Assembly: GCA_026196575.1 (NCBI GenBank)
Contig: JAPHSX010000030.1
Span: 1 to 64,000, forward strand
Source of the DNA: Gammaproteobacteria bacterium
GTDB taxonomy: Bacteria > Pseudomonadota > Gammaproteobacteria > Thiohalomonadales > Thiohalomonadaceae
Direction: 5' to 3'
DNA length: 64,000 nt
This document shows positions 1-64,000 of the stretch, piece after piece. The position numbers were made by a program, and so were the translations under genes. The stretch's first letter is position 1. Every line of letters starts with the position of its first letter. The notes under the pieces are model-generated. The model searched no databases. It was not told the DNA's origin and worked only from the letters and a program-made list of their open reading frames with translations.

Positions 1-304
1 GAACAGCTCACTCAAGGAGCGCACCTTCAGCTACGACCTCAATTTTGAGACGCCGCTCGATGAGTATAAATACGAACTGTCACGCAATGACGACTATCTG
101 CGCCTGATCCCGATCGCCCTGACGCAAAAAGAGCCCTCGGCGGGGCTGCGCAGCCTGCTGGATCGTTTCGTGGAAAAGTCCAAAATCCTGCGTCACGACG
201 CAGAGGCCCGCTTCGAGGAGAAGCAGTTCGAACAGGCAGTCACGGCGATGCAGCAGTCGACCAATGAGCTGGTCAACGGCCTGAAGATTATTGGCGTGCG
301 CTAA
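1..304 (+). CDS. Helical-repeat protein, C-terminal part only (paralogue of the next gene)
   Basis: Open from base 2 to a TAA at 302-304; the start lies outside the window, so the ORF track omits it. About 100 residues are visible. They align closely with the C-terminus of the following gene: both have an LNFET segment, then a DEYKYELSRND/EEYHYELDRND segment, then a helix ending in QSTNELVNGLK/QSTRNLIHAMR. The pair is therefore a tandem duplication. Function is unknown. The charged heptad-like helices look like an alpha-helical repeat domain, and the neighbour's signal peptide suggests export. It lies upstream of an exported multiheme cytochrome cluster. Confidence 0.75.
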   Translation, partial: NSSLKERTFSYDLNFETPLDEYKYELSRNDDYLRLIPIALTQKEPSAGLRSLLDRFVEKSKILRHDAEARFEEKQFEQAVTAMQQSTNELVNGLKIIGVR

Positions 305-339
305 TCCGCTGCCAATCCCGGCAGGCGGGGGTGTTTACC

Positions 340-380
340 CCCTCTCCCCCTGAGGGGAGAGGGTTGGGGTGAGGGGGGAG
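340..380. repeat. GC-rich palindromic intergenic repeat, copy 1
   Basis: CCCTCTCCCC-CTGA-GGGGAGAGGG gives perfect 10-bp arms (340-363), followed by a G-rich TTGGGGTGAGGGGGG tail. A copy with the same arms in the opposite order and a similar tail lies at 17158-17212. It has the character of a REP-like intergenic repeat. It could also weakly terminate transcription between the two paralogous genes, although it has no T-run. Confidence 0.7.
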
Positions 381-440
381 AGGCCATTTATGGCCGATAC
401 TCCACTATCTATCGGATAAATTAGGTTTGAGAATCAGGCT

Positions 441-1625
441 ATGACGGAGAATATGATGAACAATCTGCACAAGGCTCTACTGCCCCTCGTTATCGTTGCT
501 GCCCTTGGCGTGACGACCGCTGCCCATGCCAAGGCCGAGCCACTGTCACGGCCGCAGAGCGAGGAACAGGTCAGCCTGGCGTTGGGGTTTGTCGACAAAC
601 TGCTCACCTCCTCCAGCCTCGCCAAACATATCGAGCAGAGTCACTTCGCCCCGGCCCTCGCCTATCTGGAGGAGGCGCGCCGCCTCAACGTCCTGGCATG
701 GCAAAGTCTGCAGGAGAATAACCTGGTGGGGGCCATCGCCAAGCGCGACGAGGCGATTCGTCTCGCCCTTGAGGCGGGCCACCTTTCGCAGATGGCAACG
801 GATAAGATGAACAAGCCACGAAATGATTTCGAAAGTCGGTTGCGCAGCATTGAGGCCCTGAGCAAGGCCCACGCCTCGATCGCGACAAAGAGTGGCAAGA
901 GTGAGTTGGTGGAGCAGCTTGACCACCGGATACGGGAGGATATGGCGGAGGCCTACAAGCTGCGTGCATCCGGCGATTATGTGAGCGGCCGGGCGGCGCT
1001 CGACAAGGCCTACCAGCATGTGCGCGCCGCGGTGGAGAAGATCCGCGGCGGCCAGACGCTGGGTGAGTTGAGCAGCAATGGTGTCAGCGCCTCGCCCCTG
1101 CAGCGCGACTACGAGACCAAATTGCGCAGCATCCACGCCCTGCTGGAGGCGCAGCAACGCATCGCCGATGAGAAGGCGACGGTGGAGCAGAAGGAGCAGC
1201 TCAAGCGTACCGTGAGTGCGTTGCTTAATTCGGGCGAGGATTATGCCGCCAGTGGCGACTATCAGCAGGCCACCAAGACCATCAACCAGGCGTATCAGAT
1301 CATCACCGCCTCCATTGAACAGCTGCGTGGCGGTGAGACGTTGGTGCGCTCCCTTAACTTCGAGACCTCGGAGGAGGAGTATCACTACGAGCTGGATCGC
1401 AACGACACCTATCATATGCTGATCCATATGCTGGTGGAGGACAAGAAGGGCATGGTGATCACCGAGCGCATTCAGCAGTTCATCGATCAGTCTACCGCCC
1501 TGCGTAGCCTTGCCGAGCGTCAGGCGCGGGACGGTGCCTTTGATGAGGCGATAAAGTCGCTGGAACAGTCGACCCGCAATCTCATCCACGCGATGCGCAA
1601 TGCCGGCTTTTTTATACCGGGGTAA
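441..1625 (+). CDS. Exported helical-repeat protein of unknown function
   Basis: 394 residues. The N-terminus has a Sec signal peptide (hydrophobic LLPLVIVAALGV, then a likely AHA cleavage site near residue 30). ATGs at residues 1, 5 and 6 are all possible starts. The mature protein is nearly all charged amphipathic helix and contains an internal duplication of about 100 residues: each copy has a Y/FE-x-KLRSI or SRLRSI segment, a helical pair resembling a TPR (SGDYVSGRAALDKAY, SGDYQQATKTINQAY), and an end like IRGGQTL/LRGGETL. Its C-terminus matches the preceding partial gene. No catalytic motif or heme site is visible. Being first in the run of exported cytochromes and propellers, it may be a periplasmic scaffold or assembly protein, but that is inference. 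Confidence 0.85.
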   Translation: MTENMMNNLHKALLPLVIVAALGVTTAAHAKAEPLSRPQSEEQVSLALGFVDKLLTSSSLAKHIEQSHFAPALAYLEEARRLNVLAWQSLQENNLVGAIAKRDEAIRLALEAGHLSQMATDKMNKPRNDFESRLRSIEALSKAHASIATKSGKSELVEQLDHRIREDMAEAYKLRASGDYVSGRAALDKAYQHVRAAVEKIRGGQTLGELSSNGVSASPLQRDYETKLRSIHALLEAQQRIADEKATVEQKEQLKRTVSALLNSGEDYAASGDYQQATKTINQAYQIITASIEQLRGGETLVRSLNFETSEEEYHYELDRNDTYHMLIHMLVEDKKGMVITERIQQFIDQSTALRSLAERQARDGAFDEAIKSLEQSTRNLIHAMRNAGFFIPG

Positions 1626-1637
1626 CAGGGCCACACG

Positions 1638-2150
1638 ATGATGCAAAAGATACTGATGTCACTCTGCCTGGTGATCGCCGGTGCCGCCCTGGCTGCGCCG
1701 CCGTTGCTGCCACTGGCCAAGGATGGCATTCACGACACGCAGGGTCCGGCCTTTACCCTGCTGCAGGAGCCGGCCGAGGCGCTGGGCAATCTGCCCGTGG
1801 ATCGTTACGGCTTTACCGACTGGGTGAAGACCCTGCAGGATGGCCATATCACACCGCGCACCGGCATTAGCGGTAGCGAGAAGATGAAGGCGGTGGATCT
1901 CGACATTACGATGAAGAACACCGCCTCCATGCCACATGTGCTCTTTAGCCACCAGGTGCATACCCAGTGGCTCACCTGCAGCAACTGTCACTCGCGCATC
2001 TTCCTGCCGCAGATCGGCGGCAACTTCGTCACCATGGCGAAGATCGTGGGGGGGGAGTATTGCGGCGTCTGTCATGGCAAGGTCGCCTTCTCCGCGCTGA
2101 ACTGCGAGCGTTGCCACACCGTACCGACCGCCAAGACGGGGCTGAGATAG
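1638..2150 (+). CDS. c7-type triheme cytochrome c
   Basis: 170 residues with a signal peptide (MMQKILMSLCLVIAGAALA) ending before APPLL. Three CXXCH heme-binding motifs are present: CSNCH, CGVCH and CERCH. Other histidines (VLFSHQVHTQW) are suitable distal ligands. The spacing and the 'FSHxxHxxWxxCxxCHxxIF' context resemble the c7-type triheme domain often found beside larger multiheme cytochromes in extracellular electron-transfer loci. It should lie in the periplasm and shuttle electrons. The gene begins 12 bases after its neighbour, and its stop overlaps the next start by one base (TAGTG), so it sits inside an operon. Family assignment is from motif layout. Confidence 0.92.
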   Translation: MMQKILMSLCLVIAGAALAAPPLLPLAKDGIHDTQGPAFTLLQEPAEALGNLPVDRYGFTDWVKTLQDGHITPRTGISGSEKMKAVDLDITMKNTASMPHVLFSHQVHTQWLTCSNCHSRIFLPQIGGNFVTMAKIVGGEYCGVCHGKVAFSALNCERCHTVPTAKTGLR

Positions 2151-3124
2151 TGCGAATCATTGCGGCATCGATGCTACTGCTGTTCCACTCGGCACTGTTC
2201 GCGCAGGGGCTCGACTTTGTCAAACGGCTCTCCTCCATCGAACGCGCCCCGCTCACCAGTGATGCGCTGGGGCGCATGTTCGGTACCCCTGCCTTTGCGC
2301 ACCTGCAACGCCCGGTGGCGGTGGGGGCCTACGGCGGCACCGTCTATCTGTTTGATGCCGGCACCGGCATCTTCTATCGCTACGACCGCCACCAGGAGAC
2401 ACTACGGGAGCTGCCGAAGATCAGCGGCGCGCTGAAGGGGGTGCCCAGCAGCATCACCGTAACCCCCGACTACTCCTTCTATGTTGCCGATCCCGCCGGG
2501 CGTCAGGTGATCCACGGCTCGCTCGACGGGCAGGTGTTGCGCCTGCTCAGTGACGACACCAATCTCGCCAACCCCGTCGCCGCCGTGTTTGACGAGTTTG
2601 GCCGCCAGCTGCTGGTGGCCGACAGCCTGTTCGACCATATCGTCAGCTTCAACCACGAGGGGTGGCCGCTCTTTGCCTTTGGTGAGCGCGGCATGGGGCC
2701 TGAGCAGTCGCAGGTGGTCACCGATATGGCCGCCGGGCCGCAGGGCCTCTATCTGCTGGATCGCAACCCGCAGGTGAAGGTCTACACCCCGCAGGGGAAG
2801 TTCCTCTTTGGCTTCCCGCGCCATGAGGTCGCCAGCCCCACCGCCATCGCCGTTGACCTGCACGATCGCGTCTATGTGGCCGACGGCTTTGATGACACCA
2901 TCAAGGTCTATCTGCAGGGCGAGTATGTGGGCGAGTTTGGCGGCACCGGTACCTCCCCCGGACGCTTCCGCTTTATCACCGATCTCCATATCGACCAGCA
3001 CTTTCTCTATGTGGCCGACAGCATGAACGCCCGGGTGCAGGTCTTTGTGATAGAGCGGCTCCACGCCAAACAAACCCCGCCAGAGGAGAGGCCGCTGCCG
3101 CAGAGGGAGGGCACGACACCGTGA
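2150..3124 (+). CDS. NHL-repeat beta-propeller protein, exported
   Basis: The ORF track opens at 1967 inside the cytochrome gene. I place the start at GTG 2150, overlapping the preceding TAG, because this gives a clean signal peptide (MRIIAASMLLLFHSALFAQG); ATG 2171 is the alternative. About 324 residues. Propeller blades recur with the NHL signature, for example VYVADGFDDTIKVY and LYVADSMNARVQVF, each followed by G-x-F-G turns. NHL propellers usually act as protein-binding or structural modules, and no enzyme motif is seen. The stop overlaps the next start by 4 bases (GTGA). Its position between the triheme and the 11-heme cytochrome suggests a partner or scaffold role. Confidence 0.88.
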   Translation: MRIIAASMLLLFHSALFAQGLDFVKRLSSIERAPLTSDALGRMFGTPAFAHLQRPVAVGAYGGTVYLFDAGTGIFYRYDRHQETLRELPKISGALKGVPSSITVTPDYSFYVADPAGRQVIHGSLDGQVLRLLSDDTNLANPVAAVFDEFGRQLLVADSLFDHIVSFNHEGWPLFAFGERGMGPEQSQVVTDMAAGPQGLYLLDRNPQVKVYTPQGKFLFGFPRHEVASPTAIAVDLHDRVYVADGFDDTIKVYLQGEYVGEFGGTGTSPGRFRFITDLHIDQHFLYVADSMNARVQVFVIERLHAKQTPPEERPLPQREGTTP

Positions 3125-4170
3125 CCGCGCGCCTGGCTCTCCTCACCGTCGCCCTGTTGCTTGGCGCCTGCGCCACCACCCCGGAGCAGCGCCCGCCGAT
3201 GCGCTTTTTCAACGCGCAGCAGATCGTCACCTGGCCGTCGCTGCCGGAGCTGCCGCGCTTTGCCTATGTGGGCGAGCTCATCGGCGAGGTCAATTTTCTG
3301 CCGGATAAGCACAAAGAGGAGCGCAGCTGGCTGGCGATCATCACCGGCCTCTTCTCCGCCAAGGTACAGCGCGAGGAGCTACAGCGTCCGCAGGGGGGGG
3401 TGGTCGATGGGCAGGGGCGCATCTGCGTCACCGACGTGGGGCGCAACGCGGTGATGGTCTTCGACCCGGTCAACAAGCAGTTCAACGTCTGGCAGTGGGC
3501 CGGTGAGAATCAACGCTTTCTCGCCCCCATCGGCATCGCCGCCGGTGCCGACGATTCACTGCTCATCGCCGATGCCGAGCTGAAGGTGGTGGTGCGCCTC
3601 TCGCACGATGGCAAGCCGCTCGGCCAGTTCGGTCACGGCCTGTTCCAGCGACCCACCGGCCTCGCCCGTGACGCCGCGCGCGGCCGCATCTATGTGGCCG
3701 ACACCCACGGTCACAATATCAAGGTCTTCAGCGATGAGGGCGAGCTGCTCGACACCCTCGGCCAGCGTGGCGAAAAGGTGGGCGAGTTCAACTTTCCCAC
3801 TCACCTCGCCTTCGCCAATGACCGCCTCTACGTTACCGACAGCCGCAACTCGCGCATCCAGGTGCTCGACGCCGAGGGGGTGACACAGTCGAGCTTTGGC
3901 GAGCGCGGCCTCTTTGTCGGCAACCTGCCCCACCCCAAGGGGGTGAGCAGCGACAGCGACGGCAATATCTACGTGGTCGAGTCCTATTACGACCACCTGT
4001 TGATATACAATGCCCAGGGGGAGCTGCTGCTCCCCATCGGCGGCACCGGCCAGGGGATCGGCCAGTTCTATCTGCCCGCCGGGGTGTGGCTCGACAACGA
4101 CAACCGCATCTACGTTGCCGACATGTTCAACGGCCGTGTGGTGGTGATGCAGTATCTGGGGGGAGAGTAA
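3121..4170 (+). CDS. NHL-repeat lipoprotein
   Basis: 349 residues from a GTG that overlaps the upstream stop by 4 bases. The N-terminus MTARLALLTVALLLGAC is a lipoprotein signal with lipobox LLGAC, so the mature protein is lipid-anchored at about residue 17. The rest is an NHL-type propeller with clear blades, such as IYVADTHGHNIKVF, LYVTDSRNSRIQVL and IYVADMFNGRVVVM. It is a paralogue in fold, but not close in sequence, of the preceding gene. The anchor places it at a membrane, possibly the outer one, where it could dock the 11-heme cytochrome encoded three bases downstream. Function is inferred from context only. Confidence 0.9.
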   Translation: MTARLALLTVALLLGACATTPEQRPPMRFFNAQQIVTWPSLPELPRFAYVGELIGEVNFLPDKHKEERSWLAIITGLFSAKVQREELQRPQGGVVDGQGRICVTDVGRNAVMVFDPVNKQFNVWQWAGENQRFLAPIGIAAGADDSLLIADAELKVVVRLSHDGKPLGQFGHGLFQRPTGLARDAARGRIYVADTHGHNIKVFSDEGELLDTLGQRGEKVGEFNFPTHLAFANDRLYVTDSRNSRIQVLDAEGVTQSSFGERGLFVGNLPHPKGVSSDSDGNIYVVESYYDHLLIYNAQGELLLPIGGTGQGIGQFYLPAGVWLDNDNRIYVADMFNGRVVVMQYLGGE

Positions 4171-4173
4171 ACC

Positions 4174-6564
4174 ATGGTCATTCATTCACGCCGCGCCGTC
4201 GCCGCCGTGGCCCTGCTGGCGACCCTTGGCGCCCCCGCCTTTGCCGCCAAGATTGCCGATGTCGCCAACACCAAGCACAACCTCTCGGCCAGCGGCCCCG
4301 GCACGGTGAAGGCGACCACCGAGTCGCAGATCTGCGTCTTCTGCCATACCCCGCACAAGGCCAATGCCGCCGCTATGGTGCCGTTGTGGAACCGTGCGCT
4401 TTCAACGAGCGACGGCACATATACCCTCTACACCTCCGACTCAATACAGGCCACCCTGGCGCAACCCGACGGCAGCTCCAAGCTCTGCCTCTCCTGCCAC
4501 GACGGCACCATGGCGCTCGGCAGCGTCGGCGTACTCAACGGGCTGGAGAACCAGACCATCGCCCTCAGCGGCACCGATGCGGTTACTCCCGGTACCATGC
4601 CTGACGGCGCGGGGGCCGCTACCGGATTTACCCGTGACCTTGGCACCACCCTGACCAACGACCACCCCATCTCCTTCACCTTCAACTCGGCCCTTGCCGG
4701 CGCCGACGGTGAGCTGGTTGACCCCGGTATCGCGCCGGGAAATACCTACATCATGAACCGCACCCCCGGCGCGACGCGCCCCCATGTGCCGTTGGAGAAC
4801 GACAAGTTACAGTGTGTAGCCTGCCACGACCCGCACATTCGTGACGACACGGGCGCCAACGCCAAGTTCCTGCGCCTCAACCGCTTCCAGGAGGTCGCGG
4901 CGACCGGGGCCGCCTTCGATGCGACCAACGACCAGGTCTGCCTCGGCTGCCATGACAAGGCGGGGTGGGAGGGGTCGGCCCACGCCAACTCCTCCGTCGC
5001 GGACGAAACCTACGCCGCCGCCGCTGCCACCCAGCGCGACTTCACCGCCGCCCTGCCGGTATGGAAGGCGGGTTGCCTCAACTGCCACGACACCCACACC
5101 GTGCAGGGGGCGCGCCGCCTGCTGCGCGAGGGAACCGATGGCCCCACGGTTGCCGATCCGATCACCGGTGTACTGGTCAAGAACGGCGGCAACCCGGCGC
5201 TGGAGGAGACCTGTTACCAGTGCCACGACGACGGCACCGGCGCGGTACTGAACAGCTACGCCACCGTGCCCAACATCAAGACCGATTTCACCACTGTCGG
5301 CAACAAACGCATGCCGATCACCAGTGCCGACCAGCCCGCGGGCAGCGAGGTCCACGCCATCACCGACAAGGACTTCAGCGAAACGACCACGCTGCTGGGC
5401 ACGACGGCGAGCAACCGCCATGTGGAGTGTACCGACTGCCACAACCCGCACCGCGTGATCAAGAACCGCCTGTTCAACGCCAACCCGACTACGGCCGATG
5501 CGGCGGGTACCCACACCCACGACTACGGCCACACCAATATCGCCTCCGGCGTGCTGGCGGGCACCACTGGCGTCGAGCCGGTCTATGGCGCCACCACCTG
5601 GGGCTCGCTCCCCACCAGCTACGATCTGAAGCAGGGCAGCGCGGCGATCGGTGCGGACACGGCCGCCAGCAACCTCTGGCTGACCCGTGAATACCAGCTT
5701 TGTCTCAAGTGCCACTCCGACAACGCCTGGACGACCGAGCCCGCCCTGGGCAGCTTTACCGGCGGCACCCCCCTCAACACCAACGGCCTGACCAACTACA
5801 CCAACCAGGCGATGGAGTTTCAGGCCCCGCTGGCCGACAAGGGTGAGCCCGGTGGCAACCACCGCTCCTGGCACCCGGTCATCGACAATACCGGCCGTAC
5901 CGCGGCAGTGCGCGCCAACATGAACCCCAATACCTTCCTTGCCCCCTGGAACGATGCCACCGGCACCAATGTCGGCAACCAGACCATGTACTGCTCCGAC
6001 TGCCACGGCTCCAATGTCACCTCGCTCACTGATGTCATTCCCGACGGCGGCGAGAATGGCAACCCCTGGGGACCGCACGGCTCCAGCAACAACTTCATCC
6101 TCAAGGGCACCTGGGATCAGGAGACCGGCGCCACCAGCTCCGGCCTCTGCTTCAAGTGCCACGATTGGAACCAGTATGCCAACCAGAACAACGGGGCCCC
6201 GTTGCAGAGTGGCTTCCGCCAGCCGACGGCGACCGCGCAATGCGCCGTCAATTTCGATACCGTCAACATGCACATTGGCCACGCCGCGCGGATTGGCGCC
6301 CCCCTCGAATGCACCTGGTGTCATGTGGCGGTGCCCCACGGCTGGAAGAACAAGCAGCTGCTGATCGATACCTTCACTGATGCAAATCCGGCGAATTGCG
6401 CTGCCGGAACCGTACCTTGTACTGATCCGCCCTATATACTTGAAGGCTATCTTGGGGGCAGTGGCGCTGCAGTCATCTGGCAGCCCAGCGGCAACTGGAC
6501 CTCCGGCGATTGCGGCGGCCGCAACTGGATGAACAATGTTGCCGGTTGCGCCAACCCGTTATGA
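4174..6564 (+). CDS. 11-heme c-type cytochrome, exported
   Basis: 796 residues, ATG after a GGGGAGAG ribosome-binding site, with signal peptide (VAAVALLATLGAPAFA). I count eleven CXXCH motifs in order: CVFCH, CLSCH, CVACH, CLGCH, CLNCH, CYQCH, CTDCH, CLKCH, CSDCH, CFKCH, CTWCH. Several are followed by 'HD' or 'HNPH' as in doubled-CXXCH families. Heme density is low (about one per 70 residues), with long Thr/Gly/Asn-rich linkers resembling large extracellular or surface cytochromes. The probable role is electron transfer across or beyond the envelope. The C-terminal tail has three cysteines outside CXXCH motifs (NCAAGTVPC, and one in GDCGG), possibly disulfides. The stop overlaps the following resB-like gene. 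Confidence 0.93.
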   Translation: MVIHSRRAVAAVALLATLGAPAFAAKIADVANTKHNLSASGPGTVKATTESQICVFCHTPHKANAAAMVPLWNRALSTSDGTYTLYTSDSIQATLAQPDGSSKLCLSCHDGTMALGSVGVLNGLENQTIALSGTDAVTPGTMPDGAGAATGFTRDLGTTLTNDHPISFTFNSALAGADGELVDPGIAPGNTYIMNRTPGATRPHVPLENDKLQCVACHDPHIRDDTGANAKFLRLNRFQEVAATGAAFDATNDQVCLGCHDKAGWEGSAHANSSVADETYAAAAATQRDFTAALPVWKAGCLNCHDTHTVQGARRLLREGTDGPTVADPITGVLVKNGGNPALEETCYQCHDDGTGAVLNSYATVPNIKTDFTTVGNKRMPITSADQPAGSEVHAITDKDFSETTTLLGTTASNRHVECTDCHNPHRVIKNRLFNANPTTADAAGTHTHDYGHTNIASGVLAGTTGVEPVYGATTWGSLPTSYDLKQGSAAIGADTAASNLWLTREYQLCLKCHSDNAWTTEPALGSFTGGTPLNTNGLTNYTNQAMEFQAPLADKGEPGGNHRSWHPVIDNTGRTAAVRANMNPNTFLAPWNDATGTNVGNQTMYCSDCHGSNVTSLTDVIPDGGENGNPWGPHGSSNNFILKGTWDQETGATSSGLCFKCHDWNQYANQNNGAPLQSGFRQPTATAQCAVNFDTVNMHIGHAARIGAPLECTWCHVAVPHGWKNKQLLIDTFTDANPANCAAGTVPCTDPPYILEGYLGGSGAAVIWQPSGNWTSGDCGGRNWMNNVAGCANPL

Positions 6565-7628
6565 TGCCGCCCGCCACCTCATTCCAGCCACGCACTGGCA
6601 CCCCCGGAGAGGGGGGACTCAGCGCACGGGGAACAGTGCCGGGCCGCTGGTTGCAGCGGCTGGCCTCACTGAAGCTGACCCTTGTCCTGTTCGGGCTGTT
6701 GCTGCTTTGCGTCGGGCTGTATTACGCCAGCGCCCCACGCTACCCCTGGCTGATCAGCCTGCCGCTGCTGCTGTTCAGCGCCAACCTGTTCGCCGCCATA
6801 GCCACCCACCCCACCTTTCGCCGCCAGCTGCCGCTGCTCACCTTTCATCTGGCACTGCTGGCCCTGATCACCCTGCTCGCCGCCAGCCGGTTGAGCTATC
6901 TCGACGGTGAGCTGGAGATCGCCGCCGGCGAACGGTTCAGCGGCCAACTCACCGCCCATGAGGCCGGCCCGCTGCATCGCTGGGGACTCGACCAGACCGC
7001 CTTCCGGCTGGACGATTTTTCCATCGAATACCAGCCGGGCCCGAACCGCGACGCCACCCGCAGCACAGTGACCTGGCGCGATGCCGGCGGCGAACTCCGC
7101 CAGGGCGTGGTAGGCGACCACCGTCCGCTGGTACTGAATGGTTACCGCTTCTACACCACCCACAACAAGGGCTTCGCACCGGCCTTTGTCTGGCAGCCGG
7201 ACGACGGTCGCCCATCGCAGCGAGGCCTGATCCACCTGCCGGCCTATCCAATCCACGAACACCGCCAGGCACAGGAATGGACCGTCCCCGCCACCGACCT
7301 CACGCTCTGGACCCAGCTCCAGTTCGATGAGGTGATCATTGCACCGGACCGTGCCTCCACCTTTCACGCCCCCAGGCAACACACCCTGATCGTGCGCCAC
7401 GGCGAATCCCGCCATGAGTTACAGTCCGGCGAGGGCATAGCGTTGCCCGGCGGCCGCCTGATTTACCAGGAGCTGCGCACCTGGATGGGCTTCAAGGTCA
7501 CATCGGACTGGACCTTGCCCTGGCTGTTCGCCGCCGGCGTGATCGCAATGCTCAGTCTGGGCTGGCACTACTGGCGTAAATGTGCCAGCCAACCCTGGCT
7601 GCGCGAAACGCAGGGGCAAAAGGAGTGA
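6561..7628 (+). CDS. ResB-type cytochrome c maturation protein
   Basis: The ORF track starts at 6510, but the ATG at 6561 overlaps the cytochrome stop (ATGA) and is the natural start, giving 355 residues. Four membrane segments are visible: LTLVLFGLLLLCVGLYYA, WLISLPLLLFSANLFAAI, LPLLTFHLALLALITLLAA and a C-terminal LFAAGVIAMLSLGWHYW. A large periplasmic domain lies between the third and fourth, with LDDFSIEY and NGYRFYTTHNKGF as in ResB/Ccs1. System II maturation uses ResB with CcsA/ResC to deliver and attach heme. No CcsA is in this window, so the partner must be elsewhere or this is a cluster-specific accessory. Linkage to an 11-heme cytochrome supports that role. Confidence 0.85.
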   Translation: MMPPATSFQPRTGTPGEGGLSARGTVPGRWLQRLASLKLTLVLFGLLLLCVGLYYASAPRYPWLISLPLLLFSANLFAAIATHPTFRRQLPLLTFHLALLALITLLAASRLSYLDGELEIAAGERFSGQLTAHEAGPLHRWGLDQTAFRLDDFSIEYQPGPNRDATRSTVTWRDAGGELRQGVVGDHRPLVLNGYRFYTTHNKGFAPAFVWQPDDGRPSQRGLIHLPAYPIHEHRQAQEWTVPATDLTLWTQLQFDEVIIAPDRASTFHAPRQHTLIVRHGESRHELQSGEGIALPGGRLIYQELRTWMGFKVTSDWTLPWLFAAGVIAMLSLGWHYWRKCASQPWLRETQGQKE

Positions 7629-7660
7629 GCGGCACGGGTGGGCTTCCTTCACGCGGGCGC

Positions 7661-8854
7661 ATGCGGCTGTTGCTGCTGGCCTGCCTGGTACCGGCGATGG
7701 CCTGCGCCGATGCACAACAACCCGCAGCCTGCCGGCCAGACGACACCACCTGCAGCTGGACACGGCAGCTGACCGACAACGACCTGGGGCAATCGCCGAC
7801 CCTACGGGACATGGCGGTCGACCCCGCCGGCAACCTCTATCTGGCCGGGGAGACCTATCCCGAGACAGGGTTTGGCCAATCCGCCACCCTGCTCGCCAAG
7901 TTTGACGCCGACGGCAGAAGGCTGTGGGTCCGGCGGCTGGTCGCCGATGGCGGGGGCTTCAACATGGCCTACGGTATCGATGTCGATGCGAAAGGGAACA
8001 TCTGCCTCGCCGGTATCACCGATGGGGCCTTCGGTGCCGGCAAGGCAAGACGCAGGGACGGTTTTGTCGCCCGCTATGACACCGATGGGCACCCGCTATG
8101 GGCCATAAACACCGCCTCCGCTACCGCCTTTGCGGCCGGCTTGGACGACAAGGGCAATTGCCACACCGCCGCCCTCACCGAGGTGACCAAATATGACCCC
8201 ACAGGAAAGCGGCTGTGGACCTACCGCACGCCGGTCGGTGCCATGGCCGTCGGTGGTAATGGCCGGGTTTACCTCGTCGGCCAGGCCGACAACGCCCCCG
8301 AGCCCTACCTCATGATCCTGGATGGCAACGGCAAGGCCCTGTACCAGGAAACGCTGCGACTGGGGCGGAACTTCGGCTGGAACCAGCCGGACTTTCACAA
8401 CCCGGCCCTGGCCATCGACGCCCAGGGTGCCATCTACCTGCAGGCCACCATGTCCGAGTATGGCCGGAGCGGTGCCCTGCGCGTCGAGGCCTTTCTCGCC
8501 AAACTCGATTCCACCGGCAAAATCCTGTGGGAACGGCACCACGGTTCGGCAGGACACCGCTGGGACTCGTTCTATGTCGCCGTGGATGGCCCGGGCAATG
8601 CCTACCTGGTGGGGCGCACCATGACCTTCCCAGTCGCCAGCCCGGGCGATGTCTTTGTCATCAAGTATGATACCGACGGCGAACTGCAGTGGGCACGCCA
8701 GTTCGGTACCCCGCTGTTTGACGGGGCGGCTCGCATCGCCCTCGACCGCAACGGCAATCACTACATCGGCGGGGCAACGGAGGGCGACCTGACGGGCCAG
8801 GGCGACACCGTACGCAGGATCGCCGTGCCATTCATTGCCCGCAACCGGCCCTGA
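7661..8854 (+). CDS. SBBP-type beta-propeller protein, exported
   Basis: I choose ATG 7661 because it gives a compact signal peptide (MRLLLLACLVPAMACADA). GTG 7625, overlapping the resB stop, is the alternative and adds 12 residues. About 397 residues with repeats of the SBBP type: 'D-x-x-GN-x-Y/C-LAG-x-T' followed by 'A-K/R-x-D-x-DG-x-x-LW', seen as PAGNLYLAGET, KGNICLAGITDG and GNAYLVGRTM. This is a propeller family distinct from the two NHL proteins upstream. Cysteines near the N-terminus (CRPDDTTCSW) may form a disulfide. Last gene of the locus; function unknown. Confidence 0.85.
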   Translation: MRLLLLACLVPAMACADAQQPAACRPDDTTCSWTRQLTDNDLGQSPTLRDMAVDPAGNLYLAGETYPETGFGQSATLLAKFDADGRRLWVRRLVADGGGFNMAYGIDVDAKGNICLAGITDGAFGAGKARRRDGFVARYDTDGHPLWAINTASATAFAAGLDDKGNCHTAALTEVTKYDPTGKRLWTYRTPVGAMAVGGNGRVYLVGQADNAPEPYLMILDGNGKALYQETLRLGRNFGWNQPDFHNPALAIDAQGAIYLQATMSEYGRSGALRVEAFLAKLDSTGKILWERHHGSAGHRWDSFYVAVDGPGNAYLVGRTMTFPVASPGDVFVIKYDTDGELQWARQFGTPLFDGAARIALDRNGNHYIGGATEGDLTGQGDTVRRIAVPFIARNRP

Positions 8855-8860
8855 GAGGAG

Positions 8861-8875
8861 GGGGTCAGTTCTCGC
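8861..8875. repeat. Left 15-bp inverted repeat of the RAYT element
   Basis: GGGGTCAGTTCTCGC here is the exact reverse complement of GCGAGAACTGACCCC at 9753-9767. The left copy overlaps the transposase stop codon. Together they delimit a unit of about 907 bp. Confidence 0.85.
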
Positions 8876-9716
8876 CTTGTAGCATCTGCTTGCGAATAAC
8901 CCGCCCGATTGTCGCCAGATGCAGGCCAAAGTATTCGGCTATTTCGCGATAACTGTAAGCGCCGGTTGCATAGGCCGCCGCGATCGCGGTATTGCGCTCG
9001 CTATGCCGTCCTGCGATCACCTCCAATGATGGGGCCGGCGCTCGCCGCTGCACTTGCGGGATGCTTAGCTCATCCCCCTCCACTTTGGCTTTTGCCTGTG
9101 ACTGTTCCACGAAGGCCTCATTGCCCAGATAAATCTGCTGACGTAAATTGGCCCATACACTGTCAGTACTGTGCCCTGCCGCTACAAAATTCCGATAGCG
9201 ATTCCGTGCTACGGGCCGCGTGCCCCCGAACTGTGCCAGAACGACGGTGGTGGCCAGCCATTTGGGTGGGGCCTCTTCGCCGACCACGGCCCTGTAGCTG
9301 CTCCACGGCCAATCTCCAGGCTGAGCGACCAAGCCGGCACGAACCGGATTGAGTACCACATACCGGGCCAATTCCAGCATGTGGTTATCCTTGTCCACCA
9401 GGATCCCTTTGAACCGACCCTGGAAAAGGTGGCCGACTCGCCCATGTCGTCGGTTCGATGCCTGCGTGTAGACGCCGTTGAGCAGGCGCATCCCTTTGGA
9501 CAGGTTGGCATCCGGCGTCTCCACCACCAAGTGGTAGTGGTTGGTCATCAGGCAGTAGGCGTGGCAGATCCAATTGAACCGTTCCACCACCTCGGCCAGC
9601 GTCGACAGGAACATCCGCCGGTCTTCGTCATCCTCGAAGACCGCTTCGCGCCGATCACCGCGTGTGGTGACGTGATAGAGCGCACCGGCAAATTCAATTC
9701 GTAGAGGTCTGGCCAT
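8865..9716 (-). CDS. REP-associated tyrosine transposase (RAYT, IS200/Y1 family)
   Basis: 283 residues beginning MARPLRIEFAGALYHVT, the usual N-terminus of this family. It has the HUH motif in MTNHYHLVVE and the catalytic-tyrosine helix (GVYTQASNRRHGRVGHLFQGRFKG). The conserved ARYVVLNPVRAG and WPWSSYRA blocks follow. The C-terminal 35 residues (AYSYREIAEYFGLHLATIGRVIRK) form a helix-turn-helix, probably for DNA recognition. RAYTs are single-copy, domesticated relatives of IS200/IS605 transposases that process REP-type hairpins. The gene is intact and flanked by an exact inverted repeat and hairpins. A broken second copy lies at 58.4-58.5 kb. Confidence 0.95.
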   Translation of the reverse strand: MARPLRIEFAGALYHVTTRGDRREAVFEDDEDRRMFLSTLAEVVERFNWICHAYCLMTNHYHLVVETPDANLSKGMRLLNGVYTQASNRRHGRVGHLFQGRFKGILVDKDNHMLELARYVVLNPVRAGLVAQPGDWPWSSYRAVVGEEAPPKWLATTVVLAQFGGTRPVARNRYRNFVAAGHSTDSVWANLRQQIYLGNEAFVEQSQAKAKVEGDELSIPQVQRRAPAPSLEVIAGRHSERNTAIAAAYATGAYSYREIAEYFGLHLATIGRVIRKQMLQGEN

Positions 9717-9767
9717 GTGACAACACTACACCTTTGCATGCGGTGTCACAATGCGAGAACTGACCCC
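9717..9767. repeat. Hairpin and right 15-bp inverted repeat upstream of RAYT
   Basis: TGTGACA...TGTCACA, with an inner ACACC...GGTGT, spans about 9717-9750 just upstream of the transposase start. The right terminal repeat GCGAGAACTGACCCC follows at 9753-9767. Such hairpins are typical substrates of RAYT proteins. Confidence 0.7.
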
Positions 9768-9816
9768 GCCATCGCGTTTGGGGTCGGGCCCAGAAAATAC
9801 GGTTTTTGAAAGAACA

Positions 9817-9848
9817 GTGGTCGGGTTAGCAAAGTGTAACCCGACCAC
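9817..9848. repeat. Perfect 12-bp palindromic hairpin, REP-like
   Basis: GTGGTCGGGTTA and TAACCCGACCAC flank an 8-base loop (GCAAAGTG). It lies between the RAYT element and the amtB terminator. No T-run follows, so a repeat element is likelier than a terminator. Confidence 0.75.
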
Positions 9849-9877
9849 GGGCTGTTACCTGCCACCGGTTAGCCAAC

Positions 9878-9905
9878 AAAAAAAGGGCACCCGCAGGTGC
9901 CCTTC
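9878..9905 (-). terminator. Rho-independent terminator of amtB
   Basis: On the minus strand, GGGCACC-TGC-GGGTGCCC is followed by a run of seven or more T. It lies 24 bases after the amtB stop. Confidence 0.88.
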
Positions 9906-9928
9906 AGTTACTTCCACCAGGGAAAGAG

Positions 9929-11179
9929 CTACTTGCCGGTAAACTCCGGATAGGCCTCCAGCCCACACTCGGTAAGGTCGGTTCCCTCGTACTCCTCCTC
10001 TGCGCTGACGCGGATCCCCATCACTGCCTTGAGCACCAGCCAGGTGACGAAGCTGGCGCCGAAGACCCAGGCGAAGATGGTGGCGATGCCGATGAGCTGT
10101 GCGGTGAGTGTTGCCTCGGGGTTGGTGAGAACCACGGCCAGCAGCCCCCAGATCCCGACTACGCCATGCACCGAGATGGCACCGACCGGGTCGTCGATCT
10201 TCAGCTTGTCGAGGGTGATGATGGCGAAGACCACCAGTACGCCGCCGACCCCACCGATAGCGGTGGCGGCCAATGCGCTTGGGGTGAGCGGCTCGGCGGT
10301 GATGGCGACCAGGCCGGCGAGGGCGCCGTTCAGCGCCATCGTCAGGTCGGCCTTGCCAAACAGCAGCTTGGAGGCGATAAGGGCGGCGATGACGCCACCG
10401 GCGGCGGCCATGTTGGTGTTGACGAAGACCATCGCCACGGCATTGGCCTCGCCCACATCGGAGAGCTTCAGCTCGGAGCCGCCGTTAAAGCCGAACCAGC
10501 CCATCCACAGGATGAACATGCCGAGGGTGGCGAGCGGCATGTTGGCGCCGGGGATGGCGTTGATCTCGCCATTGGGGCCGTACTTGCCCTTGCGCGCGCC
10601 GAGCAGCAGCACGCCGGCCAGGGCGGCGGCGGCACCGGTCATGTGCACCACGCCGGAGCCGGCAAAGTCGAGGAAGCCGAGGCCATCGAGGAAACCGCCG
10701 CCCCACTTCCAGTACCCCTGCAGCGGATAGATGAAACCGGTCATCACCACGGCAAAGGCGAGGAAGGCCCACAACTTCATGCGCTCGGCCACCGCGCCCG
10801 AGACGATGGACATGGCGGTCGCCACGAACACCACCTGGAAGAAGAAGTCGGACATGGTGGAGTAGTAGGGGGCATCCTCGCCACCGGCCACGACTGCCGC
10901 CACCTCGTTGTCGGCCCCCAGCAGGAAGCTGATGCCCGGCCAGATGCTGGAGATTGCCGCATCGCCCGGATACATGATGTTGTAGCCGACCAGCATGTAC
11001 ATCACGCTGGCGATGGCGTAGAGCGCCACGTTCTTGGTGAGGATCTCGGCGGTATTCTTGGCGCGCACCAGGCCCGCCTCCAGCATGGAGAAGCCTGCCG
11101 CCATCCACATCACCAGCGCCCCGGATACCAGAAAGTAGAAGGTATCCAGCGCATATTTTACTTCTGTTATTGCTTCCAT
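9929..11179 (-). CDS. amtB: Ammonium transporter AmtB
   Basis: 416 residues with about eleven membrane helices. It starts directly in the mature region (MEAITEVKYALDTFYFLVSGALVMWMAAGFSMLEAGL), without the usual cleaved leader. Family blocks are present: GLVRAKNTAEILTKN, GVVHMTGAAAAL, MFILWMGWFGFNGGS and the late ISVHGVVGIWG with its conserved His. Amt proteins conduct ammonium through a hydrophobic pore in the inner membrane and are gated by GlnK. The gene lies 33 bases after glnK and shares its sigma-54 promoter; a good terminator follows. A glnK-amtB pair is the standard nitrogen-limitation module. Confidence 0.97.
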   Translation of the reverse strand: MEAITEVKYALDTFYFLVSGALVMWMAAGFSMLEAGLVRAKNTAEILTKNVALYAIASVMYMLVGYNIMYPGDAAISSIWPGISFLLGADNEVAAVVAGGEDAPYYSTMSDFFFQVVFVATAMSIVSGAVAERMKLWAFLAFAVVMTGFIYPLQGYWKWGGGFLDGLGFLDFAGSGVVHMTGAAAALAGVLLLGARKGKYGPNGEINAIPGANMPLATLGMFILWMGWFGFNGGSELKLSDVGEANAVAMVFVNTNMAAAGGVIAALIASKLLFGKADLTMALNGALAGLVAITAEPLTPSALAATAIGGVGGVLVVFAIITLDKLKIDDPVGAISVHGVVGIWGLLAVVLTNPEATLTAQLIGIATIFAWVFGASFVTWLVLKAVMGIRVSAEEEYEGTDLTECGLEAYPEFTGK

Positions 11180-11212
11180 CTCATTACCCTCCCACGGGGT
11201 CTTGTTATGCGT

Positions 11213-11737
<525 letters not shown>

Positions 11738-11804
11738 TCACCCATTGCGCGTGAGATGCACGGGGCAATGGATCACGGACGTAACTACCAGCCCCAGAAA
11801 AGCG

Positions 11805-11941
11805 TCTCACCGCAAAGGCGCAAAGTACGCAAAGGAAAACGCGGGCTGCGTAGCGATAGACCCAATGTGGAGGTAAGCCCGATACAGCGGAGCGGCATCA
11901 GGCCTACGACCTATATCAGCCTCTGCGCCTCTGCGGTGAGA
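11805..11941. repeat. 137-bp element with about 20-bp imperfect inverted ends
   Basis: TCTCACCGCAAAGGCGCAAAG at the left is matched by CTCTGCGCCTCTGCGGTGAGA at the right (18-19 of 21 positions). There is no ORF of note inside. It looks like a small MITE-type or repeat insertion in the glnK-torF spacer, upstream of the candidate NtrC site. Confidence 0.6.
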
Positions 11942-11981
11942 TCTTTTTGTTTTGGGGGCGAGTAAGTTACCACGCACCAAT

Positions 11982-12012
11982 AAAAAACCCGCCGCGGCGA
12001 ACCGGGGCGGGT
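11982..12012 (-). terminator. Rho-independent terminator of torF
   Basis: On the minus strand, ACCCGCC...GGCGGGT is followed by TTTTTT. It lies 43 bases after the porin stop. Confidence 0.8.
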
Positions 12013-12055
12013 CTTGCTGGTCGAGGCATCCGTGACGCGGTTGCGTCACATTATC

Positions 12056-12709
12056 CTAGAAGGACTGGCTCCAGGAGACGGTAACGCGGGGGTTATCCTC
12101 ACCGGCGCCGCTGTCGGTCAGATCATTCTTTTCGATCGCGAGGGTGAAGTCTGACTTGCTGACGCTCACCTTGAAGTGGCTGTAATCGGCATCGCTGTCG
12201 TTATCGAAACTGTACGCCCCGGCGGTGGCCCCCAGGGTGATCCCCTCGCTCACCTCGCTCTCCAGGCCGACGTAGTAGTAGATGTCACCCTCGCTGAAGG
12301 TGGCGGTATCGTCGTCATCCGAGCCGAAGGTGTAGGCCGCGCCGAAGCTGACGATATTGAAGCTGCCGTTGAAGTAGACCTCATTGAAATAGGTCTCGCT
12401 GACGGGATACTGGTAGCTCAGCAGGCCGACATCGTAGCCGAAGCCACCCGCCTCGCCGCCAAAGCCGCCATAGATGTCGAGCTCATACTCGCCACCGGCA
12501 AGGCTGGAGGTCCAGGCGCCCAGATAGAAGCCGGACTCCTGGGTATAGTCCATCCCACCCGAGACGGCGGCCAGATCGGCGGACTGGGTAACACCGCGCC
12601 AGATGTAGTTACTGGTGGCGCCCACGTTCATGGCTACCTCGGCCATCGCGGCGGAGCTGGCAGCGGTCAGTACGGCGGCGGCGATTAGAGATTTGGTCAC
12701 GTTTTTCAT
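12056..12709 (-). CDS. TorF-family putative porin
   Basis: 217 residues with a signal peptide (LIAAAVLTAASSAAMA). The mature protein starts EVAMNVGATSNYIWRGVTQS, the N-terminal hallmark of this family (NxGxxSxYxWRGxSQ). Alternating hydrophobic/polar strands, Gly/Tyr/Asp-rich turns and a terminal aromatic residue (SWSQSF) indicate an outer-membrane beta-barrel. Members often sit next to glnK-amtB. Here the gene has its own sigma-54 promoter and paired candidate NtrC sites, suggesting uptake of a nitrogenous solute under nitrogen limitation. The substrate is unknown. Confidence 0.9.
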   Translation of the reverse strand: MKNVTKSLIAAAVLTAASSAAMAEVAMNVGATSNYIWRGVTQSADLAAVSGGMDYTQESGFYLGAWTSSLAGGEYELDIYGGFGGEAGGFGYDVGLLSYQYPVSETYFNEVYFNGSFNIVSFGAAYTFGSDDDDTATFSEGDIYYYVGLESEVSEGITLGATAGAYSFDNDSDADYSHFKVSVSKSDFTLAIEKNDLTDSGAGEDNPRVTVSWSQSF

Positions 12710-12782
12710 TTGGTTACTCCCGGTTTGTCATGCCTTCATCAAGCAGAAATTTCATCTTTGGTATCAACACACCCGATGACTT

Positions 12783-12798
12783 TGCATAACGTGTGCCA
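12783..12798 (-). promoter_or_regulatory. Sigma-54 promoter of torF
   Basis: The minus strand reads TGGCACACGTTATGCA. GG and GC have the correct 12-base spacing, and the only consensus departures are positions 7 and 12. It lies about 74 bases upstream of the ATG, like the glnK promoter. Confidence 0.83.
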
Positions 12799-12861
12799 GC
12801 ATAAAAGGTTGCCCGTAAACCGCTGATTACGGTGCCTCGCGCTGGCCAACACCACCCTTAA

Positions 12862-12898
12862 CGCACCAATAAAAGGCCGCCTGCCCTCAATTGGTGCC
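12862..12898. promoter_or_regulatory. Two candidate NtrC sites 20 bp apart upstream of torF
   Basis: Minus-strand GGCCTTTTATTGGTGCG (12862-12878) has a near-perfect right half. GGCACCAATTGAGGGCA (12882-12898) has a near-perfect left half. Their 20-bp offset is two helical turns, as in known paired NtrC enhancers. They lie 64-100 bp upstream of the sigma-54 promoter. Confidence 0.5.
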
Positions 12899-12989
12899 AG
12901 GCGCCATACGACATGCCAGGTACACACCGGGGCGGGAAATAGCGTACTATTCTGCAAACCAGAGGCGAAACCCGCAGCGAGCATCGACC

Positions 12990-13235
12990 ATGAACAAACC
13001 ACTATTCGACACCATCCTCAACCGCTTCAGCAGCACCCTGCCACCGGGTGCCGGGGTGTTGCGCGAGGATCTGGAGAGCGGCCTGCGCGCGGCGCTCCAC
13101 TCCGCCCTTGACAAGCTGGAGCTGGTGACCCGCGAGGAGTTCGAGGTGCAGGCCCAGGTACTGCAGCGCAGCCGCGCCCGGCTGGAGCAGCTGGAGAAGA
13201 CGGTGGCCGCCCTGGAGAGCCGACTCAACCCATAA
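12990..13235 (+). CDS. ubiK: Ubiquinone biosynthesis accessory factor UbiK (BMFP family)
   Basis: 81 residues from the ATG at 12990; the ORF track's earlier start adds a non-family leader. The N-terminus (FDTILNRFSSTLPPG) and C-terminal coiled coil (LVTREEFEVQAQVLQRSRARLEQLEKTVAALE) match the BMFP/YqiC family. In enterobacteria it helps aerobic ubiquinone synthesis through the UbiJ-UbiK complex. It stands directly before yifB, a common arrangement. Confidence 0.9.
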   Translation: MNKPLFDTILNRFSSTLPPGAGVLREDLESGLRAALHSALDKLELVTREEFEVQAQVLQRSRARLEQLEKTVAALESRLNP

Positions 13236-13281
13236 TGCCCGCGGGGCAGCCCGCGCCGCCAACCACCATGGAAGGGATACC

Positions 13282-14787
13282 GTGTCACTTGCCACCATCC
13301 ACAGCCGCGCCACCGTCGGCATCCAGGCCCCACCGGTCACTGTCGAGGTGCACCTGGCCAACGGCCTGCCTGCCCTCAATATCGTTGGCCTGCCCGAGGC
13401 GGCGGTAAAGGAGAGCAAGGATCGGGTGCGCGCCGCGCTGCAGAACGCCCGCTTCGAGTTCCCCGCCCGGCGCATCACCATCAACCTCGCCCCTGCCGAT
13501 CTGCCCAAGGAGGGGGGACGCTTCGATCTGCCCATTGCCCTCGGTATCCTCGTCGCCTCGGGGCAACTCCCCGCCGACAAACTGGGGCAGTATGAGTTCA
13601 TCGGCGAGCTGGCCCTCTCCGGCGAGCTGCGTCCGGTGCGCGGCGTGCTGCCGGTGGCGCTGCAGAGCCGGGAGGCGGGACGCACCCTGGTGCTACCGGC
13701 GCAAAACGGTGCCGAGGCGGCGCTCATCAGCGGCGCGACGGTACAGCCGGCGCACCACCTGCTGGAGATCTGCGCCCACCTGCACGGCCAGCAGCCGCTT
13801 CCCTTCGCCGAGCCACCCCCCGTCACTGCCAGCCCCGACTATCCCGATTTGGCCGAGGTCTACGGCCAGCATCAGGCGCGTCGCGCCCTGGAGATCGCCG
13901 CCGCCGGCAACCACAGCCTGCTCTTCTACGGCCCGCCCGGTACCGGCAAGACGATGCTGGCGAGCCGGTTGCCCGGAATCCTGCCGCCGATGAGCGAGGC
14001 GGAGGCGATCGAGAGCGCGGTGATCGCCTCGGTCAGCGAACAGGGCTTTCTGCCACAGAACTGGGGGCGCCACCCCTACCGCGCCCCGCACCACACCGCC
14101 TCGGCGGTGGCGCTGGTGGGCGGCGGCAGCAACCCGCGCCCCGGCGAGATCTCGCTGGCCCACCAGGGGGTGCTGTTTCTCGATGAGCTGCCGGAGTTCG
14201 ACCGCAAGGTGCTGGAGGTGCTGCGCGAGCCGCTGGAGTCGGGCACCATCACCATCTCGCGTGCCGCCCGCCAGGCGGAGTTTCCGGCCCGCTTCCAGCT
14301 CATCGCGGCGATGAATCCCTGCCCCTGCGGCTATCTGGGCCACCCCAACGGCCGCTGCCGCTGCAGCGGCGAACAGGTGGCGCGTTATCGCGCCCGCCTC
14401 TCCGGGCCGCTGCTGGATCGCATCGACATGCATGTGGAGGTGCCACCGCTGCCGCGTGGCACGCTGCAACAACAGCAGGGGATGGAGGCGAGTGCAACGG
14501 TACGCGAGCGGGTCAGCCGCTGCCGGGAGCGGCAGCTGGCGCTACGCCACAAGGCCAACAGCCGGCTCGACAATCGTGAGCTGAAGCGCTTCTGCGCCCT
14601 GCAACCGCGCGAGGGGCAGCTGCTGGAGCAGGCCACCGAGCAGCTGGGGCTCTCGGCGCGGGCCCACCAGCGCATTCTGCGCCTGGCGCGCACCATTGCC
14701 GACCTGGAGGGGGTGGCGGAGATCGAGGTAAAACACCTCAGCGAGGCGATTGGTTACCGCCGGCTGGACCGCCAGCAGCGCGGGTAA
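13282..14787 (+). CDS. comM: YifB/ComM family AAA ATPase (Mg-chelatase-like)
   Basis: 501 residues from a GTG preceded by GAAGGGA. The N-terminal domain (ATVGIQAPPVTVEVHLANGLPALNIVGL) is a Lon-protease-like S5 fold. The Mg-chelatase AAA+ domain has Walker A GPPGTGKT (around residue 218), Walker B VLFLDELPEF and the Cys-rich MNPCPCGYLG...CRCS region. ComM proteins act as hexameric helicases that promote branch migration during natural transformation. The ubiK-yifB order is common in this class. Confidence 0.94.
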   Translation: MSLATIHSRATVGIQAPPVTVEVHLANGLPALNIVGLPEAAVKESKDRVRAALQNARFEFPARRITINLAPADLPKEGGRFDLPIALGILVASGQLPADKLGQYEFIGELALSGELRPVRGVLPVALQSREAGRTLVLPAQNGAEAALISGATVQPAHHLLEICAHLHGQQPLPFAEPPPVTASPDYPDLAEVYGQHQARRALEIAAAGNHSLLFYGPPGTGKTMLASRLPGILPPMSEAEAIESAVIASVSEQGFLPQNWGRHPYRAPHHTASAVALVGGGSNPRPGEISLAHQGVLFLDELPEFDRKVLEVLREPLESGTITISRAARQAEFPARFQLIAAMNPCPCGYLGHPNGRCRCSGEQVARYRARLSGPLLDRIDMHVEVPPLPRGTLQQQQGMEASATVRERVSRCRERQLALRHKANSRLDNRELKRFCALQPREGQLLEQATEQLGLSARAHQRILRLARTIADLEGVAEIEVKHLSEAIGYRRLDRQQRG

Positions 14788-14790
14788 GCC

Positions 14791-14964
14791 TCAGCGCATA
14801 AAGGTGAGATAGAGGGCGTCGACCAGATTGGGAAAGAGGAACAGCAGCAGGCCGATGAGGAGCAGCGCCAGCAGCAGCCACCAGTGGCCATAGCGGCGGC
14901 GCGGCGCGCCAAACAGCGGTCGCTTGCTCCAGTTCCGATCATTAAAGAGGGGGCCTTTGCGCAC
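14791..14964 (-). CDS. Small single-pass membrane protein (possible)
   Basis: From GTG 14964 this frame encodes 57 residues. A basic stretch (KRPLFGAPRRRYGHWW) is followed by one strong membrane helix (LLLALLLIGLLLFLFP) and a short tail ending in TFMR. It fills the space convergent with yifB. The ORF track hides it at the end of a long antisense ORF. Codon use is GC-rich at third positions, as in neighbours. No family is recognised; an ATG in another frame at 14942 gives a poorer product. Confidence 0.4.
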   Translation of the reverse strand: MRKGPLFNDRNWSKRPLFGAPRRRYGHWWLLLALLLIGLLLFLFPNLVDALYLTFMR

Positions 14965-15102
14965 CAATAATCCCGTTATGACTTTGTGGACAATGCGCCC
15001 AGCATGACGCAAAGCGGCCCCCCGGTAAAGGCACTGCTTCACACTGCCCCACACTCCCCATCTGCTACAATGGCGCCCCGGTTCATTGAGTCCCTGTTGC
15101 CC

Positions 15103-17112
15103 GTGTCCAACCTCAACCCCCGACAGCGCGAAGCGGTTCGCTACATCGACGGCCCCCTGCTGGTGCTGGCGGGTGCCGGCTCGGGCAAGACGCGGGTGAT
15201 CACGCAGAAGATCGCCTACCTCATCCAGTCCTGCGGCATCAGCGCGCAGCACATCGCCGCGGTCACCTTTACCAACAAGGCGGCGCGCGAGATGAAGGAG
15301 CGGGTAGGCCAGCTCCTGGGCAGCAGCGAGGGGCGCGGGCTGCGCGTCTCCACCTTCCACACCCTGGGGCTCGACATCATCCGCCGTGAACTGGCCACCC
15401 TCGGCTACAAGGCGGGCTTCTCCATCTTCGACGCCGCCGACAGCAACGCGCTGATCCGCGAACTGCTGCGCAAGGAGGCCGCCGGCGAGGAGATGGAGAG
15501 GGAGGTGCAGCGCCACATCTCCGGCTGGAAGAACCACTTCATCACCCCGGCACAGGCGCTGGCCACTGCCGAAGACCCCCTGGCCCACGCCGCGGCGATC
15601 CTCTACGAGGGTTACAACCGCCACCTCAAGGCCTACAACGCGGTCGACTTCGATGACCTCATCATGCTGCCGGTGCTGCTGTTCGAGGCCCGCCCCGAGG
15701 TGCTGGCGCGCTGGCAGCAGCGCCTCCGCTACCTGCTGGTGGACGAGTACCAGGACACCAACGCCACCCAGTACCGGCTGGTGCAACTGTTGGTGGGGCT
15801 GGAGGGACGACTCACCGTGGTGGGCGATGATGACCAGTCGATCTACGCCTGGCGCGGCGCGCAGCCGGAGAATCTTGCCCTGCTGAAGCAGGACTTTCCC
15901 GGCCTCAGGGTGATCAAGCTGGAACAGAACTACCGCTCGATGGGGCGCATCCTCAAGGCGGCCAACCAGCTCATCGACCACAATCCCCACCTCTTCGACA
16001 AAAAGCTCTGGAGCGAGCTCGGTTACGGCGACCCGATCCGCGTGGTGGTGGCCGCCGACGAGCAGGACGAGGCACTGAAGGTGGCCTCAAGCATCATCCA
16101 CCACCGGCTGCAACAGCAGGCCGACTACAGGGATTTTGCCATCCTCTACCGCGGCAACCACCAGAGCAGGCTATTCGAGAAGGTGCTGCGCGAGCAGCGC
16201 ATCCCCTACACCCTCTCCGGCGGTACCTCCTTCTTCTCCCACACCGAGGTGAAGGACATCATGGCCTACCTGCGCCTGCTGGTGAATCCGGACGACGACA
16301 GCGCCTTCCTGCGCGTGGTCAACACCCCGCGGCGCGAGCTGGGCGCCGCCACCATCGAAAAACTCGGTAGCTACGCCACGATGCGCGGTATCGGCCTCTT
16401 TGCCGCCAGCTTCGAGGTGGGGCTGCGCCAGCACCTTGGGGCACGGGCGATGCAGCGTCTCTCGCACTTTGCCGAGTGGCTGGTGGAGATCGGCGATCGC
16501 GCCCGGCGCGGCGACCCGGTGGCCGCTGCCCGCGATCTCATCCGCGACATCGATTACCACTCCTGGCTCAATGAGAGCAGCAACGATCTGAAGCAGGCGG
16601 AACGGCGCATGGCCAATGTGGAGGAGCTGCTCGCCTGGCTGGCCCGCATGGCCGCTGACGAGGAGAACGCCGGGCTGGGGCTCACCGAGATGGTGGCGAA
16701 GATGAGCCTGATGGATATCCTGGAGCGGCAGAACGAGGAGGAGGGTGGCGATAGCGTGCGCATGATGACCCTGCACGCCTCCAAGGGGCTGGAGTTCCCC
16801 CACGTCTTTCTCGCCGGCATGGAGGAGGAGCTGCTGCCCCACCGTGTCTCCATCGAGGAGGATAATATCGAGGAGGAGCGGCGCCTCGCCTACGTCGGCA
16901 TCACCCGAGCCCAGCGCACCCTCACCATCACCCTCGCCGCCCGCCGTCGGCGCGCAGGTGAACTGGTGCGCTGCGAACCGAGTCGCTTCCTCGCCGAACT
17001 GCCGGAGGATGACCTCAGCTGGGAGGGCAAGGGGATAGAGCTGCCTGCGGAGGAGCGCCAACAGCGCGGACGCGCCCATCTGGCCAATCTGAAGGGGATG
17101 CTCGGCGCTTAG
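15103..17112 (+). CDS. rep: ATP-dependent DNA helicase Rep
   Basis: The ORF track starts at 14986, but family alignment favours GTG 15103 (MSNLNPRQREAVRYIDGPLLVLAGAGSGKT), giving 669 residues against about 673 for E. coli Rep. SF1A motifs are present: Walker A GAGSGKTR, AVTFTNKAAREMKERV (Ia), LLVDEYQDTN (II), GDDDQSIYAWRGA (III), EQNYRS (IV), MTLHASKGLEF (V) and VGITRAQ (VI). Rep is a 3'-5' helicase that helps replication forks through obstacles. A TGCTACAAT extended -10-like sequence lies about 40 bases upstream of this GTG. Confidence 0.94.
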   Translation: MSNLNPRQREAVRYIDGPLLVLAGAGSGKTRVITQKIAYLIQSCGISAQHIAAVTFTNKAAREMKERVGQLLGSSEGRGLRVSTFHTLGLDIIRRELATLGYKAGFSIFDAADSNALIRELLRKEAAGEEMEREVQRHISGWKNHFITPAQALATAEDPLAHAAAILYEGYNRHLKAYNAVDFDDLIMLPVLLFEARPEVLARWQQRLRYLLVDEYQDTNATQYRLVQLLVGLEGRLTVVGDDDQSIYAWRGAQPENLALLKQDFPGLRVIKLEQNYRSMGRILKAANQLIDHNPHLFDKKLWSELGYGDPIRVVVAADEQDEALKVASSIIHHRLQQQADYRDFAILYRGNHQSRLFEKVLREQRIPYTLSGGTSFFSHTEVKDIMAYLRLLVNPDDDSAFLRVVNTPRRELGAATIEKLGSYATMRGIGLFAASFEVGLRQHLGARAMQRLSHFAEWLVEIGDRARRGDPVAAARDLIRDIDYHSWLNESSNDLKQAERRMANVEELLAWLARMAADEENAGLGLTEMVAKMSLMDILERQNEEEGGDSVRMMTLHASKGLEFPHVFLAGMEEELLPHRVSIEEDNIEEERRLAYVGITRAQRTLTITLAARRRRAGELVRCEPSRFLAELPEDDLSWEGKGIELPAEERQQRGRAHLANLKGMLGA

Positions 17113-17157
17113 GAGCCTGTCTGACTTAACCCGAATGGTAACGACTCGCCCCACCGC

Positions 17158-17212
17158 GGGGAGAGGGGCTTGACCCTCTCCCCTGGGGAAAAGGGGGCGG
17201 GGATGAGGGGGG
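17158..17212. repeat. GC-rich palindromic intergenic repeat, copy 2
   Basis: GGGGAGAGGG-gcttga-CCCTCTCCCC plus a G-rich tail (GGGGATGAGGGGGG) reuses the 10-bp arms of the repeat at 340-380. The remaining spacer (17113-17356) shows no gene. Confidence 0.7.
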
Positions 17213-17356
17213 CATCCCTCGGCGGCCTCTACCCATCATACCTGCACGATCGCGCTGGAAATCGTGAAAGTGGTTGCTGATATTTCTTTTCCCTGCGCAT
17301 GTGGGGATGTTCCTTGCGGGTGTCGATCCGCGTTTTAAGATCTTGGCTATGTGTTG

Positions 17357-18253
17357 TTAGCCCCTGTCATTCCAGAAGTTGTAGAAGTTAAACCAGTTGT
17401 AGGGATACCTGCGGCAATAATGTTCCAGACGTTCGACGTAGAGTTGGGTCATCGCCTGGACTTGTTGCATGCGGTTTTTTCGCTCTAGACTGAAACCTTC
17501 GCTGAGTATCTCGAAATGGATCTCATAGCGACGGCCACCAACATAGACACCGAAGAACATAAACACCGGCACCTGTAGTAGTCCGGCGACCAGCAGCGGT
17601 CCGGCGGGAAATTCGCAGGTTTCACCGAAGAACTGACATTCGACGACCTTATCATCCAGCGCCACCCGGTCACCGAGGATGCCGACGACCTCACCGCGCT
17701 CCATCGCCGCCTGCACCCGAAACAGGGTGTCACTGCGACCGACCGGTATCACCGTCTCCTTGATCTCCGGGTTCAGGGCATTGAGTACACGGCCCACCTT
17801 CTCGGCGTTCGCCTCATGCATCAGGGCATGAAAGACCACGCCATCCTCCTTGCTTGCCAGACTGCGCAACAGCTCAAAACTGCCAAGGTGTGATCCCATC
17901 ATCAGGCAGCCCTTGCCGCGGTGATATTGCGCCAGCAGTTCCGGGTAGCCGTGGATGGTGATATCAAAGTGATCCAGCCGGTTGGTGATCAGATAGACCC
18001 GGTCCAGGATGGTGGCGGCAAAGGTGTGGACATGATGAAACAGTTCACTAAAGCGCGGTGTGTGTCCCAGCACACGACGCAGATAAAAACGTGAGGCGCG
18101 ACGCGCACGCGGCACCAGCAGAACGAAGTAGAAGCTGATGGGGTAGAGCAACAGGCGGCCCAGCGGCCTACCGAGGCGCAGTGCTATCCAGCCTATCAGG
18201 CGGATCAGCAGCAGACTGCCGCGCTCTTTTTGTTGCAACCAGGTTCTCTGCAT
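17357..18253 (-). CDS. LpxL/HtrB-like lysophospholipid acyltransferase of the polyene cluster
   Basis: ATG 18253 (MQRTWLQQKERGSLLLIRLI) gives 298 residues; the ORF track's leader lies inside the upstream gene. An N-terminal hydrophobic helix precedes the acyltransferase core. The expected HX4D/E box is GSHLGSFELLR (His, then Glu), followed by VGILGDRV and FPAGPLLVAGLL, as in lipid A late acyltransferases. In aryl polyene clusters such enzymes are thought to attach the polyene or fatty acid to a glycolipid-like head. Last gene of the minus-strand run; 29 bases separate it from the methyltransferase. Confidence 0.87.
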   Translation of the reverse strand: MQRTWLQQKERGSLLLIRLIGWIALRLGRPLGRLLLYPISFYFVLLVPRARRASRFYLRRVLGHTPRFSELFHHVHTFAATILDRVYLITNRLDHFDITIHGYPELLAQYHRGKGCLMMGSHLGSFELLRSLASKEDGVVFHALMHEANAEKVGRVLNALNPEIKETVIPVGRSDTLFRVQAAMERGEVVGILGDRVALDDKVVECQFFGETCEFPAGPLLVAGLLQVPVFMFFGVYVGGRRYEIHFEILSEGFSLERKNRMQQVQAMTQLYVERLEHYCRRYPYNWFNFYNFWNDRG

Positions 18254-18282
18254 GCTCGTAAACCTTTCGGTAATCGGTCGTC

Positions 18283-19362
18283 TTACGGGCGTTTTTTGCA
18301 GGCGAAAAGGGTATGACAGAGGCCAAGGTTGTCGGTGGCCTTTTCCAGTTCCAGCCCCGCAGCCTCGATGCACTCAAGAAGTTCCCGTGAGTGATACATC
18401 TTGGAGTTGCCGCTGGCCATTGCTGTGAAGTAGAGCGAGGTGTTGATCAGGGAGTAGCTGGAGGTCTCATGCTGCTGACGATCCCAGCAGGTTTCAAGGA
18501 TATAGACGGTGGAGTTGGACTCCATTATCTGGGCGATACGCTTGAGAATGCTAATGATCTCCGCTTTACCAAAGCAGGAGAGAAACTGACTCAGCCAGTA
18601 GATATCGAGGCCCGGTGGAAAGTGACTCGACTCATCCAGCAGATCCATGCCCAGCGGGGTAACCCGTTCGCTGAACCCTGCTTCACTCACGTTACGGATA
18701 GCGTTTTGCAGCTGGTCGGGAAGGTCGACCATGGTGATATGCACATCGGCATCGTACTGGGCAGCGAGAATCGTGAATTTGCCAACATTGGTGCCGATAT
18801 CGACCAGGGTTTTGGGTTTCGCCGCAAAGATCAATTTCAGTGCTGCCGGGTAGGCGGTATCGGAGTAGAAATGGTCGAAGGCGTACCAGCTATTCTTTAC
18901 CTGTTCTGGCAGGTGCGGCAGGGCCTGATAGAGGGTTTCCCACTGTTCACCGAAGACCTTTAGACCGCTCGGTCTACCGCTCTTGATCGCCTCGTCCAGA
19001 TAGAACATGCCCTGGTAACAGACGTCGTGATTGTAATCCATATTGATGCGTGTCATCGGGTCGTGTAGCAGGTAGTAGCCGACTTTGCTGAGGGTGAATT
19101 TCTCTTCATCATTCAGCTCCACCACGCCACAGCTCATACCACTCTCCAGCAGCGTCTCGACGCCGTAAAGTGACAGCCCCAGCGCCTCGGCGATGCCCTG
19201 TGCATCAACCCCCTGTGCCTTGTGCTGTTCCAGCTGCTCCAGGATGCCGAGTTCGCGCATGGTGCGTACCGCCTGAAAGATCAGCGGGGCAAAGGCGATC
19301 TTTTGCGCCTCGTCAATCGCCTCGTAGGCAGAGAGTTTTGTCTGCTTAAAAATGGGTTTCAT
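18283..19362 (-). CDS. SAM-dependent methyltransferase (acetylserotonin O-MT-like)
   Basis: 359 residues. Residues 1-110 form a winged-helix dimerisation domain (QAVRTMRELGILEQLEQH...GIAEALGLSLYGVETLLESG). The C-terminal Rossmann domain has SAM motif I as VDIGTNVGKFTILAA, acidic VDLPDQLQNA, and the later DIYWLSQFLSCF. Similar methyltransferases occur in aryl polyene clusters, where they modify the aromatic head, so a polyene substrate is likely. Base composition is less GC-rich than the core biosynthetic genes. Confidence 0.85.
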   Translation of the reverse strand: MKPIFKQTKLSAYEAIDEAQKIAFAPLIFQAVRTMRELGILEQLEQHKAQGVDAQGIAEALGLSLYGVETLLESGMSCGVVELNDEEKFTLSKVGYYLLHDPMTRINMDYNHDVCYQGMFYLDEAIKSGRPSGLKVFGEQWETLYQALPHLPEQVKNSWYAFDHFYSDTAYPAALKLIFAAKPKTLVDIGTNVGKFTILAAQYDADVHITMVDLPDQLQNAIRNVSEAGFSERVTPLGMDLLDESSHFPPGLDIYWLSQFLSCFGKAEIISILKRIAQIMESNSTVYILETCWDRQQHETSSYSLINTSLYFTAMASGNSKMYHSRELLECIEAAGLELEKATDNLGLCHTLFACKKRP

Positions 19363-19561
19363 GTAGGGTGCTCCGTGCCGGATCTTCTATCGCCGTTATC
19401 ATCGTGGCGCTCTATTTGGTCGTGATGTAGAGATCATTGCATATTCCGGCCCACCGTGAACACCCGTTGCTTCGCAATTGCCCCATCCGTTGCACTGGCG
19501 AGTTGAATTCGCGTAGGATATATTGCGCGTTGGAGTTAATAAAAAACAGAGGAGATAGAGT

Positions 19562-19951
19562 ATGTCAAAGAGAATTTTAGTTATCACCTTATCACTGGCG
19601 CTGGCACTGTTGGCCGGCTGTCGCTCTGAGGCAGTTTATAATGTTGAGCAAGCGGCTGTTGTGGCCTCCATTGATAAGCCCTCAGCACAAGATGTGAAGA
19701 CGGCAATTATGCGAGCGGGTGGCGGACTGGGCTGGGTGATGAAAGAAAATGGCAATGGAAAGCTGATTGGGACCCTCTCCCTGCGCAAGCACCTTGCCGT
19801 TGTCGATATCGATTACAGTACAAAGTCCTATAGCATCAACTATAAGGACAGCCAGCAGCTTGACTACACGGGTACCACCATCCACAAAAACTACAATGGG
19901 TGGATACAGAACCTGAATAGAGCAATTCAGACGCAACTCAACCTGCTGTAG
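19562..19951 (+). CDS. Small lipoprotein of unknown function
   Basis: 129 residues with a lipoprotein signal (MSKRILVITLSLALALLAGC) and a good ribosome-binding site (AGAGGAGAT). The mature part resembles small periplasmic lipoproteins with an alternating-strand core (LAVVDIDYSTKSYSINYKDS), ending in a helix (WIQNLNRAIQTQLNLL). It runs opposite to the polyene genes on either side and is AT-richer than they are. It may be a cluster lipoprotein, since APE clusters usually encode one, or an independent insertion. Confidence 0.75.
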   Translation: MSKRILVITLSLALALLAGCRSEAVYNVEQAAVVASIDKPSAQDVKTAIMRAGGGLGWVMKENGNGKLIGTLSLRKHLAVVDIDYSTKSYSINYKDSQQLDYTGTTIHKNYNGWIQNLNRAIQTQLNLL

Positions 19952-19971
19952 TCGCTGTCACGGGCCGGGGT

Positions 19972-20721
19972 TCACTCGGCCCGCTGCACTCTCCTCCCCC
20001 TTAGCGCACGCCACAACCCTTGTGGATAAAGCCCTCTTGATAAAAGGCTCCAGGCGACCATCAAAACAATGCGTGTAATGTCTGCAACGGGCCGGAAGTG
20101 GCTAGCGCGGGCATTGGAGTGATAGCTTGATGAGATGGGTGTGACGTTGCAGGGTGTGCCCAAGCGTGCCGCATCAATCAGTGCCTTGCTCTCAAAGACA
20201 AAGCCGTACTTCCTACCGGTATCTGGCTGAAGCCGTCTGATCAGACTGGCAGGATAGAGACGAAAACCTGACTGTGTATCCTGTATCCATTGCCCTGCTG
20301 CCCAGGATATCCAGAAGTCCGCAAAACGATTGGCCGCCAGACGTGCACGCGGTGCCTGGTCATTGTCCTTAAGCCTTGCAGCAATAATGATCTCCCCGGG
20401 ATTTTTCTCTGCGTTTTTCAGTATGGCGGGTATATCTTCGGGGCGGTGTTGGCCATCGCCATCAATGGAAATGACCTGTTCGGCCCCTGCCTTGAGTGCG
20501 TGTTGCATGCCGTACCACAGGGCGGCGGCTTTACCACTATTTTGATCGTTTGCGAGAAGGGTGACGGTCAGACCTTCCAGCATCGCCTGCGTATTATCGG
20601 TAGAGCCATCATCGACAATAATTACCGGAAGAGAAAGTTGCAGGCAGCGTTCAACCAGGCCGCGGATGGTTGCCCCCTCGTTGTAGGCAGGAATGACGAT
20701 AACCGTTTTTTTCTCCCTCAC
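19972..20721 (-). CDS. Family 2 glycosyltransferase of the polyene cluster
   Basis: 249 residues from GTG 20721, overlapping the ketoreductase stop by one base. The GT-A fold appears as VIVIPAYNEGATIRGLVE, VIIVDDGSTDNT and the DxD-like SIDGDGQHRPEDI, then GFRLYP and a C-terminal hydrophobic helix (IVLMVAWSLLSRGLY). It resembles polyprenyl-phosphate or dolichol-phosphate-type glycosyltransferases. In E. coli-type APE clusters one protein fuses glycosyl- and acyltransferase domains; here they are separate genes (see 17357-18253). The likely role is building the sugar head group that anchors the polyene. Confidence 0.88.
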   Translation of the reverse strand: MREKKTVIVIPAYNEGATIRGLVERCLQLSLPVIIVDDGSTDNTQAMLEGLTVTLLANDQNSGKAAALWYGMQHALKAGAEQVISIDGDGQHRPEDIPAILKNAEKNPGEIIIAARLKDNDQAPRARLAANRFADFWISWAAGQWIQDTQSGFRLYPASLIRRLQPDTGRKYGFVFESKALIDAARLGTPCNVTPISSSYHSNARASHFRPVADITRIVLMVAWSLLSRGLYPQGLWRALRGRRVQRAE

Positions 20722-21440
20722 TACGCCATGGCTCCATTAATCGATATTACCTGTGCCGAGATATAAGCTGATCTCTCGCTACTGAGGAAAGACACCAGTT
20801 CGGCCACCTCATCCGGGCTACCTGCACGCTGCATCGGTACCAGCTGCTTTATCCGCTCAGCGGAGAAACTCTGCTCGGCCATCGGGGAGTCGATTATCCC
20901 GGGTGCGACCACATTGACGGTAATGCCGCGTGAGGCGACTTCATGTGCCAAAGATTTACTGGCGCCATGCAGGGCGGCCTTGGCTGCTGCATAGTTTGCC
21001 TGCCCCCGGTTGCCGGTGATCGCGGCGATTGAGGAGAGGGAGATGATACGCCCCCAGCGCGTTGACATCATCGGTAGCAGTAACGGCTGAGTGACGTTGT
21101 AAAAGCCGTTAAGGGTGACATCGATCACCGAGCTCCACTGCTGGCGGCTCATGCCCGCCAACGGGGCATCGGCGTGGATTCCTGCATTGTTGATCAGGAT
21201 CTGGATGGGGCCCTCTTCAAGGATCTGTTGCAGCTGTTGTTCTGTCCCCTCCGCATCGGTCACATCAAAGCTGACGGCCTGCGCACTGCCACCGCCCTGC
21301 CTGATCTCCTCGACCAGGGTCTCAGCGGCATCGAGGCGGCTGTTACTGTGTACATAGATATGAGCACCCTGAGCGGACAACTTGCGACAAATGGCGCTGC
21401 CGATGGCCCCGGTGCCGCCGGTGACTAAGGCTCTTCTCAT
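20721..21440 (-). CDS. 3-oxoacyl-ACP reductase (FabG-like, ApeQ-type)
   Basis: 239 residues, a classical short-chain dehydrogenase: nucleotide-binding VTGGTGAIGSAI, NNAG motif, catalytic Ser in SLSSIAAIT, YAAAKAALHG (Tyr-x3-Lys) and VAPGIIDSPM. It reduces the beta-keto group in each extension round before dehydration yields the double bond. The start ATG overlaps the dehydratase stop by 4 bases (ATGA), so the two are translationally coupled. Confidence 0.93.
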   Translation of the reverse strand: MRRALVTGGTGAIGSAICRKLSAQGAHIYVHSNSRLDAAETLVEEIRQGGGSAQAVSFDVTDAEGTEQQLQQILEEGPIQILINNAGIHADAPLAGMSRQQWSSVIDVTLNGFYNVTQPLLLPMMSTRWGRIISLSSIAAITGNRGQANYAAAKAALHGASKSLAHEVASRGITVNVVAPGIIDSPMAEQSFSAERIKQLVPMQRAGSPDEVAELVSFLSSERSAYISAQVISINGAMA

Positions 21441-21889
21441 GCGGTTTGCCCCGTTGCGTTGGTGGTGGCAGGTTTGATCACGGTGGCGCGCCCCTCCAGC
21501 AGCAGGGAGACGTCGTTACTCACCTCAAAGCTATAGATAAATCCGTTGTTGTCGCCGCCAAGGCGCTGACAGCGCAGCAACAGTACGGGTTGATCGTGCA
21601 GCTGTTCACAGTGCAGCTTGACCCCTCTAAGGGCCGCCAGGTAGGCCGCCTCGGGTGTGCTCTCATCCCTCTGCAACAGGGCTCCGTGAACCGCCATCGC
21701 CTGAGCGGCGTATTCCACACCGTTGATTGCCGAGAGTACACCGTTTTCAGCCAAGGGATTGGTCGGGTGGCACTGTGAAACGGCGCGACACTTGATCGAT
21801 GTTTCATCCCACTCAACTACAGAGTCGAGCAGACACATGCTGCCATGGTGTGGGATCAGTCGGCAGAGTTCTTTGTGATTCAACGACAC
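21437..21889 (-). CDS. 3-hydroxyacyl-ACP dehydratase-like hotdog protein (ApeP-type)
   Basis: 150 residues from a GTG. The N-terminus LCRLIPHHGSMCLLDSVVEW matches hotdog dehydratases, with His in the 'IPHxxxMxLLD' position. The central helix contains GVEYAAQAMAVHGAL, as in ApeP/FabZ-like proteins. In the E. coli APE pathway this subunit works with ApeI as a heteromeric dehydratase, and both are present here (see 26750-27040). The gene overlaps the upstream and downstream genes. Confidence 0.88.
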   Translation of the reverse strand: MSLNHKELCRLIPHHGSMCLLDSVVEWDETSIKCRAVSQCHPTNPLAENGVLSAINGVEYAAQAMAVHGALLQRDESTPEAAYLAALRGVKLHCEQLHDQPVLLLRCQRLGGDNNGFIYSFEVSNDVSLLLEGRATVIKPATTNATGQTA

Positions 21890-22668
21890 GGAGTAACCGT
21901 GATGTGGAGTCGTTGTTCAGCCAGATAGGGGAGGAGACATTCCCCACTCGCTGATGCCAATATGGCCAATAGTGGAAGTGCCCTTGCCGCAGGGTTGCCG
22001 CGCCGCAGTGATTCAAGCGGCAAATCCATTATCGTCTCTGGCCCTTTATCGAGCGACAGGCTGAGTTGCGCAATGCTCTGAGCACTGGCCTGGTGGCTGA
22101 GCAACAGGGCAGAGGCAAAGGGGGCGCTGACCTCGCACTTCTCCGACAGGGGTTTCGGGTAGGGGAGGTCGTAGCTGATTAGCAGTACCGGGCGCTGCTC
22201 TGCTACCACCTGCGCCGCCGCATAGAGCAGGCCGGTGGCAAAACTTTCATCCCCGGCGGCGATGCTGGTGGTGGTCATGGGGTTGGCGGTGGCGATACTC
22301 CAGTAGCCTGCCGGGGCATTGTGCACCGAGTTGTGAAACAGGGTGGGTGAGGCCATCGGCGGGGTGCCACTGAGCAGTTCACACAGTTTGTGGGTGATCG
22401 TCGGGTCGCCGTAGGCCGAGCTGAAGACGGCCGCCGGTTGCAGCCGCTGTGCCGCCTCCAGCGAAAGGGCCTGTTCGGCAGCCCGAAGCGCCAGTCGCGT
22501 GCTGTCACTGCTGCGCCGCCGTTCCGTGGCCGGAAGCAGTTCCGGAGCGGTCAGCTTGAGGGGCTCGGCAAGGTGGTCCGCTTCACCGCGCAGCACCTTG
22601 GCGGCACCAGGCCAGTCACTCAGGCCGGGGGCCACAACACCCAGGTTATCAAGGTAGAGGGTGGTCAT
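21880..22668 (-). CDS. Beta-ketoacyl synthase-like chain-length-factor partner (ApeC-like)
   Basis: ATG 22668 (MTTLYLDNLGVVAPGLSDWPGAAKVL) gives 262 residues, overlapping the end of the ketosynthase by 20 bases. It is a truncated ketosynthase fold: FSSAYGDPTITHKLCELL and SPTLFHNSVHNAPAGYWSIAT are recognisable, but the catalytic Cys-His-His set of a full KS is absent. Ketosynthase-like N-terminal proteins in APE clusters form a heterodimer with the real KS and control chain length. The intimate overlap with the KS gene supports this. Confidence 0.85.
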   Translation of the reverse strand: MTTLYLDNLGVVAPGLSDWPGAAKVLRGEADHLAEPLKLTAPELLPATERRRSSDSTRLALRAAEQALSLEAAQRLQPAAVFSSAYGDPTITHKLCELLSGTPPMASPTLFHNSVHNAPAGYWSIATANPMTTTSIAAGDESFATGLLYAAAQVVAEQRPVLLISYDLPYPKPLSEKCEVSAPFASALLLSHQASAQSIAQLSLSLDKGPETIMDLPLESLRRGNPAARALPLLAILASASGECLLPYLAEQRLHITVTPCR

Positions 22669-23848
22669 TGCGCCCCCCAAAGATGAGGGAGCAGTTGCTG
22701 CCGCCAAAGCCGAAGGAGTTGCTCAAGACACGGTTAACCGTGGTCTCGCGCTGCTCTAACAAAATGGTGCTGCCAAAGTCGGGGTCGAGCTGCCGGGTAT
22801 TGAGGCTGGCGGGCATCAGGCCGTGCTCGATGCACTGCATGGCGATAATCGCCTCGGTGATCCCTGCCGCCCCCAGGGTGTGTCCGGTCCACCCCTTGGT
22901 CGAACTGCACGGGGTGTTCGTTCCGAACACGGTGGTGATGGCGCGGTCCTCGGAGCGGTCATTGCTGGGGGTCGCGGTGCCGTGCAGGTTGATGTAGTCA
23001 ATGTCGCTGCTCGCCAGCCCGGCCCGCGCAAGTGCGGCCTGCATCGCCTCTACAGCACCGAGCCCATCAGGGTGGGGGGTCGACATATGGTAGGCATCAC
23101 TGCTCTCACCAAAACCGAGTAGCTGGCCACGACTCCCCTCAACCGGCTCCCGCTCCAGGATGGCAAAGCCGGCGGCCTCGCCGATGGAGATCCCGTTACG
23201 CTGCGAGTCTGCCGGGCGACAGGGCTCGGCGGAGACCAGCTCCAGCGAGTTAAAGCCGTAGAGGGTGGTCAGGCAGAGGGAGTCGACACCACCGACGACA
23301 GCGGCATCGCAAAGGCCCGCCGCCATCAGTCGCCAGGCGTCGGCAAAGACCTTGGCGCTGGATGAGCAGGCGGTGGAGACGGTGAACCCCGGCCCCTGCA
23401 GTTGCAGTAGCCGGCGCACAAAGTCGACCAGCGAGGAGAGCTGGTGGCTGTGGACAAAGTCGAATTCGACGGGCAGCTCACCGGCCTCATTGCGCCGGCG
23501 AAAGGCCAGTTCGGTATTGAGGATCCCCGAGGTGCTGGTGCCGATCAACACCGCGACGCGTGAGGCACCGTGGCGTTCGCGCAGTGCGGCGACCTGCTGC
23601 TCGAAGTCATCCTGACGCAGTGCCAGCCGTGCCAGGCGGTTATTGCGGCACTCGAAGGCGGCCAGCTCCTCGGGGAGCGGTTCATGCTCCAGCCCCTCGA
23701 CAAAACCGACATAGGTCTTAAGTTCGGCAGGGGGGAAGTGTAATGGTTGCAGGCCGCTTTTCCCCGCGCGCAAGGCCTCCAACATGGCCGCGTTGCCACG
23801 CCCGAGGGCACTCACCGTGGTATAGGCGCTGATGTGAAGGGGTTTCAT
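22649..23848 (-). CDS. Beta-ketoacyl-ACP synthase (FabF-like, ApeO-type)
   Basis: 399 residues. The full catalytic set is visible: active-site Cys in FTVSTACSSSAKVF, first His in NLHGTATPSNDRSEDRA, conserved Lys in TKGWTGHT and second His in the same GWTGHTLGAAG block, and the C-terminal NSFGFGGSNCSLIFG. It performs decarboxylative condensation with malonyl-ACP. Only one complete KS is in the cluster; E. coli-type clusters have two (ApeO and ApeR). It lies 30 bases downstream of the exporter gene. Confidence 0.93.
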   Translation of the reverse strand: MKPLHISAYTTVSALGRGNAAMLEALRAGKSGLQPLHFPPAELKTYVGFVEGLEHEPLPEELAAFECRNNRLARLALRQDDFEQQVAALRERHGASRVAVLIGTSTSGILNTELAFRRRNEAGELPVEFDFVHSHQLSSLVDFVRRLLQLQGPGFTVSTACSSSAKVFADAWRLMAAGLCDAAVVGGVDSLCLTTLYGFNSLELVSAEPCRPADSQRNGISIGEAAGFAILEREPVEGSRGQLLGFGESSDAYHMSTPHPDGLGAVEAMQAALARAGLASSDIDYINLHGTATPSNDRSEDRAITTVFGTNTPCSSTKGWTGHTLGAAGITEAIIAMQCIEHGLMPASLNTRQLDPDFGSTILLEQRETTVNRVLSNSFGFGGSNCSLIFGGRNDHPLP

Positions 23849-23878
23849 GGTTCCATTGTTATTTTAGGCTGCGTCATT

Positions 23879-26182
23879 TTACATCATCGCCCGGGTTTTG
23901 GTGTTACCGGCTGTGAGGGTGAGGAGCAGGGTGGAGAATACACCGAGGCTCACCGTCAGGCCGATGGCGTGCAGCACGGGCAGGGGCGAGAGTGCCAGCA
24001 GGCCAAATACCAGCAGGGTGGTGAGGCTGCAAATGAGCAGCGCGCCGAGGGTTCTGCTGCAACCACCACCCGCATTTTGGCAATGGTCGAAAAAGAGGCC
24101 GTAATCAAGACCGATCCCCATCACCAGCAGCAGGGAGGCGAGATGAAACAGGGAGAGCGATTCACCCAGCAGAGTGAGTAGCGCGGTGGTGAGCGCGATG
24201 GCGGTGAAGACCGGCAGTGCAACTCGGACAAGTCGTATTATGCCGCGCAAGGCGACGGCGAGGATCAGCAGGATCAAAAGCCCACCTATGCCGATCAGAT
24301 GCAGCGCCTCATCCCGGTAGTGTGCAACGAGTTGCGAGGCCTGCTGCGGGATGTCGATATAGCGCGCACCAGAGTCTGAGGCGATGCGGGCGATGGCCGT
24401 CGGGTTATGGATGCCACCGAGGGTGACAAGGGCGTACCAGCCATCCCCATGACGCCGCAGCAGTGAGCCCAGGCGTATCCCGGTGAGGGTGCCATCGAGT
24501 GATTCGGGGCCCAGAGGCTGAAGACTCTTTGCGGCAGCAATGTCGTCGATGAAGGGCTGAAACAGTCCCTCACGAAAGGACAGCCCCTCGCTTGCCCGAC
24601 TCAGGTTTGCCTGTAGTGATGTGCTATCCGGCAGGGCGTCACGGTGTCGTAGTTGGCGCTGGTGACTCGGCAGGTAGCGGCTGGGGCTATCAAAGTTATC
24701 CAGCAAGCCGCCGACTTGCGCCTGCTCAAGTTGTGCGCTTAGCGTCTCGGTCTGTTGCAGCAAGCGCTCAAGATTGTGGCTCTGCAATAGCAACAACTGC
24801 CCCGGTTCGGCGGCATTAAACCGTGCCCGCAGCTGTCGATCCTGCTCCAGTTGTGCCGCCGGGATCGGGCTTAAACGATTGAGCCGTGTCTCCCAAAGAT
24901 TCTCCCCCTGCAGCGTGACCACACCAAGAGAGACGACGAGCAGTAGCGGTGCCAGCCAGCGCAGGTTTTGCTGGCGGCTGATGCCAAGGGTGAGGTTAAT
25001 GAGCGGGGTGAGCGACGGGTGTAACTGATATTCCGTCGCCTGTAGCGCAGGGAGTAGCCAGCGGGTGACCACTGCGGCCACCACGATACCGCTGATCGCA
25101 AACAGCCCCATCTGTGCCAGCCCCTGAAACCCGGAGAAGACCAGGGCGCAGAAACCGACCGCCGAGGTGAGCATGCCGAGGCGCAGGGTCGGCCAGATCC
25201 GCACCGCAGCACGCTGATTGCCGCCGTGACTGAAGAGGTGGATCGGATAGTCGACGGTGAGCCCGATGAGGGTGATGCCAAAGGCCAGCGCGATACCGTG
25301 CAGCTGATCGAACAGCAGCACCACCGCGGCGGCACCGGCGACGATACCGCTAAACAGAGGCAGGGCGATAAGCAGGGTCGCCGTCGGCGAGCGGTAGGCG
25401 AAGAGGATCAGCAGGGCGACACCCAGCGAGGCCCACAGGGTGAGCTGTTGTGAACCCTCACGAATGCGCTTGCGCGACTCCACGGCGAATAGCGGCGGGC
25501 CGCTGATCAGCAGCTCCACACCGGGGGCGGCGGTTTTCTCAAAGGCGTGGCGAATCGCCTCGATGGCCGCCTGCTGCGGGTCCAGGGCAAAGGCCGGGGC
25601 GGTGCTGTGCAGCAGCAGCAGCGCGTGCTTGCGATCGGCAGAGAACCAGACCCCGAGGTGGCGTTGCGGCCCGGTGTGATCAATAAAGCGTTGCAGGGTT
25701 TGGCGGTGAACGGCGGTGGGGTCGCGGCGCAGCTGATGGTGGTCCAGTGGTGTGCCGAGGGCCAACTCCTTCAGGCGTTGTTGCAGGGCCTGTTTCAGGG
25801 TGAGCTCATCGAATTGGGCGGGATTCAGCAGGTAACGGTGGCGGAACAACAGGGCCTGTTCGCTCTCCGGCATGGTGTTATCGGTGCCGAGGATGTGCTG
25901 AAAGTGGGGTGTTGCGCCAAGGGCGCTCGCCAGCTGCTTTGCGCTGTCGGCCAGCTGTTGATCGGGTGCGCCGCTCAGGCCGAGCAGGATGACGCGCGAG
26001 GCGGGGCTGTCACGCAGGGTGTCGAGTAGCAGGCCTGTAACGGCGCCGGCACCGGCATCACTGGCATCACCGGGCAAAAACTGTCCCAGGTCGGACTGTA
26101 TCTTCGGTCCCTGTAGCAGGATGGCCGCGCAGCCGAGTATGAAGAGGCCCCATACGAGGATGATGGCGAGGCGCTGTTTCAC
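23879..26182 (-). CDS. MMPL/RND-family exporter (ApeM-like)
   Basis: 767 residues from a GTG overlapping the LolA-like stop (GTGA). The topology is one N-terminal helix, a large periplasmic loop, a bundle of five helices (LLIALPLFSGIVAGAAAVVLLF, ALAFGITLIGLTVDYPIHLF and others), then a second half repeating it (LLVMGIGLDYGLFFDH). The conserved acidic residue in GLTVDYPIHLF and GIGLDYGLFF is typical. In aryl polyene loci this protein, with the LolA-like protein, is proposed to move the pigment from the inner membrane toward the outer membrane. Confidence 0.92.
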   Translation of the reverse strand: MKQRLAIILVWGLFILGCAAILLQGPKIQSDLGQFLPGDASDAGAGAVTGLLLDTLRDSPASRVILLGLSGAPDQQLADSAKQLASALGATPHFQHILGTDNTMPESEQALLFRHRYLLNPAQFDELTLKQALQQRLKELALGTPLDHHQLRRDPTAVHRQTLQRFIDHTGPQRHLGVWFSADRKHALLLLHSTAPAFALDPQQAAIEAIRHAFEKTAAPGVELLISGPPLFAVESRKRIREGSQQLTLWASLGVALLILFAYRSPTATLLIALPLFSGIVAGAAAVVLLFDQLHGIALAFGITLIGLTVDYPIHLFSHGGNQRAAVRIWPTLRLGMLTSAVGFCALVFSGFQGLAQMGLFAISGIVVAAVVTRWLLPALQATEYQLHPSLTPLINLTLGISRQQNLRWLAPLLLVVSLGVVTLQGENLWETRLNRLSPIPAAQLEQDRQLRARFNAAEPGQLLLLQSHNLERLLQQTETLSAQLEQAQVGGLLDNFDSPSRYLPSHQRQLRHRDALPDSTSLQANLSRASEGLSFREGLFQPFIDDIAAAKSLQPLGPESLDGTLTGIRLGSLLRRHGDGWYALVTLGGIHNPTAIARIASDSGARYIDIPQQASQLVAHYRDEALHLIGIGGLLILLILAVALRGIIRLVRVALPVFTAIALTTALLTLLGESLSLFHLASLLLVMGIGLDYGLFFDHCQNAGGGCSRTLGALLICSLTTLLVFGLLALSPLPVLHAIGLTVSLGVFSTLLLTLTAGNTKTRAMM

Positions 26183-26757
26183 GGTATGGCTTCACCCAGT
26201 TCGAGGATCGAGCTATCGCCGCTCTGCTCCTCGATGGTGAAGCGTGAAATGCCATCCTGCGTGCCTGCGATCTCCACCCGTTTGAGGTAAACGGCGACCT
26301 CGGCGTCGCGCGGTCTGAGCTCCAGCTGCCATTGGTTGGCGTCACCGCCAAGCGCGGTCTGATAGTGGCGTTGCAGGGTTTTCAGGTCGCCCTCAAGCGA
26401 GGCGCGAAACACCGTGACAAAGGTGAATAGCGGTGGGTAGTCGGAGAGGCGGATCTGCCGGGGTTCGGCCTCGTCTTCGCGCTCAATGAGCAGTCGATCA
26501 CCCTCTACGCTAAAGCGCTCATTAAAGGGCTGCCGGATATCTTTGATCAGTCGGCCATCGACAAAGGCGAGGGTGCCGTGCAGCGTGATCGGTGCGGCCA
26601 GCAGCTCTGAGTGGCGCGACTCGGTAAAGTGGCGTGTGGGGTGTTCGGTGGCGGCCAGCCCCTGCATCAGCCCCTCCAGAGTGAAGACCTCGGCAGACAG
26701 GGAGATCGCCGGCAGCAGCAGACAGAGCAGTAACAGTGGGCCCAGCCGTTTAGGCAT
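26179..26757 (-). CDS. LolA-like outer-membrane carrier protein (ApeL-like)
   Basis: ATG 26757 (MPKRLGPLLLLCLLLPAISLSAEVF) gives 192 residues with a clear signal peptide; the ORF track's leader overlaps the dehydratase gene. The mature part has the LolA pattern: a hydrophobic-faced sheet with FTESRHSELLAAPITLHGTLAF, RFSVEGDRLLIE and a final strand block. It probably shields the lipophilic polyene or glycolipid in the periplasm. It overlaps the upstream gene by 8 bases and the exporter gene by 4. Confidence 0.85.
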   Translation of the reverse strand: MPKRLGPLLLLCLLLPAISLSAEVFTLEGLMQGLAATEHPTRHFTESRHSELLAAPITLHGTLAFVDGRLIKDIRQPFNERFSVEGDRLLIEREDEAEPRQIRLSDYPPLFTFVTVFRASLEGDLKTLQRHYQTALGGDANQWQLELRPRDAEVAVYLKRVEIAGTQDGISRFTIEEQSGDSSILELGEAIP

Positions 26758-27040
26758 GTCGGGCCTCCACATCGAGGCTGCCCTGGGCAAACAGCTGCGC
26801 CTCACCGCGCACCTCAAACTGCAGGCGAGCCCCCTTCTCCTGTAGCGTGATCGCAAAGGCTTGCCCCGGTAACAGGGGGGTGGTGAATTTGGCGTTGCCA
26901 ACGGCGCTAACCCGATAGCCAGCCTCCCCCGCTTGCTGAATTACGCGGTGAAGTATCATCACGCCGGGCACCACCGGGTGGCCGGGAAAGTGTCCGGCGA
27001 GGGCAGGGTGGTGCGGGCTGATGAAATGGCGGTCTGGCAC
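26750..27040 (-). CDS. Hotdog-fold dehydratase/thioesterase subunit (ApeI-like)
   Basis: 96 residues from GTG 27040, three bases after the ligase stop. The single recognisable block GHFPGHPVVPGVMIL is the FabA/FabZ-type active-site loop (catalytic His in HPAL/GHFPGHP). It is followed by a compact beta sheet (KFTTPLLPGQAFAITLQ). ApeI-type proteins pair with ApeP to dehydrate 3-hydroxyacyl-ACP. Its small size fits a single hotdog unit. Confidence 0.85.
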   Translation of the reverse strand: MPDRHFISPHHPALAGHFPGHPVVPGVMILHRVIQQAGEAGYRVSAVGNAKFTTPLLPGQAFAITLQEKGARLQFEVRGEAQLFAQGSLDVEARHA

Positions 27041-27043
27041 TGG

Positions 27044-28375
27044 TTATTCCGTCCGTTTGTGTGAGCGGATGAGCTGCTTTAGCTGGTCGAGCGGCAGTTT
27101 TCCGCTCTCATTGCGCGGCAGCTTTTCGACGATCACCAGGGGGCGCGGCAGGAAGGCGGCATCGATACGACGGCGCAGTGCCTCGATCAGTGCCGTCTCT
27201 CCCAGCCCATCCGTTACGGCTGCTGCTGAAAGGCGGGTGGTGCGCCCGTCCAGTTCCTCCTGCGGCAGGAAGAAGATACCGTCCCTCACCCCGTCAATGG
27301 AGAGCAGGATGTGGTTGAGATCGCCAAGGCTGACCCGCTTTCCCGCCACCTTGATGAGGTCACCGCTACGCCCCAGAAGGGCAAAGCGCTGCCCCTCGCG
27401 CTGTAACCGGTCGGCCAGTGGTTGTGGTGCGTCGAGGTGAGGGGCGCGAACCTGCCACGACTCGTCCGCCTGCTCGGTTATTTCGATGCCGGGTAGCGGG
27501 AACCATAAGTCCTCGCTGGCGGTGGCGCGGGTGGCGATGGCCCCGGTCTCGGTGCTGCCGTAGATCTCTGTTACCCGGGTGTTGCCCAGCGCCTCAACCT
27601 GCTGCGCCAGTTGGGCGGAGAGCGGTGCCGTGGCACTGAGGATAAAGGCGCTATCCGGGAGCCGTTGTTGTGCCGAGGCACAGGCGCGCAGCTGTAACGG
27701 TGTGGTAATGAGTGCCCGTGGCGCGGGCAGTGTGCCGAGCGCCGTGGCGATATCGGCCGGAAACAGTGGGCGGCGGTTATCGATGCTGCAACCGTATTGC
27801 AGCGGCAGCAACACCGAACTCTCCAACCCGAACATATGTTGCGGCGGCACGGTCGCCAGCAGGGCGGTGCCGCCGGGGATCGCCAGCCGCTCTCCGGTCA
27901 GTTGTGCCCCGCTTGTCAGCGTTCCCCAGCTCTTTGGGTGGGGGGTAGCCTCACCGCTGCTGCCCGAGGTGTAGAGGATGGCGCACTCCAGCGCGGCATC
28001 GATCTCAGGGATGGCGCTGGCGCTCGTTCCATCCCATTCGATGGTGCAGTCGAAACAGTCATACCCCGCATAGTCCGCGGGGCGGTCACTCAGCAGGGTG
28101 CTATCGGGATACTCCCGGCACAGTCGCTCGATGGTGTCGTGCGCACGGTTGGGCGGAAGCAGGGTGGTCTGGCTGCGAAGCAGGGCGGCGGCAAAAGCGA
28201 GCAGAAAAAAATAGCGATCCTCACAGAGGTTGAGCAGCCGTTGCCGCGCGGGCAGTGCACGGGCCAACTGCTGGGCGTGGGCGATAAAGGCCCCCGCGCT
28301 GATCGCCGCGCCATCCCGGTAGGCGATCAGGGAGTCCATGGTGTGCCCCTTCAGAAGGGGGAGTTGCGCCTTCAC
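27044..28375 (-). CDS. AMP-dependent acyl/aryl-acid ligase (ApeH-like)
   Basis: 443 residues from GTG 28375, overlapping the upstream stop (GTGA); ATG 28339 is an alternative. Adenylation motifs: phosphate-binding ILYTSGSSGEATPHPKSW, EIYGSTETGAIATR, the hinge LLGRSGDLIKVAGKRVSL and catalytic Lys in NESGKLPLDQLK. Members activate an aromatic acid such as 4-hydroxybenzoate or a coumarate and load it on the ACP as the polyene starter. No enzyme making such a starter is in the window, so the acid must come from elsewhere. Confidence 0.9.
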   Translation of the reverse strand: MKAQLPLLKGHTMDSLIAYRDGAAISAGAFIAHAQQLARALPARQRLLNLCEDRYFFLLAFAAALLRSQTTLLPPNRAHDTIERLCREYPDSTLLSDRPADYAGYDCFDCTIEWDGTSASAIPEIDAALECAILYTSGSSGEATPHPKSWGTLTSGAQLTGERLAIPGGTALLATVPPQHMFGLESSVLLPLQYGCSIDNRRPLFPADIATALGTLPAPRALITTPLQLRACASAQQRLPDSAFILSATAPLSAQLAQQVEALGNTRVTEIYGSTETGAIATRATASEDLWFPLPGIEITEQADESWQVRAPHLDAPQPLADRLQREGQRFALLGRSGDLIKVAGKRVSLGDLNHILLSIDGVRDGIFFLPQEELDGRTTRLSAAAVTDGLGETALIEALRRRIDAAFLPRPLVIVEKLPRNESGKLPLDQLKQLIRSHKRTE

Positions 28376-28989
28376 CTGCCTCGCCTCAACAGTGCGGGCC
28401 AGTCGGTGGTGGCAAGTTGTTGTACAAAGACCTTTAACGGGGTGCGTTGCGCAAAACGCAGACGTCGATAGCCAAACTCCATGCCAAACAAGATCGCGAT
28501 AAACAGGTAGTTAAGAACATTGGCAAACAGTGACCATAACTCCAGCGGGGCAAACAGTGATAGCAGCAGTGTCTCCAGCAGCATGGCGAGAAAAAAGAGG
28601 CTCCATAGCTGGGTTACCCGGCGGGTGTAGCGCAGCTGCTGCGGGTCACTCTCCTTAAAGACCACGCGCGCAAAGGTGGTGATCAGTGGCTCACGCCCCG
28701 TTCGCAGGGTCGAGGCAAAGAGCCACAACAGACCGCCGGAGATGAGGATCGGCGGCAGGTAGAGTGCCAGCAGATTCCCCTGTAGTAGCCCCATGACACA
28801 GAGCGCGAGAACCAGTGCCGGTGCCAGCGCCATCCATCTGGCGTTGCCTGAGGCTCGCAACAGGGTGAGTAACTGGCTCAGGCTCACCACCACCAGCAGC
28901 CACAGTGCCCACTGGGTTTTTGAGGACAGCAGGGCGAAATGGACTGCCAGCGGGTAACAGAGGAGCAGTATCGTTTGCAGACGATGCAC
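28372..28989 (-). CDS. COG4648-type inner-membrane protein (ApeG-like)
   Basis: 205 residues from GTG 28989. About six hydrophobic segments are visible: ILLLCYPLAVHFALLS, WALWLLVVVSLSQLLTLL, WMALAPALVLALCVMGLL, LYLPPILISGGLLWLFAS, LWSLFFLAMLLETLLLSLF and LFANVLNYLFIAILFGMEFGYR. The EPLITTFARVV...LRYTRRVTQLWSLFF block is characteristic. The exact role is unsettled in the family. It stands between the ACP and ligase genes, as in other APE clusters. Confidence 0.85.
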   Translation of the reverse strand: MHRLQTILLLCYPLAVHFALLSSKTQWALWLLVVVSLSQLLTLLRASGNARWMALAPALVLALCVMGLLQGNLLALYLPPILISGGLLWLFASTLRTGREPLITTFARVVFKESDPQQLRYTRRVTQLWSLFFLAMLLETLLLSLFAPLELWSLFANVLNYLFIAILFGMEFGYRRLRFAQRTPLKVFVQQLATTDWPALLRRGR

Positions 28990-28997
28990 TGCTGCGG

Positions 28998-29255
28998 TTA
29001 ATTGCGGTTGGCTTCGATGTGGGCGGTAAGGGCGGCGAGAGAGGCGAAGATTTTGTCGTTGTCACCATCGTCAGAGCGCAGCTGAAAACCGTAGTTGCGG
29101 GAGATGGCCATCGCCAACTCCAGTGCATCGATGGAATCGAGCCCCAGCCCCTCGCGGAACAGCGGCTGATCGGGAACAATATCCTCGGGGGAATTATCGA
29201 GATTAAGGGTCTCGACGATCAGTGTGGCCACTTCCAGTTGCAGTGTTTCTGACAT
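28998..29255 (-). CDS. Acyl carrier protein of the polyene cluster
   Basis: ATG 29255 (MSETLQLEVATLIVETLNLDN) gives 85 residues; the ORF track adds 43 non-family residues. The phosphopantetheine serine is in GLGLDSIDALELAMAI, and the protein is acidic as expected. It carries the starter and growing polyene. Clusters of this type often have two ACPs, but only this one is visible. It is the first gene of the minus-strand operon, and its promoter must lie in the 105-base space shared with the divergent OmpV-like gene. Confidence 0.92.
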   Translation of the reverse strand: MSETLQLEVATLIVETLNLDNSPEDIVPDQPLFREGLGLDSIDALELAMAISRNYGFQLRSDDGDNDKIFASLAALTAHIEANRN

Positions 29256-29360
29256 GGTGATTCCTGATAGTATGCATTTGAAAACATTCGTTTTTATACG
29301 GTATTGCGAGGGTGACGTGTGGGATATTCTCCATGCCACTGATAGGGGTGTCAAATTGTA

Positions 29361-30173
29361 ATGACAGTGCGTTACGAGTACCACTTGCTGCTGCTTGCAA
29401 TGCTACTTCTCTCCTCTCACGGAGTGGCTCAGGAGAAACCGTTGTGGGAGTTGGGTGCCGGGCTTGCCGTGGGCTCTTTTCCCACCTATCGGGGGGCCGC
29501 CGTGCAGCACACCTACCTGCTCCCCTTCCCCTTTATTGTCTATCGCGGCGAGCGGGTCTCGTTTGACCGTGAGGGGCTGCGTGGCAGATTGTTTGAATCG
29601 CCGCGCTGGCGTCTTGAATTGAGTGCCGACGCGATGGTGCCGGTAGAGCAGGATGAGGGGCTGCGAGAAGGAATGGCAGAGCTGGCCCCGGTGCTGGAGC
29701 TTGGCCCCTCCCTGGAGTATCTGATCGCCAAAGATCGGGAGACCGAGTGGCGTCTGCGACTGCCTCTGCGCAGTGCGATTGCGATGGAGCTCCCTTCGCT
29801 CTCCACACAGGGCGTAGTGTTCCACCCCAATCTGGCGGTGGATACCCACAACGGCAGTTGGGAGCTGGGCGGCTCGCTCGGCCCGCTCTTTGCCTCGAAG
29901 GCCTATCACGACTATTACTACCGCGTACCCGCCGCCTACGCGACGGCACAACGCCCAGCGTATGAGGCCGAGGGGGGGTATAGCGGAATGCGCCTTACCC
30001 TCGGGGCAAGCCGTTATTTCGGCAGGCTCTGGCTGGGGATGTTTGTCCGTTATGACGACCTGCGTAGGGCGGTGATTGCGGAGAGCCCGCTGGTGGAGCG
30101 TGACAGCGCCCTGATGGGCGGCGTGGCGATCTCGTGGGTATTCAGTCGTTCTGAGAAGATGGTGACACGCTAG
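29361..30173 (+). CDS. MipA/OmpV family outer-membrane protein
   Basis: 270 residues with a signal peptide (YHLLLLAMLLLSSHGVAQ). The mature protein opens with WELGAGLAVGSFPTYRGA and LLPFPFIVYRGERVSFDREGLRG, matching the MipA/OmpV barrel family. Strand repeats follow, and a late Y-rich block (AYHDYYYRVPAAYAT) is also typical. Known members scaffold murein enzymes or act as porins. The divergent position next to the polyene operon suggests a shared regulatory region. It converges with the next gene, overlapping by 4 bases. Confidence 0.85.
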   Translation: MTVRYEYHLLLLAMLLLSSHGVAQEKPLWELGAGLAVGSFPTYRGAAVQHTYLLPFPFIVYRGERVSFDREGLRGRLFESPRWRLELSADAMVPVEQDEGLREGMAELAPVLELGPSLEYLIAKDRETEWRLRLPLRSAIAMELPSLSTQGVVFHPNLAVDTHNGSWELGGSLGPLFASKAYHDYYYRVPAAYATAQRPAYEAEGGYSGMRLTLGASRYFGRLWLGMFVRYDDLRRAVIAESPLVERDSALMGGVAISWVFSRSEKMVTR

Positions 30174-30865
30174 CTGATCCGCGACAGACTATGGCGGCTA
30201 CGGCTGAGACGCGACCACCATTTGCCGGTGTGATACCAGTGGAGATAGAAGGCCTCCAGCAGCAGCCGTGGCCAGCCGGAGGGGGCCGCCATAAAGTGAT
30301 CTTCGGCGGCACAGAGTGCGGGGTAGAGACCCAGACCATTGGCCAGTGCCTGGCAGCGTGCCAGATGGTACCGGTTGCTGGCCAACGCGTAGCGCCGGAT
30401 ATTGCCGTGGCGTAACTGCTCGCGGCTGTTGCGCAAATTTTCCAGGGTGTTGCGTGAGCCATCTTCAAGGATCAGTGCCGACGGGGCGATCCCCTGCGCG
30501 ACAAGAAACTGCTTACCGGCGTCCGCCTCGCTGATCGTCTCTGAACCCGTTACCCCGCCCATCAACAGGAGTCGACAACCGGTCTGCTGGTGCAAATGGT
30601 GCGCCCTTTCAAGTCGCAGACGAAAATCTGGGTTGGGTTTTCCGGCAAGGAGCCGCATACAGGGGATTAGAACAAGCTCAATATCCGCATCACACCGCGC
30701 AGGTGCGAGGCGGGCCTGGCGCAGCACCCGATATCCCATCCATGAAATGGTAACTCCCGCGGTAAAAACGATAATCGTGGTGGAGAGTGCCAGGGTAAAC
30801 CAGCCGTCCCCTCCCATCTGCGCGGGAGATGTTGTTGTCTGCGGTGATCGACTACGCTTACCCAT
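30170..30865 (-). CDS. YdcF/SanA-like DUF218 protein
   Basis: 231 residues. One N-terminal membrane helix (GWFTLALSTTIIVFTAGVTISWMGY) anchors a periplasmic DUF218 domain with LVLIPCMRLL, LRLERAHHLHQQTGCRLLLMGG, SEADAGKQFLVAQGI and LEDGSRNTLENLRNSREQL, then YALASNRYHLARCQALA. Relatives ElyC and SanA affect envelope integrity or lipid carrier metabolism. No enzymatic role is certain. Its gene ends inside the end of the OmpV-like gene. Confidence 0.85.
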   Translation of the reverse strand: MGKRSRSPQTTTSPAQMGGDGWFTLALSTTIIVFTAGVTISWMGYRVLRQARLAPARCDADIELVLIPCMRLLAGKPNPDFRLRLERAHHLHQQTGCRLLLMGGVTGSETISEADAGKQFLVAQGIAPSALILEDGSRNTLENLRNSREQLRHGNIRRYALASNRYHLARCQALANGLGLYPALCAAEDHFMAAPSGWPRLLLEAFYLHWYHTGKWWSRLSRSRHSLSRIS

Positions 30866-30900
30866 ACTAAAAATCGAAGCAAAAAGGATCCTTTGGCAAT

Positions 30901-32214
30901 ATGGCGAATTATCGGTGTTTTATCTGGTTAGTGCCATTCCTCACATTCATCACGCAGGCGCAGGCGGTGCAGATGGATGAGGAGTGCATCAATGAGCCGG
31001 TATTCAATGGGCGCGTCTGTGTCTATCAGACAAACCGCGCTGCCAGCCAGAACATCTTCCTAATCCATGGGATTGGCGACAATGCCAGTCGTGACTGGGA
31101 GCGACAGCTCGCGATGCTGGCCGAACAGTTTCACATTATCACCATTGATCTTGCCGGCTTTGGCCGCTCAGAACAGGGGGACAAGCCATACACACCGGAG
31201 AACTACGCGGCACTGATCGACTTTGTTGCATCACACTATACGATTCAGCGTTTTGATCTAATCGGCCACTCCATGGGGGCATCAGTCGCCATGCTTTACG
31301 CCGCCAAATTCCCGCAAAACGTAAAACGCCTGGTGCTGGTTGATGCGGCGGGCATTCTGCACCGCATAGCGATAGGCAAATATGTGATCGCCAGTGGGAT
31401 AAATAGTGAGGCCGACGGAACCGATAAGGTCGAATCCTATGTGGTGAAGATAATTGAAAAGTTCGAAGGGCTGTTTAGCCTGTTTAGTGACGATGTCGCC
31501 AAAGAGAGCGAACATGCCAGGGCCGGAATTGAGTTGGTGGATTACGATTTTGGCCAGACGCTGGATAAGATTATTACACCGACATTAATCATATGGGGTG
31601 CCGAGGATCAGATCGCCCCGTTGCGAACGGCAAAGGTACTTAATTACCGTATTAAAAATTCACAACTCAATGTCATCCCGGATGCCGGACACCTTCCGAT
31701 GAAGGAGAAGAGCGAAACATTTAACCATCTTCTTGATGGGTTTTTGAATTCGGCAGGTGTGGCGGCAGTTATCGCAAATAACGAAAAAGAGATGCGCAAT
31801 ACAATCGGCACCTGTAACGGAAAGAGCGGCGTTCGGTTTCATGGCGAGTATCAGCGAATAGAAATTAACAACTGCAACGACGTGGTACTTGAAGGTGTTA
31901 GCGTTACGGAGCTGTCTGTATTCGAATCGCGCGTAGTGATTGAAAACAGCCACATTGGCGGCGAGGTTGCCGTAGCCCTCGATGCAACGGGATCTGATCT
32001 AAAAATAACCGCCAGCAGGATAAGCGGCGAGGTAGCAATAAAGGTTGATCGAAGTCGCCTGGATTTGGCTGCGGTGGATCTGCAGGTGAAGGAGAAGGCG
32101 ATAGTCGCCAACTCGCGGTCACGGTTTATCTTTTCGGTGAGCAGGATCTACAGGGGTCAGGAGAAAACGAATATTCATGACTATGTGACCTTGAATCAGG
32201 GTGGCACCCTGTAA
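30901..32214 (+). CDS. Secreted alpha/beta hydrolase with C-terminal beta-helix-like domain
   Basis: 437 residues with a signal peptide (FIWLVPFLTFITQAQA). Residues 30-285 are an alpha/beta hydrolase: oxyanion region FLIHGIGDN, nucleophile elbow LIGHSMGASVA, acid in WGAEDQIAPL and catalytic His in DAGHLPM. Residues 300-437 form an unusual extra domain of short repeating strands (EINNCNDVVLEGVSV, ENSHIGGEVAVALDA, TASRISGEVAIKVD) resembling a right-handed beta-helix. The DNA is clearly AT-richer than its neighbours, which suggests separate acquisition. Substrate unknown; lipid or ester hydrolysis in the periplasm is a guess. Confidence 0.85.
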   Translation: MANYRCFIWLVPFLTFITQAQAVQMDEECINEPVFNGRVCVYQTNRAASQNIFLIHGIGDNASRDWERQLAMLAEQFHIITIDLAGFGRSEQGDKPYTPENYAALIDFVASHYTIQRFDLIGHSMGASVAMLYAAKFPQNVKRLVLVDAAGILHRIAIGKYVIASGINSEADGTDKVESYVVKIIEKFEGLFSLFSDDVAKESEHARAGIELVDYDFGQTLDKIITPTLIIWGAEDQIAPLRTAKVLNYRIKNSQLNVIPDAGHLPMKEKSETFNHLLDGFLNSAGVAAVIANNEKEMRNTIGTCNGKSGVRFHGEYQRIEINNCNDVVLEGVSVTELSVFESRVVIENSHIGGEVAVALDATGSDLKITASRISGEVAIKVDRSRLDLAAVDLQVKEKAIVANSRSRFIFSVSRIYRGQEKTNIHDYVTLNQGGTL

Positions 32215-32330
32215 GGGCAACCTGCAAGACGAGAGGCACCAGCCCCTGCAAAAGGTATTAAAGTGTCCCTCCCGCGGCCCTCGATCAATCCTGGTGGGAT
32301 GCTCGGTATAGGGCGGATTTCGTTACTCAC

Positions 32331-35300
32331 CTAAACAGCCTCTCTATACTTCTTAAAATTTTCAGCCTGTTCGAAGATTTCTTTATAGACCTCATCCCTA
32401 TCAACAGGTGGGTAACCGTGCTCCGCTAGAACCAGTATGAGATCGACCTTTAGCTCGGCCTTGATATCATCCCGCTGGTTCCAATCGGTGTATTTGACCT
32501 TGTCTTCAACTACGGTTTTCACTGCCTGTGCCAGGACAAGCAGCTTATCCTCCGGATAGGTGAAGTCGTATTTCACTGCCAAATCCTTGAGGATGTCGTA
32601 GAAGGCCTTCTCTTCCAGATCGATGCCTAAGTCGGCAAAGGACTCCTTTTCCTTTTTCAGTGCATGGATCAGATCCATAATCTCAAGCGTGAAGTCTTCG
32701 AGTACCTCGCCTCTCAACACATCATCCTCTTTGCGTTCGTTGTAGATCTCTACCAGCGCTTTGAACTTCTTGGAGAAATCGAGTCCCTTGCTCTTGTTGA
32801 TCTTCTTGAAGTCCTCGATGGCCTTGGCCAGAAGCTGCTGCAAGAGTTTGATCTTGGTGTTTGGAAGTTTGATCTTCTCAATCTTGGACAGGTAGTCGGC
32901 ATCGAATATATCTACAGCTCCCGCTGAGTCCTCACCCATCTTGAAGATCTCTTCCACCCCGTCGCTCTGCAGGGCTTCGGTGATCATCTCCCGTACCTTG
33001 GCGTTCATCTGGGCGGTGTCGGGGGCATTGCCCTTGGTGAGCTTGAAGACGATGGAGCGCACGGCCATGTAGAAGTGGATCTGGTCGCGTTCGGTCTGGC
33101 TGAGGCCCTCTGAGCCACTGCAGATGTCGTAGGCGGCCTTGAGGCGCTTCACCAGGTGCATGAAGCGCTTCTCTATCTTGTTGGTGAGCTGTGCGTACTC
33201 AGCGGCCATGTTGAGGCAGTTGAGCTGCTCTACCGGACTCCCCTGGTAGTAGGGGGTGGCATCGAACTGGTGGAACATTTTGCTGAGCAGGTCGAGGTGG
33301 TCTTTCACCACGATGATGGACTGGTCGATCTCCTCGATGTTCTGCTGGTCGGCCTTGTTGTAGTGAGCCAGGGCGAGGTTCATCTGCTTCTTGATGCCGA
33401 TGTAGTCGACCACCAGCCCCTTCTCCTTGCCCTCGAACTTGCGGTTGACCCGCGAGATGGTCTGGATGAGGTTGTGACGCTGGATCGGCTTGTCGATATA
33501 GAGGGTATCGAGGAAGGGCACGTCGAAGCCGGTGAGCCACATATCCACCACGATGGCGATCTTGAAGTTGGATTTGGCGTTCTTGAACTGACGGTCCAGC
33601 TCCTTGCGGTCGTCCTTGGTGCCGAGCATGTCGTAGAGCGCTTTGGGGTCGTCCTTGCCACGGGTCATCACCATTTTTACCCGTTCCATCGGTTTGATGG
33701 CCTTCTTCTCCTGCTCTGTCAGGTCGGCGCCTTCCTCGCAGGCTAATACCTCGTTCCACTCGGGGCGCAGTTTAATCAGCTCCCGCCAGAAGGCGTAGGC
33801 GATCTCCCGCTTGCTGCAGACGAACATCGCCTTACCCTTGAGGGTGGAGCCTTCGCCCACACGGGTTTCGTAGTGGTGCACAAAGTCGATAGCCAGGGCC
33901 TTGATGCGGTCCGGGTCGCCCAGGATGGCGTTCATCTGGGCGTTGGCCTTCTTGCTCTCCTCGATCTGGTAGTCACTGGCGCCATCCTCGGCGCACTGGG
34001 CGTAGTAGGCCTCGATCTCCTCCAGCTTTTTGTTATCGAGGATCACCTTGGCGGCACGCCCCTCATAGACGATACGCACGGTGATCTCATCCTTCACCGA
34101 CTCGGTCATGGTGTAGGCGTCGACCACCGGGCCGAAGACATCCAGCGTGGCGTCGATGGGGGTGCCGGTAAAGCCGACATAGGTGGCGTTGGGCAGGGAG
34201 TCGTGCAGGTACTTGGCGAAGCCGTAGCTGCGCTGTACCCCCTTCTCGGTGACACGGACCTTCTGGTCGAGATTGACCTGGCTGCGGTGCGCCTCATCCG
34301 AGATCACGATGACGTTGCTGCGCTCGGTGAGCAGCTCGGTATCCTCGGTGAACTTGTGGATGGTAGTGAGGAACACCCCGCCACTGTTGCGCCCCTTGAG
34401 CAGATCGCGCAGCTGGGCGCGGCTCTCCACGCTAATTACTGTCTGATCGCCGATATAGCCCTTGGCGTTGGTGAACTGGCCGGAGAGCTGGTCGTCGAGG
34501 TCGGTGCGGTCGGTGATGAGGACGATGGTCGGGCTTTCGAAATCGACACTCTTCATCAACAGGCGGGTGAGAAAGAGCATGGTGTAGCTCTTGCCGCAGC
34601 CGGTGGCGCCGAAGTAGGTACCCCCCTTGCCGTCGCCTTCCGGCTTGCGATGCTGCTTGATGTGCTCGTAGAGTTTGGTGGCGGCGTAGAACTGGGGATA
34701 GCGGCAGACCACCTTCATCCCGTTCTTCGAGACATCGGGGAAGTAGATGAAGTGGCGTATCACCTCGCGCAACCGTGCCTTGTCGAACAGCCCCTCAATC
34801 ATGGTGTGCAGGGCACTGATGCCGTCCTTCTCGATGGTCTCCTGCCCCGTCACCTTGCGCCAGGTATAGAAGTAGTCGTAGGGGGCGAACAACGAACCCA
34901 TGCGAGAGTTCACCCCGTCGCTGATCACGCACAGCGCGTTGTACTTCATCAGCTCGGGTATATCGCGGGCATAGCGGATGGTGAGCTGCTCATAGGCGTT
35001 GTGGATCGTCGCCTCTTCCCGAATCGCGCTCTTGAACTCGAACACCACCAGCGGCAGGCCGTTGATGTAGAGGATGCCATCGGGGATGCGCTTTTCGCTC
35101 CCCTCGATCTCCAGCTGATTCACCAGCTTGTAGATATTGTGGTCGGTATAGGCGGCAGGCTCCTCGGCCACCACGGTGGTCAACAGCTCCGCCGGTGGCT
35201 GGCGCTGCTCCGGCAGCCCGCTATAGTCGATGAGCTGGATATAGAGGTCCTTCTGACTGCGGTCTTCACGCTTGAGCAGGAAGCCGTCCGAGACCATCTT

Positions 35301-35552
35301 GTTGATCTGCCTGTTGGAGTCGTAGAGGTCGAGGGCGGGCAGACGCTCCAGCCTGCGGATCACCGACTCGATCTCCTCCGGGGTGATCTGCTCTTTGGCG
35401 TAGCGGCTGGCGAGGTAGTCGCGCAGATCATCCCGAATCAGCACCTCGCTGGGCTGGCGCGTGAACGAATCGCCCTTGTGATGGGGGTAGCCCTGTTGTT
35501 CCAGCAGGGCGATGATCGCCTGCTCTAATTTATCTTCCGTGAATTTAGTCAT
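32331..35552 (-). CDS. hsdR: Type I restriction enzyme R subunit HsdR
   Basis: ATG 35552 (MTKFTEDKLEQAIIALLEQQGYPH) gives 1073 residues. The N-terminal nuclease domain has PD-(D/E)xK elements (PLVVFEFKSAIREEAT). The motor has Walker A in YFGATGCGKSYTM, IVLITDRTDLDDQL, DEAH box in VISDEAHRSQ, VGFTGTPI, and motif VI-like QTISRVNRKF. It translocates DNA and cleaves remotely when HsdS meets unmodified sites. Last gene of the minus-strand RM locus; its start overlaps the preceding small ORF (ATGA). Confidence 0.96.
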   Translation of the reverse strand: MTKFTEDKLEQAIIALLEQQGYPHHKGDSFTRQPSEVLIRDDLRDYLASRYAKEQITPEEIESVIRRLERLPALDLYDSNRQINKMVSDGFLLKREDRSQKDLYIQLIDYSGLPEQRQPPAELLTTVVAEEPAAYTDHNIYKLVNQLEIEGSEKRIPDGILYINGLPLVVFEFKSAIREEATIHNAYEQLTIRYARDIPELMKYNALCVISDGVNSRMGSLFAPYDYFYTWRKVTGQETIEKDGISALHTMIEGLFDKARLREVIRHFIYFPDVSKNGMKVVCRYPQFYAATKLYEHIKQHRKPEGDGKGGTYFGATGCGKSYTMLFLTRLLMKSVDFESPTIVLITDRTDLDDQLSGQFTNAKGYIGDQTVISVESRAQLRDLLKGRNSGGVFLTTIHKFTEDTELLTERSNVIVISDEAHRSQVNLDQKVRVTEKGVQRSYGFAKYLHDSLPNATYVGFTGTPIDATLDVFGPVVDAYTMTESVKDEITVRIVYEGRAAKVILDNKKLEEIEAYYAQCAEDGASDYQIEESKKANAQMNAILGDPDRIKALAIDFVHHYETRVGEGSTLKGKAMFVCSKREIAYAFWRELIKLRPEWNEVLACEEGADLTEQEKKAIKPMERVKMVMTRGKDDPKALYDMLGTKDDRKELDRQFKNAKSNFKIAIVVDMWLTGFDVPFLDTLYIDKPIQRHNLIQTISRVNRKFEGKEKGLVVDYIGIKKQMNLALAHYNKADQQNIEEIDQSIIVVKDHLDLLSKMFHQFDATPYYQGSPVEQLNCLNMAAEYAQLTNKIEKRFMHLVKRLKAAYDICSGSEGLSQTERDQIHFYMAVRSIVFKLTKGNAPDTAQMNAKVREMITEALQSDGVEEIFKMGEDSAGAVDIFDADYLSKIEKIKLPNTKIKLLQQLLAKAIEDFKKINKSKGLDFSKKFKALVEIYNERKEDDVLRGEVLEDFTLEIMDLIHALKKEKESFADLGIDLEEKAFYDILKDLAVKYDFTYPEDKLLVLAQAVKTVVEDKVKYTDWNQRDDIKAELKVDLILVLAEHGYPPVDRDEVYKEIFEQAENFKKYREAV

Positions 35553-35827
35553 ATCGCCTCGGCGAGTTGTTTTTCGGTATTCAGCATGTGGCGTTGGCCG
35601 CAGGGGTGCCAAATAAGGTGCTGTGACACAGGAATCGTGTCGGGACTATGTCCGGAGCTTCCACCCGAATGCCCAGAGCTCTTTCCAATATCCGGAGCAC
35701 TACCCACCTGCTGTTCCGGACATTGCGAAGTATTGGGTCTGCCCTTTACCTTGGTTTGCGATGAAATAAACAAACACAATAAATTCAATTGGTTACGCGT
35801 AACTTGGTATTGCAGTCCATTCAGCAT
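35549..35827 (-). CDS. Small ORF between AlbA_2 gene and hsdR (doubtful)
   Basis: 92 residues whose stop overlaps the hsdR start by 4 bases, which is why I keep it. No family is recognised. The middle is a low-complexity Ser/Gly/His stretch (SSGHSGGSSGHSPD) encoded by TCCGGA-rich DNA like the palindromes in neighbouring genes. The real function may be none: it could be repeat DNA that happens to be open, providing translational coupling to hsdR. Confidence 0.35.
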   Translation of the reverse strand: MLNGLQYQVTRNQLNLLCLFISSQTKVKGRPNTSQCPEQQVGSAPDIGKSSGHSGGSSGHSPDTIPVSQHLIWHPCGQRHMLNTEKQLAEAI

Positions 35828-35838
35828 TGAAATAACAC

Positions 35839-37248
35839 CTAGGCCCAGCTCGGGATGTATCGAGCGTAACGCTTTGAATCAGGGGCCGTGGGATCTAGCT
35901 TTACCAGCCCCTGCTCAACTGCAGCAGCAATGATCTGGGAAATGGTATTGCTGCTCCCCTCTGAGACGCCAAACCTCTCCCGCAGGCTCTGATTGGTCAT
36001 TTGTTGACGCAGAACCCACTGCAGAACACAGTGCTGGTAGCAGGCGCGCACCCGATCACTGCCGTTCATATCCTTGAACCGCCGTGTCCCGTAAATGACC
36101 GCAACCGTGCGCCGGTAGCTCACCAGAAACTCCGGGGCGGGCAACTGTAAGATCTCAGCTGTCTCGATCACGCGGTCAATACCGCTGCTCTTTTCCTCAC
36201 AAATCCCAAAACGCCGCATCAGGTCGGCCAACCGCTCGTTGCGCGACTGGTATCCATCAATGAAACGCTCGACCGGTACCACTGGCTCACCGGGGTTTGA
36301 TATTTCGACACGATTGGCATACACCTCCACCACAGGTGAAGAGCCGCCAATCGTCATATCCTGATGTATCAACGCATTGGCGAGCAACTCACGAATCACC
36401 ACCTCAGGTAGTAGCTTCACATCCTTGCGGATGGCCTGTTCAATAACCTCATTTTGCGGCAACTGCCCCATAACGTAATTCACCAGGCCGACAAACCCGA
36501 CGGCATACCCCTTGTCTCCTGTAATATCAGTCCGGGTATTCATCTTCGACTCACCGTCGTACACAATCACCCTGGCCGCCTTACGACTGACAGTGGTGAA
36601 ACTCTTGAGCGACTTGGCCAGTAGCAGTGCGCCTATGTTCAGAATTGAAAATCCGGCGACTGACTGTTCGATCAAGCGCTCGGTCATCAACTTGGCGAGC
36701 ACACCGCTTTGCTCCGTCGGGTAGGGCAGGTTCAACAGGTCAAAAAATGTTTGCGTATCCAGCAACTGAATCACATCCTGTGCGCTGGCGTCTTTGAGAG
36801 CAATCTCCCCCAACCAATCCGGCTGACCCTCGGCGAAGATGCGCCGTAATTGATCCTCGCTCATGGGCACCAACTCTTCTCCTGAGCGCATGAGATAAGC
36901 GCCTTCATAGTGGTAGGCAGTGCCACGTGGCCGGGGCGGAATTACGAGCACCACAACCCGGCCGTCCGGATGCGCCACCTCTTCGATATCAACACGGAAT
37001 CCAATCGCCTGAAAGATTTTTGCCGCCATGTCGATCGGGTTATTGATGGCTGAGGTACCCACTATCGGGCGTGGTGGTTTATCGGCCACCCCAAGCAGCA
37101 GATGCCCGCCCCCTTCATTGGCAAGCGCTACGCAATAGCGAAACAGCTTTTTGTTATCGAATTGAGTCTTGGCCTCCTTGAACTCCAGGTTCTTAGTTTC
37201 AGAGCGGGCACTACGCCAAAGATCAACCTGTTCAACCGTTATCGTCAT
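35839..37248 (-). CDS. AlbA_2 (Schlafen-like) DNA-binding ATPase-fold protein
   Basis: ATG 37248 (MTITVEQVDLWRSARSETKNLEFKEAK) gives 469 residues and overlaps the truncated rhuM stop (ATGA). Residues 1-120 are the AlbA_2 domain (NLEFKEAK...NEGGGHLLLGVADK). A GHKL-type HATPase_c_4 domain follows around residues 260-390 (VIRELLANALIHQDM, EISNPGEPVVPVERF, EKSSGIDRVIE). A winged helix ends the protein (TNQSLRERFGVSEGSSNTISQII). Such proteins are frequent in defence islands and within type I RM operons, where their role is unsettled. Confidence 0.88.
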   Translation of the reverse strand: MTITVEQVDLWRSARSETKNLEFKEAKTQFDNKKLFRYCVALANEGGGHLLLGVADKPPRPIVGTSAINNPIDMAAKIFQAIGFRVDIEEVAHPDGRVVVLVIPPRPRGTAYHYEGAYLMRSGEELVPMSEDQLRRIFAEGQPDWLGEIALKDASAQDVIQLLDTQTFFDLLNLPYPTEQSGVLAKLMTERLIEQSVAGFSILNIGALLLAKSLKSFTTVSRKAARVIVYDGESKMNTRTDITGDKGYAVGFVGLVNYVMGQLPQNEVIEQAIRKDVKLLPEVVIRELLANALIHQDMTIGGSSPVVEVYANRVEISNPGEPVVPVERFIDGYQSRNERLADLMRRFGICEEKSSGIDRVIETAEILQLPAPEFLVSYRRTVAVIYGTRRFKDMNGSDRVRACYQHCVLQWVLRQQMTNQSLRERFGVSEGSSNTISQIIAAAVEQGLVKLDPTAPDSKRYARYIPSWA

Positions 37249-37643
37249 CGATTTGATTCCCCGTTGTAGTCGAGCACCGGCTGGTTCTTGCCCCCCAGTT
37301 GTCCGGAAATTCCGGACAACTGCCCCCGCGCAGCTCGCATGCGTCCTCGACCGCGAACCGAGCAAGCCTGGAACCAGACGGCGACGGTCGCCTCCGGGTT
37401 GTAGTGTTTGACGCTGCGCCGAACCTGTCGCTCTCCCTCCTGGCGAACTACCGAGAAATCCTCGGTAGTTGCAGACTCCTCCAATTCATTGTCACTGTAG
37501 ATGTTTTTCAGGTGCAGGCTGATGTTATCGGTGGAGGTGGCGAACAACTCCGCCATCTGGCTCTGCGTCACCCACAGGGTCTCACTTTGCAGACGCACCT
37601 CGACCTGATGATTGTCGGTTTCAAAAATAACAATGTCACGCAT
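37245..37643 (-). pseudogene. Truncated RhuM-family protein
   Basis: ATG 37643 with AAGGAG upstream gives 132 residues. The first 80 (MRDIVIFETDNHQVEVRL...LWVTQSQMAELFATSTDNISLHLKNIY...SVKHYNPEA) match the RhuM N-terminus. Full-length members run to about 330 residues. Here the reading breaks at HYNPEATVAVWF into an Arg/Gly-rich stretch and a palindrome-encoded LSGISGQLGGK, then stops. It is therefore probably a remnant, although its overlap with the next start may keep it translated. RhuM genes are common passengers in type I RM loci. Confidence 0.8.
37296..37322. repeat. 27-bp perfect palindrome inside rhuM remnant
   Basis: CAGTTGTCCGGAA-A-TTCCGGACAACTG has 13-bp arms around one base. The coding sequence reads through it as LSGISGQL. 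Its AATTTCCGG(A/C)CAAC half recurs in hsdM. Confidence 0.85.
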
Positions 37644-37730
37644 AGCGACTCCTTGAACCGGCCTTGCTCCCTGTGATGAAACACCCCCTACGGGGTGTGG
37701 CGAAGTGCTTTTGCGTGGCATGCAGGCGGA

Positions 37731-39086
37731 TCATCCGGCGGCTGCCTGTTCGACCATCGCCTCGGCATCGGGGAGGCGGAGTTGGCCGGAGAGGAGCTTG
37801 GGGAGGAGGGTGTCGCGGAGGTTGGTAAGTGTTGAACTCTGTTCGTCTAATACTTTACGCCGCGAATTGTATGATTCAATCTGACCCAAGTAGCCGTCAA
37901 AAACTCCTACTCTTGGAATTGTTACACTTCTCGCATAAACAGCATTCCTATTCACACCAGGAACAGCTGAATCCGCACCCATTGATTTGATGTCAATTAA
38001 GCCGAGCGTCTGGTACAGCCAGTAGAGTGGTACATGCGACTTATTAACAACAAAGAAAACTGTGTCAATTGGAAAGAAGTCATCTTCGACCCAATACAGT
38101 GATCCTACGGTTCCTTTCCTACCAACAACAATTCCTGGTCCATCAACAAGCTTTTCATTATGAAGGCCAGATATTCCACCTGAACCGAATACAGGCACAT
38201 CTCCATCAATACGTTTTGATGCGGGCAGTGATTTGCCGTATGCAAGTTCTATAACATCCCCAATTGATTTAACCTCCCACCCCTCCGGCACCCACCCCAT
38301 CTCATCACTGAAGACGAAGCGGTTGGGGAACTGTTGCTGAATCGCTTCGGGTCGCTCCCGGCCTCCTGCCTCCCGCGACACTAGCACATCCCTGTGCGTC
38401 GGGAAGGGTTTGCGCTTGTCGCCCAGTGCCTTACGAATCTCGGCGCGGGTTTGCAGGGGTTCGGGGATGGGGTTGCCCGCCGCGAGGGCGTTGTCGATGA
38501 CCGGGTCGAAATCGACAAACCAGCTCTTGAACAGCGCCTGCGCCATCGCCTCCAGCGTGGCGTTCATCTGGCGGTTGAGTTCGATTTTGTCGTCGAGGGT
38601 GCCGAGGATGTAGGCGATGGATTTTTGTTCTTGCAGTGGAGGCAATGGAATGGGTAACTCGGCGATTGCTTTACCCGTTAAGTGCTTGATCGTTGTACCA
38701 GTGAAATAAGGCTCCAAAGCACCGGTTTTGCCTGCCCAAAGAAACCAGTAATGGAGGAAGCGGTTATCTAGCGCTTCTTTCGCTCTGATTCGATGAAGAG
38801 CCTTTTGAATCTTCATCCCAGGGATTTGCTCTTTCCAGATTGCACATCGACCCGGTTCACCACCCTCACAAACCACAAGATCTCCATCCTTGAGACCATA
38901 CCGCTCGTGCTCGTTCTCCTCGAAACGCATTTGAGCTAATTCATCGATATCAAAACTACCCCAGCGAACATTTTTGTTGCCTAGATAAGGGAAAAAGTCG
39001 CCGCGATTTTTTTCCTTATCGAGCATCTTGCCCAAGCATGAATCTACATGCTCACCCAAGCGGACTGTTGGCCAATCAGCCGGCAT
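37731..39086 (-). CDS. hsdS: Type I restriction specificity subunit HsdS
   Basis: 451 residues, overlapping the hsdM end by 11 bases. There are two target-recognition domains (about residues 1-150 and 265-400). They are separated by conserved helices (PLPPLQEQKSIAYILGTLDDKIELNRQMNATLEAMAQALFKSWFVDFDPV) and closed by LTNLRDTLLPKLLSGQL. The linker contains an extra segment (FPTHRDVLVSREAGGRER) before PEAIQQQFPNRFVF that I believe is not in the family consensus. TRD-coding DNA is AT-richer than the conserved helices, the usual sign of domain exchange. Confidence 0.95.
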   Translation of the reverse strand: MPADWPTVRLGEHVDSCLGKMLDKEKNRGDFFPYLGNKNVRWGSFDIDELAQMRFEENEHERYGLKDGDLVVCEGGEPGRCAIWKEQIPGMKIQKALHRIRAKEALDNRFLHYWFLWAGKTGALEPYFTGTTIKHLTGKAIAELPIPLPPLQEQKSIAYILGTLDDKIELNRQMNATLEAMAQALFKSWFVDFDPVIDNALAAGNPIPEPLQTRAEIRKALGDKRKPFPTHRDVLVSREAGGRERPEAIQQQFPNRFVFSDEMGWVPEGWEVKSIGDVIELAYGKSLPASKRIDGDVPVFGSGGISGLHNEKLVDGPGIVVGRKGTVGSLYWVEDDFFPIDTVFFVVNKSHVPLYWLYQTLGLIDIKSMGADSAVPGVNRNAVYARSVTIPRVGVFDGYLGQIESYNSRRKVLDEQSSTLTNLRDTLLPKLLSGQLRLPDAEAMVEQAAAG

Positions 39087-40680
39087 AACCTAGCTCCAAC
39101 AAATTCTCCTTAATCACCGCATCGAGCTTCTCCGACTCCGCCATCTGCCGATAAAGCATCTGACTCAACTCCCCCATCTTCTCCTCAAACGGCACCCCAT
39201 CATCCTCAATCTCCGCCGCGCCAACATAACGCCCCGGTGTGAGCACATAGTCGTTGGCCTTCATCTCATCGAGTGAGGCGGCCTTACAGTAACCCGCAAC
39301 ATCCTCATAGCCCCCATCCTTAACCTCACCCCGCCACGCATGGTAGGTACGGGCGATCTCGGCGATGTCATCAGCCGTCAGCTCCTTGTGGGTGCGGTCG
39401 ACCATGCTGCCCATATTGCGGGCGTCGATGAAGAGGGTCTCGCCCCGGCGGTTACGAAAACGTGGTTGGCCGGAAATTGCTCCTGCATTTCCGGCACTTC
39501 CGCCATCCCTGGCGGTCGCTCTCTTGTTTCGTGCCAAAAACCACAAGCAGACGGGGATCTGGGTGGTGTAGAAGAGCTGGCCGGGGAGGGCGATCATGCA
39601 GTCGACCAGGTCGTTTTCGATGAGTTTCTGACGGATCTCGCCCTCGCCCTTGGTGTTGGTGGACATGGAGCCGTTGGCCAGTACGAAGCCTGCGGTGCCG
39701 TTCTCCGAGAGCTTGGAGACCATGTGCAGGATCCAGGCGTAGTTGGCGTTGCCGGTGGGAGGGACTTCGTAACCGGCCCAGCGCGGGTCGTCGGTCAGCT
39801 CGTCGGTGGCGCGCCACTCTTTAAGATTAAATGGTGGATTGGCCATGATGAAGTCGGCCTTGAGGTCGGGGTGCTGGTCCTTGAAGAAGGTGTCGGCGGG
39901 CACCTCGCCGAGGTTGGCGGAGATGCCGCGAATGGCCAGGTTCATCTTGGAGAGCTTGTAGGTGGTGGCGGTCTGCTCCTGGCCGTAGATGGAGATGTCC
40001 TTCTTGCTGCCCTTGTGGCTTTCGACGAATTTGATCGACTGCACGAACATACCGCCGGAGCCGCAGCAGGGGTCGTAGATCTTGCCGCGGTAGGGTTCGA
40101 TCATCTCGGCGATGAGGTTGACCACGCACTTGGGGGTATAGAACTCGCCGCCGCCCTTGCCCTCGGTGGCGGCGAACTTGCCGAGGAAGTATTCATAGAC
40201 CCGGCCGACCACGTCTTGCTCGTTGTCCTCCACGGTGTCGATGTTGTTGATGGAGTCGATGAGGGCGGAGAGCTTGCTCACGTCCAGCCCGAGGCGGGAG
40301 AAGTAGTTATCGGGCAGGGCGCCGCGCAGGGTCTTGTTGTGTTTCTCTACGGTGTGCAGGGCGGTGTCGATCTTGACCGCGATGTCGTCCTGCTTGGCCT
40401 GCTTCTGGATGAAAGACCAGCGCGACTCTTTGGGCAGGTAGAAGACGTTGTGCATGGCGTAGAACTCCACCATGTCGACATAAGCCTCCTTGCCCTCGTC
40501 AATGAGTGCCTGCTTGCGCTCCTCGAACTTATCCGAGACGAACTTGAGGAAGATGAGGCTGAGCACCACATGCTTGTACTCGGAGGACTCGACCGTACCG
40601 CGCAGCTTGTCGGCGGTATCCCAGAGGGTCTGTTCGAAGCTCTTCTGTTTCTTTGGAGCGCTCTTCTTGTTGTCTGCCAT
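39076..40680 (-). CDS. hsdM: Type I restriction modification subunit HsdM
   Basis: 534 residues. The N-terminal helical domain (FEQTLWDTADKLRGTVESSEYKHVVLSLIFLKFVSD) is followed by the N6-adenine methyltransferase with SAM motif DPCCGSGGMFVQ and catalytic NPPF in ANPPFNLKEW. Near residue 395, between FLARNKR and RRGETLFIDARNMG, sits an extra Gly/Ala-rich stretch (ATARDGGSAGNAGAISGQPRF) encoded by palindromic DNA. First gene of the RM operon. The 315 bases upstream hold no gene. Confidence 0.96.
   Translation of the reverse strand: MADNKKSAPKKQKSFEQTLWDTADKLRGTVESSEYKHVVLSLIFLKFVSDKFEERKQALIDEGKEAYVDMVEFYAMHNVFYLPKESRWSFIQKQAKQDDIAVKIDTALHTVEKHNKTLRGALPDNYFSRLGLDVSKLSALIDSINNIDTVEDNEQDVVGRVYEYFLGKFAATEGKGGGEFYTPKCVVNLIAEMIEPYRGKIYDPCCGSGGMFVQSIKFVESHKGSKKDISIYGQEQTATTYKLSKMNLAIRGISANLGEVPADTFFKDQHPDLKADFIMANPPFNLKEWRATDELTDDPRWAGYEVPPTGNANYAWILHMVSKLSENGTAGFVLANGSMSTNTKGEGEIRQKLIENDLVDCMIALPGQLFYTTQIPVCLWFLARNKRATARDGGSAGNAGAISGQPRFRNRRGETLFIDARNMGSMVDRTHKELTADDIAEIARTYHAWRGEVKDGGYEDVAGYCKAASLDEMKANDYVLTPGRYVGAAEIEDDGVPFEEKMGELSQMLYRQMAESEKLDAVIKENLLELGYAG
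39470..39494. repeat. Palindrome in the hsdM insertion
   Basis: CCGGAAAT-9-ATTTCCGG forms a perfect 8-bp-arm hairpin, followed by CGCC-ATCCCT-GGCG. Both fall exactly in the non-consensus insertion of HsdM. Confidence 0.75.
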
Positions 40681-40994
40681 GGTTGCCTTGTCTGGTCCTA
40701 TCTACTTATTGCTTATACCCAGTTTCTATTTTCTGCGCACGACTACCGAGCCGATGTTGCCGACTCTTGTCATCTCTAGGGGGAGGGCAGGTATCGCACG
40801 ATGCTCCCTATCGACGAATGAGTGGCTGGTGGCGTTGTTCGAAGCTCGCATGTTCTTGCTAAGCCATTGAACGGGTTGCCGTCAGTGCGCTGATTTACAG
40901 GTATGTTACCACGCGGAATGGGGGGGAAAACGAGCGGTGACCCGATTAGGGATGTGCTCATATTTCAGCTTTTTGAAAAGGCCGAAAAAACACG

Positions 40995-41027
40995 GTGGTC
41001 ACAGAATGGTCACGAGATGGTCACGGG
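40995..41027. repeat. Three tandem 11-bp repeats
   Basis: GTGGTCACAGA, ATGGTCACGAG and ATGGTCACGGG are adjacent, sharing TGGTCAC at an 11-bp period. They lie between the tRNA-Met terminator and hsdM. The rest of the 40681-41027 spacer shows no gene. Confidence 0.7.
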
Positions 41028-41069
41028 AAAAAAACAAAAGGGCCTAGCCGAAGCTAAGCCCTTGTTTTG
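41028..41069 (-). terminator. Rho-independent terminator after tRNA-Met
   Basis: The minus strand has AAGGGCTTAGC-TTCG-GCTAGGCCCTT followed by TTGTTTTTTT. The UUCG tetraloop and T-rich tail make it a strong candidate. It begins three bases after the tRNA CCA end. Confidence 0.88.
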
Positions 41070-41071
41070 TA

Positions 41072-41148
41072 TGGTGGCTATACCTAGATTCGAACTAGGG
41101 ACCCCATCATTATGAGTGATGTGCTCTAACCAACTGAGCTATATAGCC
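41072..41148 (-). tRNA. tRNA-Met (CAT, elongator type)
   Basis: 77 nt on the minus strand: acceptor GGCTATA/TATAGCC with encoded CCA, D arm AGCTCAGTTGGTTAGAGC, anticodon stem-loop CATCA-CTCATAA-TGATG with CAT, and T arm with GTTCGAATC. The body closely follows the gammaproteobacterial elongator tRNA-Met (GAGCACATCACTCATAATGATG), not the initiator. A CAT anticodon could also mean Ile2, but the sequence fits Met. Confidence 0.95.
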
Positions 41149-41209
41149 ATATTTTGAGGGCGCAATTCTGCGGTGTTGCGCCGTGTCTGTCAAGCCCGCT
41201 GCGGTGCGG

Positions 41210-42301
41210 TCAGACGTTGAAGCGGAAGTGCATGACGTCGCCGTCCTGGACGATGTACTCCTTGCCTTCGAGGCGCAATTTACCGGCCTCTTTTGCCCCC
41301 TGTTCGCCCTTGTAGGCGATGAAGTCGTTGAAGGCGGTGACCTCGGCGCGGATGAAGCCGCGCTCGAAATCGGTGTGGATAACGCCGGCCGCCTGTGGGG
41401 CGGTGGCGCCGATGGGCACGGTCCAGGCGCGCACCTCTTTGACCCCGGCGGTGAAGTAGGTCTGCAGGCCAAGCAGTTTGTAGCCGGCGCGAATGACGCG
41501 GTTGAGGCCGGGTTCATCCAGCCCCAGTTCGTCGAGGAAGACGCTGGCCTCTTCTGGCTCCAGCTCTGCCAGCTCCGATTCGATGGCGGCGCAAACCGCG
41601 ACCACTTCGGCCCCTTCGGCGGCGGCGTAGGCGCGCACGGCGTCGAGGTGGGGGTTGTTGTCGAAGCCCTCCTCGGCGACGTTGGCGATGTAGAGGGTCG
41701 GTTTGATGGTGAGCAGGTGCAGGTCGTAGAGGGCCTTCTGCTCCTCTTCGTCCAGTCCCAGGGTGCGCACCAGTTTGCCCTCGTCGAGGCCGGCCTTTAC
41801 CTTCTCGAACAGGGTGAGCTTGGCCTTCGCCTCCTTGTCGCCACTCTTGGCGATCTTGGCGATGCGCAGGAGGCCCTTCTCCACGCTTTCCATGTCGGCC
41901 AGCATCAGTTCGGTGTTGATCACTTCGATGTCGTCCAGCGGGTGGATGCGCCCGGCGACATGCACCACGTTCTCATCCTCGAAGCAGCGCACCACCTGGG
42001 CGATGGCGTCGGTCTCGCGGATATTGGCGAGGAATTTGTTACCCAGTCCCTCGCCGCGGGAGGCGCCGGCCACCAGCCCGGCGATGTCGACGAACTCCAT
42101 GGTGGTGGGCAGCACGCGCTGCGGCTTGACGATTTCGGCCAGCTGGTCGAGGCGCGGGTCGGGCATCGGCACCACGCCGACATTCGGCTCGATGGTGCAG
42201 AAGGGGTAGTTCTCGGCCTGGATCCCCGCCTTGGTCAGCGCGTTGAAGAGGGTGGACTTGCCGACGTTGGGCAGGCCGACGATACCGCATTTAAATCCCA
42301 T
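41210..42301 (-). CDS. ychF: Redox-regulated ATPase YchF
   Basis: 363 residues. The N-terminal Obg-like G domain has [37 protein letters not shown] and the altered NxxE motif (NVAEEG) that gives YchF its ATP preference. The C-terminal TGS domain ends [25 protein letters not shown]. It binds ribosomes and modulates oxidative-stress responses. It is paired with pth just upstream, as in E. coli. Confidence 0.97.
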
Positions 42302-42347
42302 GGTGGTCTGTTCCGTAGTGCTCGTGCTGCTGTGAAATCGTGATGAA

Positions 42348-42926
42348 TTACTGACTGTGCAGCCGGTTCATCGCCTTTTGTTGATCGCCACTCACTATCA
42401 GCGACAGGTTGTCGAGGGCCTTATCTACCGCCTCTTCAATGTGCTGTTGATCGCTGCCTGAGGCTTTGCTCAGGACGTAGCCGGAGACCTGGCTGGCGTG
42501 GCCGGGGTGGCCAATGCCCAGGCGCAGGCGCTGAAACTCCCTGCTGCCCAGCTGCGCGATGGTGTCGCGCAGGCCGTTGTGGCCGCCGTGTCCCCCTCCC
42601 TGTTTCAGGCGCACCGTGCCCGGTGGCAGATCCAGTTCGTCGTGGGCGATGAGGATATTTTCCGCGTCGATCCTGTAAAAACGGGCCAGCGCGGCGACGC
42701 CCTGGCCACTTCTGTTCATGAAGGTCATCGGTTTTAGCAACCAGACCTCCGTACCATCGATAAGGCCCTTGCCGACCTCACCAGAAAATTTGCTGTCAAA
42801 TTTCAGGGTGATGCCGTGGGCACGGGCGATGGCGTCTATAAACCAAAAACCGGCGTTGTGTCGCGTCTTCGCGTATTGCGGGCCGGGGTTTCCCAAGCCT
42901 GCAAGCAGTTGAATACGTGACGACAA
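42348..42926 (-). CDS. pth: Peptidyl-tRNA hydrolase
   Basis: 192 residues. Family motifs: [28 protein letters not shown] with the catalytic His, [41 protein letters not shown], and [11 protein letters not shown]. The start is a TTG at 42926 (no ATG or GTG fits the N-terminus), which suggests modest translation. It frees tRNA from dropped-off peptidyl-tRNA. It lies 32 bases after rplY. Confidence 0.96.
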
Positions 42927-42958
42927 CGCCGGTTTTCTCAGCGTTCAGGTGAGGGCGA

Positions 42959-43582
42959 TTACGCGCCTTCGCCCTCGCTCTCCTCGGTGGTCTCTTTGCT
43001 GGCGCGGGTCTTGTGGATCGCGGCAACGGCCTGGTCGTGGCCTTCGCCGTGGGTCAGTTCGACCAGCTCCACGCCCTTGGGCAGTTTGATGTCGGTGAGG
43101 TGCAGGATCTGCTCGATCTCCACGCCGGTCAGGTCGACTTCCAGATACTCGGGCAGGTCCTGGGGCAGACACAGTACCTCAACCTCGGTGAGGTTGTGGG
43201 TGACGACGCCGCCAACCTTAACGCCAGGGGCGCTAGACTCGTTGATGAAGTGCAGCGGTACGTGCATCTTCAGCTTCTCGGTGTCGGAGACGCGCAGGAA
43301 GTCGGCATGCAAGATTATCGGCTTGGCCGGGTGACGCTGCAGATCCTTCAGCACGGCCTTCTCTTTCTTGCCGCCGATGTCGAGGGTGAGGATGTGCGAG
43401 TAGAAGGCCTCGTTCTCCAGGTTGTGGATCAGCTTGAGGTGCTCCAGGCTGATGTTCATCGGTTCTTTGTTGCCACCGTATACGATGGCCGGTACCCGAT
43501 CCGCGTGACGCAGGCGGCGGCTCGCACCTTTCCCCAGGTCAGTACGGACTTCGGCACTCAGGGTGAAGTCTACTTTGCTCAT
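42959..43582 (-). CDS. rplY: Ribosomal protein bL25 (Ctc type)
   Basis: 207 residues. The L25 5S-rRNA-binding domain ([36 protein letters not shown]...[16 protein letters not shown]) is followed by the Ctc C-terminal domain ([21 protein letters not shown]...[24 protein letters not shown]) and an acidic tail. It binds 5S rRNA in the large subunit. A GC-rich hairpin precedes the gene. Confidence 0.96.
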
Positions 43583-43610
43583 TGTTTCTCTCCAGTTTCA
43601 TATCAAAGAC

Positions 43611-43638
43611 GAACAGACCACCCGCAGGTGGTCTGTTC
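43611..43638. repeat. Perfect 12-bp hairpin between prs and rplY
   Basis: GAACAGACCACC-CGCA-GGTGGTCTGTTC. No T-run follows on the minus strand, so it may be an attenuator, RNA-stability element or degenerate terminator after prs. Confidence 0.7.
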
Positions 43639-43709
43639 ACCGTCAGCCGCGACCAGTTGACGGTTTACCATAAGGCGACATGCCTTAATTCAGTGCCGCT
43701 TGCGCGGCG

Positions 43710-44663
43710 TCAGTCCATATACAGGGAGCTGACCGATTCGTCGTTATTGATGCGGCGAATGGTCTCCGCCAGCATCTCCGATAGCGAGACCGTGCGGATG
43801 CGGTTGCATGCCTGGGCCTCGGCGCTCAGCGGGATGGTGTTGGTGACGATCAACTCATCCAGCTGCGAGTTCTCAATATTTTCCACCGCCGGGCCGGAGA
43901 GCACCGGGTGGGTGATGTAGGCCTTGACGCTGGCGGCGCCGTGCGCCTTGAGCGCATTGGCGGCCTGGCACAGGGTGCCGGCGGTGTCGACCAGGTCGTC
44001 GATGAGGACACAGTCGCGCCCCTTCACGTCGCCGATGATGTGCATCACCTGTGCCACGTTCGCCTTGGGACGGCGCTTGTCGATGATCGCCAGGTCCGCG
44101 TCATCGAGCCGCTTGGCCAGGGCGCGGGCACGCACTACACCGCCCACATCGGGTGATACCACCATAATGTTGTCGCCCTGATTGCGCTGGCGCCAGATAT
44201 CGCCCAGCAGGATCGGCGAGGCATAGACGTTATCCACCGGGATATCGAAAAAGCCCTGGATCTGATCGGCGTGCAGGTCGACGGTCAGCAGGCGGGTCAC
44301 GCCGGCACTGGTCAGCATGTTGGCCACCACCTTGGCGGTGACCGGCACGCGTGCCGAGCGCGGGCGGCGATCCTGCCGGGCATAGCCAAAGTAGGGAATG
44401 ACGGCGGTGACACTGCGGGCCGAGGAGCGGCGCATGGCATCGACCATTACGATCAGCTCCATCAGGTTGTTATTGGTCGGGGCGCAGGTGGGCTGGACGA
44501 TGTAGACGTGCTTGCCGCGCACATTCTCCAGGATCTCGACCATGATCTCGCCATCGCTGAACTGGCCGACGATGGCCTTGCCCAGCGGCATCTCAAGGTA
44601 GCCGGCGATCTCGTGTGCCAATTGAGGATTGGCATTGCCCGCAAAGACCATCATTTCCGACAC
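43710..44663 (-). CDS. prs: Ribose-phosphate pyrophosphokinase
   Basis: I choose GTG 44663 ([23 protein letters not shown]), six bases after AAGGGG; this gives 317 residues, near the usual 315. The ORF track begins 10 codons earlier. Motifs: [71 protein letters not shown] and the PRPP loop [15 protein letters not shown]. It makes PRPP for nucleotide, His and Trp synthesis. tRNA-Gln lies directly upstream. Confidence 0.97.
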
Positions 44664-44717
44664 CTGGAGCCCCTTAACAGACGCGGGCCGCAAAATGCGG
44701 CCGCTGTTATTGGAATT

Positions 44718-44792
44718 TGGCTGGGGCGGAAGGATTCGAACCTACGCATGACGGGATCAAAACCCGCTGCCTTACCACTTGGCTACGCCCCA
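44718..44792 (-). tRNA. tRNA-Gln (TTG)
   Basis: 75 nt on the minus strand starting TGGGGCG, with acceptor partner CGCCCCA-GCCA, D arm TAGCCAAGTGGTAAGGCA, anticodon stem-loop CGGGT-TTTGATC-CCG with TTG, and T arm GTTCGAATC. The CCA is encoded. The position between ispE and prs is conserved in gammaproteobacteria. Confidence 0.96.
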
Positions 44793-44802
44793 ATAAACTT
44801 GC

Positions 44803-44857
44803 TTTGAACTATCGGTTTTCGTGTAACCGGCCAGTGCCGGAAAATCGATAGTTCAAA
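44803..44857. repeat. 18-bp inverted repeat between ispE and tRNA-Gln
   Basis: TTTGAACTATCGGTTTTC and GAAAATCGATAGTTCAAA pair over 18 bases with one mismatch around a 19-base loop that holds its own CCGGC-CAGT-GCCGG stem. The right arm covers the ispE stop codon. Confidence 0.8.
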
Positions 44858-45695
44858 ACTCCGCCAGTCTGCTATGCAGCGCCGAGCGATTACTCCCTTT
44901 GGCGACAAATCCCCGCCAGCCGGCGGGAAGCTGCCGGTAGACTGTCTCGGCCCCCTCCCTGGTGTCAAAGGCGGCGAAGACGCAGCTCCCGGTACCGGTC
45001 ATCCTTGCCGTGGCAAAGTGACCCAGCCATGCCAGCGCCTGAGCGATCTCAGGGTAGTGGCGCGCGGCCACCGGTTGACAGACGTTTTCACCTTCCCCGG
45101 CGAGAAAGGCGCGTATTTTGATAGCTTGGCACTCCCGTGTCAATTGCGGATCAGAAAAAATCCTGGCGGTGGAGACCTCCACTGGCGGGATGATGACCAG
45201 ATACCACGGTTCGGGCAGCTCCACCGGCTGCAGGATCTCTCCCACCCCCTCGGCCCAGGCGGCGTGGCCGTGGACGAAGACCGGCACGTCGGCACCCAGT
45301 TGCAGCCCCAGTTCGGCCAGTTCGCCGAGCGGCAGATGCACCCCCCAGAGCCGGTTGAGCGCGACCAGCACGGTGGCGGCGTCGGAGCTGCCGCCGCCCA
45401 GGCCACCCCCCAGCGGCAGCCGCTTTTCCACCCGGATGTCGGCCCCCAGCTGGCAGCCGCTGCGTTGCTGTAGCAGGCGGGCGGCGCGCACCACCAGATC
45501 CTGCTCCGGCGCTACCCCCGGCAGGTCGTTGAGGCGGTGAATGGCGCCGTCGTCGCGCAGATCAATGTCGATCTCATCGCCGAAGTCGAGAAACTGGAAG
45601 ACGCTCTGCAACAGGTGATAGCCGTCGGCGCGCCGGCCGGTGATGTGCAGAAAGAGGTTGAGTTTGGCCGGGGCCGGCCACGGCGCATGACTCAC
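44853..45695 (-). CDS. ispE: 4-diphosphocytidyl-2-C-methyl-D-erythritol kinase
   Basis: 280 residues. GHMP kinase with WPAPAKLNLFLHITGRRADGYHLLQSVFQFLD, the phosphate loop PLGGGLGGGSSDAATVL and C-terminal MTGTGSCVFAAF. It phosphorylates CDP-ME in the MEP isoprenoid pathway. The start overlaps the lolB stop by 4 bases, and the 3' end lies in a large inverted repeat before tRNA-Gln. Confidence 0.97.
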   Translation of the reverse strand: MSHAPWPAPAKLNLFLHITGRRADGYHLLQSVFQFLDFGDEIDIDLRDDGAIHRLNDLPGVAPEQDLVVRAARLLQQRSGCQLGADIRVEKRLPLGGGLGGGSSDAATVLVALNRLWGVHLPLGELAELGLQLGADVPVFVHGHAAWAEGVGEILQPVELPEPWYLVIIPPVEVSTARIFSDPQLTRECQAIKIRAFLAGEGENVCQPVAARHYPEIAQALAWLGHFATARMTGTGSCVFAAFDTREGAETVYRQLPAGWRGFVAKGSNRSALHSRLAEF

Positions 45696-46312
45696 CGCTC
45701 ATCCTCCCCCTCGTCCGTCGGCAGCGGTTGCCAGTCGCTGATCACCAGCCGCACCTGTGCCTGGTGGTTGTCGATGAAGACCTTGCGCGGCAGCTCCACG
45801 CCGTGGCGCGGCTGGTAGTCGAGAAAGGCGATCTCCCAGCCGGCTTGTGTCAGATGCCTCAGGCGACCGTACTGATCGAGCTGCGGCGTCGAGGTGCCGG
45901 GGGCGGGGAGCCCCAGCACCCAGTAGCGCAGCGCCGCGACCGGCACCCGCCACCCCAGCCGCTGGTAGAGTAACTGATCGGGGTCGCTGGAGTGGAGGGT
46001 CTCCCCCTCGTCGGTCAGCAGCGTCACCGCTACCGCATCGCCGTGTAGCTGCATGGCCCCCTGGCCCAGCGGGGCGATGATATTGAGGGAGTAACGCTCA
46101 TCGCGCTGCTGCCAGTTGAGGCTCATGTGCCACGCCTCGTGGTCGTTCTGTACCGCCAGCCGACCCGAGAGCTGCCAGTGGGTGAGCTGGCGCAGCGGCG
46201 GCTGGCGCCGCTGCCAGCTCTGCTCGGCACTGGTGTCGGGCAGGGGGCGCGGGGGGAGAGGGCTACAGGCCGCTACCAGCAGCAGTAGCAGCGTGGCGGT
46301 GAGGCGGCTCAT
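45692..46312 (-). CDS. lolB: Outer-membrane lipoprotein receptor LolB
   Basis: ATG 46312 (MSRLTATLLLLLVAACSPL) gives 206 residues with lipobox LVAAC; the ORF track's leader is inside the TPR gene. The LolB core includes WQLSGRLAVQNDHEAWHMSLNWQQRDERYSLNIIAPLGQGAMQL. The conserved GWRVPVAALRYWVLGLPAPG block and C-terminal strands are also present. It receives lipoproteins from LolA and inserts them in the outer membrane. It overlaps the TPR gene (ATGA) and ispE. Confidence 0.95.
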   Translation of the reverse strand: MSRLTATLLLLLVAACSPLPPRPLPDTSAEQSWQRRQPPLRQLTHWQLSGRLAVQNDHEAWHMSLNWQQRDERYSLNIIAPLGQGAMQLHGDAVAVTLLTDEGETLHSSDPDQLLYQRLGWRVPVAALRYWVLGLPAPGTSTPQLDQYGRLRHLTQAGWEIAFLDYQPRHGVELPRKVFIDNHQAQVRLVISDWQPLPTDEGEDER

Positions 46313-48036
46313 GGATGGAAGCGGCGGATGGTCTGCAGCAGCACCTTGTGCTCGGGGGCAAATTGCAGCGCCTCTTGCCAGATGCGGCGTGCCTCCTCCT
46401 GGTTGCCGGCGGCCCACAACACCTCGCCCAGATGGGCGAAGATCTCGCCATCGCGCACCTGCGCGGCGGCATGGCGCAGGTGCGCCAGCGCCTCGTCGAG
46501 GCGGCCCAGGCGGTAGAGCACCCAGCCCATGCTGTCGATGTAGGCAACATCGTCGGGCTGTTGGCGATAGGCGCGCTCGATATAGTCGTAGGCCTCCTGA
46601 TAGCGCGTCGTGCGATCCGCCAGGGTGTAGCCGAGCGCGTTGAGGGCACGGGAGTTGTCGGGGTTGAGCTGCAACACCCGTTTGAGGTCGCGCTCCAGGA
46701 TATCGAGCCGGTCGATCTTCTCGGCGGTGAGGGCGCGGGCGTAGAGCAGCTCTTCGTTGTCGGTGAAGGTGGCCAGCCCCTCGTCATAGACGCCCATGGC
46801 CGCCGCATGTTGCTCGGCATCATTCAGCAGCTCGGCCTCGGCCAGGTAGAGCCGTACCCGCTCCTCGTCATTCTGCGTCTCCAGTTCACGCAGGTAGGTG
46901 CGGGCGCGATCCATCCCCTGGTGCTGGGCGATGAGCCGCGCCGCCTGCAACTGTGCCTCCAGATAGCGCTCGCCGTGGGCGATGGAGCCGTACCAGGCAA
47001 TGGCCTTGTCGGGCTGCTGCCGGGCCTCGGCGATCTGCGCCATGGCAAGTCGTGCCTCCTCCTCGCGCTGACCCAGGCGCAGCAGGGTGTTGAATTGTGT
47101 CTCGGCGTCATCCAGATCGCCCGCCTCCAGCGCCAGCAGGCCTAGGGCGTAGAGCACATCGCCATCGCCGGGGTTCTCCTTGTTGAGGCGGGAGAACTGT
47201 TGCCGTGCCTCTTTGAGCTGGCGTGCATCGACCAGCATGCGGGCGTAGGTGAGGCGCAGCTGGTGGTTGTCGGGCGCAAGTTTGAGCGCCTGCTTCATGC
47301 TCTGCAGCGCGGCCTCTGTCTTGCCCAGTTCATGCAGCACCCGCGCCTGCAGGATCAGCCCCTGGGTGTGTCGTGGCTCACTTTGCAGCAGCCGCTGCAA
47401 TACAGTGCGGGCCACCTCGTTGTTGCCGAGCTGGTTGGCCAGATGGGCCTGGGCGTAGAGGGCGTGCGGGTTGCCCGGCACAAGGGCGACCAGTTCGGCC
47501 ATGGTGGCGAGGGCGCGCTCCTTGTCGGGGTCGTTGGCGAGCAGGGTGGTCACCAGCAGGTAGCCGTGGTTGTTGTCCTGGCGCGGGTTTTCAAGCAGCT
47601 TCTCCAGGTGCGGGCGGGCCTCGGCGTTCTGTCCGGAGGCGATGAGCAGGGCGGCGACTGATTTGTGGGCCTCGTCGTTGGCGGGTTGCAGCTCCACCCA
47701 GAGGCGTGCCGCGTTGAGGGCAATGGTGTTCTCGCGGGCGTAGATGGCGATGCGGGTGGCACGCTGCGCCAGGCGGTAGTCGCCGGTGTGGCGCGCGGTC
47801 TCCAGATAGGTGGCGGCGGAGAGGCGCAGCGCCCCTTGCTGGCCGGAAAATTCGGCCACCAGCAGCTGATAGAGCAGCTCGGGGTCAAGTTCAACCGCAG
47901 GCAGTTCGGTGTCGGGGCTGGGGGCAACGACGGTGTCTGCCGCATTGTCACGCGGCGGGGCGCTGGTACAGCCGGCTGTTGCCGCGAACAGGGCCGACAA
48001 GATGGCCGCCAACAGCAGCCGGTGCGAACTTGTCAT
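46309..48036 (-). CDS. TPR-repeat lipoprotein
   Basis: ATG 48036, after GGAGAG, gives 575 residues with a lipoprotein signal (LLLAAILSALFAATAGC). At least ten TPR-like helical pairs follow (for example GDVLYALGLLALEAGDLDDAETQF and SMGWVLYRLGRLDEALAHL). TPR lipoproteins of this kind regularly precede lolB-ispE and are assumed to be protein-interaction scaffolds at the outer membrane. It is divergent from hemA. Confidence 0.92.
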   Translation of the reverse strand: MTSSHRLLLAAILSALFAATAGCTSAPPRDNAADTVVAPSPDTELPAVELDPELLYQLLVAEFSGQQGALRLSAATYLETARHTGDYRLAQRATRIAIYARENTIALNAARLWVELQPANDEAHKSVAALLIASGQNAEARPHLEKLLENPRQDNNHGYLLVTTLLANDPDKERALATMAELVALVPGNPHALYAQAHLANQLGNNEVARTVLQRLLQSEPRHTQGLILQARVLHELGKTEAALQSMKQALKLAPDNHQLRLTYARMLVDARQLKEARQQFSRLNKENPGDGDVLYALGLLALEAGDLDDAETQFNTLLRLGQREEEARLAMAQIAEARQQPDKAIAWYGSIAHGERYLEAQLQAARLIAQHQGMDRARTYLRELETQNDEERVRLYLAEAELLNDAEQHAAAMGVYDEGLATFTDNEELLYARALTAEKIDRLDILERDLKRVLQLNPDNSRALNALGYTLADRTTRYQEAYDYIERAYRQQPDDVAYIDSMGWVLYRLGRLDEALAHLRHAAAQVRDGEIFAHLGEVLWAAGNQEEARRIWQEALQFAPEHKVLLQTIRRFHP

Positions 48037-48193
48037 CAATCTCTCCGTGGAGCCCCGAGGGGGCGGGTTTGACAAAACTATACCTGAGTTTGGCGATTTT
48101 TACCCATATGGTGTGAATGGTGCCGCCCCTTGCCATGAATACCCCGCCTAACGCAAAATGGCCCATTCGTTGCAATTGTAAGTTCCCGATTTT

Positions 48194-49456
48194 ATGACAC
48201 TGCTTGCGCTCGGTATCAACCACAAGACGGCCCCCGTAGAGATCCGGGAACGGGTCGCCTTTACGCCCGAGACCCTGCCGCAGGCCTTTAGCGAGTTGAC
48301 CGCCACCAACGGTGTTCACGAGGTGGCGATCCTCTCCACCTGCAACCGCACCGAGCTCTATTGCGGTATCGAGGGCGAGGATGGCGGCATGGTGCGCGAC
48401 TGGTTCAGCCGTTTCCATAACCTCAAACTGGCGGATGTCGAGCCCTATTTCTACACCCACCCGGATCGCCACGCGGTGCGTCATATCCTGCGGGTGGCCA
48501 GCGGTCTGGATTCGATGGTGCTGGGCGAGCCGCAGATCCTCGGGCAGATGAAGCAGGCCTACAGCACCGCCAACGCCGCCGGTACGGTGGGCGAGCTGCT
48601 CAATCGCCTGTTTCAGCACACCTTCAGTGTGGCCAAGCAGGTGCGCACCGATACCGCCATCGGCGCCAGTCCGGTCTCGGTGGCCTTTGCCGCGGTCTCG
48701 CTCTCCAGGCAGATCTTCACTGATCTCTCCAAACACACCGCGCTGCTCATCGGTGCCGGCGAGACCATCGAGCTGGTGGCGCGCCACCTGCACGAGAGCG
48801 GGGTGGGGCGCCTTATCGTCGCCAACCGCACGGTGGAGCGGGCACACAACCTGGCCCAGGAGTTTGGTGGTTATGCCATCGCGCTCTCCGAGATCCCCGA
48901 CCACCTGCACGAGGCCGATATGGTGATCTCCTCTACCGCCAGCCAGCTGCCAATCCTCGGCAAGGGGGCGGTGGAGAGCGCACTGAAAAAACGCAAGCAC
49001 CGCCCGATGTTTATGGTCGATATCGCGGTGCCGCGTGACATCGAGGCGCAGGTCGGTGAGCTGGATGATGTCTATCTCTACACCGTGGACGATCTGCAGG
49101 AGATCATTCAGGAGGGGTTGCGCTCACGCCAGGAGGCGGCGCAGCAGGCCGAGGAGATCATCGACACCCAGGTGACCCACTTCATGAACTGGCTGCAGTC
49201 GCTGGGGGCGGTCGACACCATTCGCGACTACCGCATGAGCATCGAGGCGATGCGCGAGCAGGTGTTGCAGAACGCACTGGCGCAGCTGCAGAGGGGGCAT
49301 CCCCCCGAACAGGCGATGCAGGAGCTGGCGCGCCAGCTCACCAACAAGCTGATGCACGCCCCGTGCAGCAACCTGAAGCAGGCCGGTTACGATGGCCGCA
49401 CCGAACTGCTGCTGGCCGCACGCGAACTCTTTAATCTCAAACACACAGACCATTAA
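48194..49456 (+). CDS. hemA: Glutamyl-tRNA reductase
   Basis: 420 residues starting [23 protein letters not shown]. Catalytic Cys is in [12 protein letters not shown]. Further blocks are [24 protein letters not shown]-binding [26 protein letters not shown], and the C-terminal dimer helices. First committed step of C5 tetrapyrrole synthesis, relevant here because of the heavy heme demand of the multiheme cytochromes. It is co-oriented with prfA, which starts five bases later. Confidence 0.98.
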
Positions 49457-49461
49457 TCCCC

Positions 49462-50547
49462 GTGAAACCATCCATTCTTGGCAAGCTGGAGAATCTCTCC
49501 GAGCGGCTGCAGGAGATCAGCGCGCTGCTGTCCGACGCCGATACCATCAGCAATCAAAATCGCTTTCGCGAGCTCTCCCAGGAGTATTCGCAGCTCAAGC
49601 CGGTGGTCGACACCTTTACCGCCTATCAGGGGGCGCTGGACGACATCGCCACCGCCCGCGAGATGCAGGGGGAGGAGGATGCCGAGATGCGAGAGATGGC
49701 CGAGGAGGAGCTGAAGGTGGCCAGGGGGCGCTCCGAAGCACTGGAGCTTGAGCTGCAGAAGCAGCTGCTGCCCAAGGACCCGAACGACAACAAGAATATC
49801 TTTCTCGAGGTGCGTGCCGGCACCGGTGGCGACGAGGCGGCGATCTTCGCCGGTGATCTCTTTCGCATGTATGCCCGCTACGCCGAGCGGCTGCGCTGGC
49901 AGGTGGAGGTGGTCTCCCAGCACGAGGGGGAGCACGGTGGTTACAAGGAGATCATCGCCCGGGTGATTGGTCAGGGGGCCTATTCGCGGCTCAAGTTCGA
50001 GTCGGGTGCGCACCGTGTGCAGCGCGTGCCGGAGACCGAATCACAGGGGCGCATCCACACCTCCGCCTGCACCGTGGCGGTGATGCCGGAGGCCGACGAG
50101 TTTGAGATGATCGATATCAATCCGGCCGATATCAAGGTGGATACCTTCCGCTCCTCCGGCGCCGGTGGCCAGCACGTCAACAAGACCGATTCGGCCATTC
50201 GCATCACCCACCTGCCGACCGGTATCGTGGTGGAGTGCCAGGATGAGCGCTCGCAGCACAAGAACCGCGCCAGGGCGATGTCGGTACTGCAGGCGCGCCT
50301 TAATGCGGCGAAGATGGAGAAGCAGCAGAGCGAGCAGGCCGCCACCCGCAAGCTGCTGGTCGGCAGTGGTGATCGCTCCGAGCGCATCCGCACCTACAAT
50401 TTTCCGCAGGGGCGGGTGACTGACCACCGCATCAACCTCACCCTCTACAAACTCGACGAGATCATGGCCGGTGACCTGGATGAGGTAATCGAGCCGCTGA
50501 TTAACGAGTACCAGGCCGATCAGCTGGCAGCATTGAGTGACGAGTAA
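49462..50547 (+). CDS. prfA: Peptide chain release factor 1
   Basis: 361 residues from GTG 49462. Class-I release factor: the codon-recognition loop lies in the TEIPAT-type region (around [21 protein letters not shown] onward), and the catalytic GGQ is in [23 protein letters not shown]. The tripeptide region reads [26 protein letters not shown] (PETE as the PxT equivalent). It terminates at UAA/UAG. The hemA-prfA-prmC order is standard. Confidence 0.97.
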
Positions 50548-50613
50548 GGGGCCAACCCCGCCCCGGCAGCCGCCATGCGGCAAGACGATCTTTCATGGCA
50601 CAATGCGCCAATC

Positions 50614-51450
50614 ATGACCATTGATTCCGCCCTCGCCGATGCCACCGCCCGGCTGTCCGCCACGGACGCCGCCCGTCTGGAGGCGGAGCTGCTGCTGGCC
50701 GCGGTAGTGGGGCAAACGCGCACCTATCTCTACACCTGGCCGGAGCGCGAGCTGACGGCGCCACAGCAACAGCGTTACGCGGCGCTGGTGGCACGCCGGG
50801 CCATGGGTGAGCCGCTGGCGCATATCCTGGGGCGGCGGGAGTTCTGGTCGCTGGAGTTGCGGGTGACGGCCGATACGCTGATCCCGCGCCCGGAGACCGA
50901 GCTGCTGGTGGAAGCGGCGCTGGCGCGCCTGCCGCCCGCCGGCGGACGGGTGGCGGATCTGGGCACCGGCAGTGGGGCGATCGCCCTGGCGCTGGCGCGG
51001 GAGTGTCCGGCCTGTGAGGTGGTGGCGGTGGAGCGCAGCGCGGGCGCGCTGGCGGTGGCCGAGGAGAATGCGTGTTGCAACGGTATTGCCAATGTGACCT
51101 TTCTTCATGGCAGCTGGTATGAGCCGCTAAAAAGGGGGCGATTTGCCATGATCGTCTCCAATCCCCCCTATATTTGCGCCGATGATCCCCATCTCAAGCG
51201 GGGCGATCTGCGCTTTGAACCGCTCAGCGCCCTCAGCTCGGGGGCGGACGGGCTGGACGATCTCCGGCTGATCATTGATGGTGCCGGGGCGCACCTGCTG
51301 CCGGGGGGGTGGCTGCTGCTGGAGCACGGCTATGACCAGGGGGCGGCGGTGACTGCCCTGTTGCGTGCGGCGGGCTTTGCGGCGGTGGCGGATCTGCCGG
51401 ACCTGCAGGGACACGGCCGGGTGGCGGTGGGGCAATTCAGCGCCACTTGA
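50614..51450 (+). CDS. prmC: Release factor glutamine methyltransferase
   Basis: ATG 50614 (MTIDSALADATARL) gives 278 residues. The N-terminal helical domain ends at YAALVARRAMGEPLAHILGRREFW. The catalytic domain has DTLIPRPETELLV, VADLGTGSGAIALALA and the NPPY motif in MIVSNPPYI. It methylates the GGQ glutamine of release factors, fitting its position after prfA. Confidence 0.96.
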   Translation: MTIDSALADATARLSATDAARLEAELLLAAVVGQTRTYLYTWPERELTAPQQQRYAALVARRAMGEPLAHILGRREFWSLELRVTADTLIPRPETELLVEAALARLPPAGGRVADLGTGSGAIALALARECPACEVVAVERSAGALAVAEENACCNGIANVTFLHGSWYEPLKRGRFAMIVSNPPYICADDPHLKRGDLRFEPLSALSSGADGLDDLRLIIDGAGAHLLPGGWLLLEHGYDQGAAVTALLRAAGFAAVADLPDLQGHGRVAVGQFSAT

Positions 51451-51481
51451 TAATTTTAGCGGCAAGTCTAGGATGGTGAAC

Positions 51482-51889
51482 ATGGAGAGAGAAACCAGCG
51501 TACTGGTCAAACATCGTGAGATCCGCTTTTGTCGCCTTCACCCCGATACGCAGCAGGCCCATTCGGCCAGTCGGTTGTTGAGCGATGTGGAGGGGGTCCA
51601 CCAGCTGCGACCGCAAGACGGCCATCTGCTGCAGATCAGTTACGACATCACCCTGCTCAATCTGAATCTGCTGGAGGATGTCCTGGTGGATCTGGGTTTT
51701 CACCTGGACAACAGCCTGATGGTGAAGCTCAAGCGTGCCCTCTATTACTACACGGAGGAGGTGGAGCGGGCCAATCTCGGCATCGATGAGAGCGGCTGTG
51801 CCGACCGACAGGTCTTTATCAATCGCTATCTCAAGCTGCGGCACGGCTGTCGGGACGAGCGACCGGAGCACTGGCGCGGTTACCTCTGA
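51482..51889 (+). CDS. Hypothetical protein with a heavy-metal-associated-like fold
   Basis: ATG 51482 after AGGATGG gives 135 residues (51473 is an alternative). The first 75 residues show a beta-alpha-beta-beta-alpha-beta pattern (REIRFCRLHPDTQQAHSASRLLSDVEGVHQLRPQDGHLLQISYDI) like HMA or ferredoxin-like domains, but lack a CxxC metal site. A basic helical tail ends INRYLKLRHGCRDERPEHWRGYL. It lies between prmC and a MoeB-like gene. I recognise no named family. Confidence 0.7.
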   Translation: MERETSVLVKHREIRFCRLHPDTQQAHSASRLLSDVEGVHQLRPQDGHLLQISYDITLLNLNLLEDVLVDLGFHLDNSLMVKLKRALYYYTEEVERANLGIDESGCADRQVFINRYLKLRHGCRDERPEHWRGYL

Positions 51890-51940
51890 TCGTGCTACTG
51901 GGATAGAATCCCCGTTCACCCATTTTACGGAACCCCCTCC

Positions 51941-52681
51941 TTGAACGACGAACAGCTGCTGCGTTACAGCCGCCAGATCATGCTCCCCGCCGTGGATGTG
52001 GCCGGACAGCAGCGGCTGCTCGATAGCCGGGTGCTGATTATCGGCGCCGGTGGGCTGGGCTCGCCGGTGGCGATCTATCTGGCCGCCGCCGGGGTGGGGC
52101 AGCTCACCCTGGTCGATTTTGATACGGTGGATCTCACCAACCTGCAGCGGCAGATCCTCCACGGCAGCCATGACATCGGCCGCCCCAAGGTAGAGTCGGC
52201 GCGCGACTCCCTGAGGGCGCTCAACCCCGAGGTGCGGGTCGAGGCGATTAACGCCCGGCTGGAGGGGGCGGCGCTGCTGGCCGAGGTGGCAAGGGCCGAT
52301 GTGGTGGTCGATGCCAGCGACAACTTCGCCACTCGCTTCGCGGTGAATGATGCCTGCGTGGCGGCGCGCAAACCGCTGGTCTCCGGCGCGGCCATCCGCA
52401 TGGAGGGGCAGGTGGCGGTGTTCCATAATGAGCGCCCCGAGAGCCCCTGCTACCGCTGTCTCTATCGCGATGAGCAGGAGCTGGCCCAGACCTGCAGCGA
52501 GAACGGCGTGCTCTCCCCGGTAGTCGGCATCATCGGTGCCATTCAGGCCACCGAGGTGCTGAAGGCGCTGCTCGGCATCGGCGAGACACTGGATGGACGC
52601 CTGCTGCTGCTCGATGCCCTCACCATGGAGTGGCGCAGCATGAAACTGCGCAAGGATCCGGCCTGTAGTTGCCACCATTAA
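51941..52681 (+). CDS. moeB: MoeB/ThiF-family adenylyltransferase (E1-like)
   Basis: 246 residues from a TTG that fits the family N-terminus (MNDEQLLRYSRQIMLPAVDVAGQQRLLDSRVLIIGAGGLGSP). Motifs: nucleotide-binding GAGGLGSPVAIYLAAAGVG, DFDTVDLTNLQRQ, DASDNFATRFAVND. There are two zinc CxxC pairs (CYRCLY, CSCHH), the first followed by GVLSPVVGIIGAIQATEVLK. It adenylates the C-terminus of a ubiquitin-like sulfur carrier. No carrier (MoaD/ThiS) is in the window. A JAMM peptidase gene follows. Confidence 0.92.
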   Translation: MNDEQLLRYSRQIMLPAVDVAGQQRLLDSRVLIIGAGGLGSPVAIYLAAAGVGQLTLVDFDTVDLTNLQRQILHGSHDIGRPKVESARDSLRALNPEVRVEAINARLEGAALLAEVARADVVVDASDNFATRFAVNDACVAARKPLVSGAAIRMEGQVAVFHNERPESPCYRCLYRDEQELAQTCSENGVLSPVVGIIGAIQATEVLKALLGIGETLDGRLLLLDALTMEWRSMKLRKDPACSCHH

Positions 52682-52710
52682 TCCGAATGCAAGCACGAGA
52701 CATTACGACC

Positions 52711-53118
52711 ATGCCCCCACTGACACTGCCCAGAACCCTGGTCACCCGCATCCTGGCACACGCCCAGCAGTCGCCCGAGGACGAGGTGTGCGGCCTGATC
52801 GGCGCGCGCGACGGCGTACCCGAGGCGGTCTACCCCATCGCCAACGTCGCCGAGCTGCCGCAGAGTCTCTTCGTCATGGAGCCGGCGGCGCAGATCGAGG
52901 CGCTGCGCCGGATGCGCCTCAGTGGCGAGGAGCTGTTTGGCATCTACCACTCTCACCCCCACGCCCCCGCCGAACCCTCGCGACGCGACCTGGCGGAGGC
53001 GGCCTATCCGCAGGCGCTCTATCTTATCGTCTCGCTCAATACCACGGGGGTGCTGGAGATGCAGGGTTTTCGCCTGCACGATGGCGAGGTCGAGCGGGTC
53101 GATCTGGAGGTGGCGTAG
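52711..53118 (+). CDS. JAMM/MPN+ metallopeptidase (M67 family)
   Basis: About 135 residues from ATG 52711; ATG 52687 and TTG 52669 are alternatives. The JAMM zinc motif is complete: Glu in EDEVCGLIG, then HSHPHAPAEPSRRD (H-x-H-x7-S-x2-D). Bacterial members remove residues from, or process, the C-termini of ThiS/MoaD-like carriers. Its position right after the E1-like gene makes a two-gene carrier-processing module. Confidence 0.9.
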   Translation: MPPLTLPRTLVTRILAHAQQSPEDEVCGLIGARDGVPEAVYPIANVAELPQSLFVMEPAAQIEALRRMRLSGEELFGIYHSHPHAPAEPSRRDLAEAAYPQALYLIVSLNTTGVLEMQGFRLHDGEVERVDLEVA

Positions 53119-53151
53119 CAGGAATTGCTTGCACCGCCGTCGAAGCGGGTC

Positions 53152-53351
53152 AACCCGGATGTTTTATGAATACGGATGATCATCACGCCGTATATTGGTT
53201 GCACAGTGGATTTTTTTTAGGAGCGGTGTAGTTATTCATACACACGACTTATGTCCATGGATGGACGGTATTCCGGCGCGCCAGTGAAAAAAATTCGCTG
53301 TGCCATCAAGAGACAAGCGAGGGCATTCGTAATTCATGAAACATCCGGGTT
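53152..53351. mobile_element. MITE-like 200-bp element with 22-bp inverted ends
   Basis: AACCCGGATGTTTTATGAATAC at the left and GTAATTCATGAAACATCCGGGTT at the right are inverted copies differing by one substitution and one indel. The interior is AT-richer, has no ORF and holds a small GTCCAT-GG-ATGGAC palindrome. It fills most of the spacer between the JAMM and 94-residue genes. No clear target duplication. Confidence 0.7.
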
Positions 53352-53392
53352 AGAATCCCCCACCGTATTGCATAACCATTCAGGAGAGTAGC

Positions 53393-53677
53393 GTGGCTGA
53401 AACAATTGATGAGTTGACCATCTCGTACACCGAGGACGGTGTGGAGACCACCAAGGAGCTGGACAAGGTGGTGCTGTCGAAGGGGGCGTGGTCCACCATC
53501 CTCTACCGTTATCAGGACTGGGATCGGGCCAAGGAGGAGTACGGCAAGGATAAGTACACCATTCGTCGTTACCAGAAGCGCAACGGCGAGTATCAGCAGA
53601 AGTCCAAGTTCAATATCTCCAGCAGCGATCAGGCCAAGGCGATCATCGATGCCCTGCAGAAGTGGATCAACGACTAG
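53393..53677 (+). CDS. Conserved-looking small hypothetical protein
   Basis: 94 residues from a GTG eight bases after GGAGAG. It is a charged, compact protein with three beta-hairpin-like segments and a final helix (ETTKELDKVVLSKGAWSTILYRYQDWDRAKEEYGKDKYTIRRYQKRNGEYQQKSKFNISS). No cysteine or signal peptide, so cytoplasmic. The DNA has strong coding bias. I recognise no named domain. Confidence 0.8.
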   Translation: MAETIDELTISYTEDGVETTKELDKVVLSKGAWSTILYRYQDWDRAKEEYGKDKYTIRRYQKRNGEYQQKSKFNISSSDQAKAIIDALQKWIND

Positions 53678-53743
53678 CAGCTGTTTTAACCCGCCGCTGG
53701 TTTTTCACGACACCTGTTTCGCTCAATGACAAGGGAGGGTGAT

Positions 53744-54175
53744 ATGGGTCAGCATGTAACGGTATCGCGCGCCGCGCACCTGCTGGGGGTAAGTCGTCAT
53801 GACCTGCAGCGCATGATCCGTAGTGGTGAGCTGCAGACCTTTGAAGGGGATGTGGATCTGGATGAGCTGCGCCAGCACTACCCGACCATGTCGCTGGACG
53901 AGAATCCGATGGTGGAGCGGGTCAAGCTGATCCGCGCCGCCGCCTTCGGCCGGCGCGTGAGTGAGACGGTGATGCCCGACACCGATGAACTGAATGTCAA
54001 GCTGCACAAGCGGGATGTGGCGCTGGGGGTAGCCCAGGCGCAGCTGAAAAAATATCGGAGTTGCCTCGATGGCCTGGCGCAGTTGATGGCCGAGCTCAAC
54101 CAGCAGGCCACCGCAGAGCAGAAAGAGATGATCGGCGTGCTCAACCGCTGGTTAGCGGAAAAGCTGAAATCCTGA
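53744..54175 (+). CDS. Small HTH (excisionase/MerR-like) protein
   Basis: I choose ATG 53744, set just after a strong AGGGAGG; ATG 53726 would place that site inside the gene. 143 residues. The N-terminus is a helix-turn-helix with wing (TVSRAAHLLGVSRHDLQRMIRSGELQTFEGDVDLDEL). A helical tail follows (KRDVALGVAQAQLKKYRSCLDGLAQLMAELNQQ), perhaps a coiled coil for dimerisation. It ends exactly where the ferredoxin-reductase-like gene starts, so the two are co-transcribed and perhaps functionally linked. Confidence 0.8.
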   Translation: MGQHVTVSRAAHLLGVSRHDLQRMIRSGELQTFEGDVDLDELRQHYPTMSLDENPMVERVKLIRAAAFGRRVSETVMPDTDELNVKLHKRDVALGVAQAQLKKYRSCLDGLAQLMAELNQQATAEQKEMIGVLNRWLAEKLKS

Positions 54176-55189
54176 GTGGGCGTCTACCGCATAAGGTTGT
54201 TACCCAGTGGCCATGAGTTCCAGGCTGCGGCCCAGGAGAACCTGTTGGATGCGGCACTGCGCTCCGGATTGAATGTCAATTTTTACTGCTCCAGCGGCAG
54301 TTGTGGCGAGTGTCGGGCACGGCTCATCGAGGGGGAGTTGGGGCCGCACGATTTTCACGACTACCATTTTAGCGAGGCGCAGAAGAGGCAGGGGCTGTTT
54401 CTACTCTGCACCGCCCACGCCGCCAGCGACCTGGTGGTCGAGGCGGGAGAGGCACGCTCTCCCCGCGATATCCCCCACCAATTCATCAAGGCCCGGCTCG
54501 GCAGGGTAGAGCGCGTGGGTGAGCAGCTGCTTATCGTGCAGCTGCGTACCCCGCGCAGTAGTCCGTTGCGGTTTTTTGCCGGGCAACACGTCGCGCTCTC
54601 CATCCCCGGTGTTGGCGGCATCGATTGCAGCATTGCCAGTTGCCCCTGTAACGGCCGCCTACTGCAATTTCACATCCCCCGCCAACCGGATAACCCCTTC
54701 GTGGCGCACCTCTTTTCCGGCTTGCGCCACGGTAGCGAGGTGGAGGTAGCGGGGCCCTTTGGTGAGATGACGCTGGATAACGACTCGACGCGCCCCCTGT
54801 TGCTGGTGGCCCAGGATCACGAGCTGGCGACGATGAAGAGTCTGGCCGAGCACGCCATCAACCTTGACTTGCCACAACCGGTACGGCTGATCTGGCTGGC
54901 ACGCGAGGGGCGACACTATCTGGAGAATCTGTGCCGCTCGTGGAGCGAGGCGCTGGACGATTACCACTTTTATCCGCTGGTGTATGCGGCGGGGGCGTCG
55001 GAGGCGGCGCAGGTGACCCAGCTTATGGCGGTTATCGGCAGCGAGATAGCCGCACCGGGTGAGTGGGATATCTACTGGGCGGGCTCCAGCGGTTTTAACC
55101 AGATCCTCTATCCGCAGCTGCTCGCCGCGGGCGCCGATGAGCGGCGGCTCTTTTCGCCACGCCGCCGTGCCATCGGGCGCATGGTTTAA
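54176..55189 (+). CDS. 2Fe-2S ferredoxin fused to degenerate flavin reductase domain
   Basis: 337 residues from a GTG directly after the upstream stop. Residues 1-90 are a plant-type ferredoxin with the cluster ligands in NFYCSSGSCGECRARL and GLFLLCTAH (C-x4-C-x2-C...C). Residues 100-337 follow the FNR fold (LRFFAGQHVALSIPG, VEVAGPFGEMTL). The FAD-binding R-x-Y-S motif is replaced by IDCSIAS, and the usual C-terminal CGPxxM is WAGSSGF. It may therefore not bind flavin or nucleotide normally. It resembles CDP-6-deoxyglucoseen reductase-type proteins. Confidence 0.82.
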   Translation: MGVYRIRLLPSGHEFQAAAQENLLDAALRSGLNVNFYCSSGSCGECRARLIEGELGPHDFHDYHFSEAQKRQGLFLLCTAHAASDLVVEAGEARSPRDIPHQFIKARLGRVERVGEQLLIVQLRTPRSSPLRFFAGQHVALSIPGVGGIDCSIASCPCNGRLLQFHIPRQPDNPFVAHLFSGLRHGSEVEVAGPFGEMTLDNDSTRPLLLVAQDHELATMKSLAEHAINLDLPQPVRLIWLAREGRHYLENLCRSWSEALDDYHFYPLVYAAGASEAAQVTQLMAVIGSEIAAPGEWDIYWAGSSGFNQILYPQLLAAGADERRLFSPRRRAIGRMV

Positions 55190-55264
55190 CAGGGAGGGCG
55201 TGCGGGGGTATATTGTCCTCTCGTACAGAACTCTGTGAGCCGAAAAAAAACAGCGGGGGATGTC

Positions 55265-55495
55265 ATGCTACAGGCTATTGATCCAATTGTTCTTAATTTT
55301 CTCTACGCCGCCATGGGCGGCTTCATGACCCTCTTCTTTATGTGGCTGGGGTGCAAGATCTTTAATCACATCGTCTGCTTCAATATCAGCGAGGAGTTGC
55401 GCAACGGCAACGTGGCGGTGGGGTTGATGATTATGGGGATCTTCATCGGTATCGGGGTGGCCCAGGGGCTGGTGATAGGGCTTGGTCTGAACTGA
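55265..55495 (+). CDS. DUF350 membrane protein
   Basis: ATG 55265, after GGGGGATG, gives 76 residues; the ORF track's GTG start adds ten. Two membrane helices (IVLNFLYAAMGGFMTLFFMWLG and AVGLMIMGIFIGIGVAQGLVIGLGL) are joined by the loop FNISEELRNGNVAVG, the DUF350 signature. Function unknown. Its stop overlaps the lytic transglycosylase start (TGATG). Confidence 0.85.
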   Translation: MLQAIDPIVLNFLYAAMGGFMTLFFMWLGCKIFNHIVCFNISEELRNGNVAVGLMIMGIFIGIGVAQGLVIGLGLN

Positions 55496-56103
55496 TGTGC
55501 CACCGGTGGCCCGCACTCTTATTGCTCCTGCTGGCTGCCCCGTTGTGGGGCGGCGAGTTGCCGGTTCACGAGGGGAACTGGAGCGATGAGTATGACCACT
55601 ACTTCAGGAAATATACCAAGCGCTATTTTGGCCCCTACTACGACTGGCGCTGGTTCAAATCGCAGGCCATCGTCGAGTCCAACCTGCAACCCGGGGTGAG
55701 GAGCCCGCGCGGGGCGGTCGGAGTGATGCAGCTCCTCCCCAGCACCTTTGATGAGATCAAGAAACGTCATCCCCATTTTGTGAGTGTGGAGGAGCCGCGC
55801 TGGAATATCGCCGCCGGCATCTACTACGACCGCACCCTCTATCGCAAGTGGGAGCTGCCCTCGGAGCAGGATCGCCTCTATCTGTCGCTGGCCAGCTATA
55901 ACGCCGGTTATGTGCGCATGCGCCGTGCCTACCGGCGAACCGCGCCGCCGGTAGAGTCATGGGAACAGGTCGAACCGCAGGCGCCGCTGGAGACACGTGA
56001 CTATGTGCAGCGCATCCGTGCCCTGATGGATGCCGAGGCGCCAAAACAGCGCAGTCCCCTGCGTGGCGTGGCCCGATTGCTGGGTGAGCGGGAGGTGTTG
56101 TAG
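55495..56103 (+). CDS. Lytic transglycosylase (SLT domain)
   Basis: 202 residues with a signal peptide (PALLLLLLAAPLWGGE). The SLT fold has catalytic Glu in AIVESNLQPGVRSPRGAVGVMQLLPSTF, followed by NIAAGIYYDR and SLASYNAGYVRM. The arrangement matches MltF/Slt family-1 lytic transglycosylases. It cleaves peptidoglycan glycan strands in the periplasm. It is the last gene of the 53.7-56.1 kb operon. Confidence 0.92.
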   Translation: MCHRWPALLLLLLAAPLWGGELPVHEGNWSDEYDHYFRKYTKRYFGPYYDWRWFKSQAIVESNLQPGVRSPRGAVGVMQLLPSTFDEIKKRHPHFVSVEEPRWNIAAGIYYDRTLYRKWELPSEQDRLYLSLASYNAGYVRMRRAYRRTAPPVESWEQVEPQAPLETRDYVQRIRALMDAEAPKQRSPLRGVARLLGEREVL

Positions 56104-56124
56104 GGGATCTCCTGCGCTCACCAC

Positions 56125-57150
56125 TCAGGGGGTGGTGAGGATTTCCCTGCCCACAAGGCTGTCGTGGATCCAGCCGGTGCGGCTCTTGCCCTGCAGCCCC
56201 ACCAGCAACCAGCGCCCCTTGCGTCGTAACGGCAGTAGCACGGCGCCCTGCTCCAGCGTGGTGACTACTGGATGGTCGGTGCCGGGGCCGCGGCGCACAT
56301 TGGCCTTGGCGCTCTGCACTGCGGCGGGTGAGGTGATCTCCTGCTGCCGCCCCTCGCTGATCAGCTCCTGCATCAATTTCAGTGCCGCGCCGTCGCCCTC
56401 GGCGATCAGGGTGCGCAGCAGCAGACGCGCATCCTCGTGTCCGTCACGGGCGGCCCGGTGGTAGTAGTGGACGGCCAGCGCCGTGTCGCGGCGCACCGCC
56501 CCCTCGCCCAGGCCGTACAGCATGCCCAGGGCAAAGGTGGCATCGATATGGCCCTGACTTGAGGCACGCCCCCACCAGTCGCTCGCTTTCTCGTCATTAA
56601 TCGCCAGACCGTAACCGTTGTGGTACATCCAGCCGATACCGTACTGGGCGTTCGCATCCCCCTCCTCGGCACGCGGTCGCCACAGATAGTAGGCCTCGGC
56701 AAAGTTGCCCTGCTGAATGGCTGAGGCGATCTCCGCTATCCACGGCGCCCTCTGCGCGGGTGGCTGAGGCGGTTGCCCATCGGTATCAGCGCCACTCTGG
56801 AGGGCATCCACCCGCACCGCCGCCCCCTCTTCGCGTGAAGGTGTTGTGATCGCATCGACCTCCGTGGCCGGTTGCTCGGTCTCTGCGCGGGTGGTGGCGT
56901 CTGTTTCAAGCCTGTTTGTCGGGGGGATCTCATGGTGATCCGCCCCCGCCTCTGGCGCCGGTTCTGGTTCTGGCGGGGCGATATCGGCTGGCAAGGGTGC
57001 CGCCGCCTCGGCGGCAGGGACCATGGGCGGATAGGGGTAGTAGTAGGGGGTCGGGGGGTAGCCCGACCAGTAGGGCGGGGGCGCGGCAACACCTGTCAGC
57101 GGCAACGGTATCAGCAGCAAAATGGCGAGGCGGACGAGTCGGCGGGACAT
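56125..57150 (-). CDS. SEL1-repeat protein with C-terminal SH3 domain
   Basis: ATG 57150 (MSRRLVRLAILLLIPLPLTGVAAPPP) gives 341 residues with signal peptide. A Pro/Tyr-rich then Pro/Glu-rich linker (residues 25-140) leads to SEL1 repeats (YYLWRPRAEEGDANAQYGIGWMYHNGYG, ATFALGMLYGLGEGAVRRDTALAVHYY). An SH3b-type domain closes it (AKANVRRGPGTDHPVVTTLEQGAVLLPLRRKGRWLLV). SH3b domains often bind peptidoglycan, so an envelope role is likely. It converges with the transglycosylase gene. Confidence 0.88.
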   Translation of the reverse strand: MSRRLVRLAILLLIPLPLTGVAAPPPYWSGYPPTPYYYPYPPMVPAAEAAAPLPADIAPPEPEPAPEAGADHHEIPPTNRLETDATTRAETEQPATEVDAITTPSREEGAAVRVDALQSGADTDGQPPQPPAQRAPWIAEIASAIQQGNFAEAYYLWRPRAEEGDANAQYGIGWMYHNGYGLAINDEKASDWWGRASSQGHIDATFALGMLYGLGEGAVRRDTALAVHYYHRAARDGHEDARLLLRTLIAEGDGAALKLMQELISEGRQQEITSPAAVQSAKANVRRGPGTDHPVVTTLEQGAVLLPLRRKGRWLLVGLQGKSRTGWIHDSLVGREILTTP

Positions 57151-57230
57151 AACGTTCTCTGGCGACGGGATGGTAGAGGGTAGCGCAACTGGTGTATTGG
57201 CGACAAACGCCGGCGTAATTTCGGCGCCAT

Positions 57231-57266
57231 GAAAAAGGCCCGTGCAGTTGCCTGCACGGGCCTTTT
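57231..57266 (-). terminator. Rho-independent terminator of the sulfur globule gene
   Basis: GGCCCGTGCAG and CTGCACGGGCC form 11-bp arms around a 4-base loop (TTGC on the + strand, GCAA on the transcribed minus strand), followed on the minus strand by TTTTTC. It begins 21 bases after the gene. Confidence 0.92.
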
Positions 57267-57287
57267 GTCGGAGCAAGTAAGGAGAGC

Positions 57288-57824
57288 TTACTTGTTACGC
57301 TGCTCCATCATGGCGCGCTGCTGTTCCATCGCCTTCTTTTGCGCTTCCATCATGGCGGTACGTTGCTGTTCCATCTGCTTTTGCATCTCGGCGTAGTACT
57401 TCTGCTGCTGTTCCATGGCCGCTTGCTGAGCCTTCATCTGCTCTTCGGTGGGGGCAGCCGGGGCGTAGCCGTAGGCAGGGGCGCCATAGGCGGGTGCGCC
57501 GTAAGGAGCGTAGCCGTTATACCCGTTATAACCATTGTTGCCATTGAAACCGTTATAGCCGTTGTAGCCGTTGTAACCGTTACCGGCGGCGTTACCGCTG
57601 CCGTTGCCACGGGCTGAGCTGCTCATGCTGAAATCGAAGGCACCGTCGGTGTTGCCTGCGCCGTTACCCCAGCCATTGCCGTTACCGTTGCTCCAGCCGT
57701 TGTTGTTGCCATTGCCCCAGCCATTGTTGCCCCAACCGTTGTTGTTGTTGAAGGGACCCCACCAGGCGTTGGCAGCGGTGGCGGTGAACAGGGCGGCGGC
57801 GGCGATGATTACTCTGATTTTCAT
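57288..57824 (-). CDS. Sulfur globule protein family member
   Basis: 178 residues with signal peptide (IIAAAALFTATAANA) and mature start WWGPF. A low-complexity Asn/Gly/Trp region (NNGWGNNGWGNGNNN) leads to a DFSMSSSARGNGSGN block, then tandem NGYNGYNGY repeats. A Met/Gln-rich helical tail (EEQMKAQQAAMEQQQKYYAEMQKQMEQQ) ends it. This layout matches the Gly/Asn/Tyr-rich coat proteins of periplasmic sulfur globules in sulfur-oxidising gammaproteobacteria. It argues that the host deposits elemental sulfur. The strong terminator suggests high expression. Confidence 0.88.
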   Translation of the reverse strand: MKIRVIIAAAALFTATAANAWWGPFNNNNGWGNNGWGNGNNNGWSNGNGNGWGNGAGNTDGAFDFSMSSSARGNGSGNAAGNGYNGYNGYNGFNGNNGYNGYNGYAPYGAPAYGAPAYGYAPAAPTEEQMKAQQAAMEQQQKYYAEMQKQMEQQRTAMMEAQKKAMEQQRAMMEQRNK

Positions 57825-58085
57825 TGTTTGATACTCCGTTACGTAGGTTTAATTTAAGTTGTGCAACCTGGAACAGTAAGCAGGAGATGCGAATATGGTG
57901 ATCGCGACACTCCCCCCTTTGTCACTGTGTTTCATGAGTTTATTAGTATGTTCTAATTTTGTCAACTACCTTTTCTTCCTGTTGCCCCTGGGTTATCTGC
58001 TAGACTGCCGCCGGTTTTTGCCGGATCGCCCTGCGCAGCATGGGCGACGCATCCCTCTCAATGCCATGTATATAAGGAGAACCCC

Positions 58086-58367
58086 ATGTTTGATACCAAT
58101 GAATATTTTGATGGCAAGGTGAAGTCCATCGCCTTCAGTGTCGGCGCTGAGGCCGCCACTATCGGCGTCATGGCCGCCGGTGAGTATGAGTTTGGCACTA
58201 GCCAGCAGGAGACCATGCAGGTGATTAGTGGCGGACTCACCATCAAGCTTCCCGGTGACAACGAGTGGCGGCGCTTTGGCCCCGGCGAGCAGTTTGTCGT
58301 GGAGGCCGATCAGAAATTTGGTGTGCGGGTGGAGGAGGATAGCTCCTACCTCTGTATCTACCGCTAA
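58086..58367 (+). CDS. ppnP: Pyrimidine/purine nucleoside phosphorylase PpnP
   Basis: 93 residues of the YaiE/DUF1255 cupin family: [74 protein letters not shown]. It cleaves diverse nucleosides with phosphate. AAGGAGA stands 6 bases before the ATG. The 261-base spacer upstream (57825-58085) shows no gene. Confidence 0.94.
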
Positions 58368-58510
58368 ACCGTGGCCATGGGAGACGGTTCGGCAGCCCGG
58401 TTTTTTACCAGGCTGCTGAACGTCTCCGGGTAAATATCCTCGCGCCGGTCTACACAGGAATCCACATAATACAACGCCCCGGCAAATTCGAGTCTGCGCG
58501 GTCTGACCAT
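58364..58510 (-). pseudogene. RAYT transposase remnant (N-terminus only)
   Basis: Reading the minus strand from 58510 gives MVRPRRLEFAGALYYVDSCVDRREDIY, clearly the start of a RAYT protein (compare MARPLRIEFAGALYHVTTRGDRREAVF at 9716). It then diverges and stops after 48 codons at 58364, overlapping the ppnP stop. The HUH and tyrosine motifs are missing, so it is a deleted copy. Confidence 0.85.
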
Positions 58511-58740
58511 GCAATAAAACCTGGATCAGATCATGAAAAAGCAAGCGGAAAGCCCCGTGCTTCTGCTGCATTTCATCGCTTTGTTCCGTACGAATGGAAT
58601 ACTGGTGGCTGCGCAACTCGACAAGAAAGCTATCCAGCTCATCGCGATACTGCGAAGTTATCTCCTCAAGGTGTCCCTCTGTGGTAATCGAAAAGCTGAG
58701 TATCTACGAGGCCCAGGCAGAAGGAAGCGCAAAATGCCCC

Positions 58741-58838
58741 TAACAACAAATTCAACAAGGACATACCTCCGTGGCGCGCATTTTGTGCAAATTCGCACAA
58801 AATACACGCCACTACGGTATGCCTTATGTGAAACGTTA
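58741..58838. repeat. attC-like long imperfect palindrome
   Basis: TAACAACAAATTCAACAAGG...GCATTTTGTGC pairs with GCACAAAAT...CCTTATGTGAAACGTTA over most of 45 bases around an AAATTC loop. The ends TAAC/GTTA and an unpaired extra base (GGACATACC against GGCATACC) resemble integron attC sites. No integrase gene is visible. The surrounding 58511-59148 shows no convincing gene. Confidence 0.5.
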
Positions 58839-59148
58839 TGACTAAAATCCGCGAGATTCTCTCCAGTGTTTAACTGCACCGGACTCAGGTGTAGATAGGT
58901 ATATAGATGGTGAAGTAAGGGCCGATGCTGCCACATACTAAGCGGCGGCCGGGGGAGCCGTCGATTGATATCCCTCTCATCAATAAATGTGATTGGCTGA
59001 TGCCAGAGCAATATACTATGGTATTGATACTATCACCACGCCCCATGCTGTAAATCGGCAATTTAGAGGAACAGGATGGAGGATACGCGGGGAGCGGCGT
59101 ACTGTGCGCAGCCTTGTATGCGGAAGTGGTGAGTCAGAGGAGACCGCC

Positions 59149-59466
59149 ATGTCGATATCTACACATTCCCGTAGCACGGCCGCCCTCAGTTTCGAGTCCC
59201 TGAATTGGGTCGCCGCCGATGCGCTGGCGCGCGATCAAACCCAGAGTCATCGCTTACACGAGCCTGAGCACCGCACCAACTCCGCCGACCCCATGACGGG
59301 CGAGGATATCGAAAATGTCACCACTCATCCATCACTGGTGGATGGTGACCTCACGCTCTATTTCGAAACAAAGGCGACCCGCAAGGCGTATCTGGATACG
59401 CCGGTCGATCATCCCAACCCACACTTGCCCTACCCGGCATCGGACACTGACGACCGTGGTGGCTGA
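59149..59466 (+). CDS. Small hypothetical protein upstream of DsrC-like gene
   Basis: ATG 59149 behind GAGGAG gives 105 residues; the ORF track's earlier start has no support. It is hydrophilic and acidic, without cysteine or signal peptide. Segments such as HEPEHRTNSADPMTGEDIENVTTHPSLVDGDLTLYFET and YLDTPVDHPNPHLPYPASD look like a structured, possibly conserved protein. No family recognised. It stands 220 bases before the DsrC-like gene, and that spacer shows no clear gene. Confidence 0.6.
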   Translation: MSISTHSRSTAALSFESLNWVAADALARDQTQSHRLHEPEHRTNSADPMTGEDIENVTTHPSLVDGDLTLYFETKATRKAYLDTPVDHPNPHLPYPASDTDDRGG

Positions 59467-59686
59467 GTCCGGTGGATTGGAGGAGAGACGACAGGCCCAG
59501 CAAGATCGCCGTTTTGCTTGCTTGGGCAGCACGTTGGTGGCGCACCTTCGCCGGCATCCCCTTCTTCGGCGCGCCTGTCATGGGAAAAGGTCGAAGGTAA
59601 GTATTACCAACTGACGGTGATGTTCATCGTACTCGACGGTTGGCCGGTACGATACGCCCCACCATTCACAAGAGGAGTGTCCGATC

Positions 59687-60031
59687 ATGAACGATTTCTA
59701 CCTTTCACAAGTAAACCCCGATTTCCCTTTTGCTCCCGAGGAGTGGCAGGAAAGCGATGCCGTGCGCATGGCGCGTGATGAGGGAATTGAACTCGGCCCG
59801 GATCACATGCTACTGCTGCACTCTTTGCAAGAATATTTCTATACACATAGCAAGCCGGACGTACACATTCGGCAGCTACGCGATGCACTGGATGAGAAAT
59901 TTCATGAGAAAGGGGGAACAAAGTATCTCTTTCATCTGTTCCCCGGTGGGCCTGTTGCACAGGGTTGCCGACTTGCCGGCTTACCCGTTCCTGCGGGTGC
60001 TGAAGATAAATCCTTCGGCAGTGTGCAGTAG
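59687..60031 (+). CDS. DsrC/TusE-family protein lacking the penultimate cysteine
   Basis: 114 residues behind AGAGGAG. The DsrC fold is clear: [37 protein letters not shown], then [40 protein letters not shown]. Canonical DsrC ends ...C-x10-C-V with two redox cysteines. Here the inner Cys (QGCRLAG) is kept, the outer one is Ala (PAGA), and nine residues extend beyond. It therefore cannot form the usual intramolecular trisulfide and is probably a regulatory or single-thiol carrier variant. Confidence 0.9.
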
Positions 60032-60066
60032 ATCGTATACATAACGCGCAGTGGGGGGAGCGCGCG

Positions 60067-60387
60067 ATGACTGGGAAGCTGAAAGAAGCGAGAAAAATGA
60101 CGGCGCGGGAAGTCGCTGATCGAGTTCTCGCGCTTGATGGTTGGTGTGTAACCGACGGCAAACTGGAAAAAGAGTTTGTCTTTCGGGATTTCGTGGAGGC
60201 TTTCGGGTTCATGTCGCGCGTGGCGTTGTATGCAGAAAAGCAGGATCATCATCCGGAATGGAGCAATGCCTACAAGCGGGTACATATATCACTCAGCACC
60301 CATGAAGTGGGTGGCATCAGCGAGCGCGACTTCCGGCTTGCCGTCTCGATCGAGCATGCCTACAAGAACGGTGAGTTGAACAGATGA
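60067..60387 (+). CDS. 4a-hydroxytetrahydrobiopterin dehydratase (PCD/DCoH)
   Basis: 106 residues. The PCD signature is present: [54 protein letters not shown], with the catalytic histidines in DHHPEW and the later TH. It recycles the pterin used by phenylalanine hydroxylase or serves a molybdopterin-related function. It lies 35 bases after the DsrC-like gene and may be co-transcribed. Confidence 0.93.
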
Positions 60388-60480
60388 ACGTCCTCGATCT
60401 AAGGAACCCCTGAACAACTAGCGAAAAATGACAACACAGCCCGCATACAGTCTCAGTAAAATAAATCGGTTCCCTGCCCC

Positions 60481-60717
60481 CTAAAGCTCCTTATGCGAGC
60501 CATCGCAAAACGGCAGGTTTTTGCTCCGTTTGCAGCCGCACAGGCCGACCTTGCGCCCCTCTTGAAGGGTGAATTTCAGCGGTGTAAACCCGCTGCCCTT
60601 GTGGCTACCGTCGCAAAAGGGCTGCTCCTTGCTGTGGCCGCAGGTGCAGAACCAGTAGTCTCCGGCCTTGAGGTCGAAGACGTAGGGCTTTTTCTGGGCG
60701 CTATGCGGTTCTGACAT
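60481..60717 (-). CDS. Double CDGSH iron-sulfur protein
   Basis: ATG 60717 gives 78 residues with two CDGSH motifs: CTCGHSKEQPFCDGSHKG and CGCKRSKNLPFCDGSHKE. Each binds a 2Fe-2S cluster through three Cys and one His, as in mitoNEET-type proteins. It is probably a small redox or cluster-transfer protein in the cytoplasm. It is divergent from the FetAB-like transporter, and the start codons are only about 40 bases apart. Confidence 0.93.
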   Translation of the reverse strand: MSEPHSAQKKPYVFDLKAGDYWFCTCGHSKEQPFCDGSHKGSGFTPLKFTLQEGRKVGLCGCKRSKNLPFCDGSHKEL

Positions 60718-60754
60718 GGTGTATTCTCCCCATTTTATTCTGCGACGTGTATCA

Positions 60755-61369
60755 GTGAACAAGGCAAATCATAACGGTCTCGGCTTGACGGCGCTCACCA
60801 CCCTGCATGTGGGGCCGCTTAGCTGGCAAATCAATCGCGGTAGCGCGGTTTCGCTGGCCGGTGAGAGCGGCAGCGGCAAGAGCCTGCTGCTGCGTGCCAT
60901 TGCCGATCTCGATCCCCATGGCGGCGAGATGTCGCTGGATGGTCAGAGTGCGCTGTCGATGACGGGGCATCAGTGGCGGCAGCGTGTCGGGCTGTTGCCG
61001 GCCGAGCCGTTCTGGTGGGCGGAGCAGGTGGGCGAACATTTTACCGCGCCTGGGGCGGCGCCCCTTGCGGAGTTAGGCTTACCACCCGAGGCGATGGAGT
61101 GGAGCGTCTCGCGCTGCTCCACCGGGGAGCGGCAGCGGCTGGCGTTGGCGCGGCTGCTGCAAAACCGCCCCGAGGTACTGCTGCTCGATGAGCCGACCGC
61201 GGCGCTCGACCCGCAAAGTGTCGAGCGGGTGGAGGTCGTAGTGGAGCACTATCGGCAGGAGCGCAACGCGGTGGTGATCTGGGTGAGTCACGACCCGGCG
61301 CAGCGCCGGCGGGTGGCGACGCGTCACTACTGCATCGAGCATGGCAAGCTGACCGAGGTGACGGTATGA
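60755..61369 (+). CDS. fetA: FetA/YbbL-like ABC transporter ATP-binding protein
   Basis: 204 residues from GTG 60755; ATG 60716, overlapping the divergent gene, is possible. Walker A is GESGSGKSLLLRA, the signature is CSTGERQRLALARLL, Walker B LLLDEPTAALD and the H-loop WVSHD. It pairs with the permease that follows (4-base overlap). The E. coli homologue FetAB is linked to iron export and peroxide resistance. Confidence 0.9.
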   Translation: MNKANHNGLGLTALTTLHVGPLSWQINRGSAVSLAGESGSGKSLLLRAIADLDPHGGEMSLDGQSALSMTGHQWRQRVGLLPAEPFWWAEQVGEHFTAPGAAPLAELGLPPEAMEWSVSRCSTGERQRLALARLLQNRPEVLLLDEPTAALDPQSVERVEVVVEHYRQERNAVVIWVSHDPAQRRRVATRHYCIEHGKLTEVTV

Positions 61370-62178
61370 ATTTTATTGCGCTCAATGCGTGGGACCTGGT
61401 CATCGCCGCGTTGCTGGTGGTGATGCTGTCGCTGCTCAGTTTTCGTCTCGCCCTGGGGATCAGTCGCAAGCTGCTGTTCGCCGCGCTACGCACCACCGCC
61501 CAGTTACTGTTGATTGGCTTCATCCTCAATCTGCTCTTCGCCAATGTCCATCCGGGGTGGGTGGCACTGCTCGCCACGGTGATGCTGCTGGCGGCGGGGC
61601 GCATTGTGATGGAGCGCCAGGAGCACCGTTTTCTCGGCTGGTGGGGTTACGGGGTCGGCACCCTGTCGATGTTCCTCTCCTCCTTTGCGGTAACGCTGAT
61701 CACGCTGCTGGTGATCATCCGCCCCGAGCCCTGGTATCAGCCACAGTACGCCATTCCGCTGCTGGGGATGATGCTGGGTAACACCATGAACGGGGTAGCG
61801 CTGGGGCTGGAGCGGCTCACCAGTTCGGTGACCCAGCAGCGCCGGGTGATCGAGGCGCGGCTGATCCAGGGTCACCCCTGGTGCGAGGCGATCTCGCTCA
61901 TTCGCCGTGATGCGATGCGGGTGGGGATGGTGCCGATGCTCAACGCCATGGCGGCGGCCGGGGTAGTGAGTCTGCCGGGGATGATGACCGGGCAGATCCT
62001 CGCCGGGGCCGAGCCGATGGAGGCGGTGAAATACCAAATCCTGATTATGTTCCTGATCGCCTCGGGGACCGGTTTCGGCACCATGGGGGCGGTACATTTT
62101 GGCGCGCGCCGCCTGTTTGATGAGCGTGAGCGGCTGCGCCTTGACCGACTAAAACAGACCGAACACTACTCCTCATAG
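61366..62178 (+). CDS. fetB: FetB/YbbM-like ABC transporter permease (UPF0014)
   Basis: 270 residues, about seven membrane helices. Family blocks: RTTAQLLLIGFILNLLF, PLLGMMLGNTMNGVALGLERL, EARLIQGHPWCEAISLIRRDAMR and LPGMMTGQILAGAEPMEAVKYQI. It forms the channel with FetA; metal (iron) export is the known role. Its end overlaps the convergent speE by 13 bases. Confidence 0.94.
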   Translation: MNFIALNAWDLVIAALLVVMLSLLSFRLALGISRKLLFAALRTTAQLLLIGFILNLLFANVHPGWVALLATVMLLAAGRIVMERQEHRFLGWWGYGVGTLSMFLSSFAVTLITLLVIIRPEPWYQPQYAIPLLGMMLGNTMNGVALGLERLTSSVTQQRRVIEARLIQGHPWCEAISLIRRDAMRVGMVPMLNAMAAAGVVSLPGMMTGQILAGAEPMEAVKYQILIMFLIASGTGFGTMGAVHFGARRLFDERERLRLDRLKQTEHYSS

Positions 62179-63032
62179 ACCGCCGCCAGCGCGCGGCTGA
62201 CGAAGGGGGGCAGGGCGAGTCCGCCGTGATGGGTGCCGGGGGTGTAGTAGAGGGTATCAAAGGGGCGCGCCGCGGCCGCCTCGTCACGCGGGGCGCCGAT
62301 GGGCGATCGGGAGGCCATGGTGCAGCTCCACCAGCCCGAGGGGTAGACCGGCTGCGGGAAGTGCAGGGTCTGGCGATGGCCCAGGCCCGCCCTGCCCATA
62401 AAGCGGTTCATCTCGCACAGCAGTTCCAGATGGTAGAGCGGCGATTCGCTCTGCTGCACCAGGATACCGTTCTCGCCCAGCGCCGCGGCGCAGTCGCGGT
62501 AGAAGGCCTCACCAAAGAGCCCCTCGGCCGGGCCGATGGGGTCGGTGCTGTCGACGATGATCACGTCATAACTCCCCGGCGCCGCCTCCTTCACCCACTT
62601 CAGCCCGTCCTCGAAGCGCAAGGTGGCGCGCGGGTCGTCGTTCGATTCGCACAGCTCCGGGAAGAAGAGGCGCGAGGCCTTGGTCACCACCTCGTCGATA
62701 TCGATCTGCGTCACCTGCTCCACCTCGGGGTGGCGCAGCACCTCGTGCAGGGTGCCGCAATCGCCTCCGCCGATGATCAGCACCCGCTTTGGCGCCGGGT
62801 GGGTGTAGAGCACCGGGTGGGACATCATCTCGTGGTAGAGAAAGTTGTCGCGGGTGGTGAGCATCGCCAGCCCGTCGATGGTCATCAGGTTGCCGAACTT
62901 CTCGGTGGCGAAGACCTCCACCTTCTGGAACGGACTCTGCTCCTCGAACAGCTTCTCGGTGATGGTGAGGGAGAAGGCGGAGCCGCACTCAAGCGTGGCC
63001 TCGTTAAACCACTTCTTATCGCTGGGTAACAT
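62166..63032 (-). CDS. speE: Spermidine synthase
   Basis: 288 residues. Aminopropyltransferase: FEEQSPFQKVEVFATEKFGNLMTIDGLAMLTTRDNFLYHEMM, the dcSAM-binding RVLIIGGGDCGTLHEVLRH, and catalytic Asp in DVIIVDSTDPIGPAEGLF. It makes spermidine from putrescine. It is divergent from speA, which starts the arginine route to putrescine, so the two form a polyamine locus. Confidence 0.96.
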   Translation of the reverse strand: MLPSDKKWFNEATLECGSAFSLTITEKLFEEQSPFQKVEVFATEKFGNLMTIDGLAMLTTRDNFLYHEMMSHPVLYTHPAPKRVLIIGGGDCGTLHEVLRHPEVEQVTQIDIDEVVTKASRLFFPELCESNDDPRATLRFEDGLKWVKEAAPGSYDVIIVDSTDPIGPAEGLFGEAFYRDCAAALGENGILVQQSESPLYHLELLCEMNRFMGRAGLGHRQTLHFPQPVYPSGWWSCTMASRSPIGAPRDEAAAARPFDTLYYTPGTHHGGLALPPFVSRALAAVYEE

Positions 63033-63171
63033 GACGGTGTTCTCGGTCGCTGCGTGAAGCGCGAAACGATACCTCCCCCTCGTCCCTGGCGCAACCCGGT
63101 ATCCCCGGCGTTTCCATGAGAGAGGGGAATGGCGGATAATTCCCTATCCCAACCGATGCGGACATGGCGTG

Positions 63172-64000
63172 ATGGCTAACTGGACGATTCAGCAGGCGCG
63201 AAACTGCTACAACATTGCCCACTGGGGTGACGGCTACTTCGGCATCAACGAGGCGGGACACGCCTGCGTCTATCCGCGGCGCGACACCCGCCAGGCGATC
63301 GATCTCGATACCCTGAGCCGTGAGCTCGCCGACCACGACCTCTCACTGCCGGTATTGCTGCGCTTTAACAACATCCTGCATGAGCGTGTCGACACCCTCA
63401 CCGCGGCCTTTGACCAGGCGATGGCCGAGGAGGGGTATGCGGGACGCTACACCGCCATCTACCCAATCAAGGTCAACCAGCAGCGCAGCGTGGTCGAGGA
63501 GATCGTGCAGCACGGCGGCGAGCGGGTGGGGCTGGAGGCGGGCAGCAAGCCGGAGCTGATGGCGGTGCTGGCGCTGGTGGCGCCGGGCGGCACCATCATC
63601 TGCAACGGCTACAAGGACCGCGAATATATCCGCCTCGCCCTCATCGGCCGCGCCCTGGGCCACCAGATCTACATCGTGGTGGAGAAGCTCTCCGAGCTGG
63701 AGATGGTGCTGCAAGAGAGCGCGCAGCTGGGGATCGCCCCGCTCCTCGGGGTGCGACTGCGCCTCGCCTCCATCGGTGCCGGCAAGTGGCAGAACTCCGG
63801 TGGCGAGAAGTCAAAATTCGGTCTCTCCGCCGCGCAGCTGCTGGCGGCGGTGGAGCGGCTGCGCGGCACCGGTCAGCTGCCGCAGCTCCAGCTGATGCAT
63901 GTCCATCTGGGCTCGCAACTGGCCAATATTCGCGATATTCAGCGCGGGGTGCGCGAGGTGGGACGCTTCTACAGCGAGTTGCGGGCGCTGGGGGTGCCGC
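63172..64000 (+). CDS. speA: Biosynthetic arginine decarboxylase, N-terminal part
   Basis: Starts at ATG 63172 (MANWTIQQARNCYNIAHWGDGYFGINEAG) and remains open to the window end, so it is missing from the ORF track. Visible: PVLLRFNNILHERV, PLP-lysine motif in YPIKVNQQRSVVEEI, GLEAGSKPELMAVLAL, ICNGYKDREYIRLAL, and GEKSKFGLSAAQL with HVHLGSQL. About 276 of an expected 630 or so residues are present. PLP-dependent; yields agmatine for putrescine synthesis. Divergent from speE. Confidence 0.96.
   Translation, partial: MANWTIQQARNCYNIAHWGDGYFGINEAGHACVYPRRDTRQAIDLDTLSRELADHDLSLPVLLRFNNILHERVDTLTAAFDQAMAEEGYAGRYTAIYPIKVNQQRSVVEEIVQHGGERVGLEAGSKPELMAVLALVAPGGTIICNGYKDREYIRLALIGRALGHQIYIVVEKLSELEMVLQESAQLGIAPLLGVRLRLASIGAGKWQNSGGEKSKFGLSAAQLLAAVERLRGTGQLPQLQLMHVHLGSQLANIRDIQRGVREVGRFYSELRALGVP

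Follow-up and report, generated by a model that had tools for sequence, protein, structure and literature searches.

The window analysed here, that is the whole 64,000-nucleotide stretch at the start of contig JAPHSX010000030.1 from a gammaproteobacterium of the Thiohalomonadaceae, contains between ppnP and a DsrC/TusE-like gene an interval in which an attC site lies beside a short piece of an integron-integrase gene (intI). The features of this interval are listed below, with the evidence for each in brackets.

58086–58367, + strand: ppnP, the left neighbour (Pfam PF06865, E 7e-34; synteny with the sister species G001 to its left)
58571–58694, strongest at 58571–58677, − strand: fragment of a long-form integron-integrase gene (nucleotide identity, tblastn)
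58695–58737: 43-bp junction between the intI fragment and the attC (sequence comparison)
58738–58841, + strand in the direction R'' to R': attC site (match to covariance model R2, bottom-strand fold, arrays of relatives)
58738–58744, + strand: R'' box, CCCTAAC (sequence; covariance-model alignment to the R'' boxes of 12 attC sites of relatives)
58751–58832: inner palindrome with L''/L' arms, stem ATTTTGTGC/GCACAAAAT and a short apical loop (inverted repeat, fold)
58835–58841, + strand: R' box, GTTATGA (sequence; covariance-model alignment)
59149–59466, + strand: ORF of 105 aa, about 300 bp 3' of the attC (family, Pfam and NCBIfam searches)
59687–60031, + strand: DsrC/TusE-like gene, the right neighbour (Pfam PF04358, E 8e-18)

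The earlier note on this DNA had suggested that the 105-aa ORF might be a stray gene cassette marked by the palindrome. A cassette's attC follows its gene, and this ORF lies on the wrong (3') side of the site; moreover, the covariance-model scan of the window found no attC behind it, and no relatives of its product were recovered from 19 other genomes of the family, Pfam or NCBIfam. We therefore rejected it as the cassette gene of this attC. No recognisable gene ends at the R'' box. A search of 58368–59690 against a plasmid collection at distant sensitivity gave no match. A terminator-like palindrome, GGAGACGGTTCGGCAGCCCGG...CCAGGCTGCTGAACGTCTCC, was seen by eye just after ppnP at window positions 58380–58428.

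Sequence, fold and relatives of the attC site

The covariance model R2 (93 positions, 11 pairs) was trained on 12 attC sites from the integrons of four genomes of the same family, with the window site excluded from the training set. A scan of the 64-kb window with this model returned a sole significant match, at 58738–58841 on the + strand, which covers the full model length and ends exactly at the R'' and R' boxes. The match scores 53.8 bits, a value raised by the presence among the training sites of the third attC of G001, which is 90% identical to the window site; its E-value of 1.9e-10 is rough, as are all those obtained with the shortened calibration, yet the gap to the next-best match in the window (E 2.6) is very wide. 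Thus, the covariance check proposed in the earlier note, done with R2 instead of the IntegronFinder model, singles out the very palindrome noticed there, with the exact extent being 58738–58841 rather than 58738–58842. An Rfam scan matched no family at the attC; its sole matches across the window were two tRNAs.

The inverted-repeat arms of the site occupy 58751–58791 and 58792–58832. Folded as single-stranded DNA, its bottom (−) strand attains −28.8 kcal/mol, as against −11.45 ± 2.25 kcal/mol for shuffled sequences (z −7.7, 0 of 200 as good), and its top (+) strand −22.1 kcal/mol (z −5.4). The bottom strand likewise outfolds the top strand in each of the five aligned relatives, i.e., in six of six sites. 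The unpaired extra base in one arm and the small apical loop described from the letters alone correspond in the fold to one extrahelical base and a 4-nt loop. The site accordingly combines an imperfect palindrome, L''/L' arms, an extrahelical base and a variable stem, the combination that characterises attC sites, and its boxes contain the invariant TAAC and GTTA, with outer bases that depart from the consensus RYYYAAC and GTTRRRY. Integron integrases bind the folded bottom strand of an attC and recombine it with attI or with another attC. The computed fold supports the formation of such a hairpin by the bottom strand of the window site, and the − strand is the one expected to be recombined.

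Alignment of the window site with its five relatives also showed the pairing to be conserved: 81.5% of the cells pair, as opposed to 28–39% in slid structures, 16 cells display changes on both sides versus 6.8 in shuffles, and the covariation score is 0.219 versus 0.105 in shuffles (0 of 500 shuffles). Within the inner palindrome, 11 pairs are changed on both sides versus 6.4 in shuffles. Conservation of pairs across these six related sequences supports the assignment, short of proving it.

The closest relatives of the site lie in cassette arrays. On contig C34 of G001, a complete integron has its intI on the − strand followed by three attC sites on the + strand, of which the third is 90% identical to the window site over 98 bp. 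An exact 24-mer common to these two sites was found in three public bins, one of which has the same content as the G001 contig; the attC sites in these bins are 95%, 93% and 90% identical to that of the window. They are preceded by different cassette ORFs (134, 143 and 141 aa, respectively), each of which terminates at the R'' box, and the identity to the window site stops at the attC boundaries. The same attC following three different cassette genes is therefore a shared unit, as expected for cassette arrays. The closest of these sites (95%; L113:3584–8000) is the final attC detected in its array; the ORFs behind it resemble, by eye, phage terminase and portal genes. A 21-mer of the attC site was not found in viral contigs.

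Taken as a conclusion from sequence and structure model, 58738–58841 is a genuine attC of an integron gene cassette. The attC-like nature suspected for the palindrome is thereby borne out by the R2 match and by the 90–95% identity to attC sites in the arrays of other bins. It is extremely improbable that the palindrome is instead a REP-like element or a transcription terminator resembling an attC by chance. Such a reading would account for a strong hairpin in an intergenic stretch, but it is at odds with the full-length model match at E 1.9e-10 and with the near-identical sites in cassette arrays of other genomes. We rejected a REP element in particular since it needs many dispersed copies: a search of the own genome found no second copy of the site, and its single-copy state therefore speaks against the REP family that the earlier note had named as a refuting outcome.

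The integrase-gene fragment and the integrons of the genome

The earlier note took the site to stand without an integron; however, a fragment of intI lies only 43–60 bp from it, in the canonical orientation. On the − strand, 58571–58677 has 84% nucleotide identity over 107 bp to C29:183–289 of the same genome, which falls within a gene scoring over the NCBIfam integron-integrase cut-off. In tblastn comparisons the fragment gives 77% identity over 35 aa (E 2e-13) and, against the G019 long-form IntI, 51% identity across 41 aa (E 6e-10), the latter extending the match to about 58694. Only about 124 bp of intI are left at the locus, and their 5' side faces the attC, as in intact integrons. In the junction, GCGCAAAATG (58727–58736) is also found at the end of the cassette gene preceding the G001 attC. 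No attI-like sequence was found near the window attC; the presumed attI of C4 and C39, two other contigs of the genome, contains GGCTATAACAnGTTATG. The locus thus has a fragmentary intI and an attC, rather than the full set of parts of a complete integron. We also considered whether the attC might lie within an extended integrase pseudogene of the long form, and rejected this: a weak G019 match at 59072–59230 (E 0.06–0.08) contains stops, and the nucleotide comparison past 58678 scored under the shuffled mean.

By these sequence comparisons the fragment derives from a long-form IntI, a version of about 450–520 aa with an N-terminal extension, examples of which are encoded in the own genome (C29:1–1164 together with C39:1–315; L018, L112) and in G019 (C197; L049). 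The extension comprises about 150 residues and is weakly similar to a second SAM-like domain; in the C4 copy it matches the SAM-like domain PF13495 weakly, at E 2.6e-5, which is under the curated cut-off. Matches to the extension were recovered from 27 genomes, own genome counted, among 369 sampled from the class, and several of the 27 have attC matches close by. Among papers searched by title and abstract, none was found to be about the long-form IntI, a form that may nevertheless have been described before.

The earlier note had also seen no integrase nearby and had proposed a genome-wide search for intI and similar sites. This search recovered two IntI genes over the NCBIfam cut-off, on C17 and C29, and 12 attC matches at E ≤ 0.1, with six on C4, two on C7 and one each on C31, C39, C17 and in the window. 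C4 encodes the N-terminal part of a long-form intI, which is cut off and followed by an attC array; this integron (L109:7830–8330 and 8814–13534) thus consists of the truncated gene and at least seven attC sites. The palindromic stretch TCTAGACAG...CTGTCTAGA upstream of the C4 intI is possibly an operator. C39 begins with an intI start and carries one attC. The opening 33 bases of C39 and of C29 are reverse complements of each other, so that the two contigs probably form one intact long-form intI gene; the identical 33 bases are also present on C4, which would explain the assembly break. C17 codes for a short-form IntI (L017:7702–8700) with weak attC-like matches at 8954–9076 and 9212–9334. 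The genes surrounding it are phage-like (integrase, SbcC/SbcD-like and exonuclease families in PHROGs), and this integron perhaps sits in a prophage or an integrative element.

Gene order and the origin of the locus

The order to the left of the attC, comprising a lytic transglycosylase-like gene and the genes for an SH3/Sel1 protein, a sulphur globule protein and PpnP, is kept in G001. In G001, G010 and G015, ppnP adjoins cca. In the own genome, cca lies on the same contig at a distance of 28 kb from ppnP, with C46:58368–86461 between them. Since these neighbours in three relatives are split here, the attC and the intI fragment lie at a break in gene order. The intervening segment carries apparent core genes (DsrC-like, spermidine synthase, arginine decarboxylase, trp and others, several of them named by eye), part of which are located elsewhere in G001. 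The cca end of the segment yielded neither attC nor intI; hence, we rejected the notion that the segment is bounded by attC sites at both ends, and the data lend no support to integron recombination having had a part in the break.

We consider it likely that a chromosomal integron has decayed at this break and that the attC and the intI fragment are what is left of it. By parsimony, both would come from one former integron at the locus, and the order of losses that we infer, including that of the cassettes, would have removed the rest of intI, attI and the cassette genes, leaving a locus where the ancestral order of ppnP next to cca is now broken. In favour of this reading are the attC assignment, the integron-like order and orientation of the fragment and the attC, the further integrons elsewhere in the genome and the split of ppnP from cca. 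Several observations count against it. With intI so scant (about 124 bp) and no attI-like sequence found, the one-integron origin is argued from parsimony; the fragment is cut inside intI where it meets the attC, which calls for one or more deletions or rearrangements; and the R' box GTTATGA departs from the usual GTTRRRY.

Two other origins have to be weighed against the decayed integron. The fragment and the attC could be pieces of another integron of the same genome, for instance that on C4, brought in by the ppnP/cca rearrangement. This has in its favour that, in the C29 frame, the homology of the C4 intI stops at residue 53, close to the start of the window fragment at about residues 57–62, and also that the locus is at a synteny breakpoint; nevertheless, we regard it as unlikely, as the window fragment spans about 40 residues and then gives way to an attC on its 5' side, and the other end of the 28-kb segment yielded neither attC nor intI. 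Alternatively, an integron integrase might have placed a single cassette into a secondary site of the chromosome, where the cassette gene then decayed, with the intI fragment being coincidental or having arrived with it. The own genome has integrases capable of this, the attC family is found with varied genes, and the authors of IntegronFinder 2 accept that single-attC elements can be true (PMC9024848). Against it stand the intI fragment 43–60 bp off in canonical orientation, the lack of a recognisable cassette gene ending at R'', and the left side, where no clean cassette boundary was identified; with an intI fragment at the attC, a local integron residue is the simpler account, and the insertion is quite unlikely.

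Under the decayed-integron reading, the window attC would lack both a cassette gene that it could mobilise and an integrase at the locus, and may retain residual activity as a possible partner for recombination in trans by an intact IntI encoded elsewhere in the genome. Given that neither a preceding gene nor a local integrase accompanies it, the attC is most likely inert, or such a partner in trans at best. That it is still used in trans by an intact integrase and, in addition, that recombination at this attC or its parent integron helped to move the 28-kb segment is very unlikely.

Known counterparts and meaning

The site resembles the attC sites of gene cassettes in its TAAC...GTTA boxes, its L''/L' arms with an extrahelical base, its better-folding bottom strand and its 90–95% identity to sites in the arrays of related bins, but differs from them in being solitary, in having no gene before it and in its R' box. 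In the G001 integron, the third attC is the counterpart at 90% identity, whereas that integron possesses a full, short-form intI, three attC sites, cassette genes and other flanking genes. Clusters of attC sites lacking an integrase are termed CALINs in IntegronFinder; version 2 reports them only from at least two attC sites, although its authors point out that single sites can be true (PMC9024848). The window locus is like a CALIN or a single-attC element in that no complete integrase adjoins its attC, and CALINs have been proposed to be degraded integrons; on the other hand, it has one attC, where the default threshold is two, and an intI fragment is still beside it. Truncated integrase genes and left-over attC sites have been described in Xanthomonas (PMC12444791), whose degraded chromosomal integrons share with the window locus a truncated or lost intI and left-over attC sites at chromosomal loci, but the latter retains no more than a single attC plus about 124 bp of intI and belongs to a different lineage.

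A solitary attC remnant is thus of a kind already known, and since its mechanism is also known the general interest of this case is limited. At the same time, it shows that a real attC can be spotted by eye as a hairpin, and that true remnants can occur among the single-attC matches that the defaults of current tools omit. The genome contains integrons that are apparently intact, a truncated integrase with an array, and an attC with a scrap of integrase; with these several states side by side, it can usefully serve to illustrate integron turnover.
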